Source: an uncultured bacterium
GTDB lineage: Bacteria > Planctomycetota > UBA1135 > GCA-002686595
Assembly: GCA_905480285.1 (NCBI GenBank)
Contig: CAJQPT010000095.1
Location: forward strand, 1 to 64,000
DNA: 64,000 nucleotides
Direction: 5' to 3'
Shown here: one piece after another, positions 1 to 64,000 of the stretch
Layout of the letters: each line of letters opens with the position of its first letter
Numbering within the stretch: position 1 is the first letter of the stretch
The notes under the pieces: generated by a model
Seen by the model: the letters and a program-made list of their open reading frames with translations, nothing else
Databases searched by the model: none
What the model was told of the DNA's origin: nothing
Program-made: the position numbers and the translations under genes

Positions 1-901
1 CCCCGGGCTGAAACGGGTACTTGTCGTGCACGGTGTCCCCGAGCACGCCCGCAGCGGCCTCGGCTTGGGCCATCCGGTCCGCCGGGACCTCGGCGCGCAG
101 CGCAGGCAGGATCACCTCGCCGGTGTCGGCGTCCTCCACCCTGTCGAGGAGCCGCCGCGCCACGCGGAAGCTCGACGGCACCACGCCGCTCGCGTCGCCG
201 GAGTGGATCCCCTCGGAGACAGTCGAGACCCGGAGGTCGCCGTTGACGTTGCCGCGCAGGGAGGTGCACAGCCACATCCGCTCGTAGTCTCCCGCGCCGC
301 TGTCGAGGCACACCACGAGCCCCGGCGTCCCGATGCGCCCCTTGAGGTGGTCCACGTAAGCGGCGAGGTCCGGGCTCCCGCTCTCCTCGCTGGTCTCGAT
401 CAGGCAGACGCAGCGCGGGTGTGGCGCGCCCTGATCCTGCAGCGCTTCAAGAGCGCCGAGGGATCCGAACACGGCGTACCCATCGTCCGCCGCCCCGCGA
501 CCGTAGAGCTTGCCGTCCTCGACCACGGGCTCCCAGGGACCCTTGTTCTCATCCCAGCCGGTCACCTCGGGCTGCTTGTCCAGGTGGCCATACATGAGGA
601 TCGTGCCGCCGTCCGCGCCGGCCGGCATGCCAAAGGCGGGCACCTCCACGAGTAGCGTCGGCGTCAGGCCCTCGAGGCGGATGATCTCGACGGTCATACC
701 CGCGAGCTTCCGCTCGCGGCACCAGGCGGCCGCCAGCTCGACCGCGTCGTCCAGGAAGCCGTTGGCCGCCCAGTCCGCGTCGAAGGCCGGTGACTTGGCC
801 GGGATACGGATGAAGTCGGAGATGGCAGGGAGGATCGAATCCCGCCAGGAGCGGGCGACGTGGTCCCGGAGCGCAGCCGGGTCGAGCGTGGCGGAGGTCA
901 T
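1..901 (-). CDS. M20-family metallopeptidase (dipeptidase type), 3' end beyond window
   Basis: The first 300 codons of a zinc-dependent M20/M25/M40 exopeptidase run off the left edge. The ATG is at 901. The metal-binding motif YGHLDKQPE lies at residues 104-112 (H106, D108). It is followed by GRGAADDG, which carries the bridging Asp, and ETSEESGS, which carries the catalytic Glu and the next metal ligand. The IHSGDASG segment marks the start of the dimerisation lid. The HLDKQPE form is typical of the carnosinase/beta-Ala-Xaa dipeptidase branch, which cleaves small peptides in the cytoplasm. No signal peptide is visible. The start lies 20 bp from the divergent lipoprotein gene, so the two must share a very compact control region. 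Confidence 0.9.
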   Translation of the reverse strand, partial: MTSATLDPAALRDHVARSWRDSILPAISDFIRIPAKSPAFDADWAANGFLDDAVELAAAWCRERKLAGMTVEIIRLEGLTPTLLVEVPAFGMPAGADGGTILMYGHLDKQPEVTGWDENKGPWEPVVEDGKLYGRGAADDGYAVFGSLGALEALQDQGAPHPRCVCLIETSEESGSPDLAAYVDHLKGRIGTPGLVVCLDSGAGDYERMWLCTSLRGNVNGDLRVSTVSEGIHSGDASGVVPSSFRVARRLLDRVEDADTGEVILPALRAEVPADRMAQAEAAAGVLGDTVHDKYPFQPG

Positions 902-921
902 GACGCTAGTGTGCAGGGAAC

Positions 922-3033
922 ATGGTCCCCCGTCACCCCGCACGTCGCTGCGCCCTCGGGCTCCTCGCCCTCACGGCCGCCTGCGGCGGAGGCGACCTCG
1001 AGGAGCCCGAGGTACCGAGCCAGAGCCCCAATCCCGATCCCCCCACCGCCCGTTGGGGCCAGGTCGAGCAGTTCCAGGCGGACCTGCTCGCCCCCCGCCA
1101 CCCCTCCGATGGCAAGGGCCTGGTCCGCGTGATCCGCGCTCCCGATCGAGTCGTCGCAGGCGGCGTTGGACGGTGGACGTTCGAGTTCGAGGTCGCGGAG
1201 ACAGGGATCGCCCCGGGCGGCTCGATCCACTTCATGCCGGAGCCCTTCTGGGGCTGGTCGACGCCTCAGGTCCAGCGCGCGGAGCTGCCGGGCTACACCA
1301 ACGTCGCTGTCAGCCGCGCGGAGACCACCCTGGCGGCCGAGACCTTCGGCGGCCAAGACTCGGGCCTGCTCATTCTCACCGTGGGCGGCGAGGGACTGGA
1401 GGGCGGCGACCTGGTCACCATCGACTACGGCGCCGGCCCCGCGGGCTCGAGGGCGGACCGATATGCGGGCCGCGACGCCCGGCTCTGGTTCTCGGTGGAC
1501 GGCGACGGCGACGGGGTCCGGGCCATCCTTCCGGCCTCACCTTCGGTGGACGTTGCGCCGCGAGCACCTGAACGCGTGGTGGTGCTGGGCCCGAGCACCG
1601 CTCGACCGGGAGAGGTCCTGCGGTTCCACGTGTCGGCGCTGGACGGCTGGGCCAACCGAGCCCCGGAGGTGGATGGCACGCCGTGGATCGGCCGCGCCAC
1701 GCTCAAGGTCCTGGGCGCTCTCTCAGGGGACGTCCCCCTGCCCGAGACCGTGGAGCTAGACGAGCAGGGGTTCGCGACCTTTGAGCTCATCGCCCCTGCG
1801 CTGGAAGCGCCGGAGGTCCTGCGGGTCGAGGCGGCGTTGACGCTACCGGACGGGTCCATCGCCCGATCCGTCTCCAACCCGCTCCTCGTCGACCTCGAGG
1901 CCCCCCGCATCCTCTGGGGCGATCTCCACGGTCACACGGGCCGCTCGGACGGGACCGGGGCCGTCGAGGACTACTTCCTGTACGCCCGGGACACCGCCCG
2001 CCTCGACGTCCTCGCCCTCACGGATCACGATCACTTCGGCCCCCGCTTCCTCGACGAGGTGCCCGCGTGGCAGGAGGAGATGCGGGAGGTGACCGAGCGC
2101 TTCAACGCCCCCGGAGGGCTGGTCACGCTCCACGGCTACGAGTGGACCAGCTGGATCCACGGACACCGGCACGTCCTGCGCTTCGACGCTGGCGGCCCGA
2201 TCCTCTCGTCCATGGACCCTGCGACGGACACGCCGGCAGAGCTGTGGGCTGCCCTCGAGGGCCAGCCGGCCATGACCATCGCACACCACAGCTCCGGGAA
2301 CCCGATCCCCGTGAACTGGACGTACACGCCGGATCCGCTCATCGAACCCGTCACCGAGATCGTCTCCGTCCACGGCTCCAGCGAGGCGCGGGACGCGCCC
2401 CAGGTCGTCGCCGGCAGCCGAGACGGATGGTTCGTGCGGGATCAGCTCGATCGAGGCCTCCGCCTCGGCTTCATCGGCTCTGGAGACTCGCATGACGGAC
2501 ACCCCGGGCTCCCGCACCTGTCGCCCACCTACGGGTGGCGTCCGGCGACAGAGCGATCGGGGGAGGTCCCTGGCACCGGTGGACTGGCGGCGATCCTCGC
2601 CCCATCAGGCGGCCGGGCAGCAGTGATGGAAGCGCTCCGAGCGCGGGCCGCCTATGCCACGAGCGGGCCACGCTTGATCGCCCTCGTCGAGCGCTCTCCC
2701 GATGCCTCTGAAGGGAGCTCCAGGGTCAAGATCCGATTCCACGGCACGGCTCCATTGGACCGAATCGACCTCGTCCTGGGCCCGTCTATCGAGGGGGCTG
2801 CGGGGTCCGAGGTGCGCACCCTGCGCCCTGGAGCCGGCGACGCTGATCGCCCTGATACGCAGGCGATGAGCCTCATGGACGCCGCCTTCGAGGTCGACCT
2901 CCCCGAGACGCTCAGGCGCCGCTACTTCTACCTCCGGGTCGTCCAGGTCGACCGCGCGACCGCGTGGATCGGACCCTGGTGGCGAGACGGCCTCTCTGCC
3001 GGCGACCCTCAGGCCGAGCGGCGATCAGACTGA
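922..3033 (+). CDS. PHP/DUF3604-type lipoprotein, putative metal-dependent phosphoesterase
   Basis: The 703-residue product starts with a lipoprotein signal peptide ending in the lipobox LTAAC (Cys21), so it is probably membrane-anchored outside the cytoplasm. Residues up to about 330 look like beta-rich, Ig-like modules. The C-terminal half carries PHP-type metal motifs: DLHGHTGRSDG (about 333), LTDHDHFG (about 366), AHHSSGNP (about 454) and GSGDSHDGHPG (about 518). These match the DUF3604 branch of the PHP superfamily, whose substrates are mostly unknown. The ATG at 922 has an AGGG four bases upstream. The 3' end overlaps the convergent diguanylate cyclase gene by 25 bp. The domain call is secure; the substrate is unknown. 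Confidence 0.85.
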   Translation: MVPRHPARRCALGLLALTAACGGGDLEEPEVPSQSPNPDPPTARWGQVEQFQADLLAPRHPSDGKGLVRVIRAPDRVVAGGVGRWTFEFEVAETGIAPGGSIHFMPEPFWGWSTPQVQRAELPGYTNVAVSRAETTLAAETFGGQDSGLLILTVGGEGLEGGDLVTIDYGAGPAGSRADRYAGRDARLWFSVDGDGDGVRAILPASPSVDVAPRAPERVVVLGPSTARPGEVLRFHVSALDGWANRAPEVDGTPWIGRATLKVLGALSGDVPLPETVELDEQGFATFELIAPALEAPEVLRVEAALTLPDGSIARSVSNPLLVDLEAPRILWGDLHGHTGRSDGTGAVEDYFLYARDTARLDVLALTDHDHFGPRFLDEVPAWQEEMREVTERFNAPGGLVTLHGYEWTSWIHGHRHVLRFDAGGPILSSMDPATDTPAELWAALEGQPAMTIAHHSSGNPIPVNWTYTPDPLIEPVTEIVSVHGSSEARDAPQVVAGSRDGWFVRDQLDRGLRLGFIGSGDSHDGHPGLPHLSPTYGWRPATERSGEVPGTGGLAAILAPSGGRAAVMEALRARAAYATSGPRLIALVERSPDASEGSSRVKIRFHGTAPLDRIDLVLGPSIEGAAGSEVRTLRPGAGDADRPDTQAMSLMDAAFEVDLPETLRRRYFYLRVVQVDRATAWIGPWWRDGLSAGDPQAERRSD

Positions 3034-5078
3034 CGGCCGCTGGCAGGATCAGGCGCAGTACCCGCGCTACACACCCTGTTCCGGCCCCCTTCCTTGGCCT
3101 CGTACAGAGCCTCATCCGCGGCCTTGATCAGGTCATCGAACGTCTCCATCTCTGGCGTGGCGATCGCCACGCCGAGGCTCACGGTGACGGACTCATGGAA
3201 GTCCCCGTGGTGGACAGCCTTGGCCTCAATCGCCGCCCGCAGGCGCTCCGCGGCGAGCGACGCTGTCTCGGCCGTGCCGCCAACGCTGAGCACGATGAAC
3301 TCCTCACCTCCCAGCCGGCAGAGGACATCTGAGCCCCGGGTGTGAGACTGAAGATGGAGCGCGACGGAACGAAGGACGGCGTCACCAGTGTCATGGCCGA
3401 ACTGGTCGTTCACACGCTTGAAGGCGTCGATGTCGACGATGGTGACCGCCAGCCCGCGCCCGTTCCGGTGCATCCCCTCCCACTCCTGCTTGAGCCGCTT
3501 CATCGCGTAGCGGCGGTTGGGCAGGTGGGTGAGCGCATCGGTGAGCGCGGCGGCACGCAGCTTCCGGGTCATGATCCCGAGCTCAGTCACCTGGCGCAGG
3601 CGGGCGCGCTCCGCGGCCTCTGCGCGTTCGCGTAGCTGGATCGCGCGCTCCGCGGCCCCCACACGCGCGAGCAGGATCCGGGGGTTGAAGGGCTTCCCTA
3701 CGAAGTCATCCACCCCCGCATCGAAGGCCTCGACCACCTGCTCGTCGTCCCCGCATGCGGTGACGAGGATGAGGTACATGCGCGAGCCTGCCTGACTCCT
3801 ACGGAGGGTTCGACAGAGATCGACGCCGCTCATCTCTGGCATCATCCAATCCGAGATCACGATCTGGGGCGTGTGCTCGAGCGCCATCGAGAGCCCGTCC
3901 GAGCTCGAACTCGCCGTCATCACATCGAAGTTCTGACGCTTCAAGTGATGCGCGAGGAGGCGCAGCATCTGCGGGTCATCCTCGACGACGAGGATGCGCG
4001 AGGGAGCCTGCCCATCGCTGCTGAAGCTATCCAGCGGGAGCAGCGGACGGTCCAGGTCCTCCTGGAACACGCTCGGCTCCGCCGCCTCCTCGGCAAAGTC
4101 GACGCCGATCTCGAAGGTGGTCGAGATGAGCGCAGACCGCATGCCTCGCCGCTCCATCTCCGCGGCGATGTCCTGGAAGCTCCCGGCCGATGGAACCGGG
4201 AGATCGATCAGTCGACCCCAGTCCTCGAGGCTCGGCACGATGGCGTCACAGATCGAGAGCAGGGCGTCAGGGTCCATGGCGAGCTCTTCGCCCACGTGCT
4301 GCAGCGACAGGAAGAGGCCGCGCCAGCGAGCATCCTCGATCTCCCAGCTCCCGTTCATCACCCGGGCGATCTGGCGCCCGCTCCGGACAAGGTCCAGGAG
4401 CTCGGGCGGCCCTCCTACGTCCACGAGATCGTCATCCGAGGGGTCGGGGTCCATGGCGCGCAGTAGCGCCACCTCCTGGAACTCTCCAGGGAGTCCCCAG
4501 TGCTCCATCAGCTCGGAGGTCACCTCGAAGTGATCGATGCCAAACTCGCGCGCCTCGACCTTGGCCAGCGCGAGGTCGGGAGCCCCTGTGTTGGCCTTGA
4601 TGATGGCCGAGTAGCGCTCCGGGTGGACGCAGGCCAACGCGAGCTTCCCCACGTCGCACAAGAGGGCGCACGTGAAGGCCGAGGCCGGGTCAGGGAAGCG
4701 CGTCACCTGGGCCAACATGTGCACGGCGACGGCGGTCGCCAGTGAATCGGACCAGTACTGCTGGAAGTCGAAGTCCTTGGCCGCCCCGCGACGGTTGTCA
4801 GCGATGAGCGAGAATCCAAGGGCGACGGATCGCACCGCCCGCACGCCCAGACGCATGGTGGCCTGCGCCACCGTGTGCACCGCCGGCAGCCCGTCTCGAT
4901 TCGCCGAGTTGGCGATCTTGATGATCCGGCCCGACAGGGCAGGGTCCGCGAGCATGGTCTTGATCAGCTCGTCGTAGGCGAAGTCCTCCTTCGACGTCAG
5001 CGTCAGGATCTTCAAGCCGGCCGCCGAGGGTGACGGCAGGTTACCCGTCAGCCGGAGCTCGTTGAACTGGGGATGCAT
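3009..5078 (-). CDS. HDOD-REC-GGDEF fusion protein, putative diguanylate cyclase
   Basis: The 689 residues contain three modules. An HDOD domain spans about 8-290. A response-regulator receiver spans about 361-475, with acidic pocket VVEDD, phospho-acceptor Asp410 in ISDWMMPEMSG and Lys462. A coiled linker leads to a GGDEF domain at about 512-670. The active-site motif is GGEEF (590-594), and RGSD (581-584) sits five residues before it, the spacing of the product-inhibition I-site. The protein should make cyclic di-GMP under phosphorylation control. It is a paralogue of the gene just upstream (25 bp away), and the Hpt gene heads the cluster. HDOD domains usually act as signalling or protein-interaction modules without hydrolase activity. 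Confidence 0.93.
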   Translation of the reverse strand: MHPQFNELRLTGNLPSPSAAGLKILTLTSKEDFAYDELIKTMLADPALSGRIIKIANSANRDGLPAVHTVAQATMRLGVRAVRSVALGFSLIADNRRGAAKDFDFQQYWSDSLATAVAVHMLAQVTRFPDPASAFTCALLCDVGKLALACVHPERYSAIIKANTGAPDLALAKVEAREFGIDHFEVTSELMEHWGLPGEFQEVALLRAMDPDPSDDDLVDVGGPPELLDLVRSGRQIARVMNGSWEIEDARWRGLFLSLQHVGEELAMDPDALLSICDAIVPSLEDWGRLIDLPVPSAGSFQDIAAEMERRGMRSALISTTFEIGVDFAEEAAEPSVFQEDLDRPLLPLDSFSSDGQAPSRILVVEDDPQMLRLLAHHLKRQNFDVMTASSSSDGLSMALEHTPQIVISDWMMPEMSGVDLCRTLRRSQAGSRMYLILVTACGDDEQVVEAFDAGVDDFVGKPFNPRILLARVGAAERAIQLRERAEAAERARLRQVTELGIMTRKLRAAALTDALTHLPNRRYAMKRLKQEWEGMHRNGRGLAVTIVDIDAFKRVNDQFGHDTGDAVLRSVALHLQSHTRGSDVLCRLGGEEFIVLSVGGTAETASLAAERLRAAIEAKAVHHGDFHESVTVSLGVAIATPEMETFDDLIKAADEALYEAKEGGRNRVCSAGTAPDPASGRQSDRRSA

Positions 5079-5104
5079 GATGGGAGCGGGGGGCGCGGCC
5101 GCCC

Positions 5105-7159
5105 TCAGGCGGACAGGCGGCGCTTATGCGGCTCATCGGCACATGAGGAACTTTCCCTAGCCCCGCGAACCTGATTCCGGCCGAGATTCTTCGCCTGATA
5201 CACCGCGTCGTCCGCGGCCTTCATCATCTCGGACACGCCGGTGAAGCCCTGATCAAAGGCCGCCACACCGAGGCTGACCGTCACGCTGCCCCGATAGCCG
5301 TCGGCCTCGACGATGTTCTCCTCAACGACGATCCTGACGCGCTCGGCGAGGACTCGAGCCTCCTCCAGCACGGCCCCACGGGCGATGATGAGGAACTCCT
5401 CGCCACCAAGCCGCGCGACCTGGTCTTCGCCCCGGAGCGTGCTGCTCATGACCTGAGCCGTGGACTTGAGGACCCGGTCACCCACGTCATGGCCGTGGGT
5501 GTCATTGACCGCCTTGAAGTGGTCGATGTCGACCATCACCACGGCGAACTGGGTGCCACGTCGATTGGCAGACTTCCACTCGGACTCGACCCGCTCCATA
5601 GCATGCCGGCGATTCGGCACCTCGGTGAGCAGGTCCGTCAGCGAGAGCATCTTCAGCCTGCGGTTGAAGTTGTTCTTGTCCGCGAGCTGCCGGAGGATGG
5701 TGCGGCGGTCCTCCTCGATACGCCGCTGGAGTCCCACGATTCGCATCCCTGCCCGAAGCCGAGCCAGGAGGAAGTTCGCGTCGAACGGCTTCTGGATGAA
5801 GTCATCGACGCCGGACTCAAAGGCGGTCACGAGGAGGTCCTCGGCTCGCGCACCGGTCAGGAGCACGATGTACATGGAGGACCCGCGCTTGGACCGACGC
5901 AGCGCCCGAGTCAGCTCGAGGCCGCTCATCTCAGGCATCTCTTGGTCGGCGACAATGATGTCCGGACCCTCGCGCATGGAGATCCGCATCGCCTCCGAAC
6001 CGTTCTTGGCGAAGGTGACGTCGAAGCCCTGCTTGCGTAGCGTGGCGACCAGCAGACGGAGCGCGACAGGGTCGTCATCCACGGCGAGGACCTTGATCCT
6101 CTCGGACCCCAGCCCCCGCGCGTCCTCGACGGCGTCCGTGGTCGTGACGATCGTGTCTGCCACCACCGACTCGCACCTGATCGCGCCGCCGGTCTGCAGC
6201 TCGACCTCTTTCTTGAAGGCCTCGCGTCCCCGAGCGATCGCTTCCCTGATGCTGCTGAAGCTCACGTCGCAGGTGGAGATGTCGAGCCGCTCGCCCCACC
6301 GGCTCCACTCGCCCGAGATCTGCCCGAGCAGCCGATCGAGGTCGGCGTCGGAGTATTCGAGGACCTGCTGGAGCATCTCGATCTGCTCCCCCACCTCGTT
6401 GATCCTGCGCGGCGGTGTCGTCGCGGTGAAGAGCATGGCGGACGAGATGGCGTCCGCGAAGCGGAGCAGATCCGACAGAGAGTCGAGCTCTGCCGCTTCC
6501 TTACTGGAGAGCCTATCGAGGTTGAAGCTCTCGACGGCGGACGCGAACGACTCCGGGAGGCCCCAATCCAGCATCATGCAGTAGCAGATGGTGGCGTGAT
6601 CGATGTCGAAGGTCGCATTCTCGGCCGCGAGAACGACGCTCATAGGCTGCCCGCGCGTCTCGAGGAGCACCTTCGCGTAGGGCTCACTGTGCACCGTCGC
6701 CAGCGCGAGCACCCCCACCTCGGCGAGCAGGCCCGCGACATACCCCTCCTCGGAGGAGACGCCGGGGACGTGCTGCGCGAGCGACTTGGCGGCGACCGCG
6801 CGGGCGAGCGAACCCGACCAGTAGAGCGGGTAGTTGAAGGCCTTGCATGACCCATCATCCCGCTCGGAGATGACCGAGAAGGCCAGCGCCAGGTTTCGGA
6901 CGGTCGTCGCGCCGAGGCGCATGATGGCCGCTGAGACCGTGGTGATCGGCTCCTGGCCCGCCCGGTCGGCCGAGTTGGCGAGCTCCAGGATCCTGCCGGT
7001 GAGGGAGGAGTCCGACATGATCGCCTGCCCCATGTCATCCGCGCTGAACTCGTCGGTGCGCGTGATCTCGAGGATCTTGATTCCCACTCCCGCCGGCGAG
7101 GGGAGGGTGCCAGAGCTCTTGAGCTCTTCAAACTCGACGGGGATCGCGCGCTTCTGCAT
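5105..7159 (-). CDS. HDOD-REC-GGDEF fusion protein, putative diguanylate cyclase (paralogue)
   Basis: The 684 residues have the same architecture as the next gene downstream. HDOD spans about 7-290, and a receiver spans about 355-470 with acidic cluster DDD and phospho-acceptor Asp405 in VADQEMPEMSG. GGDEF spans about 505-660. GGEEF is at 585-589, with an I-site RGED at 576-579. Both cyclase motifs are intact, so cyclic di-GMP synthesis is likely. The start lies 21 bp after the hpt stop, so the three genes probably form one transcript. The pair looks like a tandem duplication that diverged, mostly in the linker between HDOD and REC. No histidine kinase is encoded nearby. Confidence 0.93.
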   Translation of the reverse strand: MQKRAIPVEFEELKSSGTLPSPAGVGIKILEITRTDEFSADDMGQAIMSDSSLTGRILELANSADRAGQEPITTVSAAIMRLGATTVRNLALAFSVISERDDGSCKAFNYPLYWSGSLARAVAAKSLAQHVPGVSSEEGYVAGLLAEVGVLALATVHSEPYAKVLLETRGQPMSVVLAAENATFDIDHATICYCMMLDWGLPESFASAVESFNLDRLSSKEAAELDSLSDLLRFADAISSAMLFTATTPPRRINEVGEQIEMLQQVLEYSDADLDRLLGQISGEWSRWGERLDISTCDVSFSSIREAIARGREAFKKEVELQTGGAIRCESVVADTIVTTTDAVEDARGLGSERIKVLAVDDDPVALRLLVATLRKQGFDVTFAKNGSEAMRISMREGPDIIVADQEMPEMSGLELTRALRRSKRGSSMYIVLLTGARAEDLLVTAFESGVDDFIQKPFDANFLLARLRAGMRIVGLQRRIEEDRRTILRQLADKNNFNRRLKMLSLTDLLTEVPNRRHAMERVESEWKSANRRGTQFAVVMVDIDHFKAVNDTHGHDVGDRVLKSTAQVMSSTLRGEDQVARLGGEEFLIIARGAVLEEARVLAERVRIVVEENIVEADGYRGSVTVSLGVAAFDQGFTGVSEMMKAADDAVYQAKNLGRNQVRGARESSSCADEPHKRRLSA

Positions 7160-7180
7160 GGAATCAAGCCCTGAGCTGAA

Positions 7181-7624
7181 TCAGATGGCACCAAGGACGG
7201 CCTTGAGGGCCACCTGGACCTCCGCGTACATGGCCACCGCCCGGCGACCCGTCAAGATGAGGTCTTCGCTCTGCTCGCTGGACCGGCAGTGACTCTCCAG
7301 CTCCGCGCAGCAGCGCGAGAACTCGACGGCCCCGACGTGCGCGCTCGATGACTTGAGCGCGTGCGCAGCCTGGAGGACCCGGTCCTTCTCGAGCCCCTCC
7401 AACCCGGCGTGCATCTCATTCACACGAGTCAGAGCCTCGGCGAGGAAGAGCTCGACGATCTCCGAGAGAAACTCGGCGTCTCCTCCACCTAGCTCTCGGA
7501 GGACATCGAGCGCCTTAGCGTCGAGGATCTCGCCGCCACCGTTCTCCGGGCTGTGGTTGTGGGCGGCAGGCCCACCAGAATCTCCGCTGGTGTTCATGGT
7601 CGTGGGTCTCACAAATGGAGTCAT
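7181..7624 (-). CDS. Hpt (histidine phosphotransfer) domain protein
   Basis: The 147-residue product consists mainly of one four-helix Hpt domain (about 35-145). The phosphorylatable histidine is His88 in AAHALKSSSAHVGA, the classical Hpt signature. Hpt proteins relay phosphate between a kinase-linked receiver and another response regulator. Here the obvious targets are the receivers in the two downstream HDOD-REC-GGDEF proteins. The N-terminal 30 residues are low complexity. A second ATG at 7597 (MNTSGDSGG) is an equally plausible start, since neither has a clear ribosome binding site. It is the first gene of a probable three-gene operon. Confidence 0.88.
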   Translation of the reverse strand: MTPFVRPTTMNTSGDSGGPAAHNHSPENGGGEILDAKALDVLRELGGGDAEFLSEIVELFLAEALTRVNEMHAGLEGLEKDRVLQAAHALKSSSAHVGAVEFSRCCAELESHCRSSEQSEDLILTGRRAVAMYAEVQVALKAVLGAI

Positions 7625-7717
7625 CGACCCGGCGCGCCGGTTCCCTTTTGCCTCCGGCGCAGAAAGCCAACCGGATCATTCCTCCGGAAGATTTTTCCGA
7701 CCGTGAGGGCCGCGACG

Positions 7718-8410
7718 TCACTGACCTGGGGTCAGGGGGCCAGCGCTGCCAAAAGCCGACGTGAGGGCCTCCTTGAAGCGCTCCATGAGCCGCCCTGGCT
7801 CGGCGCTCCCGTCCCCCACATGGTCTGCGACCCGGGTCATCACGTCACCGCGCAGTCCACAGGGCGAGAAGCTCCTGTAGGCGTCGAGATCGGTGGTCAC
7901 GTTGACGGCGAGGCCGTGCCAGGTCACCCACCCTCTGACCGCAACGCCGATGGAGCAGACCTTCTGCGGTCCGATCCAGACCCCCGTGAACCCCTCTTCA
8001 CGACGGCCCTCGACCCCGACAGCGGCGAGCGATCTAATCACGATGCCCTCGAGCCAGCGGAGGTAGGCGTGCAGGTCCCGTTGCCCCTCCACCATCTTGA
8101 AGATCGGGTACGCGACTAGCTGGCCCGGGCCGTGGAAGGTCGCCTCACCGCCGCGCTCGATGGTCACCACGGGAAAGGGGACCCCAGCCGTATCTCCCTC
8201 CGCGGACCGCCGGCCCCGTGTGACGACGGCGTCGTGCTCCACGAGCAGGAGCAGGTCCCCGACCTCCTCCCTCAGCCGCGCCTGCAGCAGGTCCTGCTGC
8301 AGGCGATAGGTCTCCTCGAAACCGCGACGGCCCAGGTCGCGCACCTCGAAGGAGGGCCCGGAGGTGCTCTTGACCTCAGCCGGTTCGGGGCGGTCGTCGC
8401 TCGAGGTCAC
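7718..8410 (-). CDS. lipB: Octanoyltransferase LipB
   Basis: LipB moves the octanoyl group from acyl carrier protein to lipoyl domains, the first step of lipoate assembly. The 230 residues carry the family motif RGGEATFHGPGQLVAYPI. The conserved Lys is in QKVCSIGVAV and the catalytic Cys is in FSPCGL, after the AVNVTTDL segment. The gene is last in the lipA to lipB operon and overlaps lpdA by four bases (8407-8410), indicating translational coupling. Its substrate, the lipoyl domains of E2, is encoded in the same operon. The N-terminal 20 residues look disordered. Confidence 0.96.
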   Translation of the reverse strand: MTSSDDRPEPAEVKSTSGPSFEVRDLGRRGFEETYRLQQDLLQARLREEVGDLLLLVEHDAVVTRGRRSAEGDTAGVPFPVVTIERGGEATFHGPGQLVAYPIFKMVEGQRDLHAYLRWLEGIVIRSLAAVGVEGRREEGFTGVWIGPQKVCSIGVAVRGWVTWHGLAVNVTTDLDAYRSFSPCGLRGDVMTRVADHVGDGSAEPGRLMERFKEALTSAFGSAGPLTPGQ

Positions 8411-9819
8411 TTCTTCTTCGGCTTCTGATAGATGTGGACCGCCGTCCCGTGGACCGCCTCGGCGGCCTCCATCATCGACTCAGGGAGGGTGGGGTGGGCG
8501 TGAATCGTCCGCGAGATGTCCTCGACGGTCGCGCCCATCTCGATGGCAAGAGCCGCCTCAGCGATGAGCTCGGTGACCTCGGGGCCGACCATGTGGACTC
8601 CGAGGACCTCGTCCGTATCCGCGTCGCTGATGATCTTGACGAAGCCGTCCGTCTCCTGGAGCGTCATGGCGCGGCCGGAGGCGGCGAACGGGAACTGGCC
8701 CGTGCGGTAGTTGAGGCCCTTCTCCTTGCACTGGTCCTCGGTCAGGCCGACCGAGGACATCTCCGGCGAGGTGAAGATGACGGCGGGCACGCAGCGTGCG
8801 TCGTACTCCTCGTCCTTACCCGCGATGACCGCGGCCGCGACGAGGCCCTCGTGGGACCCCTTGTGGGCCAGCATCGGTTGGCCGGCGATATCGCCCACCG
8901 CATATATGTTCGGGACGCTCGTGCGCATCTGCTTGGAGACCTCCAGGAAGCCCTGCTTGGTCACCGTGAGCCCGACGCTCTCGAGCCCCAGCCCCTCGCT
9001 GTACGGCCGGCGGCCGACAGTGGACAGGATCTGGTCGCACTCGATCGTCTGCTCGCCCTTCTTGCCCTTGTAGGTGACGACCTTCTTGCCGCCCTTGTCC
9101 GCCCAGCCCTGGGCGAAGGCCTCGGTGACGAGCTTGATGCCCATCTTCTTGAGCGAGCGCTCGATGACCTTGACGCAGTCGCGCTCCTGGCCCGGGAGGG
9201 CGCCAGGCGTCCCCTCGAGCACGGTGACCTCGGAGCCCAGCTTGCGGTACATCATCCCAAGCTCGAGGCCGATGTAGCCGCCGCCGATCACGAGCAGGTG
9301 CCCCGGGATCTCCTCAGGGGTGAGCGCTCCCGTGGAGGACCAGACGTTGTCCTCATCACAGGTGAAGCCGGGGATGTTGATGGGCTCGGACCCCGTGGCG
9401 ATGACGATGTCATCGCACTTGAGGGTCTGGTCGCCGTCGCCGCCGGTCACCTGGACCGTGTTCTTGTCGACGATCTTGGCGGTCCCCATGATCACCTTCG
9501 ACCCGTAGTTCTTCAGCAGGCCGTGGACGCCGCCCGTGAGCTTGCCGACGATCCCGGTCTTCCACTCGACGAGCTTGTTCACGTCGAGGTCGACGCCCTG
9601 GGTGGTGATCCCCATGACCTGGGCGTGCTTGATCTTGTCCAGCAGCGTGCCGGCGGCGATGAGCGCCTTGGAGGGGATACAGCCGACGTTGAGGCAGGTC
9701 CCGCCCCAGTACTGCTTCTCGACGACGGTCACGTCCTGGCCGAGCTGAGCGAGACGGATACCGCAGACATAACCGGCCGGGCCGGCGCCGATGACGACGA
9801 CTTTGCGCTTGGGAGCCAT
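8407..9819 (-). CDS. lpdA: Dihydrolipoyl dehydrogenase (E3)
   Basis: This FAD disulfide oxidoreductase reoxidises dihydrolipoyl groups on E2 and passes electrons to NAD+. The 470 residues include the N-terminal FAD-binding GAGPAG and the redox pair Cys42/Cys47 in GGTCLNVGCIPSK. An NAD-binding GGGYIGLELG and the second FAD motif YAVGDIAG follow. The C-terminal active-site segment HAHPTLPESMMEA holds the His-Glu dyad. The gene lies nine bases after the second E1 alpha gene and overlaps lipB by four. Length and motifs are normal for the family. It probably serves the complex encoded here and may serve any other 2-oxoacid dehydrogenase in the cell. Confidence 0.97.
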   Translation of the reverse strand: MAPKRKVVVIGAGPAGYVCGIRLAQLGQDVTVVEKQYWGGTCLNVGCIPSKALIAAGTLLDKIKHAQVMGITTQGVDLDVNKLVEWKTGIVGKLTGGVHGLLKNYGSKVIMGTAKIVDKNTVQVTGGDGDQTLKCDDIVIATGSEPINIPGFTCDEDNVWSSTGALTPEEIPGHLLVIGGGYIGLELGMMYRKLGSEVTVLEGTPGALPGQERDCVKVIERSLKKMGIKLVTEAFAQGWADKGGKKVVTYKGKKGEQTIECDQILSTVGRRPYSEGLGLESVGLTVTKQGFLEVSKQMRTSVPNIYAVGDIAGQPMLAHKGSHEGLVAAAVIAGKDEEYDARCVPAVIFTSPEMSSVGLTEDQCKEKGLNYRTGQFPFAASGRAMTLQETDGFVKIISDADTDEVLGVHMVGPEVTELIAEAALAIEMGATVEDISRTIHAHPTLPESMMEAAEAVHGTAVHIYQKPKKK

Positions 9820-9828
9820 AGCTTGAAA

Positions 9829-10938
9829 TCAGAGGGGGAAGGCGCCGTCGCCGGGCTGGGCGTGGCCCAGCTTCTCCGCGACAGCGATGAACTCGTTGTA
9901 CTCGCGCCGGAGGTGATAGGGCACCTCGGCGTAGACGTCTTCGACCAGGGTCTTGAGCGCCATGGGCGGCGCCGCCTCCTGTTCGTGAATCACAGCGTCG
10001 ATCTTGGCGAGCAGCTGCGTCTCGAGGTCGGCGCGCTCTCCCTCGGCGACGACGCCCCGCTCCATGAGGTAGCGCTCGTAGCGTGCGATCGGGTCGCGCT
10101 TGGCCCAGGCCTCGACCTCCTCGTCGGCCCGGTACTTGGTCGGGTCGTCCGAGCTGGAGTGCCCCAGCATCCGGTAGGTCTTCAACACAAGCATCGTCGG
10201 ACCCTCACCGCGCCGCGCCCGCTCGACCGCCTCCGCCATCGCGCTGTGGCAGGCGAGGACGTCGTTGCCGTCGACCTCGATGCCCGGGAACCCATACGCC
10301 GGCGCCTTCGCCGCGAAGGAGCTGGCGGCGGTCTGTGCAGAGGAGGCCACGGAGATCGCCCAACCGTTGTCCGTGCAGACGAACACCGCCGGGACCTTCC
10401 AGACGCCCGCGAAGTTCAGCCCGCTATGGAAGCCGTTGGAGCTGGTGGCCCCGTCACCGAAGTGGATGGCGTGGACGGTGTCCTCACCGCGCCGCATCGA
10501 GGCGTAGGCCGCCCCCACCCCGTGGGTGATCTGAGTGCCAATGACGCTCGACCAGCTCGGGTAGTTGGTGCCCTTGTGCTGGAAGTGGTTGCACATCTGG
10601 CGCCCCTTCGCGGTGTCGTTCGCGTTGCAGTACATCTGCGCCACGTACTCCGAGAGCGGCAGGCCCCGCATCACGGCGGCGCCTCCCTCTCTCAGGCCCG
10701 ACCAGAGCCAGTCCTCCTGCCGGAGCGGCGCCGCGGCGCCCACAAGGGTCGCCTCGAGGCCCGTCGCGGTCCCCACGAAGCCGATCCGGCCCGCGCGCTG
10801 GAGCTTGAGCATGCGCCCATCCATGCACCGGATCTGGAGCATGTGCAGGAACAGCGCCCGGAGCTCCGCATCGGAGAGGCCGGGAGGCTCACCGACGACG
10901 GAGCCGTCGGGCGCGAGGATCTGGAGCGCGGAGGACAA
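9829..10938 (-). CDS. 2-oxoacid dehydrogenase E1 alpha subunit, second paralogue (TTG start)
   Basis: This is a thiamine-diphosphate E1 alpha subunit of about 369 residues. The TPP motif is GDGATSSNGFHSG followed by DNGWAIS, and the catalytic loop is GHSSSDDPTKY. The open frame extends upstream to an ATG at 11058, but that would overlap E2 by about 100 bp. A TTG at 10938 instead gives an N-terminus that aligns without gaps with the upstream paralogue: both place APDG at residues 9-12. I therefore chose TTG. It differs from the first E1 alpha in the region after KGRQM and in the TPP motif (DN instead of NN). No second E1 beta is present, so it either shares the one at 12647-13624 or acts alone. 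Confidence 0.88.
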   Translation of the reverse strand: MSSALQILAPDGSVVGEPPGLSDAELRALFLHMLQIRCMDGRMLKLQRAGRIGFVGTATGLEATLVGAAAPLRQEDWLWSGLREGGAAVMRGLPLSEYVAQMYCNANDTAKGRQMCNHFQHKGTNYPSWSSVIGTQITHGVGAAYASMRRGEDTVHAIHFGDGATSSNGFHSGLNFAGVWKVPAVFVCTDNGWAISVASSAQTAASSFAAKAPAYGFPGIEVDGNDVLACHSAMAEAVERARRGEGPTMLVLKTYRMLGHSSSDDPTKYRADEEVEAWAKRDPIARYERYLMERGVVAEGERADLETQLLAKIDAVIHEQEAAPPMALKTLVEDVYAEVPYHLRREYNEFIAVAEKLGHAQPGDGAFPL

Positions 10939-10958
10939 CGTGGAGATCGAGGACAGGC

Positions 10959-12599
10959 TCAGAGGCTCAGCAGGCCGGGATCCTCGAGCAGCACCCGCAT
11001 CCAGGCGAGGAAGCGGGCCGCGTCGGCGCCGTCCGCGAGGCGGTGGTCCACGCTGCACGACAGGTTCATGTAGTGGCGGACCGCAATCTCGTCACCGTTC
11101 GGGGTCTCGACGACGCCCGGGCGCTTGACGATGCGGTGGACACCGAGGATCGCGATGTCGGGGAAGTTGATCACGGGCGTCGCGAGCGTGCCGCCGATGT
11201 TGCCGGCGTTGGTGATCGTGAAGGTCGATCCCCGGAGTTCATCCGGCTTGACTTTTCCGTCCCGGGTGCGCTGCGCGAGGTCCGCGAGCTCCGCGGCCAG
11301 GTGCAGCATGCCCTTCGCCTCGACGTTCCGGATGACCGGAACCACGAGCCCGTTGTCCGTGTCGGTCGCAACGCCGATGTTGACCTCGTTCGGCATGACG
11401 ATCTCCTCGGCGGCCTCGTCCAGGTGACCGTTCAGCGACCGGAAGCGGGTCAGCCCGTTGGCCACGGCCTTCATGATGAAGGGCATGTAGGTGACGTTGA
11501 CGCCGTGCTGCTTGCCGACGGCCTTCGCCTTCGAACGCGCTGCCACGAGCTCCGTCACGTCGATCTCCTCTACCACCGTGAAGTGCGCTGCCGTGTGCTT
11601 GGAGCGCGTCATCGCCTCGCCGATCTTCCGGCGGATCCCGCGGTACGGGGTCTTCTGGACCTCGTGGAGCGTGGGGATCGGGGAGAGCGCCGCAGAGCTC
11701 GCCGCGGGGGCGGGAGCCGGGGGCGCTGCCACCGGGGCCGGCGGGGCTGCGACCGCGGGGGAGGCCGCGGCCGGGGCGGCGGGGCTGGCGGCACCCGACT
11801 TGGCGAAGGCCTCCACGTCAGCGCGGCGCACGACGCCGCCGCGGCCAGAGCCGCTGACCTGGGTGAGGTCAACGCCGAGCTCACGCGCGACGCGGCGGGC
11901 GCTGGGCACGGCGAGGACCTTGCCGTCGGCGGTGCTCACGCGGGCCGGCTGGGCTGCGCCAGGGCTCGCAGGCGCTGCAGCGGCGGCCGGGGCCGCTGCG
12001 GCGGGAGCCGCCGCCGGCGCGGCGGCGCCGGCTCCGGTGACAAGGTGGAAGATGACACTCCCCACCGGCACGGTCGCGCCCTCATCCACGAGGCGACTGG
12101 AGATGGTCCCCGCGGCCGGGGCGGGCACCTCGACCGTGGCCTTGTCCGTCATCACCTCGACCACGGGCTGGTGCTCCTCGACGGAGGCGCCCTCCTCGAC
12201 GAGCCACTGGACGATTTCGCCCTCGGCGATGCCCTCCCCGATGTCGGGGAGCTTGAATTCGATGGTCTGACCACCGCCGCCGGTCGCCGCCGCAGGTGCA
12301 GCGGCCCCAGCTGAAGCCGAAGCCGCAGCTGGGGCCTCGGCAGAGGCTGCGGCCGGGGCTGCGGCGCCGTCCTCGAGGTGGAAGATCACGTTGCCGACGG
12401 GCACCGTGTCTCCCTCGCCTGCGAGGTGCTTGGTCACGGTGCCTGCGGCCGGAGCGGGCACCTCAACGGTGGCCTTGTCCGTCATCACCTCGACGACGGG
12501 CTGGTGCTCCTCAACGACGGTGCCCTCGGCAACCAGCCACTGGACAATTTCGCCCTCAGCGATGCCTTCGCCGATATCGGGCAGCTTGAACTCGATCAT
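10959..12599 (-). CDS. 2-oxoacid dehydrogenase E2 acyltransferase with two lipoyl domains
   Basis: The 546-residue E2 core protein has two nearly identical lipoyl domains (about 1-78 and 111-190). Each carries the lipoylation site VMTDKATVEV (Lys42 and Lys153). Long Ala/Pro-rich swinging-arm linkers separate them. A peripheral subunit-binding domain lies near 225-275 (PSARRVARELGV) and the catalytic domain fills the rest. The active-site motif is SVDHRLADGAD near the C-terminus. It transfers acyl groups to coenzyme A and forms the core of the complex. It sits between E1 beta and the second E1 alpha. Whether the complex uses pyruvate or branched-chain oxoacids cannot be settled from sequence inspection alone. 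Confidence 0.95.
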   Translation of the reverse strand: MIEFKLPDIGEGIAEGEIVQWLVAEGTVVEEHQPVVEVMTDKATVEVPAPAAGTVTKHLAGEGDTVPVGNVIFHLEDGAAAPAAASAEAPAAASASAGAAAPAAATGGGGQTIEFKLPDIGEGIAEGEIVQWLVEEGASVEEHQPVVEVMTDKATVEVPAPAAGTISSRLVDEGATVPVGSVIFHLVTGAGAAAPAAAPAAAAPAAAAAPASPGAAQPARVSTADGKVLAVPSARRVARELGVDLTQVSGSGRGGVVRRADVEAFAKSGAASPAAPAAASPAVAAPPAPVAAPPAPAPAASSAALSPIPTLHEVQKTPYRGIRRKIGEAMTRSKHTAAHFTVVEEIDVTELVAARSKAKAVGKQHGVNVTYMPFIMKAVANGLTRFRSLNGHLDEAAEEIVMPNEVNIGVATDTDNGLVVPVIRNVEAKGMLHLAAELADLAQRTRDGKVKPDELRGSTFTITNAGNIGGTLATPVINFPDIAILGVHRIVKRPGVVETPNGDEIAVRHYMNLSCSVDHRLADGADAARFLAWMRVLLEDPGLLSL

Positions 12600-12646
12600 T
12601 GGATTGGGGGGGGAAGCGCGGTGTGTCTGGTGGTCGAGGCGAGAGC

Positions 12647-13624
12647 TCAGAAGTCGTAGACCGACTCGATGGCGTCGAGGACGCGGCGGTCGTCAGGAAG
12701 GTAGTGGTGCTCGAGGGTGTTCGGGAACGGGGTGTCGAACCCGGTGACGCGGCGAACCGGCGCCTCCATGTACTCGATGCAATGCTCGGCGATCAGCGCG
12801 CTGATCTCTGCGCCGTACCCGCAGAAACGAGGCGCCTCGTGGACAACGACGACCCGGCCGGTCTGCTTGGCGGCCTCGAGGACGCCCTCCTCATCCAGCG
12901 GCATCAGCGTCCGGAGGTCGACGACGAGGCAGTCGATGCCCCGCTGCTCGGCGGCCTGGGCCGCGGCGCGCTCCACCACCGGGACCATCGCCCCGTAGCA
13001 GTAGATCGTCACGTCGCCACCCTGGCGGACGGTCCGCAGGGTCGAGAGGTCCACCGTGTACTCACCCTCGGGGACCTCACCCTTCACGGAGCGATACAGG
13101 GCCTTGGGCTCCATGAAGAGCACGGGGTCGGGATCCTGGATCGACGCGATCAAGAGGCCCTTGGCGTCGTGGGGCGTGGAGGGGATCACCACCTTCAGGC
13201 CGGCCGTGTGGGCGAAGTACGCCTCTCCCGACTGGCTGTGGTACAGCCCGCCACGGATCCCGCCGCCGTAGGGCGTCCGGATCACCATGGGCGCGGTGTA
13301 CTGGCCGCCGGAGCGATAGCGGAGCTTGGCCGCCTCGCTCACGATCTGATCAAAGGCAGGGAAGATGAAGTCCTGGAACTGGATCTCCGCCACGGGGCGC
13401 AGGCCGTTCATGGCCATCCCGATCGCCGTTCCGATGATCCCGTCCTCGGAGAGCGGGGTGTCAAAGCAGCGGCTCTCGCCGAAGTCGGTCGTGAGGCCCT
13501 CGGTCGCAAGGAAGACGCCGCCCTTGGGGCCGACGTCCTCGCCGAAGACGACGACCGAGTCGTCCGCCTTCATGACGGTGCGGAGACCGTCGTTGACCGC
13601 TTGAATGAGTGTGAGATTCGCCAT
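12647..13624 (-). CDS. 2-oxoacid dehydrogenase E1 beta subunit
   Basis: This transketolase-like E1 beta subunit has 325 residues, the usual length. Family signatures include VVVFGEDVGPKGGVF near the N-terminus, ETPLSE-like FDTPLSEDGIIG, and the C-terminal transketolase half with VVHEAPRFCGYGAEISALI. It pairs with E1 alpha to decarboxylate a 2-oxoacid on thiamine diphosphate and acylate the E2 lipoyl arm. It is the only E1 beta in the cluster although two E1 alpha genes are present. Spacing to E2 is 47 bp and to the upstream E1 alpha 63 bp, consistent with one operon. Confidence 0.95.
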   Translation of the reverse strand: MANLTLIQAVNDGLRTVMKADDSVVVFGEDVGPKGGVFLATEGLTTDFGESRCFDTPLSEDGIIGTAIGMAMNGLRPVAEIQFQDFIFPAFDQIVSEAAKLRYRSGGQYTAPMVIRTPYGGGIRGGLYHSQSGEAYFAHTAGLKVVIPSTPHDAKGLLIASIQDPDPVLFMEPKALYRSVKGEVPEGEYTVDLSTLRTVRQGGDVTIYCYGAMVPVVERAAAQAAEQRGIDCLVVDLRTLMPLDEEGVLEAAKQTGRVVVVHEAPRFCGYGAEISALIAEHCIEYMEAPVRRVTGFDTPFPNTLEHHYLPDDRRVLDAIESVYDF

Positions 13625-13687
13625 GTCGAATGGGTGCAGGCGCGCGTGAGGCCCGTAGGGGGGATCAGAGCGGAGACAGTGCGGGGA

Positions 13688-14803
13688 TCAGAGCGGGAAC
13701 TCGCCGTCGCCGGCATCAGCCTCGCCGCGGCGCTGGGAAAGGTCGAAGAGGAACTCGCCCTGCTTGCGGATGTGAGCGGGGACCTCCGCGAAGACGTCGC
13801 TGAAGATGGTCTCGAGCCCCGGCGCGGCGGTCACCTCGGCAGCCTTGGCCGCGCGGTCGATCTCCGCCAGGGTGTCGGCGCGCATCGCCTCGTTCTGCTC
13901 GGCGTTCAGGAGCCCCTTGCGCTCCAGGAAGCGGCGGAAGCGGTCGACGGGATCCTTCTGCTTCCACTCCTCCACGAGCTCGGCGGGGACGTACTTGGTG
14001 GGATCATCGGAGGTCGAGTGCCCGCCCATCCGGAACGTCACGGCCTCGATCAGGGTCGGCCCCTCCCCGCGGCGGGCGCGCTCGGAGGCCTCTAGCACCG
14101 CCTGGCGGACCGCGAAGAGGTCGTTGCCGTCCACCGTGGCGTGGGGCATCCCGTAGGCCTCGGCCTTGACCGCGTAGCCGTCGCTCGCCGTCTGCTGATC
14201 CGACGGGCACGAGATGGCGTAACCATTGTTCTGGCACAGGAAGACCACCGGGGACTTCCAGACGGCGGCGAAGTTCAAGCCGCTATGGAAGCCGAGGCTG
14301 GAGGTGCCGCCGTCGCCGAAGCTGACGAGGTGGACGGTGTCTTCGCCGCGCAGCTTGGAGGCGTGCGCAGCACCCACGGCGTGGGGCAGGTGCGTGCCGA
14401 TCGGCGAGCTGATGCTGTAGAAGTGGATCGGCTCGACGAAGGAGAAGTGCACGGGCATCTGGCGGCCCTTCGCGCTGTCCTCGGCGTTGCCGAACATGTT
14501 GTGCATCATCTCCACGGCCGGGATGCCGTGATAGAGCGCCATGCCGAAGTCCCGATAGCTCGGGAAGATCCAGTCCGTCTTGCGGAGCGCGCTCGCGGCC
14601 CCCACCTGGGTGGCCTCGATGCCGAGGTTCGGGATCGAGAAGCCGATCCGACCAGCGCGCTGGAGCTTCAGGCAGATCTCATCGAAGGATCGAACGAGGA
14701 GCATCGTGCGATAGCAGTGCAGGAGCTCCTCATCGGGGAGGCCGGCCTCGAAGCCCTTCTTCGTGGCGCCATCGGGCGCCAATACGGTGAGCATGTCAGT
14801 CAT
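13688..14803 (-). CDS. 2-oxoacid dehydrogenase E1 alpha subunit, first paralogue
   Basis: This E1 alpha subunit has 371 residues. The TPP-binding motif runs from GDGGTSSLGFHSG to NNGYAIS, and the catalytic/phosphorylation-loop region is GGHSTSDDPTKY. The segment KGRQMPVHFS and the following ISSPIGTHLPHAVGAA resemble branched-chain 2-oxoacid dehydrogenase E1 alpha more than the second paralogue does. It lies directly upstream of E1 beta and is presumably its main partner. The start MTDMLTVLAPDG at 14803 has no clear ribosome binding site; ATG at 14794 is an alternative. It is 29 bp after lipA. Confidence 0.94.
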   Translation of the reverse strand: MTDMLTVLAPDGATKKGFEAGLPDEELLHCYRTMLLVRSFDEICLKLQRAGRIGFSIPNLGIEATQVGAASALRKTDWIFPSYRDFGMALYHGIPAVEMMHNMFGNAEDSAKGRQMPVHFSFVEPIHFYSISSPIGTHLPHAVGAAHASKLRGEDTVHLVSFGDGGTSSLGFHSGLNFAAVWKSPVVFLCQNNGYAISCPSDQQTASDGYAVKAEAYGMPHATVDGNDLFAVRQAVLEASERARRGEGPTLIEAVTFRMGGHSTSDDPTKYVPAELVEEWKQKDPVDRFRRFLERKGLLNAEQNEAMRADTLAEIDRAAKAAEVTAAPGLETIFSDVFAEVPAHIRKQGEFLFDLSQRRGEADAGDGEFPL

Positions 14804-14832
14804 GGTCGTTGCTTGAGGCAGGGGGGCGGCGG

Positions 14833-15798
14833 TCAGGCCTTGCGGCCTCGGCGCGCGTTCACGAGGCGCGCCGCGAAGAACTCTCCGGCCTTGTAGCTAG
14901 AGCGGACGAGCGGGCCAGACGCCACGTAGAGAAAGCCCATGGCCCGGGCCTCGACTTCCAGCTCCTTGAAGCGCTCCGGGGTCACGTAGTCGCGGACCGG
15001 GGCGTGGTTGGGGGAAGGCCGCAGGTACTGCCCGAGGGTCAGGAAGTCGACGCCGGCCTCCCGCAGCAGGCCGATCGCGTCCTCGAGCTCGGCGTGGGAC
15101 TCACCGAGACCGACCATGAGGGAGGACTTGGTGAAGGCGTCGGGGTCGTGATCCTTGGCCTGGCGGAGGACATCCAACGAGCGTTCGTAGCTACAGCGCG
15201 GGTCGCGAATCTTGCGCTGGAGGCGAGGCACCACCTCCACGTTGTGCGCCAGGACGTCCGGGCGCGCCGCCATGAGGGTCTCGAGCTGCGTGTCCACGTA
15301 GTCAGGAATCAGCACCTCGACCACCGTTCGATCCGCGTGGGCGCGAATGGAGCGAATGCACTCGGCGTAGTGGCCCGACCCGCCGTCCGGGAGATCGTCG
15401 CGGTCCACGCTCGTCAGGACCACGTAGTCGAGCTCCATCTCACCGATGGCGCGGCCGACGTGCTCGGGTTCGTCGGGGTCGGGCGGCGCGGCGCGGTCCA
15501 CGGTCTTCACCGCGCAGAAGCGGCAGCGCCGGGTGCACTCATCCCCCAGCACCATGATCGTCATGGTCGCGTGGTCGCCCTTCCAGCACTCCCCGATGTT
15601 CGGGCAGCGCGCCTCCTCACAGACCGTGTTGAGCTTCAGATCCTTGGTCAGGCTCTTCAGCTTGCTGTAGCCCTCGCCGCCCGGGAGGGGGACCTTGAGC
15701 CACGGAGGCTTGGGCGAACGCCGGCGCTTGCCCTCTGCGGCGCCCTTTGGCGACGAGAAGTCAGCTTGGCTGGGGGTCTTGGGTTCGAGAGACGTCAT
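14833..15798 (-). CDS. lipA: Lipoyl synthase LipA
   Basis: This radical-SAM enzyme inserts two sulfur atoms into octanoyl-E2. The auxiliary cluster Cys triad is in TVCEEARCPNIGEC (C60, C65, C71) and the radical-SAM cluster is in ECTRRCRFCAV (C88, C92, C95). The family C-terminal RSSYKAGEFF is present. The frame stays open to an ATG at 15906, but the added residues are low complexity and include the upstream terminator hairpin. The ATG at 15798 (MTSLEPKTP), giving 321 residues, is preferred. LipA heads an operon that also encodes its substrate (E2) and LipB. Confidence 0.96.
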   Translation of the reverse strand: MTSLEPKTPSQADFSSPKGAAEGKRRRSPKPPWLKVPLPGGEGYSKLKSLTKDLKLNTVCEEARCPNIGECWKGDHATMTIMVLGDECTRRCRFCAVKTVDRAAPPDPDEPEHVGRAIGEMELDYVVLTSVDRDDLPDGGSGHYAECIRSIRAHADRTVVEVLIPDYVDTQLETLMAARPDVLAHNVEVVPRLQRKIRDPRCSYERSLDVLRQAKDHDPDAFTKSSLMVGLGESHAELEDAIGLLREAGVDFLTLGQYLRPSPNHAPVRDYVTPERFKELEVEARAMGFLYVASGPLVRSSYKAGEFFAARLVNARRGRKA

Positions 15799-15833
15799 CC
15801 GAGCAGAGAATTGGGCGCGAGAGAATAGCAGAA

Positions 15834-15861
15834 GGGGCGGCCCTCCGTCGGAGGGCGCCCC
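15834..15861 (-). terminator. Intrinsic terminator-like hairpin after the cytochrome gene
   Basis: A stem with arms GCCCTCC/GGAGGGC and GGGGC/GCCCC, one bulged base and a GTC loop is followed on the minus strand by the T-rich TTCTGCTATTCTC. It lies between the stop of the multihaem protein (15949) and lipA (15798), so it probably separates the two operons. Confidence 0.6.
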
Positions 15862-15948
15862 CCTCTGTCGCACCTGCGCGCCGCGGAATCGACCCCCGGA
15901 TCGCAATCAAAGCCCCGGGGGCCTCCAGACGGGTCGCGAGGCGCGCTC

Positions 15949-18900
15949 TCAGCGCCGACTGCGGCGCTCCAGGAGGGTCCAGACCACGCTCGAGACCTCG
16001 TCCGCCTCGACCTTGCCACTCCCGTCCAGGTCCCAGCGCGTGAGGAAGTCGTCCGGACCGGACTCCACCCCCCACCTGAGCAGCACCGCCTCCGCTCGCT
16101 GGAGCTCATCGGGCTCCACGATCGAGGAGCGGTCCACGTCCAGCTGGGCGAAGAGGAGCGGCCGACGGCGGAGCTCTCGCTTGGTGAGCTGGCCGTCCTC
16201 ATCCGCATCGAGCCCCGCGCTGATGGTCTCCACCGTGGACCCGGGCGGGAGGTCCATCTGGGGCCCGCGGCGGCGGGAGGGCCACTCGATGTCCTTGGGG
16301 ACCTCGCCCCGAGCCCGGCGGCTGGCGAAGCGGGTCGGGTCGAGCTGACAGAAGCCGTCGTCGTCCCGGTCGAGCAGGCGCCAGTCCTCATCCCGCAGGG
16401 TGAACTCCCGCGGGCCGATGGAGCCTCCCCCGGATCGGTCGAGGGCCTCAAAGCGCTCGAGGCCAGCCCGGTCCCCGAACCGGAGCTCCCGCAGGGGCCC
16501 GGGGTGCCTCGAGAGTTCGTGGAGATCCAGGCGCTTGCTGCCGTCGAGGTCCAGAGCCCCGAACACCGCGCGCTCTGCCTCCTTGCGGTCCAGCCGGCCG
16601 TCCTTCTTGCGCTCGAACTCGAACGGGTCGATCCCGTCCAGGAGGCGAGAGAGATCACCATCAGGGCTCACTCGCTCCTCCGGGTCGACGATCGGCTCGG
16701 CCTCGAGCACCGCGCTCCCGCCGTAGTCCTCGGCGGCCTTCGCGAGCTCCGCCAGGGTCACCCGTCCGTCTCCATCAAGGTCCGCGCTCGCCCCCCCCAC
16801 CTTGTCCATTTCTGGCCCCACCAGGAGACCACTGCGGTCCGCGTCCGCGTGACCGAACAGGCTCCGGGCGGAGGCGGCCGCGGCGATCGACTCCTGGGCA
16901 TAGGGACCCAGGGTCCCCAGCACGTCCCCCGCGACGCCCAGCAGGTTCGCGATCTCGGACCGCATCAACCACCTGGACTCAGGGTGGCTCACGTCCTTCA
17001 GCCGGCGCCCGTCCTCATCGAGCATCTTGTCGAGCGGGAATCGCTCGGCGCGGAGGACGTACCCCTCCTGGAGGCCGAGGACCCGACCGAGCATCACCGG
17101 CTCGGCGCTGTTGGTCACGTCATTGACGATGACACCATCCTCGCCCGGGACGAAGGCGTACTTGCGGAGGAAGGGCGGCGTGTACCACTCTCCGATCTCC
17201 AGCAGGTCCGACGCGCCTCCGGAGGGCGTGATGGACACCTGCTCCTGGGATGCCGGATCGGTCACGTCGACCACCCGCAGGAAGGAGTCCTGCTGCCCGT
17301 TGTTCTGGGTGCGCTCCTCCACGAAGTACATGTAGTCCCGCTCGCGCGTGCGGCCCCCACCCTGGGGCGAGGCGAGGTCCACGTGACTTCGGAGCACCAC
17401 GCTGTGGTAGACCGCATTGCCGCGGCGACGCTCTGCGGCGCCCGGCCGGCGGCGCTCGGACTCGATCAACTCGAGGTGAGCGGGCTCGGTGGCGTCGATC
17501 AGGATCGGCCCAGACTCCTCGTCACAGATCGTCACCAGGCGACGGGCCAGGGTCCGTTCGTCAGACGGCTGCCCCTCCTCGTCCACCATCGGCCTGCTGA
17601 ACTGGAACATGACGTCGACGTCCACCGCCCCCGCTCCGCCCCCGTCCAGCGCGAGCCCGCCGATGACCCGCGGCTTCACGGGCAGGCGAACGTCGACGAC
17701 GATCAGCCCCCCTGGCCCGTCGGCCACGTACGCATAGGGCCAGCGGATCTCGATGTCGTGGGCGTCAATCGTGGGCAGGGCCGCCACCAGGTCAAGCTCG
17801 CCAGGTTCACTCACGTCGAAGACCTTCACGCCCCCGACCCCGTCAGCGACCCAGAGGTGTGAGCCCGCGAGCGCGAGGCCTCGCGGGGAGACCGTCATGT
17901 GGAAGTCTGTTCGCCGCGGCGACCTGAGATCACTGACGTCGATCGCGTGAATCCCCCGCTTGCCCTCGGACACGTACACGTGGTGCGCGTGCCCGTGCAA
18001 GGGGTCCGTGGCCAGCTCCAGATCCACGATGTCCGGCAAGACAAAGCGCCCGAGCGGCGCGCTCTGCTCGGGGTTCTCGCGGTCGAAGCCCACGATCTCC
18101 AGCCCCCGCCGATCCGCTGCCACGACCACCTGACGGCCGAGCTGGAAGTTGTTCGAGCCCATCCCCCACGTCTCCGAGGCCCTGTGGCACTCGGCGCACG
18201 ACCGCGCCGTGGGCCGCGTCGAGTGGAGCTGATGGTGGATCATCGTCAGCCCAGAGAGCCCGTTGGAGGTCACCGGGAACTCCTGATCCAGGATGCGCTT
18301 CCCGTCGGCGTCGTCCACGGTCCCCATGGTGGAGAAGCCCGTCAGGTAGGGCGCGACGCGGCCGCGCTCGTCCAGGCCGGCGTAGAAGCTCTTCCACGTG
18401 GTGAACACCTTCTCCTGCGTGGTCACCCGCCCCGGAGTGCGCTGGCCAGACAGCAGGTCGAGCTGGGTCAGGGCCTCGTTGCGGTAGAAGTGAAAGCCGA
18501 GGAAGTTCACGTTCCAGCCGCCGTGGCAGGTGTAGCAGGCGACGTTCCCGTGATCCGAGGTCATGGCCAGCTGCGCCTCGGGGTTGTAGTCCTCGTGACC
18601 GATGTCGATCACGTTGACCGCCTGCTTGATGCGGTGCTCCTCACCCGTGACCTTGCTCCGCATCCAGACCTCACCGTCGCGCTCGAAGAGGTGCTTCAGG
18701 CGAGTGCCGCGCTCGGTCCGCATCGTCGCCCGCTCCGCGATGGATCCGTGGCAGGCCTCGCATGAGATGTCGGTGGCCTCCTCCATCTTCGAGAGGAGAC
18801 GCCCGTCCCCCATCACGCCGTCGAGCGTGTGGCAATCCACGCAGTGCAGCCCCGAGGCGTGGTGAACGTCCGGCGGCGTGACCTCGGGGTCGTTCACGAA

Positions 18901-19857
18901 GAAGGCCCGGTGCAGGAGGCTGTCGGTGGTGCCCGGGATCTCCGGCCCCCCAGGCGCCCCCGGGGGCAGCTGCGAGAGTCCCCGGAAGTGCAGGCCGATG
19001 GACGCGTCCCCGTAGTGGCAGGTGGTGCAGGTCTCCGTCGGGGGCGCGGTGAGCATGGTGTGAGCCCGTGGGTGCCCGGGCTCGACGCGCTTCGCGGTCC
19101 GGTCCGCGGACTCGCTCAGACCATCCTCGCGGTAGGGCACGTGGCATGCCGCGCACCCCGCTCCGCGATACTCGCCATCGAACCCCACCCGACCGCGCAG
19201 CGCCCGGCCCTGGGACCACAGGTGGCACTGCATGCACTCCTTGCGGACCAGGTCCGGGAAGTGGGAGGCCAGGTCGCCCTGCTCGTCCGACGCGTCGAAC
19301 TTCGGCGGCTGGAGCAGCCGCTCGATGGTGCTCCCCTCGACGCCCCTCGGCGCCGACACCGGGAACACCGAGTAGCGCGAGTCCTTGTCGTCCTGGATGC
19401 CGTTCTCGAAGAAGCCGTCCGAGAGGTGCGCCGCCGTGGTGCCGTGGAGCGACACCATCAGGTGATCGATGAGCTCCCCGTGGCAGTCCCCGCAGACCCG
19501 CTCGGCCACCCTCAGGTCCATCGGGTTGATGAAGCGCAGGTACGCCAGGTCGTGGTTCTCGGGCAGGACCCGCTCGTTGGTCTGCACCGGGGCCGTCGGC
19601 TGCACGTGCGCCACGACCTTCTCGCGCGCCTGACCGTCCCCGCCGTGGCACTCCACGCAGGAGAGCGAGAAGCCGGGGTGCATGTCCTCGATGCCCTCGT
19701 GGCACTTCATGCAGCCCTCCGAGTCCGCCGACACGGGCGCCGCCACCACGACAGGGGCCCCCAGGATCGGAGCCGCGCCGCGGTCGCCTGACGCGAACGC
19801 TCCGCCGACGATCGAGGCCAGGAGCAGGGCGATCGGAGCCGCCGCTCGGAGGGACAT
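15949..19857 (-). CDS. Decahaem cytochrome c fused to LVIVD-type propeller and EF-hand repeats
   Basis: The 1302-residue exported protein has a signal peptide at residues 1-22. Ten CxxCH haem c sites follow, at Cys 49, 67, 122, 208, 235, 277, 339, 366, 441 and 554. About 580-980 is a propeller of LVIVD-like blades (for example VADGVGGVKVFDVSEP and VADGPGGLIVVDV). About 985-1302 has eight or nine EF-hand-like loops such as DLDGDGRVTLAE, DADEDGQLTKRE and DLDGSGKVEADE; some loops are degenerate. Haem sites suggest electron transfer in the periplasm or at the surface, and the EF-hands suggest calcium-dependent stability or anchoring. The start codon shares its A with the stop of the DUF1501 gene (TGATG). 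The electron partner is unknown. Confidence 0.9.
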   Translation of the reverse strand: MSLRAAAPIALLLASIVGGAFASGDRGAAPILGAPVVVAAPVSADSEGCMKCHEGIEDMHPGFSLSCVECHGGDGQAREKVVAHVQPTAPVQTNERVLPENHDLAYLRFINPMDLRVAERVCGDCHGELIDHLMVSLHGTTAAHLSDGFFENGIQDDKDSRYSVFPVSAPRGVEGSTIERLLQPPKFDASDEQGDLASHFPDLVRKECMQCHLWSQGRALRGRVGFDGEYRGAGCAACHVPYREDGLSESADRTAKRVEPGHPRAHTMLTAPPTETCTTCHYGDASIGLHFRGLSQLPPGAPGGPEIPGTTDSLLHRAFFVNDPEVTPPDVHHASGLHCVDCHTLDGVMGDGRLLSKMEEATDISCEACHGSIAERATMRTERGTRLKHLFERDGEVWMRSKVTGEEHRIKQAVNVIDIGHEDYNPEAQLAMTSDHGNVACYTCHGGWNVNFLGFHFYRNEALTQLDLLSGQRTPGRVTTQEKVFTTWKSFYAGLDERGRVAPYLTGFSTMGTVDDADGKRILDQEFPVTSNGLSGLTMIHHQLHSTRPTARSCAECHRASETWGMGSNNFQLGRQVVVAADRRGLEIVGFDRENPEQSAPLGRFVLPDIVDLELATDPLHGHAHHVYVSEGKRGIHAIDVSDLRSPRRTDFHMTVSPRGLALAGSHLWVADGVGGVKVFDVSEPGELDLVAALPTIDAHDIEIRWPYAYVADGPGGLIVVDVRLPVKPRVIGGLALDGGGAGAVDVDVMFQFSRPMVDEEGQPSDERTLARRLVTICDEESGPILIDATEPAHLELIESERRRPGAAERRRGNAVYHSVVLRSHVDLASPQGGGRTRERDYMYFVEERTQNNGQQDSFLRVVDVTDPASQEQVSITPSGGASDLLEIGEWYTPPFLRKYAFVPGEDGVIVNDVTNSAEPVMLGRVLGLQEGYVLRAERFPLDKMLDEDGRRLKDVSHPESRWLMRSEIANLLGVAGDVLGTLGPYAQESIAAAASARSLFGHADADRSGLLVGPEMDKVGGASADLDGDGRVTLAELAKAAEDYGGSAVLEAEPIVDPEERVSPDGDLSRLLDGIDPFEFERKKDGRLDRKEAERAVFGALDLDGSKRLDLHELSRHPGPLRELRFGDRAGLERFEALDRSGGGSIGPREFTLRDEDWRLLDRDDDGFCQLDPTRFASRRARGEVPKDIEWPSRRRGPQMDLPPGSTVETISAGLDADEDGQLTKRELRRRPLLFAQLDVDRSSIVEPDELQRAEAVLLRWGVESGPDDFLTRWDLDGSGKVEADEVSSVVWTLLERRSRR

Positions 19858-21011
19858 CAGGCGTAGATCTCCCGTAGCACCGAGCCCTTGGCATGACGCG
19901 GGTCCGCGCCGAAGAGGTCGGCGATCGTCGGCATCACGTCGATGGTCCGACGGTCATCAGTGACCACCTTGCCGCGCTTGAAGTCCGGCCCCCACGCCAC
20001 GCCATGAACGAAGCGGAGGTCATCGGAGCCGTCACCGTGGTCGAGGCCTCGACGCGAGTTCAGGTCCGCATCACGCCCGAACTCGGGGAGCACCACCACG
20101 GCCGTCGAGTCCCGGAGGGTCTCGTCCCCGCGGATCGCCGCCACGAGCTCTCCGATCGCCGCATCATTGCGCCGGATGACCTCGGTATAGCCGTTGAACG
20201 AGCCGTGCGCGATGTCGGCCTGCTGCAGCACCACGCCGATCATCCTCGGCCGGAAGACGGACAGGAGGTTCCTGGCGAGCTGAATGGCCTTGGCGTCGCC
20301 GGCGCCGGCGCCGGTCATCCCGGTGACACCACGTCCAAGCTCTTCGAGGATGTACTGCTCGACCCGCGCGCGCGACTTCTCCGCAGCGGACGGCGGGGCT
20401 CCTCCCCGCAGCACACGACGAAGCTCGGCGACTCGCTCGGCGTCGGAGCCAGCCAGGGGTCGCGGGGTCCCCAGCTTGGACACGATCCCCTTGAACTCCT
20501 CGTTGAAGATCCCGTCCCCGTCCAACGTGGTCGCCCCGTACTTCTGCCCGTAGTCCCGGTGGAGCCCGTAGGCGTAGTTGACCTGCTGTGCCCCCCCCGA
20601 GGTGGTGACCCAGACATCGCTCGCCGCGAGCCCGAGGTCCTTCCGGACGTACTCGAACAAGGTCGGGTCTGGCGCTCGGCTGTTGTCCCTGATGCCACGG
20701 GCCTCCGAGATCCCGGTCACGATGGACATGGACGCTCCAAAGTGGCCGAGGTTGGCCGTCCTCAGACGAGTGAAGAGGACGCCCTCATCCGCAAGCTGTA
20801 CGAGGTTCGGGATCTGCTTGGGGGAGCCGAAGGTCTCCCGACTGCGCACGCCCCCCGCCATGATCACGAGCACGACGTGCTTCGTCTTGTAGCCGGGGCG
20901 AATCGGCCCTATCGCGGACGCGAGGGGCGATGACAGCCCCAGAGCGCCAGCGCCGGCGGCGGCGCGGAGGAGATCGCGACGGGAGGGGTGAAGGTGGTCG
21001 AGGATGCTCAT
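19857..21011 (-). CDS. DUF1501 protein, Tat-exported, alkaline-phosphatase/sulfatase-like fold
   Basis: The 384-residue product starts with a twin-arginine signal (SRRDLLRAAAGAGALG, then a hydrophobic stretch ending near ASA). The mature part carries DUF1501 features: VVLVIMAGGVRSRETFG near the start, TAVVVLPEFGRDADLN, and GLDHGDGSDD near the end. The His-Gly/Asp pattern resembles metal sites of the alkaline phosphatase superfamily. DUF1501 proteins are abundant in Planctomycetota, usually beside DUF1549/DUF1553 partners, with unclear function. Here it overlaps its upstream partner by four bases and the downstream cytochrome by one base, so the three products are probably made together and may act as a complex. 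Confidence 0.85.
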   Translation of the reverse strand: MSILDHLHPSRRDLLRAAAGAGALGLSSPLASAIGPIRPGYKTKHVVLVIMAGGVRSRETFGSPKQIPNLVQLADEGVLFTRLRTANLGHFGASMSIVTGISEARGIRDNSRAPDPTLFEYVRKDLGLAASDVWVTTSGGAQQVNYAYGLHRDYGQKYGATTLDGDGIFNEEFKGIVSKLGTPRPLAGSDAERVAELRRVLRGGAPPSAAEKSRARVEQYILEELGRGVTGMTGAGAGDAKAIQLARNLLSVFRPRMIGVVLQQADIAHGSFNGYTEVIRRNDAAIGELVAAIRGDETLRDSTAVVVLPEFGRDADLNSRRGLDHGDGSDDLRFVHGVAWGPDFKRGKVVTDDRRTIDVMPTIADLFGADPRHAKGSVLREIYA

Positions 21012-22105
21012 GATGACTCGTACTCCGGACTGCTCAGGAGCGTGTAAAGGACGAGGGTGGGACCGTCCCCTGTTTCAGATGCGACGCGGGAGAAGGCGAC
21101 CTTCTCGTCCCCGGTCGGCGCGCGACCGAGGAGCCGCTGAAAGACGTCCTCGACCCAGGCTCCTGCGTCCCCGAGTTCGGGACCGCGCGGAGCCCTCGTC
21201 CCGTCAGCCTCGAGCAGCATCCGGGCGATGGTCGACCGCAGGGGCGCGGGATCGCCGAGGCCATCAAGGGCGCTCCTGAGCGCCTCGGTCGTCGCGCCGC
21301 TGGGCGGCGCCCCGCCGAGGTCCACGTGGACCGCTCGGACCCAGGTGCGATTGGACATGGGCGCGCCCCTCGCCACGCGCTCGGCGTAGGCCTCGGAGTT
21401 CATCCACTCCTTGGCGAGGTCCGGGTAGGCGCCAGGCTCCCTGTGGAGCCGCTTCCCGGCCCGTGCACGGTCGCGCTTGGACATCGGCGCCCTGGTCAGC
21501 CGTTCGTACTCGCGCCCCACGAGGAAGCGCGCCGCATTCTTGTGGCCTGCCGCGACCTCCACCACGTCCGACTGGCTCTTTGCCCGGCTGCCCATGAAGA
21601 CCCCCGCACGCCCGTCGTAGGCCCCCTTGCCGATCTCGAGCTCTCGCCTCGAAGACTGCACCTCGACCCCACAGAACTGCTCCATGACCACCGTGACGAA
21701 CGTATCGGCCCCCGGGTTCCGGAGGTCGAAGCTCGTGGAGAGACCGATGCGATGCAGGGCCTCTCCCGCGGTCAGAGTGCCCTTCTGGAGCCTCTCGGGG
21801 AGCTCGTCCAGGGAGGTCCCCACCGGCCGGAACTGATCGATCAGCATGAAGAAGTACAGCTGCTCGTCGAGCCAGTGCCCCCACGTGAGCTCGAGGCCCC
21901 AGAGCTCGTCCAGGACATCCGCCAGCGGCTGGCCCAGCCAGCGCTCGCGCTCGGGGGCGAGCGGCGGGCGGCCGAGGAGGTCGATGCTGATGGCACGCAG
22001 CCAGCGGTCGTCAATCGCCGTGGCAGGGTCCAGCTCGGACTCAGCTCGTTGGGGTGAAGGCATGGAGGGCACGATGGTGAAGCGGCCGCTTAGGCCCGCC
22101 TCCAT
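21008..22105 (-). CDS. DUF1549/DUF1553-like protein
   Basis: The 365-residue product resembles the DUF1549/DUF1553 pair. The N-terminal segment IDDRWLRAISIDLLGRPP recalls the DUF1549 start (RRLSFDLTGLPP type). The C-terminal LLGRAPTGDEKVAF and LLSSPEYESS recall DUF1553 ends. A second copy of the first motif (RAVHVDLGGAPPSG) lies near residue 265, so the protein may hold an internal duplication. Typical planctomycete DUF1549 proteins are much longer and carry their own haem site. This one is short, has no CxxCH and no clear signal peptide from the ATG at 22105 or at 22063. It is first in the operon and overlaps the DUF1501 gene by four bases. Confidence 0.6.
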   Translation of the reverse strand: MEAGLSGRFTIVPSMPSPQRAESELDPATAIDDRWLRAISIDLLGRPPLAPERERWLGQPLADVLDELWGLELTWGHWLDEQLYFFMLIDQFRPVGTSLDELPERLQKGTLTAGEALHRIGLSTSFDLRNPGADTFVTVVMEQFCGVEVQSSRRELEIGKGAYDGRAGVFMGSRAKSQSDVVEVAAGHKNAARFLVGREYERLTRAPMSKRDRARAGKRLHREPGAYPDLAKEWMNSEAYAERVARGAPMSNRTWVRAVHVDLGGAPPSGATTEALRSALDGLGDPAPLRSTIARMLLEADGTRAPRGPELGDAGAWVEDVFQRLLGRAPTGDEKVAFSRVASETGDGPTLVLYTLLSSPEYESS

Positions 22106-22218
22106 CCTAGGGGGCGGGGTTCATTTTTGGCGGGCAGATCCCCCGCGGCCATCTCCCTGGCGACCGAGCCGGCCTCCAGCCTCGACTCATGGCCCAACTC
22201 GAGGCCACCTTACAGGCT

Positions 22219-22257
22219 CGCGGCCGCCGCCCTCGCTGACGGAGAGCGGCGGCCGCG
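22219..22257 (-). terminator. Strong hairpin after the sigma factor gene
   Basis: A perfect 12-bp stem (arms 22219-22230 and 22246-22257) with a 15-base loop lies 60 bp beyond the sigma factor stop. There is no T-run after it, so it may act with Rho or only stabilise the 3' end. It separates the sigma gene from the DUF1549-like operon. Confidence 0.5.
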
Positions 22258-22316
22258 CAGGCGCCGGGCCGGATCGGCCCCAGGGGTTAGGCCCTCGGGT
22301 AGGACCTCAGACGACC

Positions 22317-23486
22317 TCACAGGAAGGGATCAATCGCCTTGCGCAGGTTCGGGGTCTTCATCTTCGAGATGGCACGCACCTGAATCTGGCGGATCCGCTC
22401 CAGGCTGACCCCGAGCTTCGCCGCGACCTCGCTGAGCGTGTGCTCTCGCTGCTGATTGATCCCGAAGCGCAGCTCGATCACGAACCGCTCCCGCTCCGAG
22501 AGGCGATCCATGGCGTCATGGATGCCCTCCTCCAGGGTGATGTCCTCCATCCCGGTGGAATAAACCGTCCCCTCGTCCGCCTGGCCGAGCACCTCGGCGA
22601 GGCCGCCAGAGGCGTCGTCACCCGAGCTGAACGGGGAGTCGATCGAGAGCGTCGAGCGGCTCGCAGCGAGCGCGCTCTCCACGAGGTGCTCCCCGAGATC
22701 GGCCTCCTTCGCGATCGCCGAGATCGGCGCATCAGGGCCGAGCTTGTCCACCGCGGCTCGGACGTGCTTCATGGCCTTCTGCAGGTAAACGGGGACGCGA
22801 ACCGTCTGACCGTTGTTGTAGAGGTAGCTGCGGTAGGCTTGGTTGAGCCAGTGCACGGCGTAGGTGCGGAAGAGGAGGCCGCGCTTCCAATCGAAGCCGT
22901 CCACCGCCCTGAAGAGCGCCGCTGAACCCTCCTGGATCAGGTCAAGACGGGACACTCCGAGGTGGGCGTACCTCTCGACGTTGATGATCGCGAGGTACAG
23001 GTTCCGCTCGACGAGCTCGGTCCGCATGTGATGCAGCTCGAGCCAGCGCCGGCAAACGTCATCCGGCAGCGAGCACGCGGCTGACTCCACCTCGCGATAG
23101 GTGGCGGGGTCGTACGTGATCTTCCCGTCGATATCGTCACCCGACAGCCCGGCTGACTTGAGGGCGTGCTCGAGGCGGAACTGCGCGAACTCGATGCGGC
23201 GAGCGTGACGCGCTTCCTCCACTCGGTCCATGATCGTCAGTTGATCGATCTCAGCTCGGAGCTGCTCCTCGATCGACGCCACGCCGCCGCGCGGCGAGTC
23301 GTCTCCACCTTCGGTCTCCGGCTTGCGCCAGGCGGCCGGATCGCGAAGTTCGATGTCGAACTTCTGACGGTTCCAGTCCTGGCCGCGGCGCTTCGCCTTG
23401 GAAGCGAAGCCCTCCGGCTCTTCGGCGTAGCGGTCGAGAATGCGGTCGAGCTCTTCGAGGCTCTTGAGTGATCGAGTGACGGTCAT
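22317..23486 (-). CDS. RNA polymerase sigma-70 family factor (group 1/2 type)
   Basis: The 389-residue sigma factor has a clear region 2 (LDLIQEGSAALFRAVDGFDW, then RTYAVHWLNQAYRSY for -10 recognition). Region 3 starts PVYLQKAMKHVRAAVDKLG. Region 4 contains ERFVIELRFGIN and the helix-turn-helix TLSEVAAKLGVSLERIRQIQ. It lacks the large acidic region 1.1 and the non-conserved insert of a housekeeping RpoD, and so looks like a group 2, RpoS/SigB-like alternative factor. A GGAGAA sits six bases before the ATG at 23486. It is flanked by hairpins on the 3' side and by a long non-coding 5' region, so it is likely monocistronic. Confidence 0.93.
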   Translation of the reverse strand: MTVTRSLKSLEELDRILDRYAEEPEGFASKAKRRGQDWNRQKFDIELRDPAAWRKPETEGGDDSPRGGVASIEEQLRAEIDQLTIMDRVEEARHARRIEFAQFRLEHALKSAGLSGDDIDGKITYDPATYREVESAACSLPDDVCRRWLELHHMRTELVERNLYLAIINVERYAHLGVSRLDLIQEGSAALFRAVDGFDWKRGLLFRTYAVHWLNQAYRSYLYNNGQTVRVPVYLQKAMKHVRAAVDKLGPDAPISAIAKEADLGEHLVESALAASRSTLSIDSPFSSGDDASGGLAEVLGQADEGTVYSTGMEDITLEEGIHDAMDRLSERERFVIELRFGINQQREHTLSEVAAKLGVSLERIRQIQVRAISKMKTPNLRKAIDPFL

Positions 23487-23920
23487 GGTCGTTCTCCGGG
23501 GCTGCCCCGCGCGAGGCCTAAAGCGCGCCTGTTTGACGCGCGTCAGGTTGGTCGGTTGGGAGGGGCCCGTCTTTCAGGTTGGGAGCCGTCCGCGCCGCGA
23601 CCTGCGACAGCGAGGACTCCCTCGGGCAAAAGCCAGTACGAGCGCCGTGCCGAATCCTTTTCTCCGACTTCCCCGGGGGGGATAAGGGCCGTATCGCCTT
23701 CCGCGCCGTTCTTCGCCTGCTGTACGCCACATGACGCCGAATAGTTGGGTTCTTGTGCGGCGAAAGAGAGTGATCGGCGGGGCTTATGACCCCTCCTCTT
23801 GCCTGTTGCAGAGGGCCTCGATACCAGAGGCTTACTGCGCTCCCCGAGCCGCGGTAAGCGCGTCCGCTGCCATCCGGGCAGGAGCGGCTCCCGGAGCGAG
23901 AAAACACGCGCCAAAAGGGC
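23487..23920. other. Non-coding region upstream of the sigma factor gene
   Basis: No convincing gene is seen. The stretch should hold the sigma factor promoter. A perfect 12-base palindrome TGACGCGCGTCA at 23534-23545, about 50 bases before the start codon, could be an operator, but palindromes are common at this GC content. Frames reading through here have no recognisable domain. Confidence 0.4.
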
Positions 23921-23954
23921 AGCGGCCGCCCCCCAGATGTGGGGAGCGGCCGCT
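23921..23954 (-). terminator. Intrinsic terminator after the acyl-CoA dehydrogenase gene
   Basis: The arms AGCGGCCGC and GCGGCCGCT pair perfectly, and the stem extends through a CCCC/GGGG run around a short loop. On the minus strand the hairpin is followed by CCCTTTTGG and then GTTTTC. It begins about 50 bases after the stop at 24004, the expected place for the end of that transcript. Confidence 0.7.
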
Positions 23955-24003
23955 GTGGGGTCAAGGCCAGCGGTGAGTCGTCGCGCGACCCTCCGCCATG
24001 GCG

Positions 24004-25239
24004 TCAGACGTTGAGATCCTCTGCCCCGTACCGCTCTTGCGTCTCCGTGGGAATGAACTCCTTGAGGTGCTCCAGCTCGCCCGCCTCTCGGATCAAGTGC
24101 CTCGCGATGACAATCCGCTGCACCTGGTTGGTCCCCTCGTAGATCTGGAGGATCTTGGCGTCCCGGAAGAACTTGGCGATGGGGTAGTCCTCCATGAAGC
24201 CGTAGCCGCCGAAGACCTGCACGGCATCGGTGGCCACCTCCATGGCGACGTCGCTGGAGAGACACTTGGCCATGGCCGCCATCTTCGAGTTCATCGGGTT
24301 CGGCCCCTTCTCATCGATCGCAGCCGCAGCGGCGTAGGTCAGCTGCCTGGCCGACTCCGTCTTCATCGCCATGTCGGCGAGCATCTTCTGCACCATCTGG
24401 TGCTGGCTGATGGGCACCTTGAACTGGACGCGGCGGTTGGCGTACACGTTGGCGAGATCGAGCGCTCCCTGGGAGGCGCCGACGGCCTGGGCCGCGACAC
24501 CCGGCCGCGCGTGGTCCAGCGTCATCATGGCGTGCTTGAAGCCCATGCCCTCGCGGCCGCCGATGAGGTTCTCAGCAGGGACGCGAACGTTGTCGAAGTG
24601 GGTCTCGACCACGGGGACTCCACGGATGCCCATCTTGTTCTCCACCTTGTTGATGGTGAAGCCGGGCGTGCCCTTCTCGACGATGAAGGCGCTGATCCGG
24701 CGAGACCTCGAGGTGGCGTCGGTGACGGCGAAGACGGAGTAGATGTCGGCGATGCCGCCGTTCGTCGTCCACTTCTTCTCGCCGTTGATGATGTAGTCAT
24801 CCCCGTCCTTGACCGCCGTCACCGCGAGGCCGCTGGCGTCAGAGCCGGCGAACTTCTCGGAGAGGCAGAACGCGACGAACTTCTCGCCGTTGCCGATCAG
24901 GGGCAGGTACTTCTTCTTCTGCTCCTCGGTTCCGCCGAGCACGATCGGGAACGAGCCGAGGGCGTTGACCGCAAAGGCGACGCCGAATCCGGAATCCGCC
25001 TTCGCGAGCTCCTCGGCGATCAGCGACAGGGCGAGGACGCCGGCGCTGTGTCCGCCGTACTCCTTGGGGATCCAGGTCTTGAAGAGGCCTGCCTTGGCGA
25101 GGGCCTGCGCCGCCTCCATGTTGTACTCGTGCTTCTCGTCGAGCTCGGCGGCCTTGGGGCGCACGACCTCGTCCGCGATCTTTCGGGCGAGGGCCTGAAG
25201 TTCCAGGGCCTGTTCGCTGAAGACAATGTTCTGCTGCAT
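24004..25239 (-). CDS. Acyl-CoA dehydrogenase
   Basis: This FAD-dependent acyl-CoA dehydrogenase of 411 residues catalyses alpha-beta desaturation in fatty-acid or branched-chain acyl-CoA breakdown. Signatures include the FAD/substrate segment CLSEKFAGSDASGLAVTA and KKWTTNGGIADIYSVFA. The C-terminal QVFGGYGFMEDYPIAKFFRD and IYEGTNQVQRIVIARHL follow; the Glu of YEGT is the usual catalytic base of short/medium-chain types. The length is typical. Chain-length preference cannot be read from sequence here. It stands alone between terminator-like sequence and the methyltransferase gene, 121 bp away on the same strand. Confidence 0.95.
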   Translation of the reverse strand: MQQNIVFSEQALELQALARKIADEVVRPKAAELDEKHEYNMEAAQALAKAGLFKTWIPKEYGGHSAGVLALSLIAEELAKADSGFGVAFAVNALGSFPIVLGGTEEQKKKYLPLIGNGEKFVAFCLSEKFAGSDASGLAVTAVKDGDDYIINGEKKWTTNGGIADIYSVFAVTDATSRSRRISAFIVEKGTPGFTINKVENKMGIRGVPVVETHFDNVRVPAENLIGGREGMGFKHAMMTLDHARPGVAAQAVGASQGALDLANVYANRRVQFKVPISQHQMVQKMLADMAMKTESARQLTYAAAAAIDEKGPNPMNSKMAAMAKCLSSDVAMEVATDAVQVFGGYGFMEDYPIAKFFRDAKILQIYEGTNQVQRIVIARHLIREAGELEHLKEFIPTETQERYGAEDLNV

Positions 25240-25360
25240 GACGTTCTACGCGGCCTGCATGGGTCCGGAAGCCCCCCTCCTGGGGGATGGACTGCCGCGC
25301 TTCGGGCAAGAAGTCTAAGGGCAGGGGCGACCTGCCCGATGTCCAATCCGCGACAGTCCG

Positions 25361-26107
25361 TCAGGATCGGGCGAGGACGACCTGTCGGTCAGCCTGCGCG
25401 GGGTCAAAGGGCTCCCCCTCGAAGCTCCCTGCCCGCCCCACCACAGGCAGGCCACGCGCCGCCAGGAGGACGTCGATTTCCTCTGGTTCGTACATCCGGA
25501 CCTCCTCGCGCCACCGCCGGACCTCGCCGCTGGCGAGGGTCAGCAGGACCTCCTTCACCACCCGGCGCCCGCCGTCCTCCAGGGATCGCCGGGATTCGAG
25601 GACGATCCCGTCCCGCTCCTCCCGCGAGGCCGGACGCAGCCCGCGCCGGATGGCTGCCGGGTTCATGAGATCCATCACGAGGGTCCCGCCGGACCGAAGG
25701 ACCCGCGCCATCTCATCCAGGGCAGCACTGTCTCCCTCCTCTCCGAGGTAGCCAAAGGAGGTGAAGAGGTTGACGACGGCGCCAAAGGACCCGCTGGCAA
25801 AGGGCAGCGACCGCATGTCCGCCTGGCCGAGCCGACCTCGGAGGCGCTCGCCCGCTCCCTCCATGTCTCCGGACGAAGCCAGGAGGTCAAAGGACAGGTC
25901 GATCCCGAAGATGTCGAACCCCGCCTCCGCCAGCGCGAGGCTGTGGCGCCCGAAGCCGCAGCAGTCGTCGAGGACCGGGCCACTAATTCCGGCCAGGACC
26001 TCATCGGCGAGCCACCGCACCTCCGCCCTCGCTGCGGCGAGGTTGCGGTGCGCGTAGACGTCGCGGTAATCGCTACGGAAGGCCTCGACGTACCAGGGGG
26101 CTGACAT
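25361..26107 (-). CDS. Class I SAM-dependent methyltransferase
   Basis: The 248-residue methyltransferase of Methyltransf_11/25 type has motif I VLDDCCGFGRHSLALAEAG and the acidic residue at the end of strand beta2 in IDLSFDLL. Motif II-like GSFGAVVNLFTSFGYL and motif III VLRSGGTLVMDLMNP follow. The frame remains open far upstream, antisense to dgt, but homology starts only at MSAPWYVEAF (ATG 26107). The substrate is unknown. The C-terminal region (VRMYEPEEIDVLLAARGL) resembles small-molecule methyltransferases rather than rRNA enzymes. It is divergent from dgt, with a 192-bp region between them for both promoters. Confidence 0.88.
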   Translation of the reverse strand: MSAPWYVEAFRSDYRDVYAHRNLAAARAEVRWLADEVLAGISGPVLDDCCGFGRHSLALAEAGFDIFGIDLSFDLLASSGDMEGAGERLRGRLGQADMRSLPFASGSFGAVVNLFTSFGYLGEEGDSAALDEMARVLRSGGTLVMDLMNPAAIRRGLRPASREERDGIVLESRRSLEDGGRRVVKEVLLTLASGEVRRWREEVRMYEPEEIDVLLAARGLPVVGRAGSFEGEPFDPAQADRQVVLARS

Positions 26108-26299
26108 GGCGGGGAGGATAAGGGCAGGGCACGGCATCGCACCACCGGGTGGGCTCCAGAGGGCGGGAAGAGTTGGCCGTACGGGTCGCCGTGGGGCTGA
26201 GATGCCCACCAGCCTCGGACAAAGGGTAGTCTCCCCGACACCCTGCCCCGCCCCACCCGTCCCGGCGGGACCGGCCCGCCTCCCACGGGCCCCACGCCC

Positions 26300-27502
26300 A
26301 TGAGCGACCCCGCACCCGCATCCATCTGTGACCGCGTCACCCGCGAGAGCAGGGAGGCTGAACAGCTCGCGAGCTATGCCATGCGCAGCGTGGACTCGAT
26401 CGGGCGACGATACCCGGAGTCCCCTGACCCCCACCGCACGATCTTCGAGCGGGACCGGGACCGGATCACCCACTCCACCGCGTTCCGGCGCCTCCAGTAC
26501 AAGACTCAGGTCTTCCTGAACGACGAGGGGGACCACCACCGAACGCGCCTCTCCCACAGCCTTGAGGTGTGCCAGGTGGCGCGCAGCGTCGCGGGGGTCT
26601 TGCGGCTGAACGAGCCGCTCGCCGAGGGCCTCAGCCTCGCGCACGACATCGGTCACCCGCCGTTCGGCCACCGCGGCGAGTGGGCGCTCAACGACTGCAT
26701 GGCCGAGCATGGGGGCTTCCGACACAACGCTCAGGTCCTGCGGGTGGTCGACGTGCTGGAGCGGCGGAGCCCGGATCACCCCGGACTCAACCTGACCAGG
26801 GAGCTGAGGGAGTCCCTGCTCAAGCACGAGAAGCCCGAGGACTGGCCCGACGAGTTCGGCCTCAAGCCAAGGCACCCGGTGCTCGAGGGCCAGGTCGTCG
26901 ACCTCGCCGACTCCACGGCCTACAACAAGCACGACATCGAGGACGGCCTGAGCGCAGGCATGTTCACGGAGCAGACCCTCGGGGCGGAGGTCGAGCTCTG
27001 GCGCGTCGCTCAGGCCCGCATCGAGGAGCGCCACCCAGGCTTCCTGAGCCAGAGCCCTGACGACCCGCGGCTCCAGATCGGTCGGACCGCAAACGAGGTG
27101 ATCGGGATCTGCATCGTCGACCTGTGCCAGGCAACCCTCAGGAACGTCCAGGACAGCGGCGTGGAGTCCTCTGCGGACGTTCGCGCTCACCAGACCATGC
27201 TCTGCGCCCACTCGCGCGAGGTCCAACCCATGGTGGCGGAGCTCCAGCGCTTCCTCTACAAGCACTTCTACCGCCACCCTTACCTGCAGGCCTTCCGCGT
27301 CTGGGCCAAGGCGGTGATCAGCGGGCTCTTCGACGCCTACGTCGCGGCCCCGGCCGAGATGTCGACCTGGTTCCTTGAGTGGGGCGAAGACGTGGGCACC
27401 GAGCGCGCGATCTGCGACTACATCGCCGGGATGACGGACCGCTTCGCCGTGCAGGAATACACTCGCCTCATCGGACCCGTGCCCCCGCTCGAACGTCCGT
27501 GA
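26300..27502 (+). CDS. dgt: Deoxyguanosinetriphosphate triphosphohydrolase (dGTPase, HD domain)
   Basis: This HD-superfamily enzyme splits dNTPs into nucleoside and triphosphate. The 400 residues contain the His of RTRLSHSLEV, the HD pair in LAHDIGHPPFGHRGE and a later metal Asp in VVDLADSTAYNKHDIEDG. The early FERDRDRITHSTAFRRLQYKTQVF is characteristic of the dGTPase family. Length matches the bacterial type 2 form. It probably helps balance dNTP pools. The gene is followed 77 bp later by the candidate selenoprotein gene on the same strand. Confidence 0.95.
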   Translation: MSDPAPASICDRVTRESREAEQLASYAMRSVDSIGRRYPESPDPHRTIFERDRDRITHSTAFRRLQYKTQVFLNDEGDHHRTRLSHSLEVCQVARSVAGVLRLNEPLAEGLSLAHDIGHPPFGHRGEWALNDCMAEHGGFRHNAQVLRVVDVLERRSPDHPGLNLTRELRESLLKHEKPEDWPDEFGLKPRHPVLEGQVVDLADSTAYNKHDIEDGLSAGMFTEQTLGAEVELWRVAQARIEERHPGFLSQSPDDPRLQIGRTANEVIGICIVDLCQATLRNVQDSGVESSADVRAHQTMLCAHSREVQPMVAELQRFLYKHFYRHPYLQAFRVWAKAVISGLFDAYVAAPAEMSTWFLEWGEDVGTERAICDYIAGMTDRFAVQEYTRLIGPVPPLERP

Positions 27503-27511
27503 CACGTCCCG

Positions 27512-27535
27512 GCCGGGCGGCCCCTGTCGCCCGGC
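27512..27535 (+). terminator. Possible terminator hairpin after dgt
   Basis: An 8-bp stem GCCGGGCG/CGCCCGGC with an 8-base loop begins nine bases after the dgt stop. No T-run follows, so readthrough into the next gene is likely. Confidence 0.35.
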
Positions 27536-27579
27536 GCCCCCAATCCCCCCGACCCAGACTCCCCCACCCAGAGCAGGCC

Positions 27580-27930
27580 ATGGCCAAGCGAATCGACTGG
27601 ATCTACCACCGCAAGGGCTGAACCAGCTGCAAGCGCGCCGACGCGTTCCTCGAGAACGCCGGCGTGACCGTCCGTGAGACGGTCAATGCAGCCAAGGAAC
27701 GAATCGGCGAGGCGGACCTCGCAGAGCTCTTCGAAGGGAGCCGCAAGGTGACCGCAGCGAAGGGCAAGAAGGTCGTCGTCCTCGACCTCGCGAAGGACCC
27801 TGACGCCCAGCAACAGCTGGCCGCTGTGGTCCTTGGACCCACGGGAAACCTGCGGGCTCCGAGCGCCAAGGTCGGCAAGAACTGGCTGATCGGCTTCAAC
27901 GAAGACGAGTACTCCAAGGTCTTCGGCTGA
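27580..27930 (+). CDS. ArsC/Spx-family thioredoxin-fold protein, candidate selenoprotein (in-frame UGA at codon 14)
   Basis: Reading from ATG 27580 gives MAKRIDWIYHRKG, then TGA at 27619-27621. The same frame then continues for 102 codons to a TGA at 27928. If the first UGA encodes selenocysteine, the product has 116 residues with the redox motif U14-T-S-C17. This falls exactly where Spx/ArsC-like proteins have CxxC (CTSC in Spx). The downstream part fits the family: KRADAFLENAG after the motif and LRAPSAKVGKNWLIGFNEDE near the end. A 13-bp hairpin starts 12 bases after the UGA (27634-27666), where a bacterial SECIS element belongs. The role is probably thiol/selenol redox chemistry; arsenate reduction itself is unproven. 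Treating UGA as a stop would leave a 13-residue fragment. Confidence 0.82.
27634..27666 (+). promoter_or_regulatory. Candidate bacterial SECIS hairpin
   Basis: Arms 27634-27640 and 27660-27666 pair (7 bp, one G-U). After a two-base bulge (27641-27642), 27643-27648 pairs with 27654-27659 (6 bp). The loop is CTCGA. The loop begins 27 bases after the UGA, inside the usual range for bacterial SECIS elements. The loop lacks a G in its first two positions, which many such elements have, so the match is structural more than sequence-based. Confidence 0.5.
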
Positions 27931-27948
27931 TCGGGCTCCGCCCCACCC

Positions 27949-27989
27949 GGACGCCCGGGCTGTCTCCTTCCGGGGCAGCCCGGGCGTCC
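27949..27989 (+). terminator. Terminator hairpin after the candidate selenoprotein gene
   Basis: A perfect 14-bp stem (27949-27962 with 27976-27989) around a 13-base loop starts 18 bases after the stop codon. No clear T-run follows, but the position and stability support a transcript end. Confidence 0.6.
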
Positions 27990-28083
27990 TCACGTAGAAG
28001 ATCCGGGCCAGCGCCACCTCCTAGCTGCTCGAGGTCAAGCGGGCCGTGGGGCTCGGTCGATTTTAGATGAGAACGTCCGTCGT

Positions 28084-28101
28084 CGGGGCAGCGCTGCCCC
28101 G
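28084..28101. promoter_or_regulatory. 18-base perfect palindrome upstream of the kinase-like pair
   Basis: CGGGGCAGCGCTGCCCCG is self-complementary with no loop and lies 33 bases before the TTG start at 28135. It could be an operator for a dimeric regulator. Chance occurrence in GC-rich DNA cannot be excluded. Confidence 0.3.
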
Positions 28102-28134
28102 TGGGAGCGGATCGTCAATCACCTGGAGTGCACC

Positions 28135-29538
28135 TTGGCCCACACCTCCGCCTCGAGCCCGCCGCGCGCAGCACGGCTGGCGCTCGACTCGAATTCAGTG
28201 ACCCCCGTCGAGTCCGCCGTCGAGAAGTTCTTCGGGACCCTTCGCGGCGCGGACATCCCGATTGTCGCGATGGCCGGGTCGCGCTTTGCCCCCGTGCTCC
28301 GTGACCCGCAGGGTCTAGAGTTGATGTGCTTGCCAAGGCACCTCGACCGCGTCTCTCGGTTCCTCAAGCACGCCCTCGACGCCGAGGGCGCCTCCGTCGT
28401 CTGGTCGAGCCAGGCGAAGGGCACCGCCACCTTCCAGCTGTATGCCTTCTGCGGGTCAGATCGACATCACCACCTGCGGCTGGTGGTGAACACCCGCCGC
28501 CAGTGGCAGGGCGTCACCTACTTCGAAGCCAATGAGGTCTTCCGGAACCGTGACACCAGCCGGAGTCCCCAGCGGCCGGCTGCTGTCATTGGAACCCTGG
28601 CTCAGTTCTTGCCCGGCTACCTCGGATCAGGGCACATCGAGCGCGAGTCCACGACGCGGCTCGCGATGACCGCAGACACCCACCCCGCACAACTTCGGGC
28701 GGTGCTCGGCAAAATGGTCGGGACCACCGCAGCCGAGAGGTTCGTCGACGCGCTCCGCGATGAGGAGCTCTCCAGCCTCATCAAGGAGGCCCCGCGCTTC
28801 CGACGGGCGCTGCTGCGCCGCTCGCTCCTCCGTCACCCCCTCAAGACCCTGAGCGCGCTCGCCCGGCGGCTCTCGGGTGGAGAGCGCGACGACCCCGGCT
28901 TCCTCGTGGCGGTCATGGGCCCGCAAGGAGCCGAGACCCAAGCGCTGGCGGCCGAGATGAGGACCGAGCTCCGCGCACCGTTCGGCGCCAGCAGCTGCAC
29001 GTCCCTACAGCCGGTCGAGGACCCCGACGCGGCGGGCGGCAGCCCCCAGGACCGGAGCACCGCCCGAGGCTCGTCCTGGTGGCGCGCGACGCGTCACTTC
29101 CTGGAGTTCCGGCGCACGTTCCGCGCGTCCGTGGAGCCTGTTCTCCGCAGCGGAGGCGCCGTGGTGGTCGATGGCTGGGTCGACGACTGGGCCATCGAGC
29201 CCGGACGCTTCGGCCTCACGGGCGGCGGCGCGCTCGTCCGCTGGATGGCCGCCAGAGCTCGGCGGCCCGACGTCATCCTGGTCTGCTCTCCGACGTCGAC
29301 GGAGCTCATGCAGCGCCGGCCAGAGCTGTCTCGGCGGGAAGCCCTGGCGCTCACTGCAGCCTATGAGGCCTTCGCCGCAGACCAGCCGACGGCCTTCGCG
29401 GTCCCCTGCGAGGGCGACGACCAGCCCGCAGTGGACCTCGCCATGGCCGCGACGCTCGCTGGCATGGAGGCGCTGACGCCAGGCGCGGCGCTCCTGAGCC
29501 TCTCTCGAAGGGGTCAGTCCGCCGGGCAAGCGGCCTGA
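28135..29538 (+). CDS. Uncharacterised protein: nucleotidyltransferase-like N-terminus, thymidylate-kinase-like C-terminus
   Basis: The 467-residue cytoplasmic protein has a TTG start supported by GGAG six bases upstream. The N-terminal 130 residues (DPQGLELMCLPRHLDRVSRF and following) resemble the family of atypical nucleotidyltransferases fused to kinases in polysaccharide clusters. From about residue 260 a P-loop-kinase-like fold appears. FLVAVMGPQGAETQALA sits where GxxGxGKST would be, so the Walker A Lys is missing. GGAVVVDGWVDDW and PDVILVCSPTSTELMQRR recall the LID-side strands of thymidylate kinase. It is probably catalytically altered. It is coupled (TGATG) to the next gene. The fold call is tentative and the function unknown. 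Confidence 0.55.
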   Translation: MAHTSASSPPRAARLALDSNSVTPVESAVEKFFGTLRGADIPIVAMAGSRFAPVLRDPQGLELMCLPRHLDRVSRFLKHALDAEGASVVWSSQAKGTATFQLYAFCGSDRHHHLRLVVNTRRQWQGVTYFEANEVFRNRDTSRSPQRPAAVIGTLAQFLPGYLGSGHIERESTTRLAMTADTHPAQLRAVLGKMVGTTAAERFVDALRDEELSSLIKEAPRFRRALLRRSLLRHPLKTLSALARRLSGGERDDPGFLVAVMGPQGAETQALAAEMRTELRAPFGASSCTSLQPVEDPDAAGGSPQDRSTARGSSWWRATRHFLEFRRTFRASVEPVLRSGGAVVVDGWVDDWAIEPGRFGLTGGGALVRWMAARARRPDVILVCSPTSTELMQRRPELSRREALALTAAYEAFAADQPTAFAVPCEGDDQPAVDLAMAATLAGMEALTPGAALLSLSRRGQSAGQAA

Positions 29539-30965
29539 TGAGCCCGGCCGAGCTCTTCATCGACCGGTGGTACCCCGTCCTTCGGGGGGGCCCCCCGCCC
29601 GTGGCCTCCTTCGACCTTCGAGATCGCCAGGGCGCCGAGGCCGTGCGAGAGGCATGGGCCCGACTGGGGCCCGGCGAACGGATCTTGATCCGGACCCCTG
29701 GCAACGCGGCGGCGCGCTCCCGGCTCGCCCGCCTCGGAGCGCTCCTTGAGGCATCAGACTCGGCCGAGAGCTTCCTGGAGTTCGGGGCAGGACGCCGAGT
29801 CGTCACCCTGCTCCCCGCGGACGATGGCGCTGCCTTCCGGGGGAGCCTCGACCTGCTGCCCCACGACCTCCCAGGAGGCCGGGCCCTAGCGGCCCTGCTG
29901 CGGCTCGCCAGTCCCTTCAAGCTGGCCCACCGCTTTGGGCGCCCCGAGATCTCGGTCTGGACCCGCCTCGGCCACGCGCTCCCCGTCCTGGATCTCCCGG
30001 TCATCCCCGTGGACGGCCAGGTGGCGGTTCAGGTGACCAAGGCTGATTCAGATCAGCCGCTGACGGTGCGCGCCATGGACCGACGCGGTGACGCCAGGGT
30101 GGCCCTGCAGGTCGGCGTCTCGCCCGCCTCGGCAGCGTCCGTCCTTCGCGGCTCGGCGGCGCTGGCGTTCCTCAGGGAGGCCGCGCTGGAGCATCGCTCC
30201 CTGGCCTTCGCCAGCGGTGAGCGCGAGGGGTGCCCCTGGCTCGCATCGAACGCGACGGCTCCGACCTCCACGGCCCCGGGAGCGGGCTTCGAGGCCCAGC
30301 ATGCCGCTCTCCTCCTGGACCTGCTGGGGCACGGGACCGCGAGCGCACCCCTCGGAGAGATCGAGGCGTTCGTCGACGCCCGGCGGCAGCTGGACTCGCT
30401 CTGGAGAGACCACGATCCGCAGTGGCACGACGACTACTCGGGGCTCGCGAGGGCCCTCCAGCACTCGGCCGCCGGCGCTGCCGTTGATACGGGGCCAGCC
30501 CATGGTGACCTCTCCCCCGAGACGATCCGACCGGAGGCGGGCACCCCTCACGCCGACGACTGGGGACGGTTCGCCCGACAGGCGCCGCTGCTCTACGACT
30601 TGTTCCACTTCCTCACCCAGCTTCCCGGGCCCGGGCAGGCTCCCTCAGACGAGGCGTCAGCAGCGGAGCCGCCCTCGATCAAGAGCGTCTGGGACAGCCT
30701 GCGCCAGAGCCTCTCCGGAGTGGCCTTCGACGTGGTGGCCGCGAGCGGGCTCTCGAACGGCGCGCTCGCGCTTCACCTCGGCCTCACGGTCTTGGTGGAC
30801 GGCACAGCGGCCGAGATGAGAGCTCGACTCGGAAAGGAGACAGGTGCACGTCCTGGACTCCAGAGGTCCCTGAGGCAGGAGCTGGCGCGGCGTTGCCGCG
30901 AGGTCCTCGATGGCGAGCGGCGCGGCCCCTGGCCCAGGGACGACGAGCACCTCAGGGCAGCCTGA
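29538..30965 (+). CDS. Uncharacterised protein with C-terminal phosphotransferase (APH-like) segment
   Basis: The 475-residue product has a start that shares its A with the upstream stop. The first 120 residues (with GERILIRTPGNAAARSRL and RVVTLLPADDG) have no clear family. Further on, GPAHGDLSPETIRPEAG and DDWGRFARQAPLLYDLFHFL resemble the catalytic HGDLSxxN and DWE segments of aminoglycoside/choline-type phosphotransferases. The conserved Asn is replaced by Thr and the second Asp context is altered. A degenerate kinase is the best reading. Together with the upstream protein it recalls paired kinase-like proteins in exopolysaccharide or cell-surface clusters, but no glycosyltransferase lies directly beside it. 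Confidence 0.5.
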   Translation: MSPAELFIDRWYPVLRGGPPPVASFDLRDRQGAEAVREAWARLGPGERILIRTPGNAAARSRLARLGALLEASDSAESFLEFGAGRRVVTLLPADDGAAFRGSLDLLPHDLPGGRALAALLRLASPFKLAHRFGRPEISVWTRLGHALPVLDLPVIPVDGQVAVQVTKADSDQPLTVRAMDRRGDARVALQVGVSPASAASVLRGSAALAFLREAALEHRSLAFASGEREGCPWLASNATAPTSTAPGAGFEAQHAALLLDLLGHGTASAPLGEIEAFVDARRQLDSLWRDHDPQWHDDYSGLARALQHSAAGAAVDTGPAHGDLSPETIRPEAGTPHADDWGRFARQAPLLYDLFHFLTQLPGPGQAPSDEASAAEPPSIKSVWDSLRQSLSGVAFDVVAASGLSNGALALHLGLTVLVDGTAAEMRARLGKETGARPGLQRSLRQELARRCREVLDGERRGPWPRDDEHLRAA

Positions 30966-31105
30966 GCCAGCCCCGTTCGGCCGCCTGATGCACGGATCCC
31001 CCTGACCGCGATCCGTCTCTCACCGTCGACGCTTCGCTGGCCTCCCCGGCCAGGGTCTGTTGGCCTCCTCCGACCGCCCGTCCCGGCGGGCTCCCCCATC
31101 TGGAC

Positions 31106-31175
31106 CTCCACGGCTGGGTCTCCACGGCTGGGTCTCCACGGCTGAGTCTCCACAGCTGGGTCTCCACAGCTGGAG
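31106..31175. repeat. Tandem repeat, five copies of a 14-bp unit
   Basis: The unit CTCCACGGCTGGGT starts at 31106, 31120, 31134, 31148 and 31162. Copies 1 and 2 are identical, 3 has one change, 4 one change, and 5 is degenerate at its end. The 14-bp period is not a multiple of three. It lies in the 575-bp gene-free stretch between 30965 and 31541, where nothing else except the next repeat tract is recognisable. Confidence 0.9.
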
Positions 31176-31229
31176 CCCCGCGGGCAAGGCTTCAGCCGGG
31201 GCTCCACCCTGGGCTCCCGCCCGGCGAGG

Positions 31230-31325
31230 TCCCCGGACGTCGAGCTCCCCGGACACCGTGTTCTCCGGACGCCGTGTTCTCCGGACGCCGAGTCGCCCGG
31301 ACGCCGAGTTCCCCGGATATCGGGG
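31230..31325. repeat. Tandem repeat, six copies of a 16-bp unit
   Basis: Units starting at 31230, 31246, 31262, 31278, 31294 and 31310 follow the consensus TCYCCGGACGCCGWGT. The last copy is diverged. The unit differs in sequence and length from the 14-bp tract 55 bp upstream. The tract ends about 215 bp before the mechanosensitive channel start. The rest of this intergenic region holds no clear promoter or gene. Confidence 0.88.
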
Positions 31326-31540
31326 GACGCCGCACGCGACCCCGCCGACAGGAGCGAGGACCGGCTCGCCTTCGGTGCCCGTCGCCCGTTTGTTAGCGTG
31401 CGCACCTGAGAGCGCGGAGCCGCCCCAGGGCTCGCCTGTGGGCTCTCCTGCTGGCTCTTCTGCTGCCCCTCTGCAGGCCCTCCGGCCGGTGGACTCACAC
31501 CCGCTCAGTCGTCCGTCACGGCCTCTCTACGGTCCCCCCA

Positions 31541-32866
31541 ATGGTCCTCCCCTCCGTCGCCGCCCTCCTGCTCGACTCCACCGATGGCAGCGCTTCTCGG
31601 TGGGCCTTCGTGGAGGAGCTCTTCGCCCGCCTCGACACTCCCCTGGAGCGCCTCGTCGCTGGCTGGATCGGGGTCCTGCTGCTGGCAGTGATCGCCAACT
31701 TCGTGGCACGCCGGGTCATCGTGCGCGGGATGCACGCCGTCGTCTCGCGGACCAAGACCCGCTGGGACGACGTCCTCGTTCAGCACCGCGTCTTCGAGCG
31801 GCTGAGCCACCTCGCCCCGGCGCTGGTGGTGTACCTCGCCGCCCGGGTGCTGCTGGATGGAGAGGGGGAGGAGATCTACCAGGACTACCTCCGGCGGGTC
31901 GCCAACGTATGGATGATCCTCGCCGGCGCTCGCACCGTCCACGCGCTGCTGGATGCCATGGTGATCATCGGCCTCCAGCGCGAGGCCACGCGCATCAAGC
32001 CGGTGCGGAGCTACGCCCAGGTGGTCCAGATCCTGGTCTGGGTCAGCGCCGGCATCCTCTCGGTCGCGGTCCTGATGCAGAAGAGCCCGACGGCGCTCCT
32101 GGCGGGGCTCGGCGCCATGACGGCGGTCCTCCTGCTGGTCTTCCGGGACACCATCCTCGGCTTCATCGCCAGCATTCAGATCGAGGCCAACCAGATGCTG
32201 CGCGTCGGCGACTGGGTCGAGATGCCCAAGTACGGCGCCGACGGCGACGTCATCGAGATCGGCCTGCACACGGTCAAGGTTCAGAACTGGGACAAGACGA
32301 TCACGACGATCCCAACCCACACGTTCATGAGCGACAGCTTCAAGAACTGGCGCGGGATGACCGACTCCGGCGGGCGGAGAATCAAGCGGTCGATCAACCT
32401 CGACATGAACAGCGTGCGCTTCCTCGAAGAGGCCGACCTCGAGCGCCTGCGGTGCGTCCAGGCGCTCCGCTCCTACCTTGAATCCCGGAGCACGGAGGTC
32501 GATCGCTGGAACGAGGAGAACGACGTCGACGGCAGCAGCCCCATCAACGGCCGCCGACTCACGAACCTCGGGACGTTCCGCGCCTACGTCGAGGCCTACC
32601 TGCACGGGCTGGAGCCGATCCGCGAGGACATGACCTTCCTGGTCCGCCAGCTCGCTCCCGCGTCGGAGGGGATCCCCATTGAGATCTACGTCTTCAGCGG
32701 CGAGCAGCGCTGGGTCCAATACGAGGCCATCATGGGCGACATCTTCGACCACCTGCTCGCGGTCCTCGGGCAGTTCGACCTGCGCGTGTTCCAGCAGCCT
32801 GGAGGCGCGGACCTCTCCAGGCTCGAGCCGCTCGTGTCGGCTCAGGCGGACTCGAACCTGCGCTGA
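31541..32866 (+). CDS. MscS-family mechanosensitive channel, YbdG type
   Basis: The 441-residue inner-membrane channel has about four hydrophobic segments before the pore helix. The segment MQKSPTALLAGLGAMTAV and the beta domain LRVGDWVEMPKYGADGDVIE then HTVKVQNWDKTITTIPTHTF are diagnostic of YbdG/MscM-like channels. FKNWRGMTDSGGRRIKRS follows. The C-terminal domain (IPIEIYVFSGEQRWVQYEAI) also fits YbdG and is longer than in MscS. The protein should open under osmotic downshock. The 3' end overlaps the convergent ABC permease gene by 25 bp. Confidence 0.93.
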   Translation: MVLPSVAALLLDSTDGSASRWAFVEELFARLDTPLERLVAGWIGVLLLAVIANFVARRVIVRGMHAVVSRTKTRWDDVLVQHRVFERLSHLAPALVVYLAARVLLDGEGEEIYQDYLRRVANVWMILAGARTVHALLDAMVIIGLQREATRIKPVRSYAQVVQILVWVSAGILSVAVLMQKSPTALLAGLGAMTAVLLLVFRDTILGFIASIQIEANQMLRVGDWVEMPKYGADGDVIEIGLHTVKVQNWDKTITTIPTHTFMSDSFKNWRGMTDSGGRRIKRSINLDMNSVRFLEEADLERLRCVQALRSYLESRSTEVDRWNEENDVDGSSPINGRRLTNLGTFRAYVEAYLHGLEPIREDMTFLVRQLAPASEGIPIEIYVFSGEQRWVQYEAIMGDIFDHLLAVLGQFDLRVFQQPGGADLSRLEPLVSAQADSNLR

Positions 32867-34293
32867 TAGAGCGCGAAGGCCGCCGCGAGCATCACGGCTC
32901 CCCCGCTCCCCAGGACCACCAGTGGTACCATCACGCCCCCTAGTTCCGGGGTGCTGAGGACGCCCTTGCCGTACCAGAGGATGCCGTGGAAGGCGTCCAT
33001 GGCCCACGCCACCGGGGTCACGAGGCCCGCCGTCTGGAACCACTCCGGGAGGATCTCCCTGGGGAACCACGCGCCGCCCACCGCGCTCATGACCAGGATC
33101 ACGAGGGTCGAGAGCCCCTCCATCTGCTTGCGGGTCCTGCAAGCCGTGGCGAAGAGGAGCCCCAGCGCGCTGGCCGCGAAGGCCCAGGTGAGGCTCGCCG
33201 CGGCCAAAGCCGGCAGGTGCTCCAGCACAGGGACCTTGAACGCGAGCGCGCCGAAGGCGAAGAGGAGCACGAGCTGCACGATGGCGAGGAGCATGGTGAC
33301 AAGCAACTTGCCGAGCAGCACCGCCCGGCCCGCCTGGGGCGTGAGCCGCAGGCGGTCGAGCGTCCCCTCCGCCCGCTCCTCGAGGAGCGTGCCGGCGAAG
33401 GCCACCAGGTTGAACAGCAGCATCATCACGGCCATGGCGGAGAACGCATGGGACGCGCCGGCGCTGCGCGGGAGGCCGTCCGCGCGGGGCGGTGAGAGGT
33501 CCTCGATCTGGAGCCCCATGAGCCCCGGGAGGGCCTCCATGATGCCCACGTCCCCGGTCGCATCCGGCTCGGTCGCATCCGGCTCGGTCGCGGAGGTGAC
33601 GGGCGGCGCGTCGTCGTCGCGCTCCGTCGCGGCCTCGGCCCCGGCCTCGGCTTCAGGTCCAGCCTCAGCGGTGGCCTCAGCGGTGGCCTCAGCTGTGGCC
33701 TCAGCGGCGGCCGCCTCGACCCCTTCCATGATGTCCTCGACCCGCAGATAGGAGCCCATCAGCTCCTCCGTGATCGCGCCTCGGCTCGCCTCGGGCAGGT
33801 CCATCAGCTCCGTGACCCGTCCCATCATCCGCGAACCGAGCCCCTTCGCGGTCTGCTGGAAGAGCACCGGTGAGAGCTGGAACACCATCACCTGGCTCGC
33901 GATCTGCTTGGCAGGGTCCCTGTAGAGGACGAGGTCCGGCGGCGCGCCACCGCTCGAGAGCGCCTCACCGTAGCCCGCCGGGATCACGAGCCCGCCGGCG
34001 CGATCTCCGTCCGCCACCAGCCGGCGGACGTCAGCCGTCACCTCGACCCGCAGCTCTTTGATGCTGCGGACCGCCTCGACGAGCTCCTGGCTCCGGGGCG
34101 TCCGGTCGAGGTCCTCGACCGCGATGGCGATCTTCCGCGCCTTCGAGCCGCCGCCCATCATCCCACCCCCCATCGCGGTCCCCATGATCGCGCCGAGGCC
34201 TATCGGGAGAACGAGGAGGAAGAAGAGGGCGGTCCGGTCGCGGGCGAAGAGGCGCAGGTCCTTTCGCAGGAGCGTGAGTGCGGTCTGGATCAT
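32842..34293 (-). CDS. ABC-2 type transporter permease
   Basis: The 483-residue permease starts at ATG 34293 (MIQTALTLLRKDLRLFARDR), overlapping the ATPase stop by four bases. There is one N-terminal membrane helix, a large external domain of about 300 residues, then five C-terminal helices, the layout of ABC-2/YhgE-like exporters. The external domain contains a low-complexity AEAT repeat and a TEPDA repeat encoded by perfect 12- and 15-bp DNA repeats. The frame extends upstream, but that part is antisense-like overlap with the ATPase and is rejected. The substrate is unknown. Confidence 0.9.
   Translation of the reverse strand: MIQTALTLLRKDLRLFARDRTALFFLLVLPIGLGAIMGTAMGGGMMGGGSKARKIAIAVEDLDRTPRSQELVEAVRSIKELRVEVTADVRRLVADGDRAGGLVIPAGYGEALSSGGAPPDLVLYRDPAKQIASQVMVFQLSPVLFQQTAKGLGSRMMGRVTELMDLPEASRGAITEELMGSYLRVEDIMEGVEAAAAEATAEATAEATAEAGPEAEAGAEAATERDDDAPPVTSATEPDATEPDATGDVGIMEALPGLMGLQIEDLSPPRADGLPRSAGASHAFSAMAVMMLLFNLVAFAGTLLEERAEGTLDRLRLTPQAGRAVLLGKLLVTMLLAIVQLVLLFAFGALAFKVPVLEHLPALAAASLTWAFAASALGLLFATACRTRKQMEGLSTLVILVMSAVGGAWFPREILPEWFQTAGLVTPVAWAMDAFHGILWYGKGVLSTPELGGVMVPLVVLGSGGAVMLAAAFALYQRRFESA
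33556..33709. repeat. In-frame micro-repeats inside the ABC permease gene
   Basis: Two 15-bp copies lie at 33556-33570 and 33571-33585 (TEPDA in protein). Four 12-bp copies of GCCTCAGCGGTG, with small changes, lie at 33662-33709 (AEAT in protein). Both keep the frame, so copy number could vary without inactivating the gene. Confidence 0.85.
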
Positions 34294-35201
34294 GAGGGGA
34301 CCTCCTGGCTCTCGTCGCGCAGGGCGCGGCCCGTCAGGGCGAGGAAGATGGACTCGAGGTCGGGGGCAGCGCCGCGGACCTCGGCGCCCACACCATGCTC
34401 CCGCAGGATCGCCGCGGCCCTCTCGAGGTCGGCGCCCGGCTCGACCTGCAGCCCGCTGCCGAGGCCAGCGCGGACCTCCTCCAGGTCGCGGAGTCCCTCG
34501 AGCGATCCCTGGGCGAGGCACCGCCCCCGGTCCATGATCACGATACGGTCGCAGAGTCGCTCGACCTCCCCCATGGCGTGGGTCGTGTAGACGAGGGTCG
34601 CGCCTCCCCGGTGGATGGCCTCCACCTGCTCGAACAGGTGGTTGCGAGACTGCGGATCCACACCCGCTGTGGGCTCATCGAGGAAGACCAGCTCGGGCTC
34701 GTGGAGCAGGGCCGCCACGAGGTTCAGTCGGCGCTTCATGCCGCCGGAGAACTCCGAGACCAGGGAGCGCCTCCGCTCGACGAGGCCCGCCGTCTCCAGC
34801 CCCCACTCCACGCGCTCTTGGAGCCGGGCTCCGCGGAGCCCTGAGAGCTCTCCGAAGAGGCTCAGGTTCTCCTCTGCGCGCAGGCCGTGGTAAAGCGCGA
34901 TGTCCTGGGGGACAACGCCGATTCGAGTCCTGAGGGCCGGGCCGTCCTTGGCGGGATCCAGCCCCAGGACCCGGACGGTCCCGGCGTCCGCGGTCAGGAG
35001 CGTGGAGAGGATACGGAGCGTGGTGGTCTTGCCAGCTCCATTGGGCCCGAGCAGGCCCAGCGACTCGCCCTGGTGGACCACGAGGTCCAACCCTTGGACC
35101 GCCGGGACGTCACCGAAGGTCTTCTGGAGCCCCCTGACCTCGATGACGTGGCTGCTGGCCTCGGCCTCGGCGTCTCGAACCTGTGCTGGAATCGGCTGCA
35201 T
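34290..35201 (-). CDS. ABC transporter ATP-binding protein
   Basis: The 303-residue ATPase has Walker A GPNGAGKTTTLR, signature SGGMKRRLNLV, Walker B LVFLDEPTAGVD and the H-loop VYTTHAMGE. It belongs to the DrrA/NatA-like group that drives ABC-2 exporters, and it has the C-terminal extension of that group (LGSGLQVEPGADLERAAAIL). It is translationally coupled to the permease gene at 32842-34293. The pair forms an exporter of unknown substrate, possibly a lipid, antibiotic or polysaccharide. It is divergent from rnc with 168 bp between. Confidence 0.95.
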   Translation of the reverse strand: MQPIPAQVRDAEAEASSHVIEVRGLQKTFGDVPAVQGLDLVVHQGESLGLLGPNGAGKTTTLRILSTLLTADAGTVRVLGLDPAKDGPALRTRIGVVPQDIALYHGLRAEENLSLFGELSGLRGARLQERVEWGLETAGLVERRRSLVSEFSGGMKRRLNLVAALLHEPELVFLDEPTAGVDPQSRNHLFEQVEAIHRGGATLVYTTHAMGEVERLCDRIVIMDRGRCLAQGSLEGLRDLEEVRAGLGSGLQVEPGADLERAAAILREHGVGAEVRGAAPDLESIFLALTGRALRDESQEVPS

Positions 35202-35369
35202 GCGCGGCAGGGTACGGCTCCTGCCGAGGGTCTATTCAGTGCGACCGCCAATCACTGGCGTCGTCCGGCCCGCCGGCCCTGCTTCTTGGGTAACGGACAG
35301 GACTCAGACACGACTCGGCCGTGTGGGCACCTGCGGGGGTAGACTCCGGCCCCGCGCCCCCGCTCCCAC

Positions 35370-36050
35370 GTGTCCACACCCCTCGACCCGTTCCACCGCT
35401 TCGACGACCCCGACCTGGGGCTCCTCGCGCTCACGCACTCCTCGTCCGGCAAGGCCGACGCGCGGGGCCGCAAGGACAACGAGCGGCTGGAGTTCCTCGG
35501 CGATACGGTGCTCGATCTGATCATCGCCGAGAGCCTCTTTGGCGACCGGGAGGGGCACATGGAGGGAGCCCTGACCGAGATGAAGGCCCAGGTCGTCTCC
35601 CGCCAGGCGCTCGCCGGGGCAGCCCACCGCATGGGCCTGGCCGACCACGCGCGGCTGGGGCGCGGTCTCGACCGGCGAGCCCTCTCACGCTCGATCCTCG
35701 CCAACCTGTACGAGGCCGTGGTCGGCGCGATCTACCTGGACGCCGGCATCGAGGCGGCGCGGCACTTCGTCCTCGAGACGCTTGGCCCGGAGCTGAGCGC
35801 CACCCGCCAGCGCCGGGGCAAGCCCAAGCCCAAGCAGCGCTTTCAGGAAGTCTGCCAGCAACGCTTCGGTGAACCGCCCACCTACGAGCTCCTCCAGCGC
35901 CGGGGCGACGACAATGCTCGAGCTTTCCTCGTCGCCGCAGCCGCGGGCGGCGAAAGGTTCCCGGGCGCCTGGGGTCGGACGGTCAAGGAGGCCGAGCACT
36001 GGGCCGCCTTCGAGGCCCTGCTGGACCTGGACCTCGACGCCCACCCCTGA
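35370..36050 (+). CDS. rnc: Ribonuclease III
   Basis: RNase III is the double-stranded RNA endonuclease for rRNA and mRNA processing. The 226 residues contain the signature NERLEFLGD (37-45) with its catalytic acidic residues, and YEAVVGAIYLDAG with the second metal site. A C-terminal double-stranded RNA-binding domain starts near 150 (KQRFQEVCQQRFGEPPTYEL) and ends KEAEHWAAFEALL. The length is normal. It lies 23 bp upstream of mfd, so the two are probably cotranscribed. Confidence 0.95.
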   Translation: MSTPLDPFHRFDDPDLGLLALTHSSSGKADARGRKDNERLEFLGDTVLDLIIAESLFGDREGHMEGALTEMKAQVVSRQALAGAAHRMGLADHARLGRGLDRRALSRSILANLYEAVVGAIYLDAGIEAARHFVLETLGPELSATRQRRGKPKPKQRFQEVCQQRFGEPPTYELLQRRGDDNARAFLVAAAAGGERFPGAWGRTVKEAEHWAAFEALLDLDLDAHP

Positions 36051-36073
36051 TCCCAGGCCGACCACTTCTTCCC

Positions 36074-39000
36074 ATGACCGAGCCCGACGCGAGGATGAGC
36101 CTCCTCGACACCTCCGACAAGGAGGGGCACGCCAGCGAGGGCCTCTCAGGGGCCGGGACGGTGCTCGTTCAGCCGGGCGAGGTGCCATTCCCCGCCGCAG
36201 ACCTCGCCAGGACCCTGCGGGCGCTGAAACGCAAGGGCGCCGTATCTGTCGGGAACGTCTGGGGCGGCGCCCAGGGGCTCGTCACTGCCCAGATCGCCGC
36301 CGAGCTTGACCGTCCGCTCCTGGCCCTGACATCAACGGACGGCGAGGCCGAGTCCTTCACCCTTGACCTCGCGGCCTTCGGGATCCCCTCGACCCAGTTC
36401 CCTTCGCGCGACGCGGGGGCCAAGCGTGGAGGCGCGGACGCGGCCTCCATCCGCGCTCGCCTGCAGCTGGCGCAGTCCCTGGCGGGTCCCCTCGACCAGC
36501 GGCCGCGGGCCATCGCAGCCTCCGTACAAGCGCTCCTCCAGCCGATCCCGAGGATGCGCGACCTGGAGGCGGAGTTCGTCCGCCTCAAGACCGGCGATGT
36601 CCTCGACGTCCGCGCCCTGCTTGAGCGGCTCGTCAAGGCCGGATACACCCGAGAGCCTCTGGTCGAGGAGGCGGGACAGGTCAGCCTGCGGGGAGACATC
36701 CTCGACCTCTTCCCGTTCGCGTCGGACGAGCCGATCCGGATCGAGATGTTCGAGGAGGAGATCGAGTCCCTGCGCCGCTTCGAACCCGCGGAACAGCGCT
36801 CCGTCTCCACCCACGACGAGCTCGAGGTCTGCCTCGCTTCGGACGCGGGCGGAGTGGAAGACGGCGACGGGATCTCGCTCCTCGAGCTCCTTGACCCCAA
36901 GACCCTCTGCGTCCGCGTCGAGCCCCTTCGGCTCGACGAGCGCGGGAATGCCCTGAAGGTCCAATCTGCCCAGCACGAGCGCGCGCTGATGGGTCTCAAC
37001 GCGGTCCTCTCCGACCGGCTCGTGCTCGATATCCAGAGCCTCCCCGGCGAGGACGTCTCCCTCGACACTCGCTCGGTCCAAGGGCTCAGCTCGGGGATCT
37101 CCGCCTCGGCTCCCGAGCTCGCTCGCCTCGCGTCCGAGGGCACCCGGGTCATCGTTGCGTGCCTCACGGAGGCCGAGCGGGACCGCGTCAGCGCCCAGTT
37201 CGAGAAGGCCGGCGCATCCGGCCTCGAGCTGGTGGTCGGCTTCGTGTCGCGCGGCTTCCGAGCCCCGCCCTGGGGACTGCTCATCATCTGCAGCCATGAG
37301 CTGAAGGGCACCCTGGGCGCACGCAAGCGCGTCAGCGCCCGCGCGCACCAGCACAAGGTGAAGGCCCTGCAGAGCTTCTTCGAGCTCCGCCCCGGCGACC
37401 TCGTGGTCCACGCGGTCCACGGGCTCGCCAGGTACCAGGGGCTCAAGCGCATGAAGCGCGGCACGGGCGAGGAGGAGCACCTGCACCTCGTCTTTGGGGG
37501 CGACGTCGCCCTCTATGTGCCGGCCAGCCGGATCGACATGGTCCAGCGCTACATCGGCGCCGGAGGCTCCGGGCTCGCCCTGGACAAGATCGGCGGGCAG
37601 AGCTTCCGCAAGCGCAAGGAGAAGGTCGAGCAGGGGCTGTTTGACCTCGCCTCTGAGCTGATCGAGGTGCAGGCCAAGCGTCAGCTGCGCAAGCGCGCCC
37701 CCTGGGACGGAGACCCAGAGCTCGTGCAGCAGTTCCTGGACGAGTTCCCCTGGGACGACACGGAGGACCAGGCCGAGGTCACCACCGAGATGGCCCGCGA
37801 CATCGCGTCCGAGCGCCCGATGGATCGGCTCCTGTGCGGTGACGTCGGCTTTGGCAAGACCGAGATGGCGGTGCGCGCCGCGTTCCGGGTCGTCAACGGC
37901 GGGGGTCAGGTCGCCGTGCTCGTCCCCACCACGATCCTCGCCGAGCAGCACCTCTCGACGTTTCGATCCCGGATGGCCGACTTCCCCATCACGGTCCGTG
38001 GGCTGTCGCGCTACACCTCGGCGAGCGAGCGAAAGGAGACCCTCGAGGGGCTGCCCATGGGGCACGTGGACGTCGTCATCGGGACGCACCGGATTCTCTC
38101 AAAGGACGTGAAGTTCAAGCGCCTCGGGATGGTGATCATCGACGAGGAACAGCGCTTCGGCGTGACTCACAAGGAGCACTTCAAGAAGCTCCGCGCCAAC
38201 GTCGACATGCTGACCCTCACGGCGACCCCGATCCCGCGAACCCTGCACATGTCACTGTCAGGCGTCCGCGACATCTCCGCCCTCAATGCGCCGCCCCCGG
38301 GCCGCCAGGAGGTCGAGACCGTGCTCGGTTACCGCGAGGACGATGCCGAGATCAAGGCAGCGTTCAGGCGTGAGCTCAACCGCGGCGGGCAGATCTTCTT
38401 CCTCCACAACCGCGTGACCTCCATCGAGGCGGTGTGCGCCCATCTGCGCCATATCGTCCCCGACGCGCGCTACGCGATCGGGCACGGGCAGATGCCAGCC
38501 GCCGAGCTGCGGGAGGTCATGGCCGCCTTCCGCGACGGTGAGGTCGACGTGCTCGTGGCCACCACGATCATCGAGAACGGCGTGGACGTCCCGACGGCGA
38601 ACACGATCTTCATCGACGACGCCGACCACTTCGGGCTCTCCGAGCTCCACCAGCTCCGAGGCCGGGTGGGGCGTGGATCCGTCAAGGCCCACTGCCACCT
38701 GCTGGTCGAGAAGCACAAGCCCCTCAAGCAGCACGCGCGCGAGCGGCTGAAGGCCCTCGAGGAGATGAACCACCTGGGAGCCGGGTTCGGGATCTCGGTC
38801 AAGGACCTCGAGCTCCGCGGAGCGGGCAACATCCTCGGCCCCCAGCAGTCAGGGCACATCGCCGCGGTGGGATACGACATGTACTGCCGGCTGCTGAAGC
38901 TGACGGTGGAGCGGCTCGCCGCGGGCGAGACCACCGATCGTGAGCGCCCGCGCTTCGAGGAGACCGAGGCCGGCTGCGAGCTCGAGGTCGGCCTTCGGGC

Positions 39001-39415
39001 CTTCCTTCCCGAGACCTGGATCGAGAAGGCTGACGAGCGCCTCGACGCGCTCCGCGCCCTCTCTCAGAGCCCGGACGCCGAGATCCTCCAGCAGTCCTTC
39101 CAGGGGCTTCGGGACCGCTACGGACGCCCACCGGCGGAGGCCAAGGAGCTGCTGCGGCTCTTCGAGCTGAAGCTCCCCCTGGACCATGCCCGCGTCAAGC
39201 ACGTGGCCTGGCACGGGGACCGCTACGTGATCCAGTACTCCGACGCTGTGGCATTCGAGCACCTCTTCGCCGGCCAGCGCCTGGGCGGACGCCAGCTCGA
39301 TGTGCGGCGAATCAAGCCGGGGGTGGCCCATGTCGTGCTCCCCGGACACCTCGCCGACCACCCCGAGAAGGCCGTCCGTTGGCTCGAGAAGCTTGTTCAG
39401 TCGTCCACCGGTTGA
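36074..39415 (+). CDS. mfd: Transcription-repair coupling factor Mfd
   Basis: This 1113-residue DNA translocase displaces stalled RNA polymerase and recruits UvrA. In order it has the UvrB-homology module (about 1-330), the RNA-polymerase-interacting CarD-like domain ([20 protein letters not shown], about 437) and the RecG-like helicase. Walker A is [12 protein letters not shown] (about 590), the DEAD-box motif is DEEQRFG (about 688) and motif VI lies in [11 protein letters not shown]-terminal TRCF domain ends the protein. Length and order match the family. It lies between rnc and a SurA-like foldase gene, 31 bp away. Confidence 0.97.
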
Positions 39416-39446
39416 TCTCACCCCCCGCTGCCCACAAGATCCGGGC

Positions 39447-40724
39447 ATGCGCCCGCTCCGAATCGCCCACCACGCCCTCGTGGCTGCTGCTCTCGCCTCT
39501 CTTGGAAGTGGCCTGCTCTCCGCGGCCCCCGCTCAGGAGCGAGCAGCGAGCCCCGGCGCTTCGAATTCCGGCGCAGGGGCACCCACCCCTGAGGCGCCCG
39601 CGGCTGGGATAGCCCCGGCAGAGACGGACATCCAAGGCGAGGAGCCCTGGTCGCCCCGGACTCCGTTGGAGCTGGAGCTGCGCCAGACCTACTCTGACTG
39701 GCACTTCGCCGTGGTCGGGGACGAGATTCTCACCCAGCAGGACATCCGGCGGGCGATGCAGGGGCTCGAGGACCCAGCGCTATCCCCCGCCTCCAACCTC
39801 AGCCCCGAGGAGCTCTTGGGGCGGCAGGTCATGGAGGGAGCCGTCGCGCTGACGACGGAGGAGTTGAAGGTCCAAGGTGGTCAGAACCAAGGCTTCGATC
39901 CCGAGCTGATCCAGCGCGCCCTGGCGAGTGAGTTCTCGAGGCAAGTCGCCTCCAGAGGGGGCCCCGTGGCATTCTCCGACGTCCTGTCGAGGAGCGGCGC
40001 TGATGCGGACAGCTTCCGCCAAGTACTGCGGAGGAGGCTGCTCGGTCAGCTCTGGACCGACGCGGTCACCGGCAGGTCCGCAGGTGCCACAGGCCGCGTC
40101 TACGTCGACAGCTACGTTCGCCCGGCTTCCCTCTACCGTCGCTACAGGGAGCTCTTGGCCCGGCCGAACGCCCGAGACGCTGAAGAGATCGGGCGCCAGC
40201 CGGCCATGGTCTCCATGCGGCGCCTCGTGATCAGCAGCCAGCAGGAGCGCAGCGAACAAAGAGCCCTGGAGCTGGCGGAGGCCTGCCGCTTGGCCCTCCT
40301 CAACAATACGGCCACCTTTGACGACCTGGTCAATCAGTACGCCCCCGAGGGCCTGAAGGGGGACCTTAGCCGCCTCGACATCACCCAGCTGCAGGCCGCC
40401 AGAATGCTCGGGGACCTTCACCCCGGGCCTTCGAGCGCCGAATTCCTGGCCAGCGCGGCCCCGGGCGACCTCTCACCCGTGCTGGGCTACATGGGTGCCC
40501 AGGGGGAGGTCTACTTCGCTCTGTACCGGCTCGAGGGCCGGGCCGAGGCCACTGAGGCCACCCCGTTCGGTGACCTGGAGCTCCAGTCGACGCTTCGGCA
40601 GGCCCTGCTCGAAGAGAACCGGGACCTGAATGTCAGGAGAGGGGTGAGCGAGCTGGCTCGAACGACCCGCGTCTCCGATCGGCAGCTGAAGGACCTGCTC
40701 ATCCGGACGGGCGGACCGCGCTGA
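39447..40724 (+). CDS. SurA-like periplasmic foldase / parvulin-type peptidyl-prolyl isomerase
   Basis: The 425-residue exported protein has a signal peptide of MRPLRIAHHALVAAALASLG type ending near SAAPAQ. After a Pro/Ala/Glu-rich linker comes a SurA_N-like segment (WHFAVVGDEILTQQDIRRAM), helical regions, then a parvulin-like domain (about 270-380). That domain includes SMRRLVISSQ, FDDLVNQYAPEGLKGDLSRL and GDLSPVLGYMGAQGEVYFAL. Such proteins fold outer-membrane proteins in diderms. The start ATG 39447 gives a clean signal peptide; the frame upstream lies within mfd and is rejected. Homology is at family level, and isomerase activity is uncertain. Confidence 0.75.
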   Translation: MRPLRIAHHALVAAALASLGSGLLSAAPAQERAASPGASNSGAGAPTPEAPAAGIAPAETDIQGEEPWSPRTPLELELRQTYSDWHFAVVGDEILTQQDIRRAMQGLEDPALSPASNLSPEELLGRQVMEGAVALTTEELKVQGGQNQGFDPELIQRALASEFSRQVASRGGPVAFSDVLSRSGADADSFRQVLRRRLLGQLWTDAVTGRSAGATGRVYVDSYVRPASLYRRYRELLARPNARDAEEIGRQPAMVSMRRLVISSQQERSEQRALELAEACRLALLNNTATFDDLVNQYAPEGLKGDLSRLDITQLQAARMLGDLHPGPSSAEFLASAAPGDLSPVLGYMGAQGEVYFALYRLEGRAEATEATPFGDLELQSTLRQALLEENRDLNVRRGVSELARTTRVSDRQLKDLLIRTGGPR

Positions 40725-41019
40725 GGCGTCCCGGACCGCTCCGGGCCGTCTCCGATCGGCCGACCAGCAGGGTTCCATCCCCGACAGCGGTAGCCGAACC
40801 GAGAATCGCTGGATAACCTCTGAACCCCGCTCGGCGCACCGCGTTGAGTGGCTGTCAGGGCGGCCCGCGCCGCCCGGACGCCCTATAACCCTCCTCCACC
40901 GGTCAGCGGCCCCCCGACTGACCGCTCCCACCAAACGGGTGGCTCCACCAGGATGCCCCCCCAGGAAACCTCCCCGGGAAGCCCTCTGGCCGATCAGCCA
41001 GCCCGGCGACGTCAACGCC
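40725..41019 (+). other. Intergenic region with possible promoter
   Basis: No gene is seen. A hairpin GGGCGGC/GCCGCCC at 40858-40875 is followed by a -10-like TATAAC at 40884-40889, but no convincing -35 lies at the right spacing. It probably carries the promoter of the prenyltransferase-fold gene. Confidence 0.3.
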
Positions 41020-42582
41020 ATGAGCAACGACTACAAGGACATCCAGATTGAATCCTCCATGCCCAAGCCCTGGGAGGAAGAGGAGACGTTCAACGACCAG
41101 CTCTACGAATGGATGAAGAGCGGGCCCTGGCTCCTGCTCTCGGGCGGCCTTCACGGCGTGGCGTTCCTGATCGTTGCGAACATCCCGTGGAGCATCTTCG
41201 ACTCGACCCCCGATCAGAACGTTCAGGCATCGATCGAGCAGGCGCCCGAGCCGGAGATCGAGGAGCCTGAGGAGCCCGAGGAGGAGATCGAGGAGGAGAC
41301 GGAAGAGGAGCCGATCATCGAGGACTTCGAGGTCTCCGACCACAACGAGACCGACACGAACGAGGAGTTCGAGCAGTCCGAAGGCGACCCGACGATGGAC
41401 TCGGACTCGCCGTTCGACAAGAACAACAGCAACTCACTGCTCGGCATCGGCGGGGGCGCCGGTGGCAAGTACGGTGGACGCTTCGGCGGCAAGCGAAACC
41501 TGCGCGCCGGCGGCGGCAAGGGCACCGAGCAGGCCATCAAGGACGGCCTCGAGTGGCTGAAGAAGCACCAGGACAAGGACGGCAAGTGGGACTGCGCCGA
41601 GTTCATGAAGCACGACCCCCCCGGGGACAAGTGCGACGGCGGCGGAGACGAGATCCACGACATCGGAGCCACCGGCCTCGCGCTGCTGGCGTTCCTCGGG
41701 GATGGCCACACCATGACCCGCGGCACCTACAAGGACGTGGTGAAGCGCGGCATCAAGTGGCTCGTTCAGGAGCAAGACAGGGAGAGCGGCCTGTTCGGCG
41801 ACGGGATCGGCAAGCACTTCCTCTACGACCACTCGATCGCGACGCTCGCCATGTGCGAGACCTTCTACCTGGACAAGTCGATCCTGCTGAAGACCAAGGC
41901 CCAGAAGGCCATGGCCTTCATCAGCCGCGCGCGGAACCCGTACGGGGTGTGGCGTTACGACGTCCCGCCCAACGGAGACAACGACACCTCGGTCACCGGC
42001 TGGATGGTCTTCGCCATGAAGTCCGCCGAGGAAGGCAAGCTGAAGATCGATCGCCAGGCTTACAACGACGCGATCAACTGGTTCGACGAGATGACCGACC
42101 CGGGCACGGGACGGGTGGGTTACACGGCGGACGCCGGGGCCGGCAGCCCGAGCTCTCGCGTGACGGGAATGAACGACCAGTACCCCGCCGAGAACGGCGA
42201 GGCGCTGACGGCCGTCGCCCTGCTCTGCCGCTTCTTCCTGGGTCAGAACCCGGATGACAACCCGGTCATGAAGGACCACGCCGAGTTGCTGCTCCGCGAC
42301 CTCCCCGAGTGGGACGGCAAGGACGGCTTCACGAACGACATGTACTACTGGTACTACGGCTCGTACGCCATGTTCCAGATGGGCGGCAAGTACTGGAAGG
42401 CGTGGAAGAAGGCGCTTGAGACCGCGGTCCTCCGATCCCAGCGCAAGGACGGCTCCTCCAAGGGCTCCTGGGACCCGAACGGCCCCTGGGGCTACGCCGG
42501 CGGCCGCGTGTACTCGACGGCCACCATGGTGCTCTGCCTCGAGGCCTACTACCGCTACGCGCGCGTCCTCGGCGCTCGCTGA
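41020..42582 (+). CDS. Membrane-anchored prenyltransferase/squalene-cyclase-fold protein, copy 1
   Basis: The 520-residue product has a short cytoplasmic N-terminus and one membrane helix (GPWLLLSGGLHGVAFLIVAN). A Glu/Pro-rich spacer of about 60 residues follows (EPEIEEPEEPEEEIEEETEE), reminiscent of TonB-type linkers. From about 165 to the end is an alpha/alpha-toroid of repeats such as GLEWLKKHQDKDGKWD, GIKWLVQEQDRESGLFGD and GGRVYSTATMVLCLEAYY, as in squalene cyclase and prenyltransferase families. The catalytic DxDD motif of squalene-hopene cyclase is not seen, so enzymatic cyclase activity is doubtful. Start ATG 41020 (MSNDYKDIQ) is chosen because the upstream frame is non-homologous. 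It is a close paralogue of the next gene. Confidence 0.8.
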   Translation: MSNDYKDIQIESSMPKPWEEEETFNDQLYEWMKSGPWLLLSGGLHGVAFLIVANIPWSIFDSTPDQNVQASIEQAPEPEIEEPEEPEEEIEEETEEEPIIEDFEVSDHNETDTNEEFEQSEGDPTMDSDSPFDKNNSNSLLGIGGGAGGKYGGRFGGKRNLRAGGGKGTEQAIKDGLEWLKKHQDKDGKWDCAEFMKHDPPGDKCDGGGDEIHDIGATGLALLAFLGDGHTMTRGTYKDVVKRGIKWLVQEQDRESGLFGDGIGKHFLYDHSIATLAMCETFYLDKSILLKTKAQKAMAFISRARNPYGVWRYDVPPNGDNDTSVTGWMVFAMKSAEEGKLKIDRQAYNDAINWFDEMTDPGTGRVGYTADAGAGSPSSRVTGMNDQYPAENGEALTAVALLCRFFLGQNPDDNPVMKDHAELLLRDLPEWDGKDGFTNDMYYWYYGSYAMFQMGGKYWKAWKKALETAVLRSQRKDGSSKGSWDPNGPWGYAGGRVYSTATMVLCLEAYYRYARVLGAR

Positions 42583-42609
42583 TCGCGAGCGGGACGCTCC
42601 CGCGAGCTT

Positions 42610-42645
42610 GAACGCCCGCGCGGTCTTCGGACCGCGCGGGCGTTC
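42610..42645 (+). terminator. Terminator with perfect 16-bp stem and UUCG loop
   Basis: Arms 42610-42625 and 42630-42645 pair perfectly around a TTCG tetraloop, followed by TGCTTTGG. It starts 28 bases after the stop of prenyltransferase-fold copy 1, separating it from copy 2. Confidence 0.85.
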
Positions 42646-42793
42646 TGCTTTGGACTCCGAGGAGGCGCGCCCCCACCGCGCCTCCCTTCTCCGGTTCAGT
42701 CAAACACGACCTTCTTTTGGGCGTGAACCGGCCTCCTCGAGCCCCGTTCCCGGTGGCAACCACGTGATCGCCCGAGCGGCGAGGAGATCAAAG

Positions 42794-44332
42794 TTGACGA
42801 CCGAAACAAGCCCAGCCCCCGCCTACCGCAACACGACCTGTGAGCAGGAGTCCTTCAGCGATGCGCTCTACCAGTGGATGGAGAGCGCCCCCTGGGTCGT
42901 GATCTCGGGAGCCCTCCACCTCTTGGCGCTCTTGATCCTGGCCGCGATCCCGTGGTCCATCTTCGAGCGACCTGAGGAGCAGATCATCTCGACTCATGTT
43001 GAGGCCGTTCCCGAGCCAGAGATCCTCGAGCCAGACGAGCCGGTTGAGGAGATCGAGCCCGAGCCGCTGACCGAGGTGGTCCCCGAGGTTGAGATTGATC
43101 AGCCCGTGGAGAGTGAGCTGTTCACCGAAGAGAACTCCACGACTCCCGATGGCGACCCCACCCTCGACAGCGTCTCCCCCTTCGACAGCGTCAACCCGAC
43201 CGCGATCGTCGGAATCGGGCCCGGCGCACCTCCAGGGAGCGCTGGCCGGTTTGGCAACGGCGCCGGAGGACCCGGCCGTGCGCCCGGCGCCCGCTGCGTC
43301 ACCCTCGCCCTCGACTGGCTCGCGGCTCACCAGGACGTTGACGGCGGGTGGGATGCAGAGGGGTTCATGAAGCACGACCCCGCTGGAGACCGGACCGACG
43401 GAGCGGGATACGCGACCCACGACATCGGCGTCACCGGCCTCGCCCTGCTGGCGTTCCTTGGGAACGGGCACACCATGACCCGCGGCACCCACAAGGAGGT
43501 CGTCCGACGCGGCATCAAGTGGCTCGTCCGCCAGCAGGATCGCGAGTCAGGGCTCTTCGGCGAGGAGATCGGACACGCCTTCCTCTACGACCACGCGATC
43601 GCGACCCTGGCCATGTGCGAGACGTACTACCTGGACAAGTCGACGGTGCTGAAGACCAAGGTGCAGCGGGCATTGAACTACGTCAGCCGGGCGCGCAACC
43701 CCTACGGAGTGTGGGGCTACTCGGTCCCACCGGACGGTACGAACGACACCTCCGTCACGGGATGGATGGTCCTGGCCATGAAGTCGGCCGCCGACGCCGG
43801 CCTCCGAGTGGACCGCGAGGCCTTCACTGCCGCAGCGCAGTGGTTCGATGAGATGACCGACCCGGGGACCGGGCGAGTCGGCTACCGGGAGACCGGCTCG
43901 GCGAGCTCTCGCGTGAGGGGGATGAACGACGAGTATCCCGTGGAGAAGGGCGAGGCCCTGACCTCCGTGGCCCTGCTGTGTCGCTTCTTCCTCGGCCAGG
44001 ACCCGGACGAGATGCCCGTGATGGAGCAGCACGCCGACCTGATCCTCGGCGCCCCCCCCCGTTGGGACCCCGAGGGCCTCGGCTGCGACATGTACCACTG
44101 GTACTACGGCTCCTACGCCATGTATCAGATGGGAGGCGAGCACTGGCGGCGCTGGCGCAAGGCCCTGGAGCCCGCGGTCATCGACTCCCAGCGCAGGGAC
44201 GGCGCAGCGCGGGGCTCCTGGGACCCGATCGGGCCCTGGGGCGAGCCCGGCGGCCGCGTCTATTCGACGGCCACGATGGCGCTGTGCCTGGAAGCCTACT
44301 ATCGGTACGGGCGCATCCTCGGCGGGAGGTGA
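42794..44332 (+). CDS. Membrane-anchored prenyltransferase/squalene-cyclase-fold protein, copy 2 (TTG start)
   Basis: The 512 residues have the same plan as copy 1: one membrane helix (ISGALHLLALLILAAIPWSI), an acidic Pro-rich spacer (VPEPEILEPDEPVEEIEPEP) and a toroid of repeats. The toroid is very similar to copy 1 (GHTMTRGTHKEVVRRGIKWL, SRARNPYGVWGYSVPPDGTN, YSTATMALCLEAYYRY). TTG 42794 is the chosen start because GAGGAG lies seven bases upstream and the N-terminus then matches copy 1 in length. The longer frame upstream is unlike any protein. The strong terminator between the copies suggests separate transcripts. The spacer is the most diverged part. Confidence 0.8.
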   Translation: MTTETSPAPAYRNTTCEQESFSDALYQWMESAPWVVISGALHLLALLILAAIPWSIFERPEEQIISTHVEAVPEPEILEPDEPVEEIEPEPLTEVVPEVEIDQPVESELFTEENSTTPDGDPTLDSVSPFDSVNPTAIVGIGPGAPPGSAGRFGNGAGGPGRAPGARCVTLALDWLAAHQDVDGGWDAEGFMKHDPAGDRTDGAGYATHDIGVTGLALLAFLGNGHTMTRGTHKEVVRRGIKWLVRQQDRESGLFGEEIGHAFLYDHAIATLAMCETYYLDKSTVLKTKVQRALNYVSRARNPYGVWGYSVPPDGTNDTSVTGWMVLAMKSAADAGLRVDREAFTAAAQWFDEMTDPGTGRVGYRETGSASSRVRGMNDEYPVEKGEALTSVALLCRFFLGQDPDEMPVMEQHADLILGAPPRWDPEGLGCDMYHWYYGSYAMYQMGGEHWRRWRKALEPAVIDSQRRDGAARGSWDPIGPWGEPGGRVYSTATMALCLEAYYRYGRILGGR

Positions 44333-44337
44333 AGGTC

Positions 44338-44362
44338 GGGGGCGGGCCCCAGGCCCGCTCCC
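44338..44362 (+). terminator. Terminator-like hairpin after prenyltransferase-fold copy 2
   Basis: An 11-bp stem with one G-U pair (GGGGGCGGGCC with GGCCCGCTCCC, three-base loop) starts six bases after the stop codon. No T-run follows. Confidence 0.5.
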
Positions 44363-44420
44363 ACCCCGCGGGGGCCTCGTCTCCGCCGGGGCCCCTACGT
44401 CCCAGCGCCCCCGCCCGTCC

Positions 44421-44492
44421 CTGAGCCTCTGAGCCCCTGAGCCCCTGAGCCTCTGAGCCCCTGCGTCTCTGATCCTCTGCGTCTCTGATCCT
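44421..44492. repeat. Octamer tandem repeat, nine copies
   Basis: Five copies of CTGAGCCY are followed by two copies of the 16-mer CTGCGTCTCTGATCCT, itself two diverged octamers. The tract then runs into a G-run. It lies in the 478-base gene-free region between 44332 and 44811, whose other contents are the hairpin at 44338 and the nrd control sites. An 8-bp period is prone to slippage. Confidence 0.9.
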
Positions 44493-44688
44493 GGGGGGGG
44501 GCGGTCGATCGTCTTCGATCCCTCGCCCCGGCTCGACCTGGACGAAACTCCCCGGCAGAACAGCCCGAGCACGGGGAGAATATGTCCGGGAATTAGGCGC
44601 CCACGAATCTGTCACCGAGACCTGCGACCATCGCCCTCAGGTGGTCCTCAAGTCGCTGTCAGCGGCCTATTTGTGGCGTCAGGACGGA

Positions 44689-44704
44689 CCACAATATTTG
44701 GGGT
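44689..44704 (+). promoter_or_regulatory. Candidate NrdR box 1 upstream of nrdA
   Basis: CCACAATATTTGGGGT matches 12 of 16 positions of the commonly cited NrdR palindrome ACACAATATATTGTGT and has partial dyad symmetry. A -10-like TATACT lies at 44726-44731. NrdR is the ATP/dATP-sensing repressor of ribonucleotide reductase genes. Its centre is 84 bp (eight helical turns) from box 2. Confidence 0.6.
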
Positions 44705-44772
44705 GCACCAGCCTGGGGCGGCCCATATACTGGGGTCATGACGCTTGCCCATCCGCTCTTCCTGCCGAACGA

Positions 44773-44788
44773 CCACAAGATGTTGTGG
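44773..44788 (+). promoter_or_regulatory. Candidate NrdR box 2 in the nrdA leader
   Basis: CCACAAGATGTTGTGG is the core of a perfect 8+8 inverted repeat (44771-44790). Its inner CACAA and TTGTG half-sites equal those of the NrdR consensus. It lies 22 bases before the nrdA start at 44811, so binding would block transcription from a promoter near 44726. Confidence 0.7.
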
Positions 44789-44810
44789 TCAGGCGACCGA
44801 AGAGGTGGAC

Positions 44811-47693
44811 ATGTCCGACGTCACACCGATAGAACCCTCAGGGGGGACGAGGCAGCCCAATCTGCCCGGCTCGGGGACTCCCCCGGCCGACCGATCCCCC
44901 TACCCGGCTTCCGGCGGCCCTGTTCCATCCGACCCCACGGGGTTCGGCTCTGTCCAGGGTCAGCAGGCAGGTCGAGGGGCTCAAGCTAGCCCCGACCTCC
45001 CGGCCGGATCGAGCTTCGAAGACGCCGCCATCCCGAGGGAACCGGCGTCCGAAACCTCCGGCCCTGCGAACGGCTCCAGCGCGCGAAGCCGACTGCAGAG
45101 CGACCTGACGGGTCGCGGACCCGGCGCGGGCCCCCAAGGGGGGACTCCGCCCACCGAGCCCCCGACCCGTCCGCCCGCTGGGGTCCCTTCCCCCCAAGCG
45201 CCAACCGCCTTTCCAGAGACCCTCTCCCCCCAGCTCGAAAGCATGGATCGCACCCACGCCGACGAATCAAACGCCGCCACTGTCGCCCTCCCCGAGTCCA
45301 CCGCTGCCGCAAGCAGCGGCAACCCGCCGGCCAACGCCTCATCCGGGGCTGAAGCCCCTGGCATGCAGGTCAGCAAGCGCGACGGCAGCCTCGAACCCGT
45401 AGACCTGAACAAGATCGTCCGGGCCGTCAGCCGCTGCGCCGAGGGGCTCGCGGACGTCGACCCCATGCGCATCGCAACCCGCACCATCAGCGGGCTATAC
45501 GACGGCGCCACCACCTCGGAATTGGACCGACTCTCGATCCAGACCGCGGCCTCCCTCACCGCCGAGGAGCCGACGTACAGCCGCCTGGCTGCCCGCCTGC
45601 TCGGCACGTACATCGACAAGGAGGTCCAGAACCAGGAGATCTACTCCTTCAGCCAGTCCATCCGGCTCGGCCACGAGCTGGGGATCATCAACGATCAAAC
45701 CGCAGAGTTCGTCGCGGCCAACGCCCGCAAGCTCAACGACACGATCGAGGCCGAGCGCGGCAACCTCTTCGAGTACTTCGGACTCCGGACGGTCTATGAC
45801 CGGTACCTGTTGAAGCACCCGAGCAGCCGCCACGTGCTCGAGACGCCGCAGTACTTCTTCATGCGCGTCGCCTGCGGGCTGGCGCAGTCACCGAGCGAGG
45901 CCCGGGACTTCTACCGGCTCATCTCGTCGCTGCGGTACCTCCCCAGCTCCCCCACGCTCTTCAACTCGGGAACGCTGCACCAGCAGCTCTCGTCTTGCTA
46001 CCTGCTCGACTCGCCGCAGGACGACCTCGAGTCGATCTATGACCGCTACCAGGACATCGCGCGGCTCTCGAAGTTTGCGGGTGGCATCGGCGTTGCCTAC
46101 CACCGCGTTCGCTCCCGTGGCTCCCTGATCTGCGGCACCAACGGTGAGAGCAACGGGATCGTCCCGTGGCTCAAGACCCTCGACAGCTCCGTGGCCGCCG
46201 TCAACCAGGGCGGCCGCCGCAAGGGCGCGGCGTGCGTGTACCTCGAGACCTGGCACGCTGACATCGAGGAGTTCCTTGAGCTGCGCGACAACACGGGTGA
46301 CGAGGCCCGCCGCACCCACAACCTGAACCTTGCGAACTGGGTGTCTGACCTCTTCATGCGCCGCGTGGAGAGCGACGAGATGTGGTCGCTCTTCGACCCC
46401 AAGCGCCACCCGCTCCTGTGCGACACGCACGGCGAGGAGTTCGAGCGCATCTACCTCGACGCCGAGAAGAAGGGCGAGTTCGAGCGCCAGGTCAAGGCGC
46501 GAGACCTCTACTCGAGGATGATGCGCACCCTGGCGCAGACCGGGAACGGTTGGATGACCTTCAAGGACACGAGCAACCGGACCTGCAACCAGGCCAAGGT
46601 GGCGGGCAACATCGTCCACCTCTCCAACCTGTGCACGGAGATCCTCGAGATCACCTCCAAGGACGAGACGGCGGTCTGCAACCTCGGCTCGGTCAACCTC
46701 GGCAAGTTCGTGGCGACGGACGACGAGGGCGCCACGAGCTTCGACTTCGATGCCCTCAGCGAGGTGGTTCAGACCGCGGTCAAGTACCTCGACCGCGTCA
46801 TCGACATCAACTTCTATCCCACCGACGAGGCCTCCGCTTCGAACAGCCGCTGGCGACCGGTCGGGCTCGGATGCATGGGGCTGCAGGACGTCCTGTTCAA
46901 GATGCGCCTGAACTTCGACTCCCCCGAGGCTCTCGAGCTGACGGCTCGGATTCAGGAGCACGTTTACCTGCACGCCGTCCGTACCTCCGCCCAGCTCGCG
47001 GAGGAGGTCGGAGCCCACGAGGCCTTCGACGACACCTGGGCCGCCGACGGCAAGCTCCAGTTCGACCTCTGGGACGTGAAGCCGACGCTCACCGAGGAGT
47101 GGGCCGAGGTGAAGGCGCAGATCGCCAAGACCGGCCTGCGCAACAGCCTCATCATTGCGATCGCCCCCACGGCAACCATCGCGAGTATCGCCGGCTGCTA
47201 CGAGTGCATCGAGCCCCAGGTCTCCAACCTGTTCAAGCGTGAGACCCTCTCCGGGGACTTCATGCAGATCAACAACTACCTGGTCTCCGACCTGAAGGAG
47301 CGCGGCCTGTGGAACGAGTCCATGCGCCAGCAGATCAAGCAGGCGGAGGGATCCATCCAGGGCATCGACTCGCTCCCGACAGAGCTACGGGAGCTCTACC
47401 GCACCGCGTGGGAGCTGCCCCAGAAGGCCCTGGTCGACCTCGGCGCCGCGCGCGGCCCGTTCATCGATCAGAGCCAGTCCCTGAGCCTCTTCATGGCCTC
47501 TCCCACCATCGGGAAGCTGTCCTCCATGTACCTGTACGCCTGGAAGCAAGGGCTGAAGACCACCTACTACCTCCGCTCACGCCCGGCGACCCGCATCCGC
47601 CAGACCCAGGCCTCCAACACCGCGGCCATCTCTGACGCAGACGCCGTGGCGTGCTCGCTGGAGAACCCGGAGTCCTGCGAGGCCTGCACGTGA
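44811..47693 (+). CDS. nrdA: Ribonucleoside-diphosphate reductase class I alpha subunit NrdA
   Basis: NrdA is the catalytic subunit making dNDPs. From ATG 44811 (GAGG five bases upstream) the product has 960 residues, about 200 more than typical. Residues 1-184 are a Pro/Gly/Ser-rich extension without homology. At 185 (MQVSKRDGSLEPVDLNKIV) the ATP-cone regulatory domain begins. The core has the first redox Cys in SSCYLLDS, the radical Cys in HLSNLCTEI, CNLGSVNL, and the C-terminal shuttle pair ESCEACT. ATG 45363 (residue 185) is an alternative start giving a normal length but lacks a ribosome binding site. NrdR-like sites precede the gene and nrdB follows 80 bp later. Confidence 0.95.
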   Translation: MSDVTPIEPSGGTRQPNLPGSGTPPADRSPYPASGGPVPSDPTGFGSVQGQQAGRGAQASPDLPAGSSFEDAAIPREPASETSGPANGSSARSRLQSDLTGRGPGAGPQGGTPPTEPPTRPPAGVPSPQAPTAFPETLSPQLESMDRTHADESNAATVALPESTAAASSGNPPANASSGAEAPGMQVSKRDGSLEPVDLNKIVRAVSRCAEGLADVDPMRIATRTISGLYDGATTSELDRLSIQTAASLTAEEPTYSRLAARLLGTYIDKEVQNQEIYSFSQSIRLGHELGIINDQTAEFVAANARKLNDTIEAERGNLFEYFGLRTVYDRYLLKHPSSRHVLETPQYFFMRVACGLAQSPSEARDFYRLISSLRYLPSSPTLFNSGTLHQQLSSCYLLDSPQDDLESIYDRYQDIARLSKFAGGIGVAYHRVRSRGSLICGTNGESNGIVPWLKTLDSSVAAVNQGGRRKGAACVYLETWHADIEEFLELRDNTGDEARRTHNLNLANWVSDLFMRRVESDEMWSLFDPKRHPLLCDTHGEEFERIYLDAEKKGEFERQVKARDLYSRMMRTLAQTGNGWMTFKDTSNRTCNQAKVAGNIVHLSNLCTEILEITSKDETAVCNLGSVNLGKFVATDDEGATSFDFDALSEVVQTAVKYLDRVIDINFYPTDEASASNSRWRPVGLGCMGLQDVLFKMRLNFDSPEALELTARIQEHVYLHAVRTSAQLAEEVGAHEAFDDTWAADGKLQFDLWDVKPTLTEEWAEVKAQIAKTGLRNSLIIAIAPTATIASIAGCYECIEPQVSNLFKRETLSGDFMQINNYLVSDLKERGLWNESMRQQIKQAEGSIQGIDSLPTELRELYRTAWELPQKALVDLGAARGPFIDQSQSLSLFMASPTIGKLSSMYLYAWKQGLKTTYYLRSRPATRIRQTQASNTAAISDADAVACSLENPESCEACT

Positions 47694-47773
47694 GCTCTCG
47701 CCGCCGGCGCCTCGCGCCGGCGGCCCCCCCCGACCAACCGAACCGCACAACCCCAACCGCCCCTGCACCGCTC

Positions 47774-48772
47774 ATGATCCTCGACCCCGGATTCGACCTC
47801 ACCCTCCGGCCGATGAAGTACCCGGTCTTCTTCGAGATGTACCGAGACGCCATCAAGAACACCTGGACCGTGGAAGAGGTGGACTTCTCCACGGACACGG
47901 TGGACCTGCAGAAGCGGCTGGACCCCGCCGAGCGGCACCTCGTGAACCGCCTCGTGGCCTTCTTCGCGACCGGCGACTCCATCGTCTCCAACAACCTTGT
48001 GCTCAGCCTCTACAAGCACATCAACGCCCCCGAGGCGCGGATGTACCTGTCGCGGCAGCTCTACGAGGAGGCGCTGCACGTGCAGTTCTATCTCACGCTG
48101 CTGGACACCTACATCCCCGACATCAAGGAGCGTGAGGAGGCCTTCGCGGCCATCCAGAACATCCCGTCGATCCAGCGCAAGGCCGAGTTCTGCTTCAAGT
48201 ACATGGACTCGGTGGACACGCTGGAGGCCTGCGAGACCCGTGAGGACAAGCAGAAGTTCCTGCTGAACCTCATGTGCTTCGCCTGCTGCATCGAAGGCCT
48301 GTTCTTCTTCGCCGCCTTCGCCTACGTGTACTTCCTGAGGAGCAAGGGTCTGCTCAACGGCCTCGCCTCGGGCACCAACTGGGTGTTCCGCGACGAGAGC
48401 TGCCACATGGCGTTCGCCTTCGAGGTGGTCAACACGGTCCGCAAGGAGGACCCGACGCTCTTCGACGAGGATCTCCAGGCCCAGGTGATCGAGATGCTGA
48501 AGGAGGCGGTGGAGTGCGAGATGCAGTTCGCCGAGGACCTCCTCTCCGGCGGCGTCGCCGGCCTCTCCCAGTCGGACATGCGCAAGTACCTTGAGTTCGT
48601 CGCGGACCAGCGTCTGCAGAACCTCGGGATGCCCGCCTACTTCGGCTCCAAGAATCCCTTCAGCTTCATGGACCTCCAGGACGTCCAGGAGCTCTCGAAC
48701 TTCTTCGAGCGGCGCGTCAGCGCCTACCAGGTCTCCGTCACGGGCGACGTCGCCTTCGACGAGGCCTTCTGA
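47774..48772 (+). CDS. nrdB: Ribonucleoside-diphosphate reductase class I beta subunit NrdB
   Basis: This ferritin-like radical subunit has 332 residues. Likely metal ligands are the Asp of FFATGDSIVSNNL, the Glu/His of YEEALHVQFY, and later Glu and His in CCIEGLFFF and RDESCHMAF. The EExxHxxxY spacing of YEEALHVQFY keeps the radical tyrosine of classical class I enzymes. ATG 47774 (MILDPGFDLTLRPMKYP) is chosen; the longer frame overlaps nrdA with non-homologous residues. It forms the active holoenzyme with NrdA and ends before a strong bidirectional hairpin. Confidence 0.95.
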   Translation: MILDPGFDLTLRPMKYPVFFEMYRDAIKNTWTVEEVDFSTDTVDLQKRLDPAERHLVNRLVAFFATGDSIVSNNLVLSLYKHINAPEARMYLSRQLYEEALHVQFYLTLLDTYIPDIKEREEAFAAIQNIPSIQRKAEFCFKYMDSVDTLEACETREDKQKFLLNLMCFACCIEGLFFFAAFAYVYFLRSKGLLNGLASGTNWVFRDESCHMAFAFEVVNTVRKEDPTLFDEDLQAQVIEMLKEAVECEMQFAEDLLSGGVAGLSQSDMRKYLEFVADQRLQNLGMPAYFGSKNPFSFMDLQDVQELSNFFERRVSAYQVSVTGDVAFDEAF

Positions 48773-48808
48773 TCGCCCCACGGGCATCCGCACCCCCCCA
48801 TCACCGCA

Positions 48809-48844
48809 AGGCGGCCCGGGCTCCGACAGGAGCCCGGGCCGCCT
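48809..48844. terminator. Bidirectional terminator hairpin between nrdB and the peptidase gene
   Basis: A perfect 16-bp stem (48809-48824 with 48829-48844) with loop GACA lies between two convergent genes, 37 bases after nrdB and 44 bases beyond the peptidase stop. It can serve both strands, although T-runs are absent. Confidence 0.7.
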
Positions 48845-48887
48845 ACTTGGTGCATTGAACGTCCGCGCGCCGCAAGGGCGCGGGCGA

Positions 48888-50330
48888 TCAGAACTTCGGC
48901 TTGTCGATCTGGAGCGCCTCGAGCATGCGCATCACCAGGCGGCAGATCCGCCGGACCTTGTCGTAGTCAATCTTGTCCGGAGTGTCCGTCGCCTTGTGGT
49001 AGTCCTCGTGGACGTCGCAGAAGAGGAAGGCCACCGGGATGTCGAGGTGCTTCTCGAAGTTGGCGTGGTCGGATCGCTCCCAGTAGGAGTCTGCGGAGCG
49101 CACCTTCTTGAAGCCCTCCTTCTTCATGTTGGCCTCGGCGACCTTGGTCAGGGCGCTGTAGGCCTCATGCTTGCTGGTCGGCGTGATCATGAACTCGTCA
49201 GGCGCGTTCCTGCCGATCATGTCGATGTTGATGTTGCACAGCGGCTTCAGGTCTCCGGGGAGGTAGGGGTCCTTGGTCCAGGCCTCTGACCCCAAGAGCC
49301 CCTTCTCCTCCGCCGACACCCAGATCAGCATCACGGAGCGGCGCATGGGCCCGTACTCCTTGAGCGCCTCGGCGATCGCGAGCAGGCCGCAGGTCCCCGA
49401 GCCGTTGTCGTCGGCGCCATTGTAGATATCGCCGTTGGCGCGGTACCCCACGTGGTCATAGTGAGCCGAGATGATGATCAACTCGTCCTTCAGCTTGGGG
49501 TCCGAGCCGGGCCAGATCCCGACGACGTTCTCGAGCTCCGCGTCATCGAGCCGGCCGTAGCCGCAGCTCTCGGTGATCTCGAGAGACAGCTTGCTGCCGA
49601 GCTTGCGGCTCTTGGGCATCATCCCGAGCACGGCCTTGGCGGTGTCCTCGCTCAGGTGAAGGACCGGGAAGCCCTCACGGGTGGAGGCGTTGCGCGAGAG
49701 GCGCGGCGCCTTGACGTTGGCCAGGGTGCGGCCGAAGGTCTCCGCCACCGTCTTCTTCATCTTGCGCTCGTCCGGGAGGACGATCACGCCCAGCGCGCCA
49801 CCCTCCTCGAGGGCGCGACGGCGCTTGATGGAGAGGCCGCGAGAGTTCGTCCCGACGACCCACTTACCGCGAGCCTTGAGCTTGTCGAGTGACTTGGAGT
49901 TCAGATCGGCGGCCCAGATCGCGTCGCCGGTCACCTCTCGCATCCCGAGCGCTGACTGCGGCATGAAGTATCCATCCCCCAGCGCAAGGCTCAGCTGCGA
50001 GCCGTCCTTGCCCTCGATGGCGAGGGAGGTCTTCTCCATGTCCATCCCGCTCTGGGGATAGGTCCAGTCGTACAGGTAGGACTCGTCCTGCGCGCCCGGC
50101 TGGAAGCCCAGGCGCATCAGCCGCGCGCGGATGTAGCGCGCGGCGATCTTGAGCTGGGGTGACGGGGAGTCGCGCCCCTTCATCGCGTCGGAGGCGATGA
50201 AGTACAGGTCCGAGCGGATCTCATCCGCCGTGATGGTCTCGAGCGCGCGGTCAAGATCCGTCTCTTCGACGTCGCTCGCGGGAAGCGCCAGGGAGGCGCC
50301 GAGGATCAATGCAGATGCGATTAGCTTCAT
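48888..50330 (-). CDS. M28-family zinc aminopeptidase, exported
   Basis: The 480-residue exported peptidase has a short signal peptide (MKLIASALILGASLALPAS). A PA-type insert spans about 100-250 and the M28 catalytic domain follows. Zinc and catalytic residues appear in ISAHYDHVG (His, Asp), NGADDNGSG (Asp), SAEEKGLLGS (Glu pair) and NIDMIGR (Asp). The final His is in CDVHEDYHKATDTPDKID. The start at 50330 has GGAGGG nearby upstream and gives a proper signal peptide. The frame continues upstream without homology. It probably digests peptides in the periplasm and is likely cotranscribed with the metalloprotease gene 76 bp upstream. Confidence 0.93.
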   Translation of the reverse strand: MKLIASALILGASLALPASDVEETDLDRALETITADEIRSDLYFIASDAMKGRDSPSPQLKIAARYIRARLMRLGFQPGAQDESYLYDWTYPQSGMDMEKTSLAIEGKDGSQLSLALGDGYFMPQSALGMREVTGDAIWAADLNSKSLDKLKARGKWVVGTNSRGLSIKRRRALEEGGALGVIVLPDERKMKKTVAETFGRTLANVKAPRLSRNASTREGFPVLHLSEDTAKAVLGMMPKSRKLGSKLSLEITESCGYGRLDDAELENVVGIWPGSDPKLKDELIIISAHYDHVGYRANGDIYNGADDNGSGTCGLLAIAEALKEYGPMRRSVMLIWVSAEEKGLLGSEAWTKDPYLPGDLKPLCNINIDMIGRNAPDEFMITPTSKHEAYSALTKVAEANMKKEGFKKVRSADSYWERSDHANFEKHLDIPVAFLFCDVHEDYHKATDTPDKIDYDKVRRICRLVMRMLEALQIDKPKF

Positions 50331-50406
50331 GGGAGGGTCCCTCCGGGACGCGGGGATCGTAGCCGCGCCGGGCCTCCGTGTGCTGTTCGCCTTGCGTACT
50401 CGACCC

Positions 50407-52902
50407 TCAGCGCATGGAGCACCAGGCCCCCTGCCCGGAGCCGATCGGGCTGCCCGGAGGGGCCTCAGGCGCCCTGGCCGCCGGCGAGAGCGCGGGGTCC
50501 GACACGGACCGGTCGAGGACCTGCTGGACCTCAACCTGGAGGTCACCGAGGCCCGTGTGCTTCGCCACGGCGGGGTCCGCTGCGAACGCGGCGAGGGCCG
50601 GTCGGAGGGCCGCTCGAACCACCCGCGGGGTCCCCGCACGGAGGTACGTCGACAAGGCCTCCTCGGCGACGACTGCCAGCACCACCTCTCGAAGCGCCTG
50701 CTCCTCATGATCGATGGCGTCCGCGGGATATGCGGGCGCCGAGGCCGCCGGCTGCTGGGTCAACGTGAAGATCATGGAGACCATCGACCCCGCGTCCACC
50801 GGCGGCCGGTCCACGGCCACTGACTCCGCAGCCTGTAGCTCGAGTCGCATCAGCCGCTGTGGCTCCAGCAAACCCGAGACCGTCAACCGAGCCGCCACCT
50901 CCGCGGCCCCGAGCCAGTCGAAGGCCACCCCGGCGTCTCGCGCGAACACCTCTCGAGAGCTCCCGTACCCCGGCGGGCGGGGATAGAGCAGGCGCCGGAC
51001 CGACGCAGGAATCGAGAGCGTCTGGGGACTGAGGGTCTCCATCAGAGCTCTGAAGGCTCGCGTCTGGTCGGCGCCGGACACCGGGCGCATGGGCCTCGGC
51101 CGCCCGTTGTTGACCTCGTGCTCGTACAGCACACCGCCGACCATCTTGACCGCCGCGTCCACCTGGTACCGGTGGTGGAGGTAGAGCGGCACGAAGACCT
51201 CCTCGAGCTCGGCCACGGGTCGGCCGTTGGCGAGGTTGCTGGCTCCGAAGCGGCGCAGGGCGACGCTGCGCACGTCCAGCGCTTCGCGGAGCGCCTGAAC
51301 AGGATCGTCTCCGTCATCCCAGAGGTTGGCGTAGGGCTGCGCCGCACCCGCGGAGCGAGCGTCCTGGTCAGTCAAGTACCGAAGCCCGCGGTCGACCGCG
51401 CGGCGGCTCAGGCGGTCGTTGAAGTCTGCCGCGGACTCGCCCGCCGGGATGGGCGCGTAGAGCATGCGGATGGCGTGCAGATCCCAGGCTCCAACGCCGA
51501 CGCCGTAGGCATCAGAGACGTCCAATCCGCCCCTCCCGTCCGGACGAATCCGCGGGGCGGGGTAGTCCATCACCGACGCCCGCTCCGAGGCGCTGGCGGC
51601 GAAGTTGTGGGCGAGCCCAAGGGTGTGGCCGACCTCGTGCGCGGCGAGCTGGCGGATACGCGCCAGCGCCAGCTCGGTCGGGTCGTCGAGGGAGCCCGAC
51701 CCGGTCCTCCCGGCCCCGAGCATGCCCTCGAAGAGGAGACGATCCTGCCGCACGCGGAGCGAGCCGAGGCTGACGTGGCCTTTGATGATCTCACCCGTCC
51801 GCGGGTCGCTGATCGCGTTGCCGTAGCTCCAACCCCGCGTGGAGCGGTGCACCCACTGGATCACATGATGGCGTACGTCGAGGGGGTCAAGGTCATCGGG
51901 AGCCACCTCGACCCGGAAGGCACCGGGGTATCCCGCCTGCTCGAAGGCCTCGGCCCACCACGACGCGCCCTCCACCAGCGCCGAGCGCACGGGCTCGGGA
52001 GCCGCCGCGTCGACGTAGTAGACGATGGGTTCCACCGCGCCGGTCTCGGGGTCCACGGTGAGGCGGTGCCGCACCGCGAGGCGCTGGGTGAGCGGGACGT
52101 CGAGGGGCACCCCGTAGTCAAGATAGCGGAGAGAGAAGGCCCCCATCCGCGGGTCGAAGCGACGTGGCTCGTAGCCGCCATCCGGGAGCCTCAAGAAGCC
52201 CTGCCGCTGGATGAAGGTGAGCGCGGCGCCGTCGGGAGCGCTGCTTCGCGCCAGCGGGCCGGGCTTGTCCGAGGTGAAGGTGAGCAGCGCGCCGAATTCG
52301 ATGTTGTCTGGGAACGCCCGGCAGCGGCCCCCATCCAGGGCAGAGCGCGCCTCGTCGAGCTTGTAGCTGCCCTGCCCCCGGCTGGACAAGGTGTTCTGAA
52401 TGCCGTGGGCGTCCCGCACGAGGAAGGACGTGAGGTCGACCAGGACCCGGCCGTCCCGGGCGCGCTCGACGGGAGCCGCGCCCCAGAGCACCGAGCTGGC
52501 AAACGACTGCCGGGCCGCCGCCTGCTCGAGGGGTCCGCCCGAGGACGCCCGATAGTCGGTGTTCAACTGCTCCAGGAAGACCTTGCCCCCGAGACTGCGG
52601 AAGCGCACCAGGCGGGCTCCCCCCATCTGTCCCCGATCCAGGCCCACCTCGTTGGCTCCGAGCCCGGTCTCGATGCCCTCCACGTGGAGCAGCCGGACGT
52701 GCTCGCCGTCGGCCGCGGGGGCGGGGAGCCAGATCAAGGCTGCTCCCCCCTCGTCCTCCAGGCGCAGGTCCAGGAGGGGCGCGTCGCCTCCCTTGGCGGC
52801 GGCAGCGGGCCTCGCAGCGGTGGCGGTTCCCGAGGGCTGCCGGTCACCCGAGGCGCATGCGACGATCAGCCCCAGGCCGAGCACTTGAATGGCGTTCCTC
52901 AT
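50407..52902 (-). CDS. Zinc-dependent metalloprotease lipoprotein (DUF5117/DUF4953 type)
   Basis: The 831-residue protein has a lipoprotein signal (GLGLIVACASG, lipobox Cys16). The N-terminal half fits the DUF5117-like pattern (EPRRFDPRMGAFSLRYLDYG). The metzincin-like active site is AAHEVGHTLGLAHNF (near residue 420) with HExxHxxGxxH complete, followed by ASVMDYPAPR as a Met-turn equivalent. The remainder matches the helical DUF4953-like C-terminus. It should cleave proteins at the cell surface or in the periplasm. It is divergent from the glycosyltransferase gene and upstream of the M28 peptidase gene on the same strand, suggesting joint protein turnover. Confidence 0.88.
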   Translation of the reverse strand: MRNAIQVLGLGLIVACASGDRQPSGTATAARPAAAAKGGDAPLLDLRLEDEGGAALIWLPAPAADGEHVRLLHVEGIETGLGANEVGLDRGQMGGARLVRFRSLGGKVFLEQLNTDYRASSGGPLEQAAARQSFASSVLWGAAPVERARDGRVLVDLTSFLVRDAHGIQNTLSSRGQGSYKLDEARSALDGGRCRAFPDNIEFGALLTFTSDKPGPLARSSAPDGAALTFIQRQGFLRLPDGGYEPRRFDPRMGAFSLRYLDYGVPLDVPLTQRLAVRHRLTVDPETGAVEPIVYYVDAAAPEPVRSALVEGASWWAEAFEQAGYPGAFRVEVAPDDLDPLDVRHHVIQWVHRSTRGWSYGNAISDPRTGEIIKGHVSLGSLRVRQDRLLFEGMLGAGRTGSGSLDDPTELALARIRQLAAHEVGHTLGLAHNFAASASERASVMDYPAPRIRPDGRGGLDVSDAYGVGVGAWDLHAIRMLYAPIPAGESAADFNDRLSRRAVDRGLRYLTDQDARSAGAAQPYANLWDDGDDPVQALREALDVRSVALRRFGASNLANGRPVAELEEVFVPLYLHHRYQVDAAVKMVGGVLYEHEVNNGRPRPMRPVSGADQTRAFRALMETLSPQTLSIPASVRRLLYPRPPGYGSSREVFARDAGVAFDWLGAAEVAARLTVSGLLEPQRLMRLELQAAESVAVDRPPVDAGSMVSMIFTLTQQPAASAPAYPADAIDHEEQALREVVLAVVAEEALSTYLRAGTPRVVRAALRPALAAFAADPAVAKHTGLGDLQVEVQQVLDRSVSDPALSPAARAPEAPPGSPIGSGQGAWCSMR

Positions 52903-52989
52903 GGATCGAGGGTACGAATCCAGGGCTAGATGACACCTTTCTGTGCGAGGAATGAGGGCGAGGTTCGCGTCTCGTCATACCCTCCTCGC

Positions 52990-54747
52990 ATGACCGGTCC
53001 CTCCCACACCGACGGCAGCCTCCAGGGGCTCTTTTCACCCAGCCAGGGAGGTGCCTCTGACGAGGAGACCCCCTCCGGCCTCGAGCCGCTGCTCGAAGAG
53101 AACCTCTGCACCCTCGTCGGGGATTCTGCCGGGGAGCAGCTCATCGAGCGCATCCTCTTCGCCGACAGCGGCAAGCACGTGATCATCGGTGGACCGAACC
53201 CGCCGCTCTACCGCTTCCGGGGCCGGCTGCGCGAGTTCCGCGTCCGGAAGAAGGAGCTCGAGGCGTCGGTCGCGGACGTCCAGGACGGTGAGACCGTCTT
53301 CCTGTTCGGCATCAGCCTCGGTGAACAGGCGGCGCACATCCTGCGCACACGACCCAACTGCAAGGTCATCGCCTGGGACCGAGACCCCTGGCTCATGCGG
53401 CTCGCCCTCACCGGCCAGGATTACAAGTACTCCCTGGGCACTGGGCGCCTGACGCTGGCCCTCGGCGCAGACCTCATCGACCACCTCCCCTCGATGCCCG
53501 GCTACCGGCTGGTGCTCCACCCGGTCCTGCGGGAGTTCTATGAGGACGAGCTGCTGCTCACCGAAGAGGCCACCCGCGGGGAACATCCCGGCGAGGAGCG
53601 ACGGTGGGTCGGCCTCGGCATGGGCGGCGTCGTCTACAACGAGCTGAGCGCAGCCGTTCGGGCCGAGGGGTACTCGGTGTTCCCCCTCGAGGTCCGCCGC
53701 TGGGACCCCCGTGAGACCCGAATCGCGCTGAAGACGCTGCGCCCCGAGCGCGTGGTCACCATCAACTACGACTCGGAGGTCGCGGCGGTCTGCCACGAGC
53801 TCGACGTCCCGCTCGTCGCGTGGGAGGTGGATCCCAAGACCGACCGCCCGCCCGTCCCGCCCGCCGGTGGCGAGGACTTCCGCGTCTTCTCGCTCCACCC
53901 CAAGGATGTGAGCCAACTCCAGCAGGCCGGCTTCTCCTCGGTGGACTACCTCCCCATCGGGGTCGACACGAACCGCCGCTTCCCCATCGAGCTCAGCGAG
54001 GAGGAGCGCAGCCGCTTCGCGGCCCGCGTCTGCTTCGTCGGCTCAAGCCTCATCGACCGGGCGCGACGCTTCAAGCGGCTGTTCCTTCAGCTGCACGCCT
54101 CCTTCAACTGCTCCGCCGACGAGAACTTCGATGAGACCTCCGAGCGGCTCGAGGGGGTCCTCGCCGGCGAGCGGGCCAACTACGGGGTCTATGACGCCGA
54201 TAACCTCCTCGAGGAGCAGTTCGGCGAGTTCCTCGAGGCGGCGCGGCGCAACGGGACGCCCGATGACCCGAAGAAGTGGGTCGCCGAGATCGTCGCGTCT
54301 CAGAAGCGAGTCGCCTACGTCTCAGCCCTGAGCGACTTCGGCATCCACGTCTGGGGGGATGAGCGCTGGAGCGAGGTCTCCGCCGCCGCCCCGGGCGTGC
54401 ACTACCGCGGCCTCGCCGAACAAGGTCACGAGCTGACCTGCGTCTACAGCGGCGCCGAGGTGCACGTGGACGTCAACCGGATCTACCAGCCCGAGGCCAT
54501 CCCCATGCGGGTGATCAACGTCATGGCCTGCGGCGGCTTCCTCATCGCAGAGCACTCTGACTCCATCGAGGAGCTGTTCGAGGTCGGTAAGGAGATCGAG
54601 ACCTATCGCACGATCGACGAGCTGGAGACCAAGGTCGCCCACTTCCTCGAACACCCCGGGGAAGCGCGGGAGATCGCGCAGCGCGGGCTCGACGCCGTGC
54701 GTCAACGTCACACCATGCGCATTCGAGCCGCGAGATTGCTCGCCTGA
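52990..54747 (+). CDS. Glycosyltransferase, CgeB/GT-B type
   Basis: The 585-residue product has an N-terminal Rossmann-like half with GKHVIIGGPNPPLYRF and ETVFLFGISLGEQAAHIL. The C-terminal GT-B half contains FRVFSLHPKDVSQLQQAGF, SVDYLPIGVDTNRRFP and CFVGSSLIDRARRF. The nucleotide-sugar-site segment IPMRVINVMACGGFLIAEHS is typical of CgeB-like enzymes, which decorate protein or spore surfaces. The first half also resembles the MAF/motility-accessory region. ATG 52990 leaves space for divergent promoters. ATG 52930, with AGGG four bases upstream, would add 20 residues and is a real alternative. No partner genes are adjacent. Confidence 0.78.
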   Translation: MTGPSHTDGSLQGLFSPSQGGASDEETPSGLEPLLEENLCTLVGDSAGEQLIERILFADSGKHVIIGGPNPPLYRFRGRLREFRVRKKELEASVADVQDGETVFLFGISLGEQAAHILRTRPNCKVIAWDRDPWLMRLALTGQDYKYSLGTGRLTLALGADLIDHLPSMPGYRLVLHPVLREFYEDELLLTEEATRGEHPGEERRWVGLGMGGVVYNELSAAVRAEGYSVFPLEVRRWDPRETRIALKTLRPERVVTINYDSEVAAVCHELDVPLVAWEVDPKTDRPPVPPAGGEDFRVFSLHPKDVSQLQQAGFSSVDYLPIGVDTNRRFPIELSEEERSRFAARVCFVGSSLIDRARRFKRLFLQLHASFNCSADENFDETSERLEGVLAGERANYGVYDADNLLEEQFGEFLEAARRNGTPDDPKKWVAEIVASQKRVAYVSALSDFGIHVWGDERWSEVSAAAPGVHYRGLAEQGHELTCVYSGAEVHVDVNRIYQPEAIPMRVINVMACGGFLIAEHSDSIEELFEVGKEIETYRTIDELETKVAHFLEHPGEAREIAQRGLDAVRQRHTMRIRAARLLA

Positions 54748-54786
54748 CGACGACCGACCTCCGCCAAGATTCTTCGGATCAACCGG

Positions 54787-54814
54787 TTGAATCCTCGCGC
54801 CGGCGCTCTACTCT
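54787..54814 (+). promoter_or_regulatory. Possible his operon promoter
   Basis: TTGAAT at 54787-54792 and TACTCT at 54809-54814 are 16 bases apart. The -35 match is fair and the -10 match weak. Transcription would start close to 54821, just before the leader ATG at 54825, implying a near-leaderless leader peptide. Confidence 0.35.
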
Positions 54815-54824
54815 CCTCGCTCGC

Positions 54825-54890
54825 ATGAACGCCTCGATCAGCAACGCGTCCGTCCATCATCACCACGACCCCTCCCGGGTCGGGTGCTGA
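54825..54890 (+). CDS. hisL: Histidine operon leader peptide
   Basis: A 22-codon frame including the stop encodes MNASISNASVHHHHDPSRVGC. Codons 11-14 (54855-54866) are four histidines, CAT CAT CAC CAC. It lies directly upstream of hisG and is followed by a terminator hairpin, the layout of ribosome-mediated attenuation. When charged His-tRNA is scarce, a ribosome stalled at these codons would favour the antiterminator fold. No Shine-Dalgarno sequence precedes the ATG, which fits a leaderless start. The frame is too short for domain evidence; the call rests on the His run, position and RNA structure. Confidence 0.8.
   Translation: MNASISNASVHHHHDPSRVGC
54866..54882 (+). promoter_or_regulatory. 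Pause-type hairpin of the his attenuator
   Basis: CGACCC (54866-54871) pairs with GGGTCG (54877-54882) around a five-base loop, starting in the last His codon. It corresponds to the 1:2 pause hairpin of amino-acid attenuators. A partly matching segment 54888-54892 (TGAGC) can pair with 54918-54922 (GCTCA) as part of a possible antiterminator. Confidence 0.55.
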
Positions 54891-54921
54891 GCACGCGTGT
54901 GACATAGACGTTCCACCGCTC

Positions 54922-54945
54922 AACGCCGGCCCACGGGCCGGCGTT
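54922..54945 (+). terminator. his attenuator terminator hairpin
   Basis: An 11-bp perfect stem AACGCCGGCCC/GGGCCGGCGTT (two-base apex, effectively a slightly larger loop) is followed by CTTCGTTG. It lies 32 bases after the leader peptide stop and 51 bases before hisG. Confidence 0.75.
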
Positions 54946-54995
54946 CTTCGTTGACGGCGGTTCGTGGGCTGGCCTCCCCCTACCTGGAAGCCGCC

Positions 54996-55916
54996 ATGAC
55001 CCTCGAACTCGACTCCATCCCCGGAGCCGCCGCCACACGCGTCGGCAGCGGGACACTCGCCCCCCTCCGGCTCGCGCTCCCCAAGGGACGCCAGCAAGAA
55101 CAGGTCATCCGCCTGCTCGCGGATGCCGGCGTCTCTGTGGCCATGGGCGGCCGCGCCTACCGGCCCACCGTCTCACTGCCTGCGGTTGAGACCAAGCTCC
55201 TGAAGCCGCAGAACGTCGTCGAGATGCTGGGCGTCGGGGCCCGCGATGTGGGCTTCGCCGGCGCCGACTGGGCCGAGGAGAAGGCCGCGCCGGTGGTCGA
55301 GCTCCTGGACACCAGGCTCAACCCCGTGCGGATCGTCGCCGCCGCGCCGCCCGCGCTCCTGGATGACGACGGCAACTTGCCTCGCCGCCCGCTGGTGATC
55401 GCCACGGAATACCGACGCTTGACCGAGGCCTGGATCCGCGACACGGGAATCGACGCCAGGGTGCTGTCCACCTGCGGCGCCACCGAGGTCTTCCCCCCCG
55501 AGGACGCCGACCTGATCGTGGACAACTCCTCCACGGGGTCGACCCTGCAGGCCAACGGCCTCGACGTGATCGCCGAGCTGTTCTCATCCTCGACCCGGCT
55601 CTACGCCAGCGAGGCCGCCGCCGCTGATCCCGGTCGCCGAGCGCGCCTGGACGAGCTGGTGATGCTCCTCCGCTCGGTGCTCGACGCTCGCCAACGCATG
55701 ATGCTCGAGCTCAACGTGGCCGCGGCGGACCTCGACGGGGTGCTCGACGTCCTCCCAAGCATGCGTCAGCCCACCATCGCCGCCCTGGGTGGCGAGGCCG
55801 GATTCGCCGTGCGCGCCGCGGTGCCCAGGGCGGCCATCGCCGACCTCGTCCCCCGACTGAAGCAGCTGGGCGGCAGCGACATTGTCCTCTCCGGCGTCAG
55901 CCAGCTGGTGCCCTGA
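54996..55916 (+). CDS. hisG: ATP phosphoribosyltransferase HisG, long form
   Basis: HisG catalyses the first step, joining ATP and PRPP. The 306 residues show RLALPKGRQQEQVIRLLADA at the N-terminus. The central VEMLGVGARDVGFAGADW and PRB-type PRPP loop DLIVDNSSTGSTLQANGL are present. The C-terminal regulatory domain (LPSMRQPTIAALGG to GASDIVLSGV-like end GGSDIVLSGVSQLVP) makes it a long-form enzyme that needs no HisZ and is normally feedback-inhibited by histidine. ATG 54996 has GGAAG five bases upstream; a TTG at 54951 sits in the terminator tail and is less likely. It overlaps hisC by one base. Confidence 0.93.
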   Translation: MTLELDSIPGAAATRVGSGTLAPLRLALPKGRQQEQVIRLLADAGVSVAMGGRAYRPTVSLPAVETKLLKPQNVVEMLGVGARDVGFAGADWAEEKAAPVVELLDTRLNPVRIVAAAPPALLDDDGNLPRRPLVIATEYRRLTEAWIRDTGIDARVLSTCGATEVFPPEDADLIVDNSSTGSTLQANGLDVIAELFSSSTRLYASEAAAADPGRRARLDELVMLLRSVLDARQRMMLELNVAAADLDGVLDVLPSMRQPTIAALGGEAGFAVRAAVPRAAIADLVPRLKQLGGSDIVLSGVSQLVP

Positions 55917-57658
55917 TGTCGCCCTCCACCCTCAGCGCCGCGAGCTCCCCCACCAGCACCAGGGGGCCCGAAGCCAACTCTGGTGTCCGGGTGCCCTACC
56001 GGGCCGCCCGGCCCCTCGCTCCGTGCGACCTCTGGCTCGCGGGAAATGAAGGGCGCCCGCCTGAAGCGATCGAGCTCCGCGTCCCCTCGGACGAGCTCGG
56101 CCGCTACCCGTCATCCGCCTCACTCGAGGCCGCAGCGGCGGAGCGCTTCGGGGTGGCACCGGACCAGGTCCTCGCGACCGCCGGAGCCGACGACGGGCTC
56201 CTGCGCCTGTGCCTCGCCTTCCTCGAGGCTGGCCGCGAGCTGATCCTCCCTGCTCCGACGTTCGAGATGATCCCCCGCTATGCGGCTCTCGCCGGCGGCG
56301 AGATCGTCGAGGTGAGCTGGGAGGAGGGGTCCTCGTACCCGGTGGAGGCCGTGCTGCGCTCGATCACCCCGCGCACCTCGCTCATCGCCGTGGTCAGCCC
56401 CAACAACCCCACCGGCGCGGTTGCCCGCCCGCAGGACCTCCAGCGTCTCTCCGAGGCGGCGCCGAACGCCCTCCTCATCGTCGACCAGGCCTACGCGGAG
56501 TTCGCCGACGAAGACCTCACGGCTCCGGCGCTCGAGCTCCCCAACGCCGTGGTGCTTCGCACCATGTCCAAGGCCTATGGCTGCGCCGGGCTCCGCGTGG
56601 GCTTCACCCTCGGCGCCCCGAGGATCCTCGAGCTCCTCCGCGCCGCAGGCAACCCCTACCCCCTGGCGGCGAGCTCGCTCAACGCCGCGACCCAGCGTCT
56701 CTCGGACGACATCAGTCCGTCCGTGCAGCGGGTCCGGCGAGAGCGCGACGCGCTCCTCGCGACGGCGCAAGAGCTCGGCCTCGAGGCGTCCCCCAGCCAG
56801 GGCAACTTCGTGTTCATCCGCACTCCACGCGCCTCCACGATCCGCGACCTGATGGCGGGCCTCGGGGTCGCCATCCGAGCGTTCCCAGGCGTCCCCGGGC
56901 TCACCGACGCGCTTCGGATCACGCTCCCCGGTGACAGCGTGAGCTTCACGCGACTGGATCGGGCGATCCGCTCAGTCCTGGCCCCCGACGCCCTCCTCTT
57001 CGACCTCGACGGAGTCCTCGCGGACGTCTCCAGCTCCTATCGGACCGCCATCCGCGAGACCGCGGCGACGTTCGGGGTCACGATCACCGACTCCGACGTT
57101 GCGGCGGCCAAGGCCGCAGGCGACGCCAATGACGACTGGCGCCTGACGTGGAGACTCCTGGTCGACCGGGGCGTTGAGTGTTCCCTCGAAGAGGTCACTC
57201 TTCGCTTCGAGGCGCTCTATCAGGGGACGTCGACGGCGCCCGGCCTCCGCGAAGAGGAGTCGTTGCTCCTGGACCGCGAGAGCCTCAGGCGCCTCGCCGC
57301 CGAGCGGCCGCTCGCGGTGGTCACAGGCCGACCCCGGTCAGACGCCCGGAGGTTCCTCGAGGAGCAGGGGATCGCCGACCTGTTTGGCGCGGTGATCACC
57401 CGGGATGACGCGCCGCTCAAGCCAGATCCCGAGCCGGTCCGCCGCGCCATGGACGCCCTCGGCGTGCGCACCGCCTGGATGATCGGCGACACGCGCGACG
57501 ACGTCGAGAGCGCGCGCGCAGCCGGCGCCGTGCCGGTCGCCGTCCTCCCTCCGGGCGGCAGCGACAGCGCCCGGAGCACCCTCAAGGCTCAGCTATGCGC
57601 AGCAGGCGCCGGCGTCTGCCTGGACCGTACCACCGAACTCGAGGAGCTCCTCCCGTGA
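55916..57658 (+). CDS. hisC: Histidinol-phosphate aminotransferase fused to HAD-superfamily phosphatase
   Basis: This is a 580-residue fusion. Residues about 30-355 form a class I/II aminotransferase of HisC type, with [20 protein letters not shown] and the PLP lysine in [16 protein letters not shown]. Residues about 358-580 form a HAD subfamily IA domain. Its motifs are [23 protein letters not shown] with Lys in PLKPDPEPV, and [12 protein letters not shown], all intact. The neighbouring hisB encodes only the dehydratase, so the HAD domain is the best candidate for histidinol-phosphate phosphatase. This would place two consecutive steps in one protein. It overlaps hisB by four bases. Confidence 0.9.
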
Positions 57659-58269
57659 CTGACACCCTGCCCATCGCCCGCGCCCCGCGGGTCACCAGCC
57701 GCCGCCGCGACACCGGCGAGACCTCGGTCGAGCTGCGCCTCAACCTCGACGGCACGGGCCGCGCCGAGGTCTCGACCGGGCTGCGTTTCCTGGACCACAT
57801 GCTCGACGCCCTCGCGCGTCACGCACGCCTCGACTTGACCCTCAAGTGCGAGGGGGACCTGGACGTCGACGACCACCACACCGTGGAGGACTGCGCCATC
57901 GTCCTCGGCGGCGCCCTGGATGAGCTGCTCGGAGAGCGGCGCGGGATCACCCGCTTCGGGAGCGCGTATGCGCCCCTCGACGAGGCCCTCGCACGGGTCG
58001 TCGTGGACCTCTCCGGTCGCCCATGGCCAGAGGTCGATCTCGGCCTCCGCCGCGAGCGCATCGGGGCCGTGGCGTGCGAGAACCTGACCCACTTCCTCCA
58101 GACCCTCGCCATCGAGGGCCGCATGGCCCTGCACGTCGACGTCCTCCGCGGCGCCAACGATCACCACCGCGCCGAGGCTGCCTTCAAGGCCCTCGCCCTC
58201 GCCCTGCGCGAGGCCTTCACCCGCGACGGCGCCGACGCCGTGCCCAGCACCAAGGGGGTGCTCTCATGA
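57655..58269 (+). CDS. hisB: Imidazoleglycerol-phosphate dehydratase (HisB, dehydratase only)
   Basis: The 204-residue monofunctional IGP dehydratase has the family metal motifs [31 protein letters not shown], and the second-repeat [23 protein letters not shown] 57655 is the start; it overlaps the hisC stop (GTGA) and has GAGGAG eight bases upstream. No N-terminal HAD phosphatase domain is present, unlike E. coli HisB, which fits the phosphatase being fused to HisC here. Overlap with hisH is four bases. Confidence 0.96.
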
Positions 58270-58904
58270 GACCTGAAGTTGTCCTCGTACGAACTGGCGT
58301 GGCGAATGTCGCGTCTGTCACCGCTGCCCTCCGGCGTCTTGGCGTCGAGCCGCGGCTCTCCGATGACCCGGGCGTGATCCGTGAGGCGGCCGCCGTCGTG
58401 CTCCCCGGCGTGGGTGCCTTCGGCGCCGGCATGGAGCGGCTCGACGCCGCCGGGCTCGTGACGCCGCTGCGCGCCCGGGTGGAGCGTGGCGAGCCGACCC
58501 TCGCGATCTGTCTCGGTGTTCAGCTCCTCGGCATCGAGAGCGAGGAGGAGCCCGGCGTCCCCGGCCTCGGCGTCGCGCCCGCGCGCACGCGCAGGCTCAT
58601 GGGTGCCCCTCGCCTCCCCCACTTCGGGTGGAACGAGGTGGCGCCGGACCCAGGCTGCACAATCATCCAGCCAGGGGAGGCGTACTTCGCCCACAGCTAC
58701 CGCCTCGACGACTCTGCGGCTCTGGCGGCGGAGGGTTGGGCCGTCGCTCGCTCGAACGAAGGCGAGCCCTTCGTGGCCGCCATCGAGCGCGGCGCCGTGC
58801 TCGGGTGCCAGTTCCACCCTGAGCTCTCGGGGGCCTTCGGGGCGGCGCTGCTCGAGCGCTGGCTCGAGCGCGCGGCGGTCGCCTGTGCCGGGGGGGTCGC
58901 CTGA
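58266..58904 (+). CDS. hisH: Imidazole glycerol phosphate synthase glutaminase subunit HisH
   Basis: The 212-residue class I glutamine amidotransferase supplies ammonia to HisF. The catalytic Cys is in [10 protein letters not shown], and the His/Glu pair is in [10 protein letters not shown]. The oxyanion segment is [14 protein letters not shown] 58266 overlaps hisB by four bases, and the stop overlaps the hisF start (TGATG). The upstream extension of the frame inside hisB is not homologous. Confidence 0.95.
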
Positions 58905-59704
58905 TGGTCCGCCTCAGAGTCATTCCATGCCTCGACGTGAAGGACGGCAGGGTCGTGAAGGGTGTCCGCTTCCAGGGCCTCCGCGATGCTGGTGACCCCG
59001 TGGAGCGCGCGGTCGCCTACGAGGAGTCCGGGGCCGACGAGCTCTGCCTGCTCGACGTCTCGGCCACCCGCGAGGGGCGGGCGAGCGCCGTGGAGACCGT
59101 ACGCGCCGTGCGCGCCGCGATCGGGATCCCGCTCACCGTCGGCGGCGGCGTACGGCGCGTCGAGGACGCCGCGCGGCTGCTCGACGCCGGCGCGGACAAG
59201 GTCGCGGTCAACACCGCCGCCCTCGAACGTCCAGAGCTCCTCTCCGAGATCAAGGCTCGCCTCGGTGCCCAGTGCACGATCCTCTCCCTGGACGCGGCGC
59301 GCCGCGGAGGAGCAGAGGACCCGGACAGCAGCCCGAGCTGGGAGGTGGTCGTCGCCGGAGGCACCCAGCGCACCGGGACCGACGCGATCCAGTGGGCGCG
59401 CCTCGCGGTGAGCCTCGGCGCCGGCGAGATCCTCGCCACCAGCTGGGACCGCGACGGGACAGGAGCGGGGTATGACGTCGAGCTCCTCCGCGCCCTGGCC
59501 GACGCCGTCCCCGTCCCGCTGATCGCCAGCGGCGGCGCCCGCACCACGGGCCACATGGAGACGGCCCTCGACGCCGGCGCGAGCGCCGTGCTCGCCGCCT
59601 CCATCTTCCACGACGGTTTGACGACCGTCAGCCAGGTCAAACTCGAGCTCGCCCGGTCCGGGCGCGATGTCCGCCTCCCCCTGTCTTCCCCCACTGCCCG
59701 ATGA
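58904..59704 (+). CDS. hisF: Imidazole glycerol phosphate synthase cyclase subunit HisF
   Basis: The 266-residue TIM barrel closes the imidazole ring, forming IGP and AICAR. Catalytic Asp11 is in RVIPCLDVKDGRVVKG, and the second Asp lies in CTILSLDAARRGG. Phosphate-binding loops are LTVGGGVR and LIASGGA. The protein is slightly longer than usual because of an insertion after SLDAARRGG (AEDPDSSPS). It is coupled to hisH and overlaps the hisA fusion gene by four bases. Confidence 0.96.
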   Translation: MVRLRVIPCLDVKDGRVVKGVRFQGLRDAGDPVERAVAYEESGADELCLLDVSATREGRASAVETVRAVRAAIGIPLTVGGGVRRVEDAARLLDAGADKVAVNTAALERPELLSEIKARLGAQCTILSLDAARRGGAEDPDSSPSWEVVVAGGTQRTGTDAIQWARLAVSLGAGEILATSWDRDGTGAGYDVELLRALADAVPVPLIASGGARTTGHMETALDAGASAVLAASIFHDGLTTVSQVKLELARSGRDVRLPLSSPTAR

Positions 59705-60972
59705 TCATCCCCAGCATTGACCTCATGCGAGGCTCCACGGTCCAGCTCGTCGGCGGCGAGGAGCTCGCCATCGAGGCGGGCGACCCTCGCCCGCTCCTGG
59801 AGCGCTTCAGCCGCGTCGGCGAGACGGCCGTCATCGACCTCGATGCCGCCACGGGCGAGGGCTCCAACGAGGCGCTCATCACGGAGCTCTGTCGGCGCGG
59901 ACCCGTCCGCGTTGGCGGCGGCATCCGGGATCTTGCGACCGCCCGTCGCTGGCTCGACCGTGGCGCAGCGAAGATCATCATCGGCACCGCGGCGGACCCC
60001 GTCCTCCTGCGAGAGCTGCCCAGGGAGCGGGTCATCGTCGCCCTCGATTCGCGCGATGGCGAGGTCGTGGTGGAGGGCTGGCGCAAGCCGACCGGCCGCG
60101 GCGTCGAGGAGCGGATGGCCGAACTGGCGCCGTTCGTCGCGGGGTTCCTGGTGACCTTTGTGGAGCTCGAGGGGCGCCTCGGCGGTACCGCGATCGACCG
60201 CGTCCGCGGGCTCGTCGAGGCCGCCGGCACCGCGCGCGTCACGGTCGCTGGAGGCGTCACACGGAGCGAGGAGGTCGCGGCGCTGGATGCCATGGGCGCG
60301 GACGCCCAGGTCGGCATGGCGCTCTACACGGGCGCCCTCCCTCTGGTGGACGCCTTCTCCGCGCCGCTCGTCTCGGAGCGATCTGACGGGCTCATCGCCA
60401 CCGTGGTCACCGACGAGGCGGGCCGCGCACTCGGGATGTGCTGGTCCAGCCGGCGGAGCCTGGAGTACGCGCTCGAGAACGGGGTCGGCGCCTATGAGAG
60501 CCGCCGCCGTGGCCTCTGGGTCAAAGGCGCCACCTCGGGCGCCACCCAAGAGCTGATCCGGATCGAGGCCGACTGCGACCGGGACGCACTGCGCTTCGTG
60601 GTCCGCCAGGCGGGCGCCGGGTTCTGCCACCTGGACACCGAGAGCTGCTGGGGCCCGGCCACGGGGCTGCGCGCCCTGGAGCAGACTCTGGAGCGGCGCC
60701 GTGCCACGGCCGAGGCCGGCTCCTACAGCCAGCGGCTCTTCGGGGACGCGGAGCTGCTCGGCGCCAAGCTCCGCGAAGAGGCTGCCGAACTCGCGGAGGC
60801 CACAGGTCCCGACGAGGTGGTGCATGAGGCCGCCGACGTCCTCTTCTTTGCCTCCGTCGCGATGTCCCGCGCGGGCGTCACACTCTCGGACGTGGAGCGT
60901 GAACTCGACCGTCGAGCCGCCGCTGTCACCCGCCGGGCCGGCGACGCCAAGCCGGAGGTCGAACGCTCATGA
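59701..60972 (+). CDS. HisA-HisI-HisE triple-domain fusion protein
   Basis: The 423 residues carry three pathway enzymes. HisA (1-225), the ProFAR isomerase barrel, has catalytic Asp7 in PSIDLMRG and Asp116 in VALDSRDG, with phosphate loops RVGGGIRD and TVAGGVTR. HisI (about 227-320), the cyclohydrolase, has DCDRD (291-295) and probable zinc cysteines 292, 309 and 316 in GFCHLDTESCWG. HisE (about 325-410), the pyrophosphohydrolase, has KLREEAAELAEA and HEAADVLFF. The HisI-HisE part and its tail VTRRAGDAKP resemble the eukaryotic HIS4 protein more than ordinary bacterial HisIE. It overlaps hisF by four bases and hisD by four. Confidence 0.92.
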   Translation: MIIPSIDLMRGSTVQLVGGEELAIEAGDPRPLLERFSRVGETAVIDLDAATGEGSNEALITELCRRGPVRVGGGIRDLATARRWLDRGAAKIIIGTAADPVLLRELPRERVIVALDSRDGEVVVEGWRKPTGRGVEERMAELAPFVAGFLVTFVELEGRLGGTAIDRVRGLVEAAGTARVTVAGGVTRSEEVAALDAMGADAQVGMALYTGALPLVDAFSAPLVSERSDGLIATVVTDEAGRALGMCWSSRRSLEYALENGVGAYESRRRGLWVKGATSGATQELIRIEADCDRDALRFVVRQAGAGFCHLDTESCWGPATGLRALEQTLERRRATAEAGSYSQRLFGDAELLGAKLREEAAELAEATGPDEVVHEAADVLFFASVAMSRAGVTLSDVERELDRRAAAVTRRAGDAKPEVERS

Positions 60973-62252
60973 GCACCTCCATCCGTGAGACTCCCCTGCT
61001 GCGGGAGATCACCCTCGATCAGATCGAGGCCTCGGCGCCCAGCGCGGTGGACGAGGTCACCCGTGTCACAGCGAGGTCCATCGTCGACTCCGTCCGCACC
61101 GGCGGCGAGGCTGTGCTCCGTGAGTACACCACCGGGCTGGATGGCCTCTCGCCGTCCGCGCCACTCGTGCTCGATCGCGCGGCCCTGGAACGCGCCGCCG
61201 AGGGGCTCAGCGCTTCTACCCGGCAGCTCCTCGAGAGGACCGCGGAGCGGATCCGCGCCTTCGCCACGGCTCAGCGGGATGCGCTCTCACCGCTTGACGT
61301 GGCGGTCCCCGGAGGGCGCGCAGGACACGAAGTCGTGCCGATCGAGGCGGCTGGTTGCTACGCACCTGGAGGTCGCTACCCGCTCCCCTCCTCCGTGCTC
61401 ATGACAGCCGTGACCGCCAAGGCCGCAGGGGTGGAGCGGGTCGTGGTGGCGTCGCCCAACCCCAAGCCAATCGTGGTCGCAGCCGCCGCGATCGCGGGGG
61501 CCGACTGCCTGTTGACGGCGGGCGGGGCCCAAGCCATCGCCGCCCTCGCGCACGGCATCCCGGGGCTCCTTGATCCCGTGGACGTCATCGTCGGGCCGGG
61601 CAACCGTTGGGTCACCGCCGCCAAGCAGTACGTCTTCGGCGACGTGGGGATCGACCTCCCCGCCGGCCCCTCCGAGCTGGTGGTTCTCGCCGACGCCTCT
61701 GCGGACCCCGAGCTCGTCGCAGCCGACCTGCTCGCCCAGGCGGAGCACGACCCTGACGCGAGGCCCGCCCTCATCACCACAGAGGCCGGACTCCTGCCCG
61801 AAGTCGAGGCGGCGCTCGGTCGTCAGCTCGCATCGCTGGACACCAAGGAGGTCGCCTCGCAGGCGCTCGCCGCGGGCTTCGCTGCGGTGGCGCCCTCCAT
61901 GGAGGCGGCGCTCGAGGCCGTGGACCGGCTCGCTCCCGAGCACCTCCAGCTATGCGTGGAAGACCCCGACGGCGCGAGGCGTCGCCTCAAGCACCACGGA
62001 GCCTCGTTCCTGGGCGAGGGCTCGGCGGAGGTCTTCGGCGACTACGGTGTCGGCCCGAACCACGTCCTCCCCACCGGCGGAGCCGCTCGCTACTCGGGGG
62101 GCCTCTCGGTCTTCAACTTCTTGCGGATCAGGACCTGGCTGCGCCTCGACGACCCGTCGCTGGTGGCGGGAGACGTCGAGGCCCTTGCCAGGGAGGAGCG
62201 GTTGACGGCCCACGCTCGGGCCGCCGCCGCGCGGGTCAGGGCACCAGGGTGA
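60969..62252 (+). CDS. hisD: Histidinol dehydrogenase HisD
   Basis: HisD catalyses the last two oxidations from histidinol to histidine using NAD+. The 427 residues contain GCYAPGGRYPLPSSVLMTA, the NAD/substrate region VDVIVGPGNRWVTAAKQYVF, the zinc segment QAEHDPDA, and the catalytic Glu-His of APEHLQL and GPNHVLPTGGAARYSGGLSV. Length is normal. It is last in the operon and overlaps the HisA-I-E gene by four bases. Its 3' end overlaps the convergent secreted-protein gene by 17 bp. Confidence 0.96.
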   Translation: MSTSIRETPLLREITLDQIEASAPSAVDEVTRVTARSIVDSVRTGGEAVLREYTTGLDGLSPSAPLVLDRAALERAAEGLSASTRQLLERTAERIRAFATAQRDALSPLDVAVPGGRAGHEVVPIEAAGCYAPGGRYPLPSSVLMTAVTAKAAGVERVVVASPNPKPIVVAAAAIAGADCLLTAGGAQAIAALAHGIPGLLDPVDVIVGPGNRWVTAAKQYVFGDVGIDLPAGPSELVVLADASADPELVAADLLAQAEHDPDARPALITTEAGLLPEVEAALGRQLASLDTKEVASQALAAGFAAVAPSMEAALEAVDRLAPEHLQLCVEDPDGARRRLKHHGASFLGEGSAEVFGDYGVGPNHVLPTGGAARYSGGLSVFNFLRIRTWLRLDDPSLVAGDVEALAREERLTAHARAAAARVRAPG

Positions 62253-63891
62253 CCTCGACCGCGTTGGTCCAGTTGATCTCGCCACAAGTGCTGGCGACGT
62301 CTCGGTAGACCGCCTGGAACGTCCAGGTCTCCCCCGCCGAGGCGCCTGCGAGCCTCAGGAGCCCGGGACCGAAGTCCTGGGTTCCGGCGCCCGTGAGGGC
62401 GAGGCGGCGGGCTCCGCTTCCAACGCAAGCGAGGCCGCCGAAGCTCGTACGAACCTGGGCCGCCCCGGGCATCCCCCAGAGCACCACCGCCATCGAGGGC
62501 ACGTCGCCGTTGAGGTTGAGGCGCAGGTCATCGCTGAGGACGCTCGCCGAGCCGCCAGCCACCAGCATCGAGCCGAAGCCGAGGGAGCTCCGGCAGCCGG
62601 AGGGGACCCCGTCGCCAGGGTCATTGCCACAGGGGCAAGGCATGCTCACGCCAGGGACACAGACCATGTTGCCCACCGACTGGTACGGCTCGTCATAGAT
62701 CCGAACCACGCCACCGCCGGTCACGACCAGGTCGCTCCCCGGGTTGCCGATGACGGTGTAGTCCGAGCCGAGCGCAGCGACGTTGGTGACATCGTTCCAC
62801 GGAGCCTGGGGCACGACGACCGCCTCGGTCATCCAGTCGCCGCTGGCTTGCTGGCGGTAGATCCAGGTCCGGGGCTGGGTGCGGGGAGAGATCAGCAACC
62901 GATCGCCGTCGAGGTCCACCTGATGACCCCAGCGGAGGTCGTTGGTCGCGGGATCCGGGGGGTCAATCGTGGACTCAAACAGCCACAGGCCCCCAACTCG
63001 CTCGTAGAAGTGGACCCCGCCCGAAGGGGGGCCGCCTGCGGCCAGAGAGCCCTGCTCGGCGAGGACGATGCGCTCTCCGTCCACGGCCATGTCCACGGGG
63101 ATCTCCCGTCCGGCACCGCCGTCCGGGGCCCGCAGCTTGGCGGTGTGAGCCCAGCCAGCGCTGGTCAGCTCGTAGACCCACACGCCGCCCCAGACGACGG
63201 GGCTCCGGGACGGCGTCGTCGGCCGCCCCACAACCACGTAGTCCGAGCCAATCCCGACGCTCGCGCCGAAGCGCTGGAAGGGAGCGGGGTTGTCCGCGAA
63301 GAGCTGCGCTGAGAGGGACCACGCGCCGCCGCTGAGGTCGTAGATGTAGGCCGTCCCCGCCTCGGTTCCAGCCGTGCCGTCGCTCGCGACGCCGACCACG
63401 AGCCGGTCGCCCTCGAGGTCCACGGACACCTGGGTGGGCGTCCCCGACGGGGCGGGAATGATGGCGTCCAGATTCCACCCGAGCACGCTGCGCTGGAAGA
63501 CGTGCACCAGATCTCCGCCTCCGCCGCTGCAGACCGCGAGCCGATCCCCGTCCAGGTCGAGGCTCCAGCCGAAGTCCGGCGCGCTCCCCAAGACCTGAAA
63601 TTGGGCCTGTGAGGACAGGGTGCCGGCGCCGCGCTCAAAGACGCGGACCTCGCCGACGGAACCGCCGGGCGCCCCATCTTGAAGGCTGACCGCGATGAGA
63701 TCTCCATCGACGGCCAGCGAGCTGCCGAACCGGTCGCCAGCGCTGAGATCCGAAGGCGCGAGGAGGGTGTTCTCCACCGACGCCGTCTGCGCCACGGCCG
63801 ATCCGGCGAGGATCAAGCCGGTCACGGCCTTGAAGGAAAGGGCGAGGGCGCCGCGCTCGGAGCCTGTTCTATATCGTTGCCGTTGGGTCAT
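62236..63891 (-). CDS. Secreted FG-GAP-like beta-propeller protein with C-terminal PCPCGN domain
   Basis: The 551-residue exported protein has ATG 63891 (MTQRQRYRTGSERG), which gives a signal peptide ending at AGSAVAQ. An ATG at 63954 would add 21 residues. Residues about 35-410 are repeated blades of the form FGxSLxVDGDxLxVG followed by VYVYE-like strands (for example GDRFGSSLAVDGDLIAVS and FGASVGIGSDYVVVG), a FG-GAP/integrin-like propeller. After this comes CVPGVSMPCPCGNDPGDGVP and a beta-rich domain ending FQAVYRDVASTCGEINWTNA. That tail is recurrent in exported proteins of some planctomycetes as I recall. It is probably extracellular; the ligand is unknown. Confidence 0.75.
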   Translation of the reverse strand: MTQRQRYRTGSERGALALSFKAVTGLILAGSAVAQTASVENTLLAPSDLSAGDRFGSSLAVDGDLIAVSLQDGAPGGSVGEVRVFERGAGTLSSQAQFQVLGSAPDFGWSLDLDGDRLAVCSGGGGDLVHVFQRSVLGWNLDAIIPAPSGTPTQVSVDLEGDRLVVGVASDGTAGTEAGTAYIYDLSGGAWSLSAQLFADNPAPFQRFGASVGIGSDYVVVGRPTTPSRSPVVWGGVWVYELTSAGWAHTAKLRAPDGGAGREIPVDMAVDGERIVLAEQGSLAAGGPPSGGVHFYERVGGLWLFESTIDPPDPATNDLRWGHQVDLDGDRLLISPRTQPRTWIYRQQASGDWMTEAVVVPQAPWNDVTNVAALGSDYTVIGNPGSDLVVTGGGVVRIYDEPYQSVGNMVCVPGVSMPCPCGNDPGDGVPSGCRSSLGFGSMLVAGGSASVLSDDLRLNLNGDVPSMAVVLWGMPGAAQVRTSFGGLACVGSGARRLALTGAGTQDFGPGLLRLAGASAGETWTFQAVYRDVASTCGEINWTNAVEVTLVP

Positions 63892-64000
63892 GCCCCGAGT
63901 CTGCCGATCCAGCATGTCCCAATTCCAGAGATACAACGCGCCAAGGGGGATCAATGTGCAGCGCAGCGCTGGCGGCCCCGGGCCGTGCGGTTCTCCTTGA

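Follow-up and report, generated by a model that had tools for sequence, protein, structure and literature searches.

The locus at positions 27580–27930 of the window (by which we mean the whole 64,000-nt stretch of DNA that was analysed) raises the question of how a frame that meets a TGA at its fourteenth codon, and then runs on as if nothing had happened, is to be read. The TGA might end or break the gene, might be an ordinary sense codon in this genome or might be read as selenocysteine (Sec), and if it is Sec there is the further question of what the protein does.

Reading frame, internal TGA and decoding machinery

The frame lies on the forward strand, opens with ATG at 27580 and reaches its internal TGA at 27619–27621 (codon 14). 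This is followed by 102 codons (15–116), all sense without exception, and by a terminal TGA at 27928–27930, which is included in the coordinates of the gene. With the internal TGA taken as Sec the product has 116 residues (MAKRIDWIYHRKGUTSCKRADAFLENAGVTVRETVNAAKERIGEADLAELFEGSRKVTAAKGKKVVVLDLAKDPDAQQQLAAVVLGPTGNLRAPSAKVGKNWLIGFNEDEYSKVFG) and the motif at the TGA is U-T-S-C, TGC at 27628–27630 coding for Cys17, the putative resolving cysteine, at +3. The earlier note had described this arrangement exactly and had placed the TGA where the family has the first Cys of CxxC, a placement borne out by Cys-form homologues, which have TGC or TGT at this codon. The ORF finder (table 11) lists, in frame beyond the TGA, only 27664–27930 (GTG at 27664, 88 aa), as it would if the TGA truly ended translation, or had arisen as a pseudogene lesion or a base error, and either this shorter product or nothing were made. 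A standard ORF caller would shorten the gene to these 88 aa from the internal GTG, and it is the full selenoprotein that the comparisons confirm.

The comparisons with relatives go against a stop or lesion. TGA occupies the equivalent of codon 14 in all 30 best matches among relatives, and nearly all of these also keep the start 13 codons upstream of it. Across the genome collection the Sec codon is TGA at 74 of 80 loci and TGC or TGT at the remaining six, so Cys is the sole alternative at these loci. Further genomes beyond the 80 loci also have Cys at the UGA position, giving the Cys homologues by which bacterial selenoproteins are recognized, and the homologue search that the note had suggested thus turned up Cys or TGA at this codon in numerous cases. 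Most of the 80 loci come from Planctomycetota, and a few are in MAGs that carry the labels Acidobacteria, Deltaproteobacteria, Tectomicrobia and Bacteroidales. In the four closest relatives codons 15–116 give dN values of 0.02–0.06 vs dS values of 0.22–0.69, a pattern that points to purifying selection on the codons after the TGA.

A family member scoring over the cut-off was found in 80 of 392 Planctomycetota genomes, and its form follows the presence of selB. Presence was called by best E-value, which in these genomes either reaches about 1e-80 or lower or stays at about 1e-50 or higher, with a clean gap between the two groups. On this basis selB is present in 68 of the 70 planctomycete genomes with the TGA form and absent from eight of the 11 with the no-stop form (Fisher P = 2e-7), and the two TGA-form genomes that lack it are MAGs estimated to be 79% and 84% complete. 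The Sec form with selB and the Cys form without it make a clean natural series for the study of Sec/Cys exchange. Three genomes (G205, G191 and G105) have selB yet carry the no-stop form, G105 having one no-stop copy and one TGA copy; here Sec and Cys have been exchanged while the machinery was kept.

The host genome, itself a planctomycete MAG that is 84% complete, carries the full set of SelA, SelB, SelD and tRNA-Sec that a bacterial selenoprotein needs, as the note had proposed to check. In profile searches selA was found on contig 25 (454.5 bits) with selD directly after it, selB on contig 216 (350 bits with its pieces joined, over the cut-off) and tRNA-Sec (selC) on contig 23 (69 bits; anticodon UCA according to ARAGORN). 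SepSecS (PF05889) was not found in the host sequence searched, as expected of a bacterium that relies on SelA. The host selD is Sec-coded too, with one in-frame TGA in the motif CAGUAAK (L010:1531–1533, G000 contig 25), and so is selD in nearly all relatives examined. Taken together, the conservation of the TGA, its linkage to selB and the dN/dS values rule out a genuine stop, a pseudogene and a base error alike, and with the Sec machinery complete we regard such an explanation as highly improbable.

The frame would be equally open if TGA were read as any other residue, for example as Trp or Gly throughout the genome. Such a reassignment is contradicted by the neighbouring dgt gene, which stops at TGA (27500–27502), and by the orthologues of the 27580–27930 gene, which stop at the same place with TAG, TAA or TGA, so TGA is a normal stop elsewhere and has not been reassigned genome-wide. 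The alternative residue in homologues is moreover Cys rather than Trp or Gly, and selA, selB and tRNA-Sec are present; the probability of a sense TGA that is not Sec is in our estimation negligible. The note's argument that the TGA is not a real stop has therefore held up, and ORF 27580–27930 is, as far as sequence comparison can tell, almost certainly a true selenoprotein gene, its internal TGA encoding Sec in a thioredoxin-fold UxxC redox protein.

The hairpin after the TGA and the surroundings of the gene

The 13-bp hairpin reported 12 bases after the TGA was found at 27634–27666 (forward strand) and is a putative bacterial SECIS element (bSECIS). Its upstream arm (27634–27640 and 27643–27648, separated by a 2-nt bulge) pairs with 27654–27666 around a 5-nt loop, CUCGA. 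The hairpin begins 12 nt and the loop 27 nt after the TGA, and the 54 nt after the TGA fold with -20.5 kcal/mol. The published bSECIS model asks for a loop 16–37 nt after the UGA, a minimum free energy of at most -7.5 kcal/mol and a G as the first or second base of the apical loop (PMC13188914). When the hairpin is compared with this model, as the note had advised, the spacing, stem, loop size and energy all agree with it, but there is no G among the first two loop bases, and the best G-loop alternative in the gene reaches only -4.9 kcal/mol. This failure does not exclude Sec coding because some bSECIS elements are known to break the loop-G model (PMC13188914).

Whether the fold is more stable than chance depends on what is shuffled. 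Dinucleotide shuffles of a 71-nt stretch including the TGA gave an unremarkable z of -0.54, whereas shuffles that keep the protein and the gene's own codons gave z = -3.2. The same synonymous shuffle applied to 91 Sec forms gave a mean z of -1.14 for the stretch beyond the TGA, vs means of +0.09, -0.65 and -0.42 for three control stretches tested in the same way and -0.64 for 12 Cys forms, the last difference being borderline (P = 0.047). A fold of -7.5 kcal/mol or better that obeys the loop-G rule is available to about 79% of Sec forms, GUU being a common loop among them, vs 55% of synonymous shuffles. Codon choice in the stretch beyond the TGA thus favours folding into a hairpin. The exact pairing is not kept between relatives (61% of cells paired), its covariation is weak (more cells pair when it is slid by -2) and RNAalifold found no consensus structure among the relatives, so the case for the RNA rests on the codon-shuffle tests. 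Rfam gave no match anywhere in the window. We infer that the hairpin is probably a SECIS with an atypical loop.

The selD gene of the host has a textbook bSECIS (GUG loop, 33 nt after its TGA), and Sec coding, textbook bSECIS and the place directly downstream of selA are the same for selD throughout the genus. The selB product of the genus (L002, G000 contig 216) matches the SelB model only at positions 1–358 and 536–581, and many other planctomycete selB genes match it nearly end to end. The SECIS-binding C-terminal part of the genus SelB may therefore have diverged, with a possible bearing on the atypical loop. We advance only tentatively, and as a rather doubtful proposition, a class of bacterial SECIS that lacks the early loop G (with loops such as CUCGA and CUGGA) and serves the ArsC-like gene in this planctomycete family. 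If true, the same SelB would read a G-less hairpin in the ArsC-like gene and a textbook G-loop in selD. The atypical loop in itself is a small-scale test of what a SECIS must offer to SelB.

No neighbouring gene accompanies the family throughout; the commonest cluster of neighbours occurs at 14 of the 80 loci, and a gene of the size of dgt lies directly upstream at only six. Beginning 18 nt past the stop codon of the selenoprotein gene, at 27949–27989, there is a perfect 14-bp inverted repeat (GGACGCCCGGGCTG / CAGCCCGGGCGTCC), which is not a classical terminator as no T-run follows it. Two ORFs further on (28135–29538, 467 aa, and 29538–30965, 475 aa) overlap by one base and have no match in Pfam or NCBIfam. 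On the reverse strand 22317–23486 encodes a 389-aa sigma-70 (RpoD-like) factor, which scores below the cut-offs of the RpoD models and above that of the general sigma-70 superfamily.

Fold, active site and proposed function

An AlphaFold2 model built from 45 family sequences (pLDDT 88, pTM 0.80) predicts an ArsC/Spx-type thioredoxin fold, and on this model we assign the protein to that group. The top Foldseek match in the PDB is Spx 6gho (E 1.7e-4, probability 1.00, but TM only 0.54 and rmsd 6.6), and the best matches as a set (E 1.7e-4 and weaker, TM about 0.5) comprise Spx, YffB and ArsC-like proteins, with glutaredoxins and NrdH ranking after them. Invariant in the 45-sequence alignment are Y9, R11, U/C14, C17, G86-P87 and G89-N90-L91-R92-A93-P94. 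In the model Sec14 directly precedes helix 1 (residues 15–27). The L-R-A-P motif at residues 91–94 (codons at 27850–27861, forward strand), with its presumed cis-proline, would by alignment to Spx be the cis-Pro loop.

From these features the following scheme can be proposed. SelB and tRNA-Sec(UCA) would decode the UGA of codon 14 as Sec, helped by the hairpin just downstream, to give the 116-residue protein with its ArsC/Spx-type thioredoxin fold. Sec14 and Cys17 (UTSC) would form the redox centre at the start of helix 1, Sec14 acting as the attacking nucleophile and Cys17 resolving the intermediate as a selenenyl-sulphide, while the LRAP loop would face this centre and dock the substrate. 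The enzyme would turn over as a thiol-disulphide (or peroxide/sulphenate) reductase, with a cellular thiol as the donor that regenerates it. The catalytic roles given to Sec14 and Cys17 are thus predicted ones, and among the functional options a thiol-disulphide or peroxide-type reductase with a Sec nucleophile and a resolving Cys17 seems to us the likely one. As a whole the data are very probably best explained by a Sec-decoded UGA, assisted by the hairpin, in a gene for a UTSC reductase of this type with the ArsC/Spx fold, which would be neither an arsenate reductase nor an Spx regulator.

Relation to Spx, ArsC and known selenoprotein families

Spx of B. subtilis (PDB 1z3e, 3gfk and 6gho) shares the fold and gives the best Foldseek and sequence matches, at about 20–24% identity in the Foldseek alignments, and its CxxC lies where the 27580–27930 protein has UxxC. 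With Spx as the closest solved structure and the UxxC at the position of the Spx redox switch, the protein might be thought a redox-sensing regulator that binds RNA polymerase. However, it scores only 31.4 bits with the Spx/MgsR model TIGR01617 (cut-off 75.05) and ends about 15 residues before Spx, which has a longer C terminus, cysteine in place of Sec and RRP at the cis-Pro where the present family has RAP. Selenocysteine in any case usually serves turnover rather than sensing, and we consider a regulatory role of this kind unlikely.

The ArsC-type arsenate reductases (PF03960) and YffB belong to the same superfamily and have the same fold, and related families have been called arsenate reductases in older papers (PMC1088965, PMC2398784), so that a genuine Sec-containing arsenate reductase has both the sequence and structural matches and the names in its favour. 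The Pfam ArsC score is nevertheless 20.6 bits, below the gathering score of 24 (Pfam Glutaredoxin is passed narrowly, 26.6 vs 22.9 bits). The residue before the cis-Pro, Ala93, is invariant in the 45 sequences, whereas the aligned Spx chains and 2m46 have Arg there. In ArsC the Arg before the cis-Pro binds the oxyanion, and RAP in place of RRP would remove it, which makes arsenate reduction unlikely. The present protein also has a second Cys, invariant in the family, and to our knowledge classical ArsC is without one. True arsenate reductase activity thus appears decidedly improbable, and a thiol-disulphide or peroxide-type reductase is the reading that we prefer.

The ArsC family (seleno)protein class that the earlier note mentioned turned out to be NF041106 (ArsC_rel_Se_1). 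When searched against NCBIfam, the read-through protein matches the 'ArsC family (seleno)protein' model over profile positions 1–107 of 107 with 132.3 bits (curated cut-off 85 bits). The family has Sec or Cys at the first UxxC/CxxC position, here supplied by TGA codon 14 with Cys17 after it. By these sequence measures the gene is a Sec-coded member of NF041106. A 2026 review (PMC13188914) already gives NF041106 as the 'arsenate reductase-like protein', a UxxC selenoprotein family, and credits it to its reference 61, apparently the Global Ocean Sampling study (PMC2398784); the protein is therefore not novel but a further member of a known, catalogued selenoprotein family. ArsC-like selenoproteins had been reported as early as 2005–2006 (PMC1088965, PMC1794560). 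The 'Arsenate reductase 2' selenoproteins of the Global Ocean Sampling set (cd03032, 42 sequences; PMC2398784) resemble the present protein, by their published description, in being UxxC and ArsC-like. With NF041106 itself the likeness is full length, with Sec at the same UxxC position in a family widespread in Planctomycetota, and there is no difference of substance, the genus of the window being set apart by the atypical-loop hairpin downstream of its TGA. What the locus adds to this known family is a well-supported planctomycete clade.

Follow-up and report, generated by a model that had tools for sequence, protein, structure and literature searches.

The window, as we call the whole stretch of 64,000 nucleotides that was analysed, belongs to a 4.5 Mb assembly that is 84% complete. 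A short frame with a run of histidine codons lies between a glycosyltransferase-like gene, which ends at 54747, and a seven-gene his operon whose genes overlap or are tightly packed (Table 1). The HisG protein of the window is 87-92% identical to those of the four closest loci (L002-L005) and 71% identical to that of Planctomycetes bacterium Poly30 (G007), which is assigned to the same genus as the window genome and which we take to be Saltatorellus ferox, a species listed by NCBI in Planctomycetota. In the alignment, the ATG start of hisG corresponds to ATG or GTG in close relatives. Two of the operon's genes are fusions, one of HisC with a HAD hydrolase that is possibly a histidinol-phosphatase (55916-57658), and one of HisA, HisI and HisE (59701-60972). 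The histidine pathway is patchy among genomes of the same family or order (hisG in 17 of 61, hisD in 20 of 61); both genes are present in all nine genomes of the window's genus.

Table 1. Features of the leader region and the his operon, with positions counted from the first letter of the window
Feature	Position	Strand	Basis or remark
-35-like hexamer TTGAAT	54787..54792	+	best promoter-like pair by script, 16-nt spacer
-10-like hexamer TACTCT, 10 nt before the ATG	54809..54814	+	same promoter-like pair
Leader ORF MNASISNASVHHHHDPSRVGC, 21 codons, without Shine-Dalgarno sequence	54825..54890	+	sequence; ATG 54825-54827, TGA 54888-54890
Four His codons CAT CAT CAC CAC, putative regulatory codons	54855..54866	+	sequence
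Hairpin 1:2, anchored on His codons 3-4	54861..54886	+	folding; 54861-54871 with 54877-54886
Antiterminator, 5' part: GGGTCG (54877-54882) and GCGT (54895-54898)	54877..54898	+	pairs with ACGCCGGCCC, 54923-54932
Terminator hairpin 3:4, AACGCCGGCC-CACG-GGCCGGCGTT, then CTTCGTTG	54922..54945	+	folding; 54922-54931 with 54936-54945, 10 bp
Small hairpin GGCcTCC...GGAaGCC across the hisG ribosome-binding site	54971..54992	+	similar in close relatives
hisG, first gene under the proposed control	54996..55916 (start approximate)	+	PF01634 and PF08029
Rest of the his operon: hisC-HAD, hisB, hisH, hisF, hisA-hisI-hisE, hisD	55916..62252	+	

The original prediction had described a 21-residue frame with four consecutive His codons ahead of hisG, and this frame can be read directly in the sequence. 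A run of three or four His codons is present in all nine sequences from the genus, the exceptions to the full run being a Phe as the fourth codon in L003 and a Leu as the third in L008. The variable columns of the five closest sequences show no codon periodicity (5, 5 and 4 by codon position), so that the coding case for the leader rests on the His run and not on codon statistics.

The RNA between 54818 and 54960 folds with an energy z of -2.54, and only two of 200 shuffled sequences fold equally well. The pause-type hairpin that had been predicted is present, but it begins in the third His codon rather than in the last. Likewise, a terminator does precede hisG, but with a stem of 10 bp and a CACG loop instead of the 11 bp originally proposed, because an eleventh pair would leave a loop of only 2 nt. 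All parts of a his attenuator, with a putative terminator, are in place. When the RNA is folded state by state, the expected mutually exclusive folds appear as alternatives that depend on the ribosome: with a ribosome on the His codons, the nascent RNA up to segment 3 forms the antiterminator (-26.3 kcal/mol); without a ribosome, it forms hairpin 1:2; and once the ribosome is at the stop, the terminator alone is formed. In the minimum free energy (MFE) fold with the ribosome stalled on His codons, the antiterminator has UGAGC/GCUCA as its inner pairs and not GCGU/ACGC; since this inner pairing varies, the outer GGGUCGG/CCGGCCC helix is the firm part. When the full-length RNA is folded with the His codons masked, the terminator has an MFE of -33.5 to -34.5, compared with -26.1 to -26.3 for the antiterminator. 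The terminator is therefore favoured at equilibrium, which means that the antiterminator must form first and persist, and that antitermination would be kinetic.

Within the genus, an alignment of nine sequences (A1) shows that the leader with its three or four His codons is kept, as are the GCGT and ACGCC motifs. Of the 90 alignment cells for each helix, 97.8% are paired in the antiterminator and 96.7% in the terminator, the latter with two doubly compensated pairs, whereas controls in which the helices were slid along the alignment are paired in at most 47%. Segment 3 is common to antiterminator and terminator, and both of its partners follow its changes: columns 54, 118 and 127 read either G, C and G or A, U and A, and columns 56, 116 and 129 also covary. 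In L007 and L009, G-C and C-G are replaced by A-U and U-A in the two helices. In L003, two pairs of the terminator are disrupted at its loop end. In an alignment of only nine rows, the numbers of pairs changed on both sides do not by themselves exceed what shuffling yields, being reached in 220 of 500 shuffles for the antiterminator and in 175 of 500 for the terminator.

Beyond the genus, we defined a leader as a frame of 9-45 codons, with at least four His in seven residues, no more than 400 nt upstream of hisG. From 92 loci, 13 repeats on the same contig and two loci with less than 250 nt upstream (L062, L079) were dropped, leaving 58 related loci (HisG at least 53% identical) and 19 with more distant HisG. 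Such a frame precedes hisG in 43 of the 58 related loci, or in 48 if at least three His suffice. The reverse complements of the same regions contain none with at least four His and one with at least three (of 58); for 461 stretches of 400 nt taken elsewhere in these loci, the numbers are none and five. Among the more distant loci, three of 19 have a His-rich leader, and in five of the 58 related loci (L011, L029, L038, L066, L069) no leader was found upstream of hisG. The hosts that carry a name belong to Planctomycetota, Gemmatimonadota, Armatimonadota and Spirochaetota, together with one MAG labelled Proteobacteria. In a HisG tree built rapidly from 68 rows, with modest supports and an arbitrary root, the leader takes 10 changes if all leaders of mixed composition (see below) but one are scored as absent. 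Rows from Gemmatimonadota branch from within those of Planctomycetota, which suggests that his operon and attenuator moved together between phyla.

The His codons and hairpins are also conserved in this wider comparison, as one would expect of a genuine attenuator. Among 51 leaders, 44 have a terminator-like hairpin 3' of the stop codon, most of them with ACGCCGGC...GCCGGCGT, and seven have none even under a looser rule for hairpins after the stop codon. In 48 of the 51, MFE folds, computed for the natural sequences only, place 4 nt or more of the His codons in base pairs, and by eye the stop-codon region of several relatives resembles GTGATGGTG, which is complementary to the His-codon sequence CACCATCAC. 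For a second alignment (A2) we selected 31 of 42 listed references ourselves. It leaves out the near-duplicate L005 and ten sequences from other phyla or with another terminator sequence or spacing (L010, L015, L017, L021, L031, L033, L035, L036, L037, L045); L006 and L014 had been excluded beforehand, their hairpins lying more than 45 nt from the stop codon. The GGGTCGG antiterminator helix is paired in 87.1% of 217 cells of these 31 sequences, compared with 26-61% for slid versions; as the selection favours the reported helix, the figure holds for that subset. Its covariation score of 0.216 was reached by none of 500 shuffles. Across 44 loci, the antiterminator energy has a median z of -2.2 relative to shuffles, with z below -1 in 32. 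The number of terminator-arm bases paired upstream lies above that of 90% of shuffles in only four of the 44.

The terminator stem alone, taken from A2 as a covariance model (R1), served as a prediction test. Of 294 Planctomycetota genomes, 34 contain a match at E<=0.01. Each of the 16 top-scoring loci (E<=3.4e-7) precedes hisG and has a His-rich frame; 13 of them are training sequences and three are new (G254, G315, G305). Of 14 weaker loci (L145-L158), 13 are without hisG, and the one that precedes hisG is a training sequence. L145 was considered as a leader, since it has His- and Arg-rich codons; these are part of a longer frame, and we set it down as chance. In the genomes behind 18 loci, R1 finds a match at the position of the leader in nine (positions compared by hand) and four matches elsewhere, one of which is a thrS leader; it missed six genomes that have a leader frame (those behind L015, L017, L019, L021, L033 and L037).

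The original prediction had also noted the missing Shine-Dalgarno sequence and suggested that the frame may be leaderless; it would have been contradicted by a transcript start downstream of 54870. The start that we predict from the promoter-like pair, at about 54821, lies just upstream of the ATG, and the position of promoters across phyla agrees with this idea. In the 51 leaders, whose start codons we picked from scanned frames, a -35-like hexamer is mostly found at -34 to -41, the -10-like hexamer mostly ends 6-10 nt before the start codon, and a Shine-Dalgarno-like motif at -18 to -4 is present in only four. Counting promoters with at least 8 of 12 matches and a -10 box ending 6-11 nt upstream of the start codon, we find one in 31 of the 51, compared with a mean of 1.0 and a maximum of 5 in 500 rounds of mononucleotide shuffling. 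Transcription generally starts about 7 nt after a -10 box, which would leave a 5' leader of 0-4 nt. Because the promoter is so near the start codon in 31 of 51 cases, the frame is probably leaderless. Alternatively, the attenuator could be transcribed from farther upstream, with the frame translated by initiation that does not depend on a Shine-Dalgarno sequence, much as the accessible text of PMC10272879 cites a Corynebacterium glutamicum ilvBNC leader peptide without ribosome binding site. In the window, the start site is only predicted, the -35 and -10 hexamers are weak (7 of 12 matches, below threshold) and a simple promoter and terminator scanner picked up neither element in the leader region. 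The window is accordingly among the 20 of 51 leaders that were not counted as having a promoter at the expected distance. However, the excess of 31 over 1.0 expected occurs at the one distance that a leaderless start predicts, and in several phyla, which makes the more distant start rather improbable.

A different question is whether the hairpins end transcription by themselves. They might instead govern translation of hisG through access to its ribosome-binding site, or act via Rho. The tail of the window's terminator (CTTCGTTG) is T-poor, with a weak T tract, and some leaders have no T-tailed hairpin. Moreover, members of the genus have a second, small hairpin across the ribosome-binding site of hisG; in L007-L009 it is built from other letters, by eye GGCTTTCC/GGAGAGCC or GGCTCTC/GAGAGCC, and it may add translational control. 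Yet 50 nt separate the end of the terminator from the hisG ATG, so that the start stays uncovered, and strong T tails are found in many relatives, such as TTTTTT in L024 and L037. On balance, we consider control of translation or via Rho in place of intrinsic termination quite unlikely.

Leaders of other composition occupy the same place in some genomes. Five of the ten related loci without a His-rich leader (L020, L023, L025, L030, L041) have a His/Tyr/Phe leader there, as do the more distant L039, L040 and L042; these leaders, such as MTNTHPFFGHYYYHRVRGGR, retain GGCCGG and the terminator. In Palauibacter and its kin (Gemmatimonadota; L020, L023, L025, L030, L031, L039-L042) the mixed runs read FFGHYYYH, YFGHHYYH or FYGHYFYH. 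The operon behind the mixed leader in L160 is an ordinary one, with hisG, hisC, hisB, hisH, hisF and, in one long frame, what look like hisA-IE and hisD. The mixed leader may be an attenuator responding to several aromatic amino acids, or one in the course of changing its specificity.

Similar leaders precede other genes. The extra R1 match in the L010 genome (L163, around position 483) is MNAHLASTTATTTTAGRAGG before thrS, where a GTG start codon closely follows TATACT and a terminator-like hairpin is present. Seven of 50 thrS upstream regions contain a Thr run by our rule, and four of these are alike (L196, L199, L209, L210), with MARPVLLTTTTTTTPANRPRG, MPRPTTTTTTTTETRPRG and others, and with -10-like boxes just before the start; L183, L187 and L193 also have a Thr run by this rule and were not counted as thrS leaders. 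Some Planctomycetota thus have Thr-run leaders before thrS that are apparently leaderless and come with terminator-like hairpins. In the window's genus, five of 12 trpE loci (L093-L096, L103) have a leader of the SWSWRWWPxGPGCSxG type or NWWWWCASEARRG, and one of 12 leuA loci (L106) has a convincing Leu-rich leader; terminator-like hairpins lie downstream of these trpE and leuA leaders. No leader was found in any of six ilvB loci scanned, nor, by the same rules, before the window genome's own trpE (L102) and thrS (L201).

Runs of histidine can bind metals, and a small His-rich peptide could in principle act as a protein in its own right, without any attenuation. The leader peptides share little across relatives beyond the His run, however, and the frame goes together with hisG and with covarying, mutually exclusive helices; moreover, related leaders have Thr before thrS and Trp before trpE. 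A function of the peptide as such therefore seems highly improbable. We lean slightly towards the broader idea that a single layout serves his (with His runs), thrS (with Thr runs) and perhaps trp, that it moves with the his operon between phyla, and that the Palauibacter type (e.g. FFGHYYYH) has been retuned from His to His/Tyr/Phe.

An Rfam scan of the whole 64-kb window gave nothing at gathering score, and at E<=10 the region 54700-55100 has chance-level matches only, the best to STnc390 at 0.093 and none to RF00514. As described in the accessible part of PMC9413887, the enterobacterial His leader (hisL, RF00514) shares with our leader a His run in a short frame, alternative hairpins and a terminator before the his operon. 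It differs in that here three helices share segments, a Shine-Dalgarno sequence is lacking, the start codon lies at the promoter, and the operon begins hisG-hisC-HAD and contains a hisA-I-E fusion. The original prediction placed such an attenuator outside Proteobacteria. This is correct for the host but not unprecedented, since the accessible parts of two papers report predicted his attenuators with three to five consecutive His codons in Firmicutes (Bacillus cereus group, Peptostreptococcaceae, Erysipelotrichales; PMC9413887) and His leaders of hisZ and hisS in bacilli (PMC2965389). Like ours, these non-proteobacterial leaders combine a His-rich frame with a terminator and antiterminator upstream of his genes; they belong to other phyla and the accessible text does not mention a leaderless start, a distinction drawn from descriptions rather than sequences.

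The leaderless start also has a counterpart. In Sinorhizobium meliloti, the 5' end of the trpL RNA (rnTrpL/peTrpL) coincides with the leader ATG, according to the accessible part of PMC7298713. That attenuator has a leaderless frame, as ours is predicted to have from the promoter position, but it concerns Trp and trpE(G) in an alphaproteobacterium. Mycobacterial cysteine-rich leader frames, from hosts rich in leaderless transcripts (accessible parts of PMC4633059 and PMC1262725), resemble ours in having a run of one amino acid; they differ in that they concern cysteine and actinobacteria and have no obvious terminator (PMC1262725). The accessible text of PMC4833913 counts leader genes in Planctomycetes and names no his attenuator there. 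None of the accessible literature that we searched reports a his attenuator for Planctomycetota, though a census cited in PMC4833913 (Lopatovskaya et al. 2010, Mol. Biol. 44:128) may hold some. In this literature, each of the two features has thus been published on its own, the his attenuator beyond Proteobacteria for Firmicutes and the leaderless leader peptide for Sinorhizobium trpL. What appears to be new here is a widespread form of his attenuator with a predicted leaderless start, in several phyla.

Together, the sequences lead us to predict, with high confidence, a genuine his attenuator, in which transcription of the his operon would be controlled by histidine through ribosome-mediated attenuation. 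The signal would be charged histidyl-tRNA. RNA polymerase would start a few bases from the leader ATG, so that a ribosome would load at the transcript's very beginning and need no Shine-Dalgarno sequence. Under a shortage of His-tRNA, this ribosome would stall at the His codons and block hairpin 1:2; segment 2 (GGGTCGG with its downstream pairs) would then capture the terminator 5' arm CCGGCCC and allow read-through into hisG. With ample His-tRNA, translation would proceed to the stop codon, where the ribosome would cover segment 2, and the terminator would halt transcription before hisG. Without any ribosome, segment 2 would be held in hairpin 1:2 and the terminator would form as well.

The predicted attenuator would extend classical attenuation to phyla for which we found no his attenuator report in the literature searched. 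It suggests that the sensing ribosome can begin at the bare 5' end of an RNA; if the frame is indeed leaderless, conditions that favour leaderless initiation should shift the set point of attenuation. The His/Tyr/Phe leaders form a natural series in which to study how an attenuator changes its amino-acid specificity.
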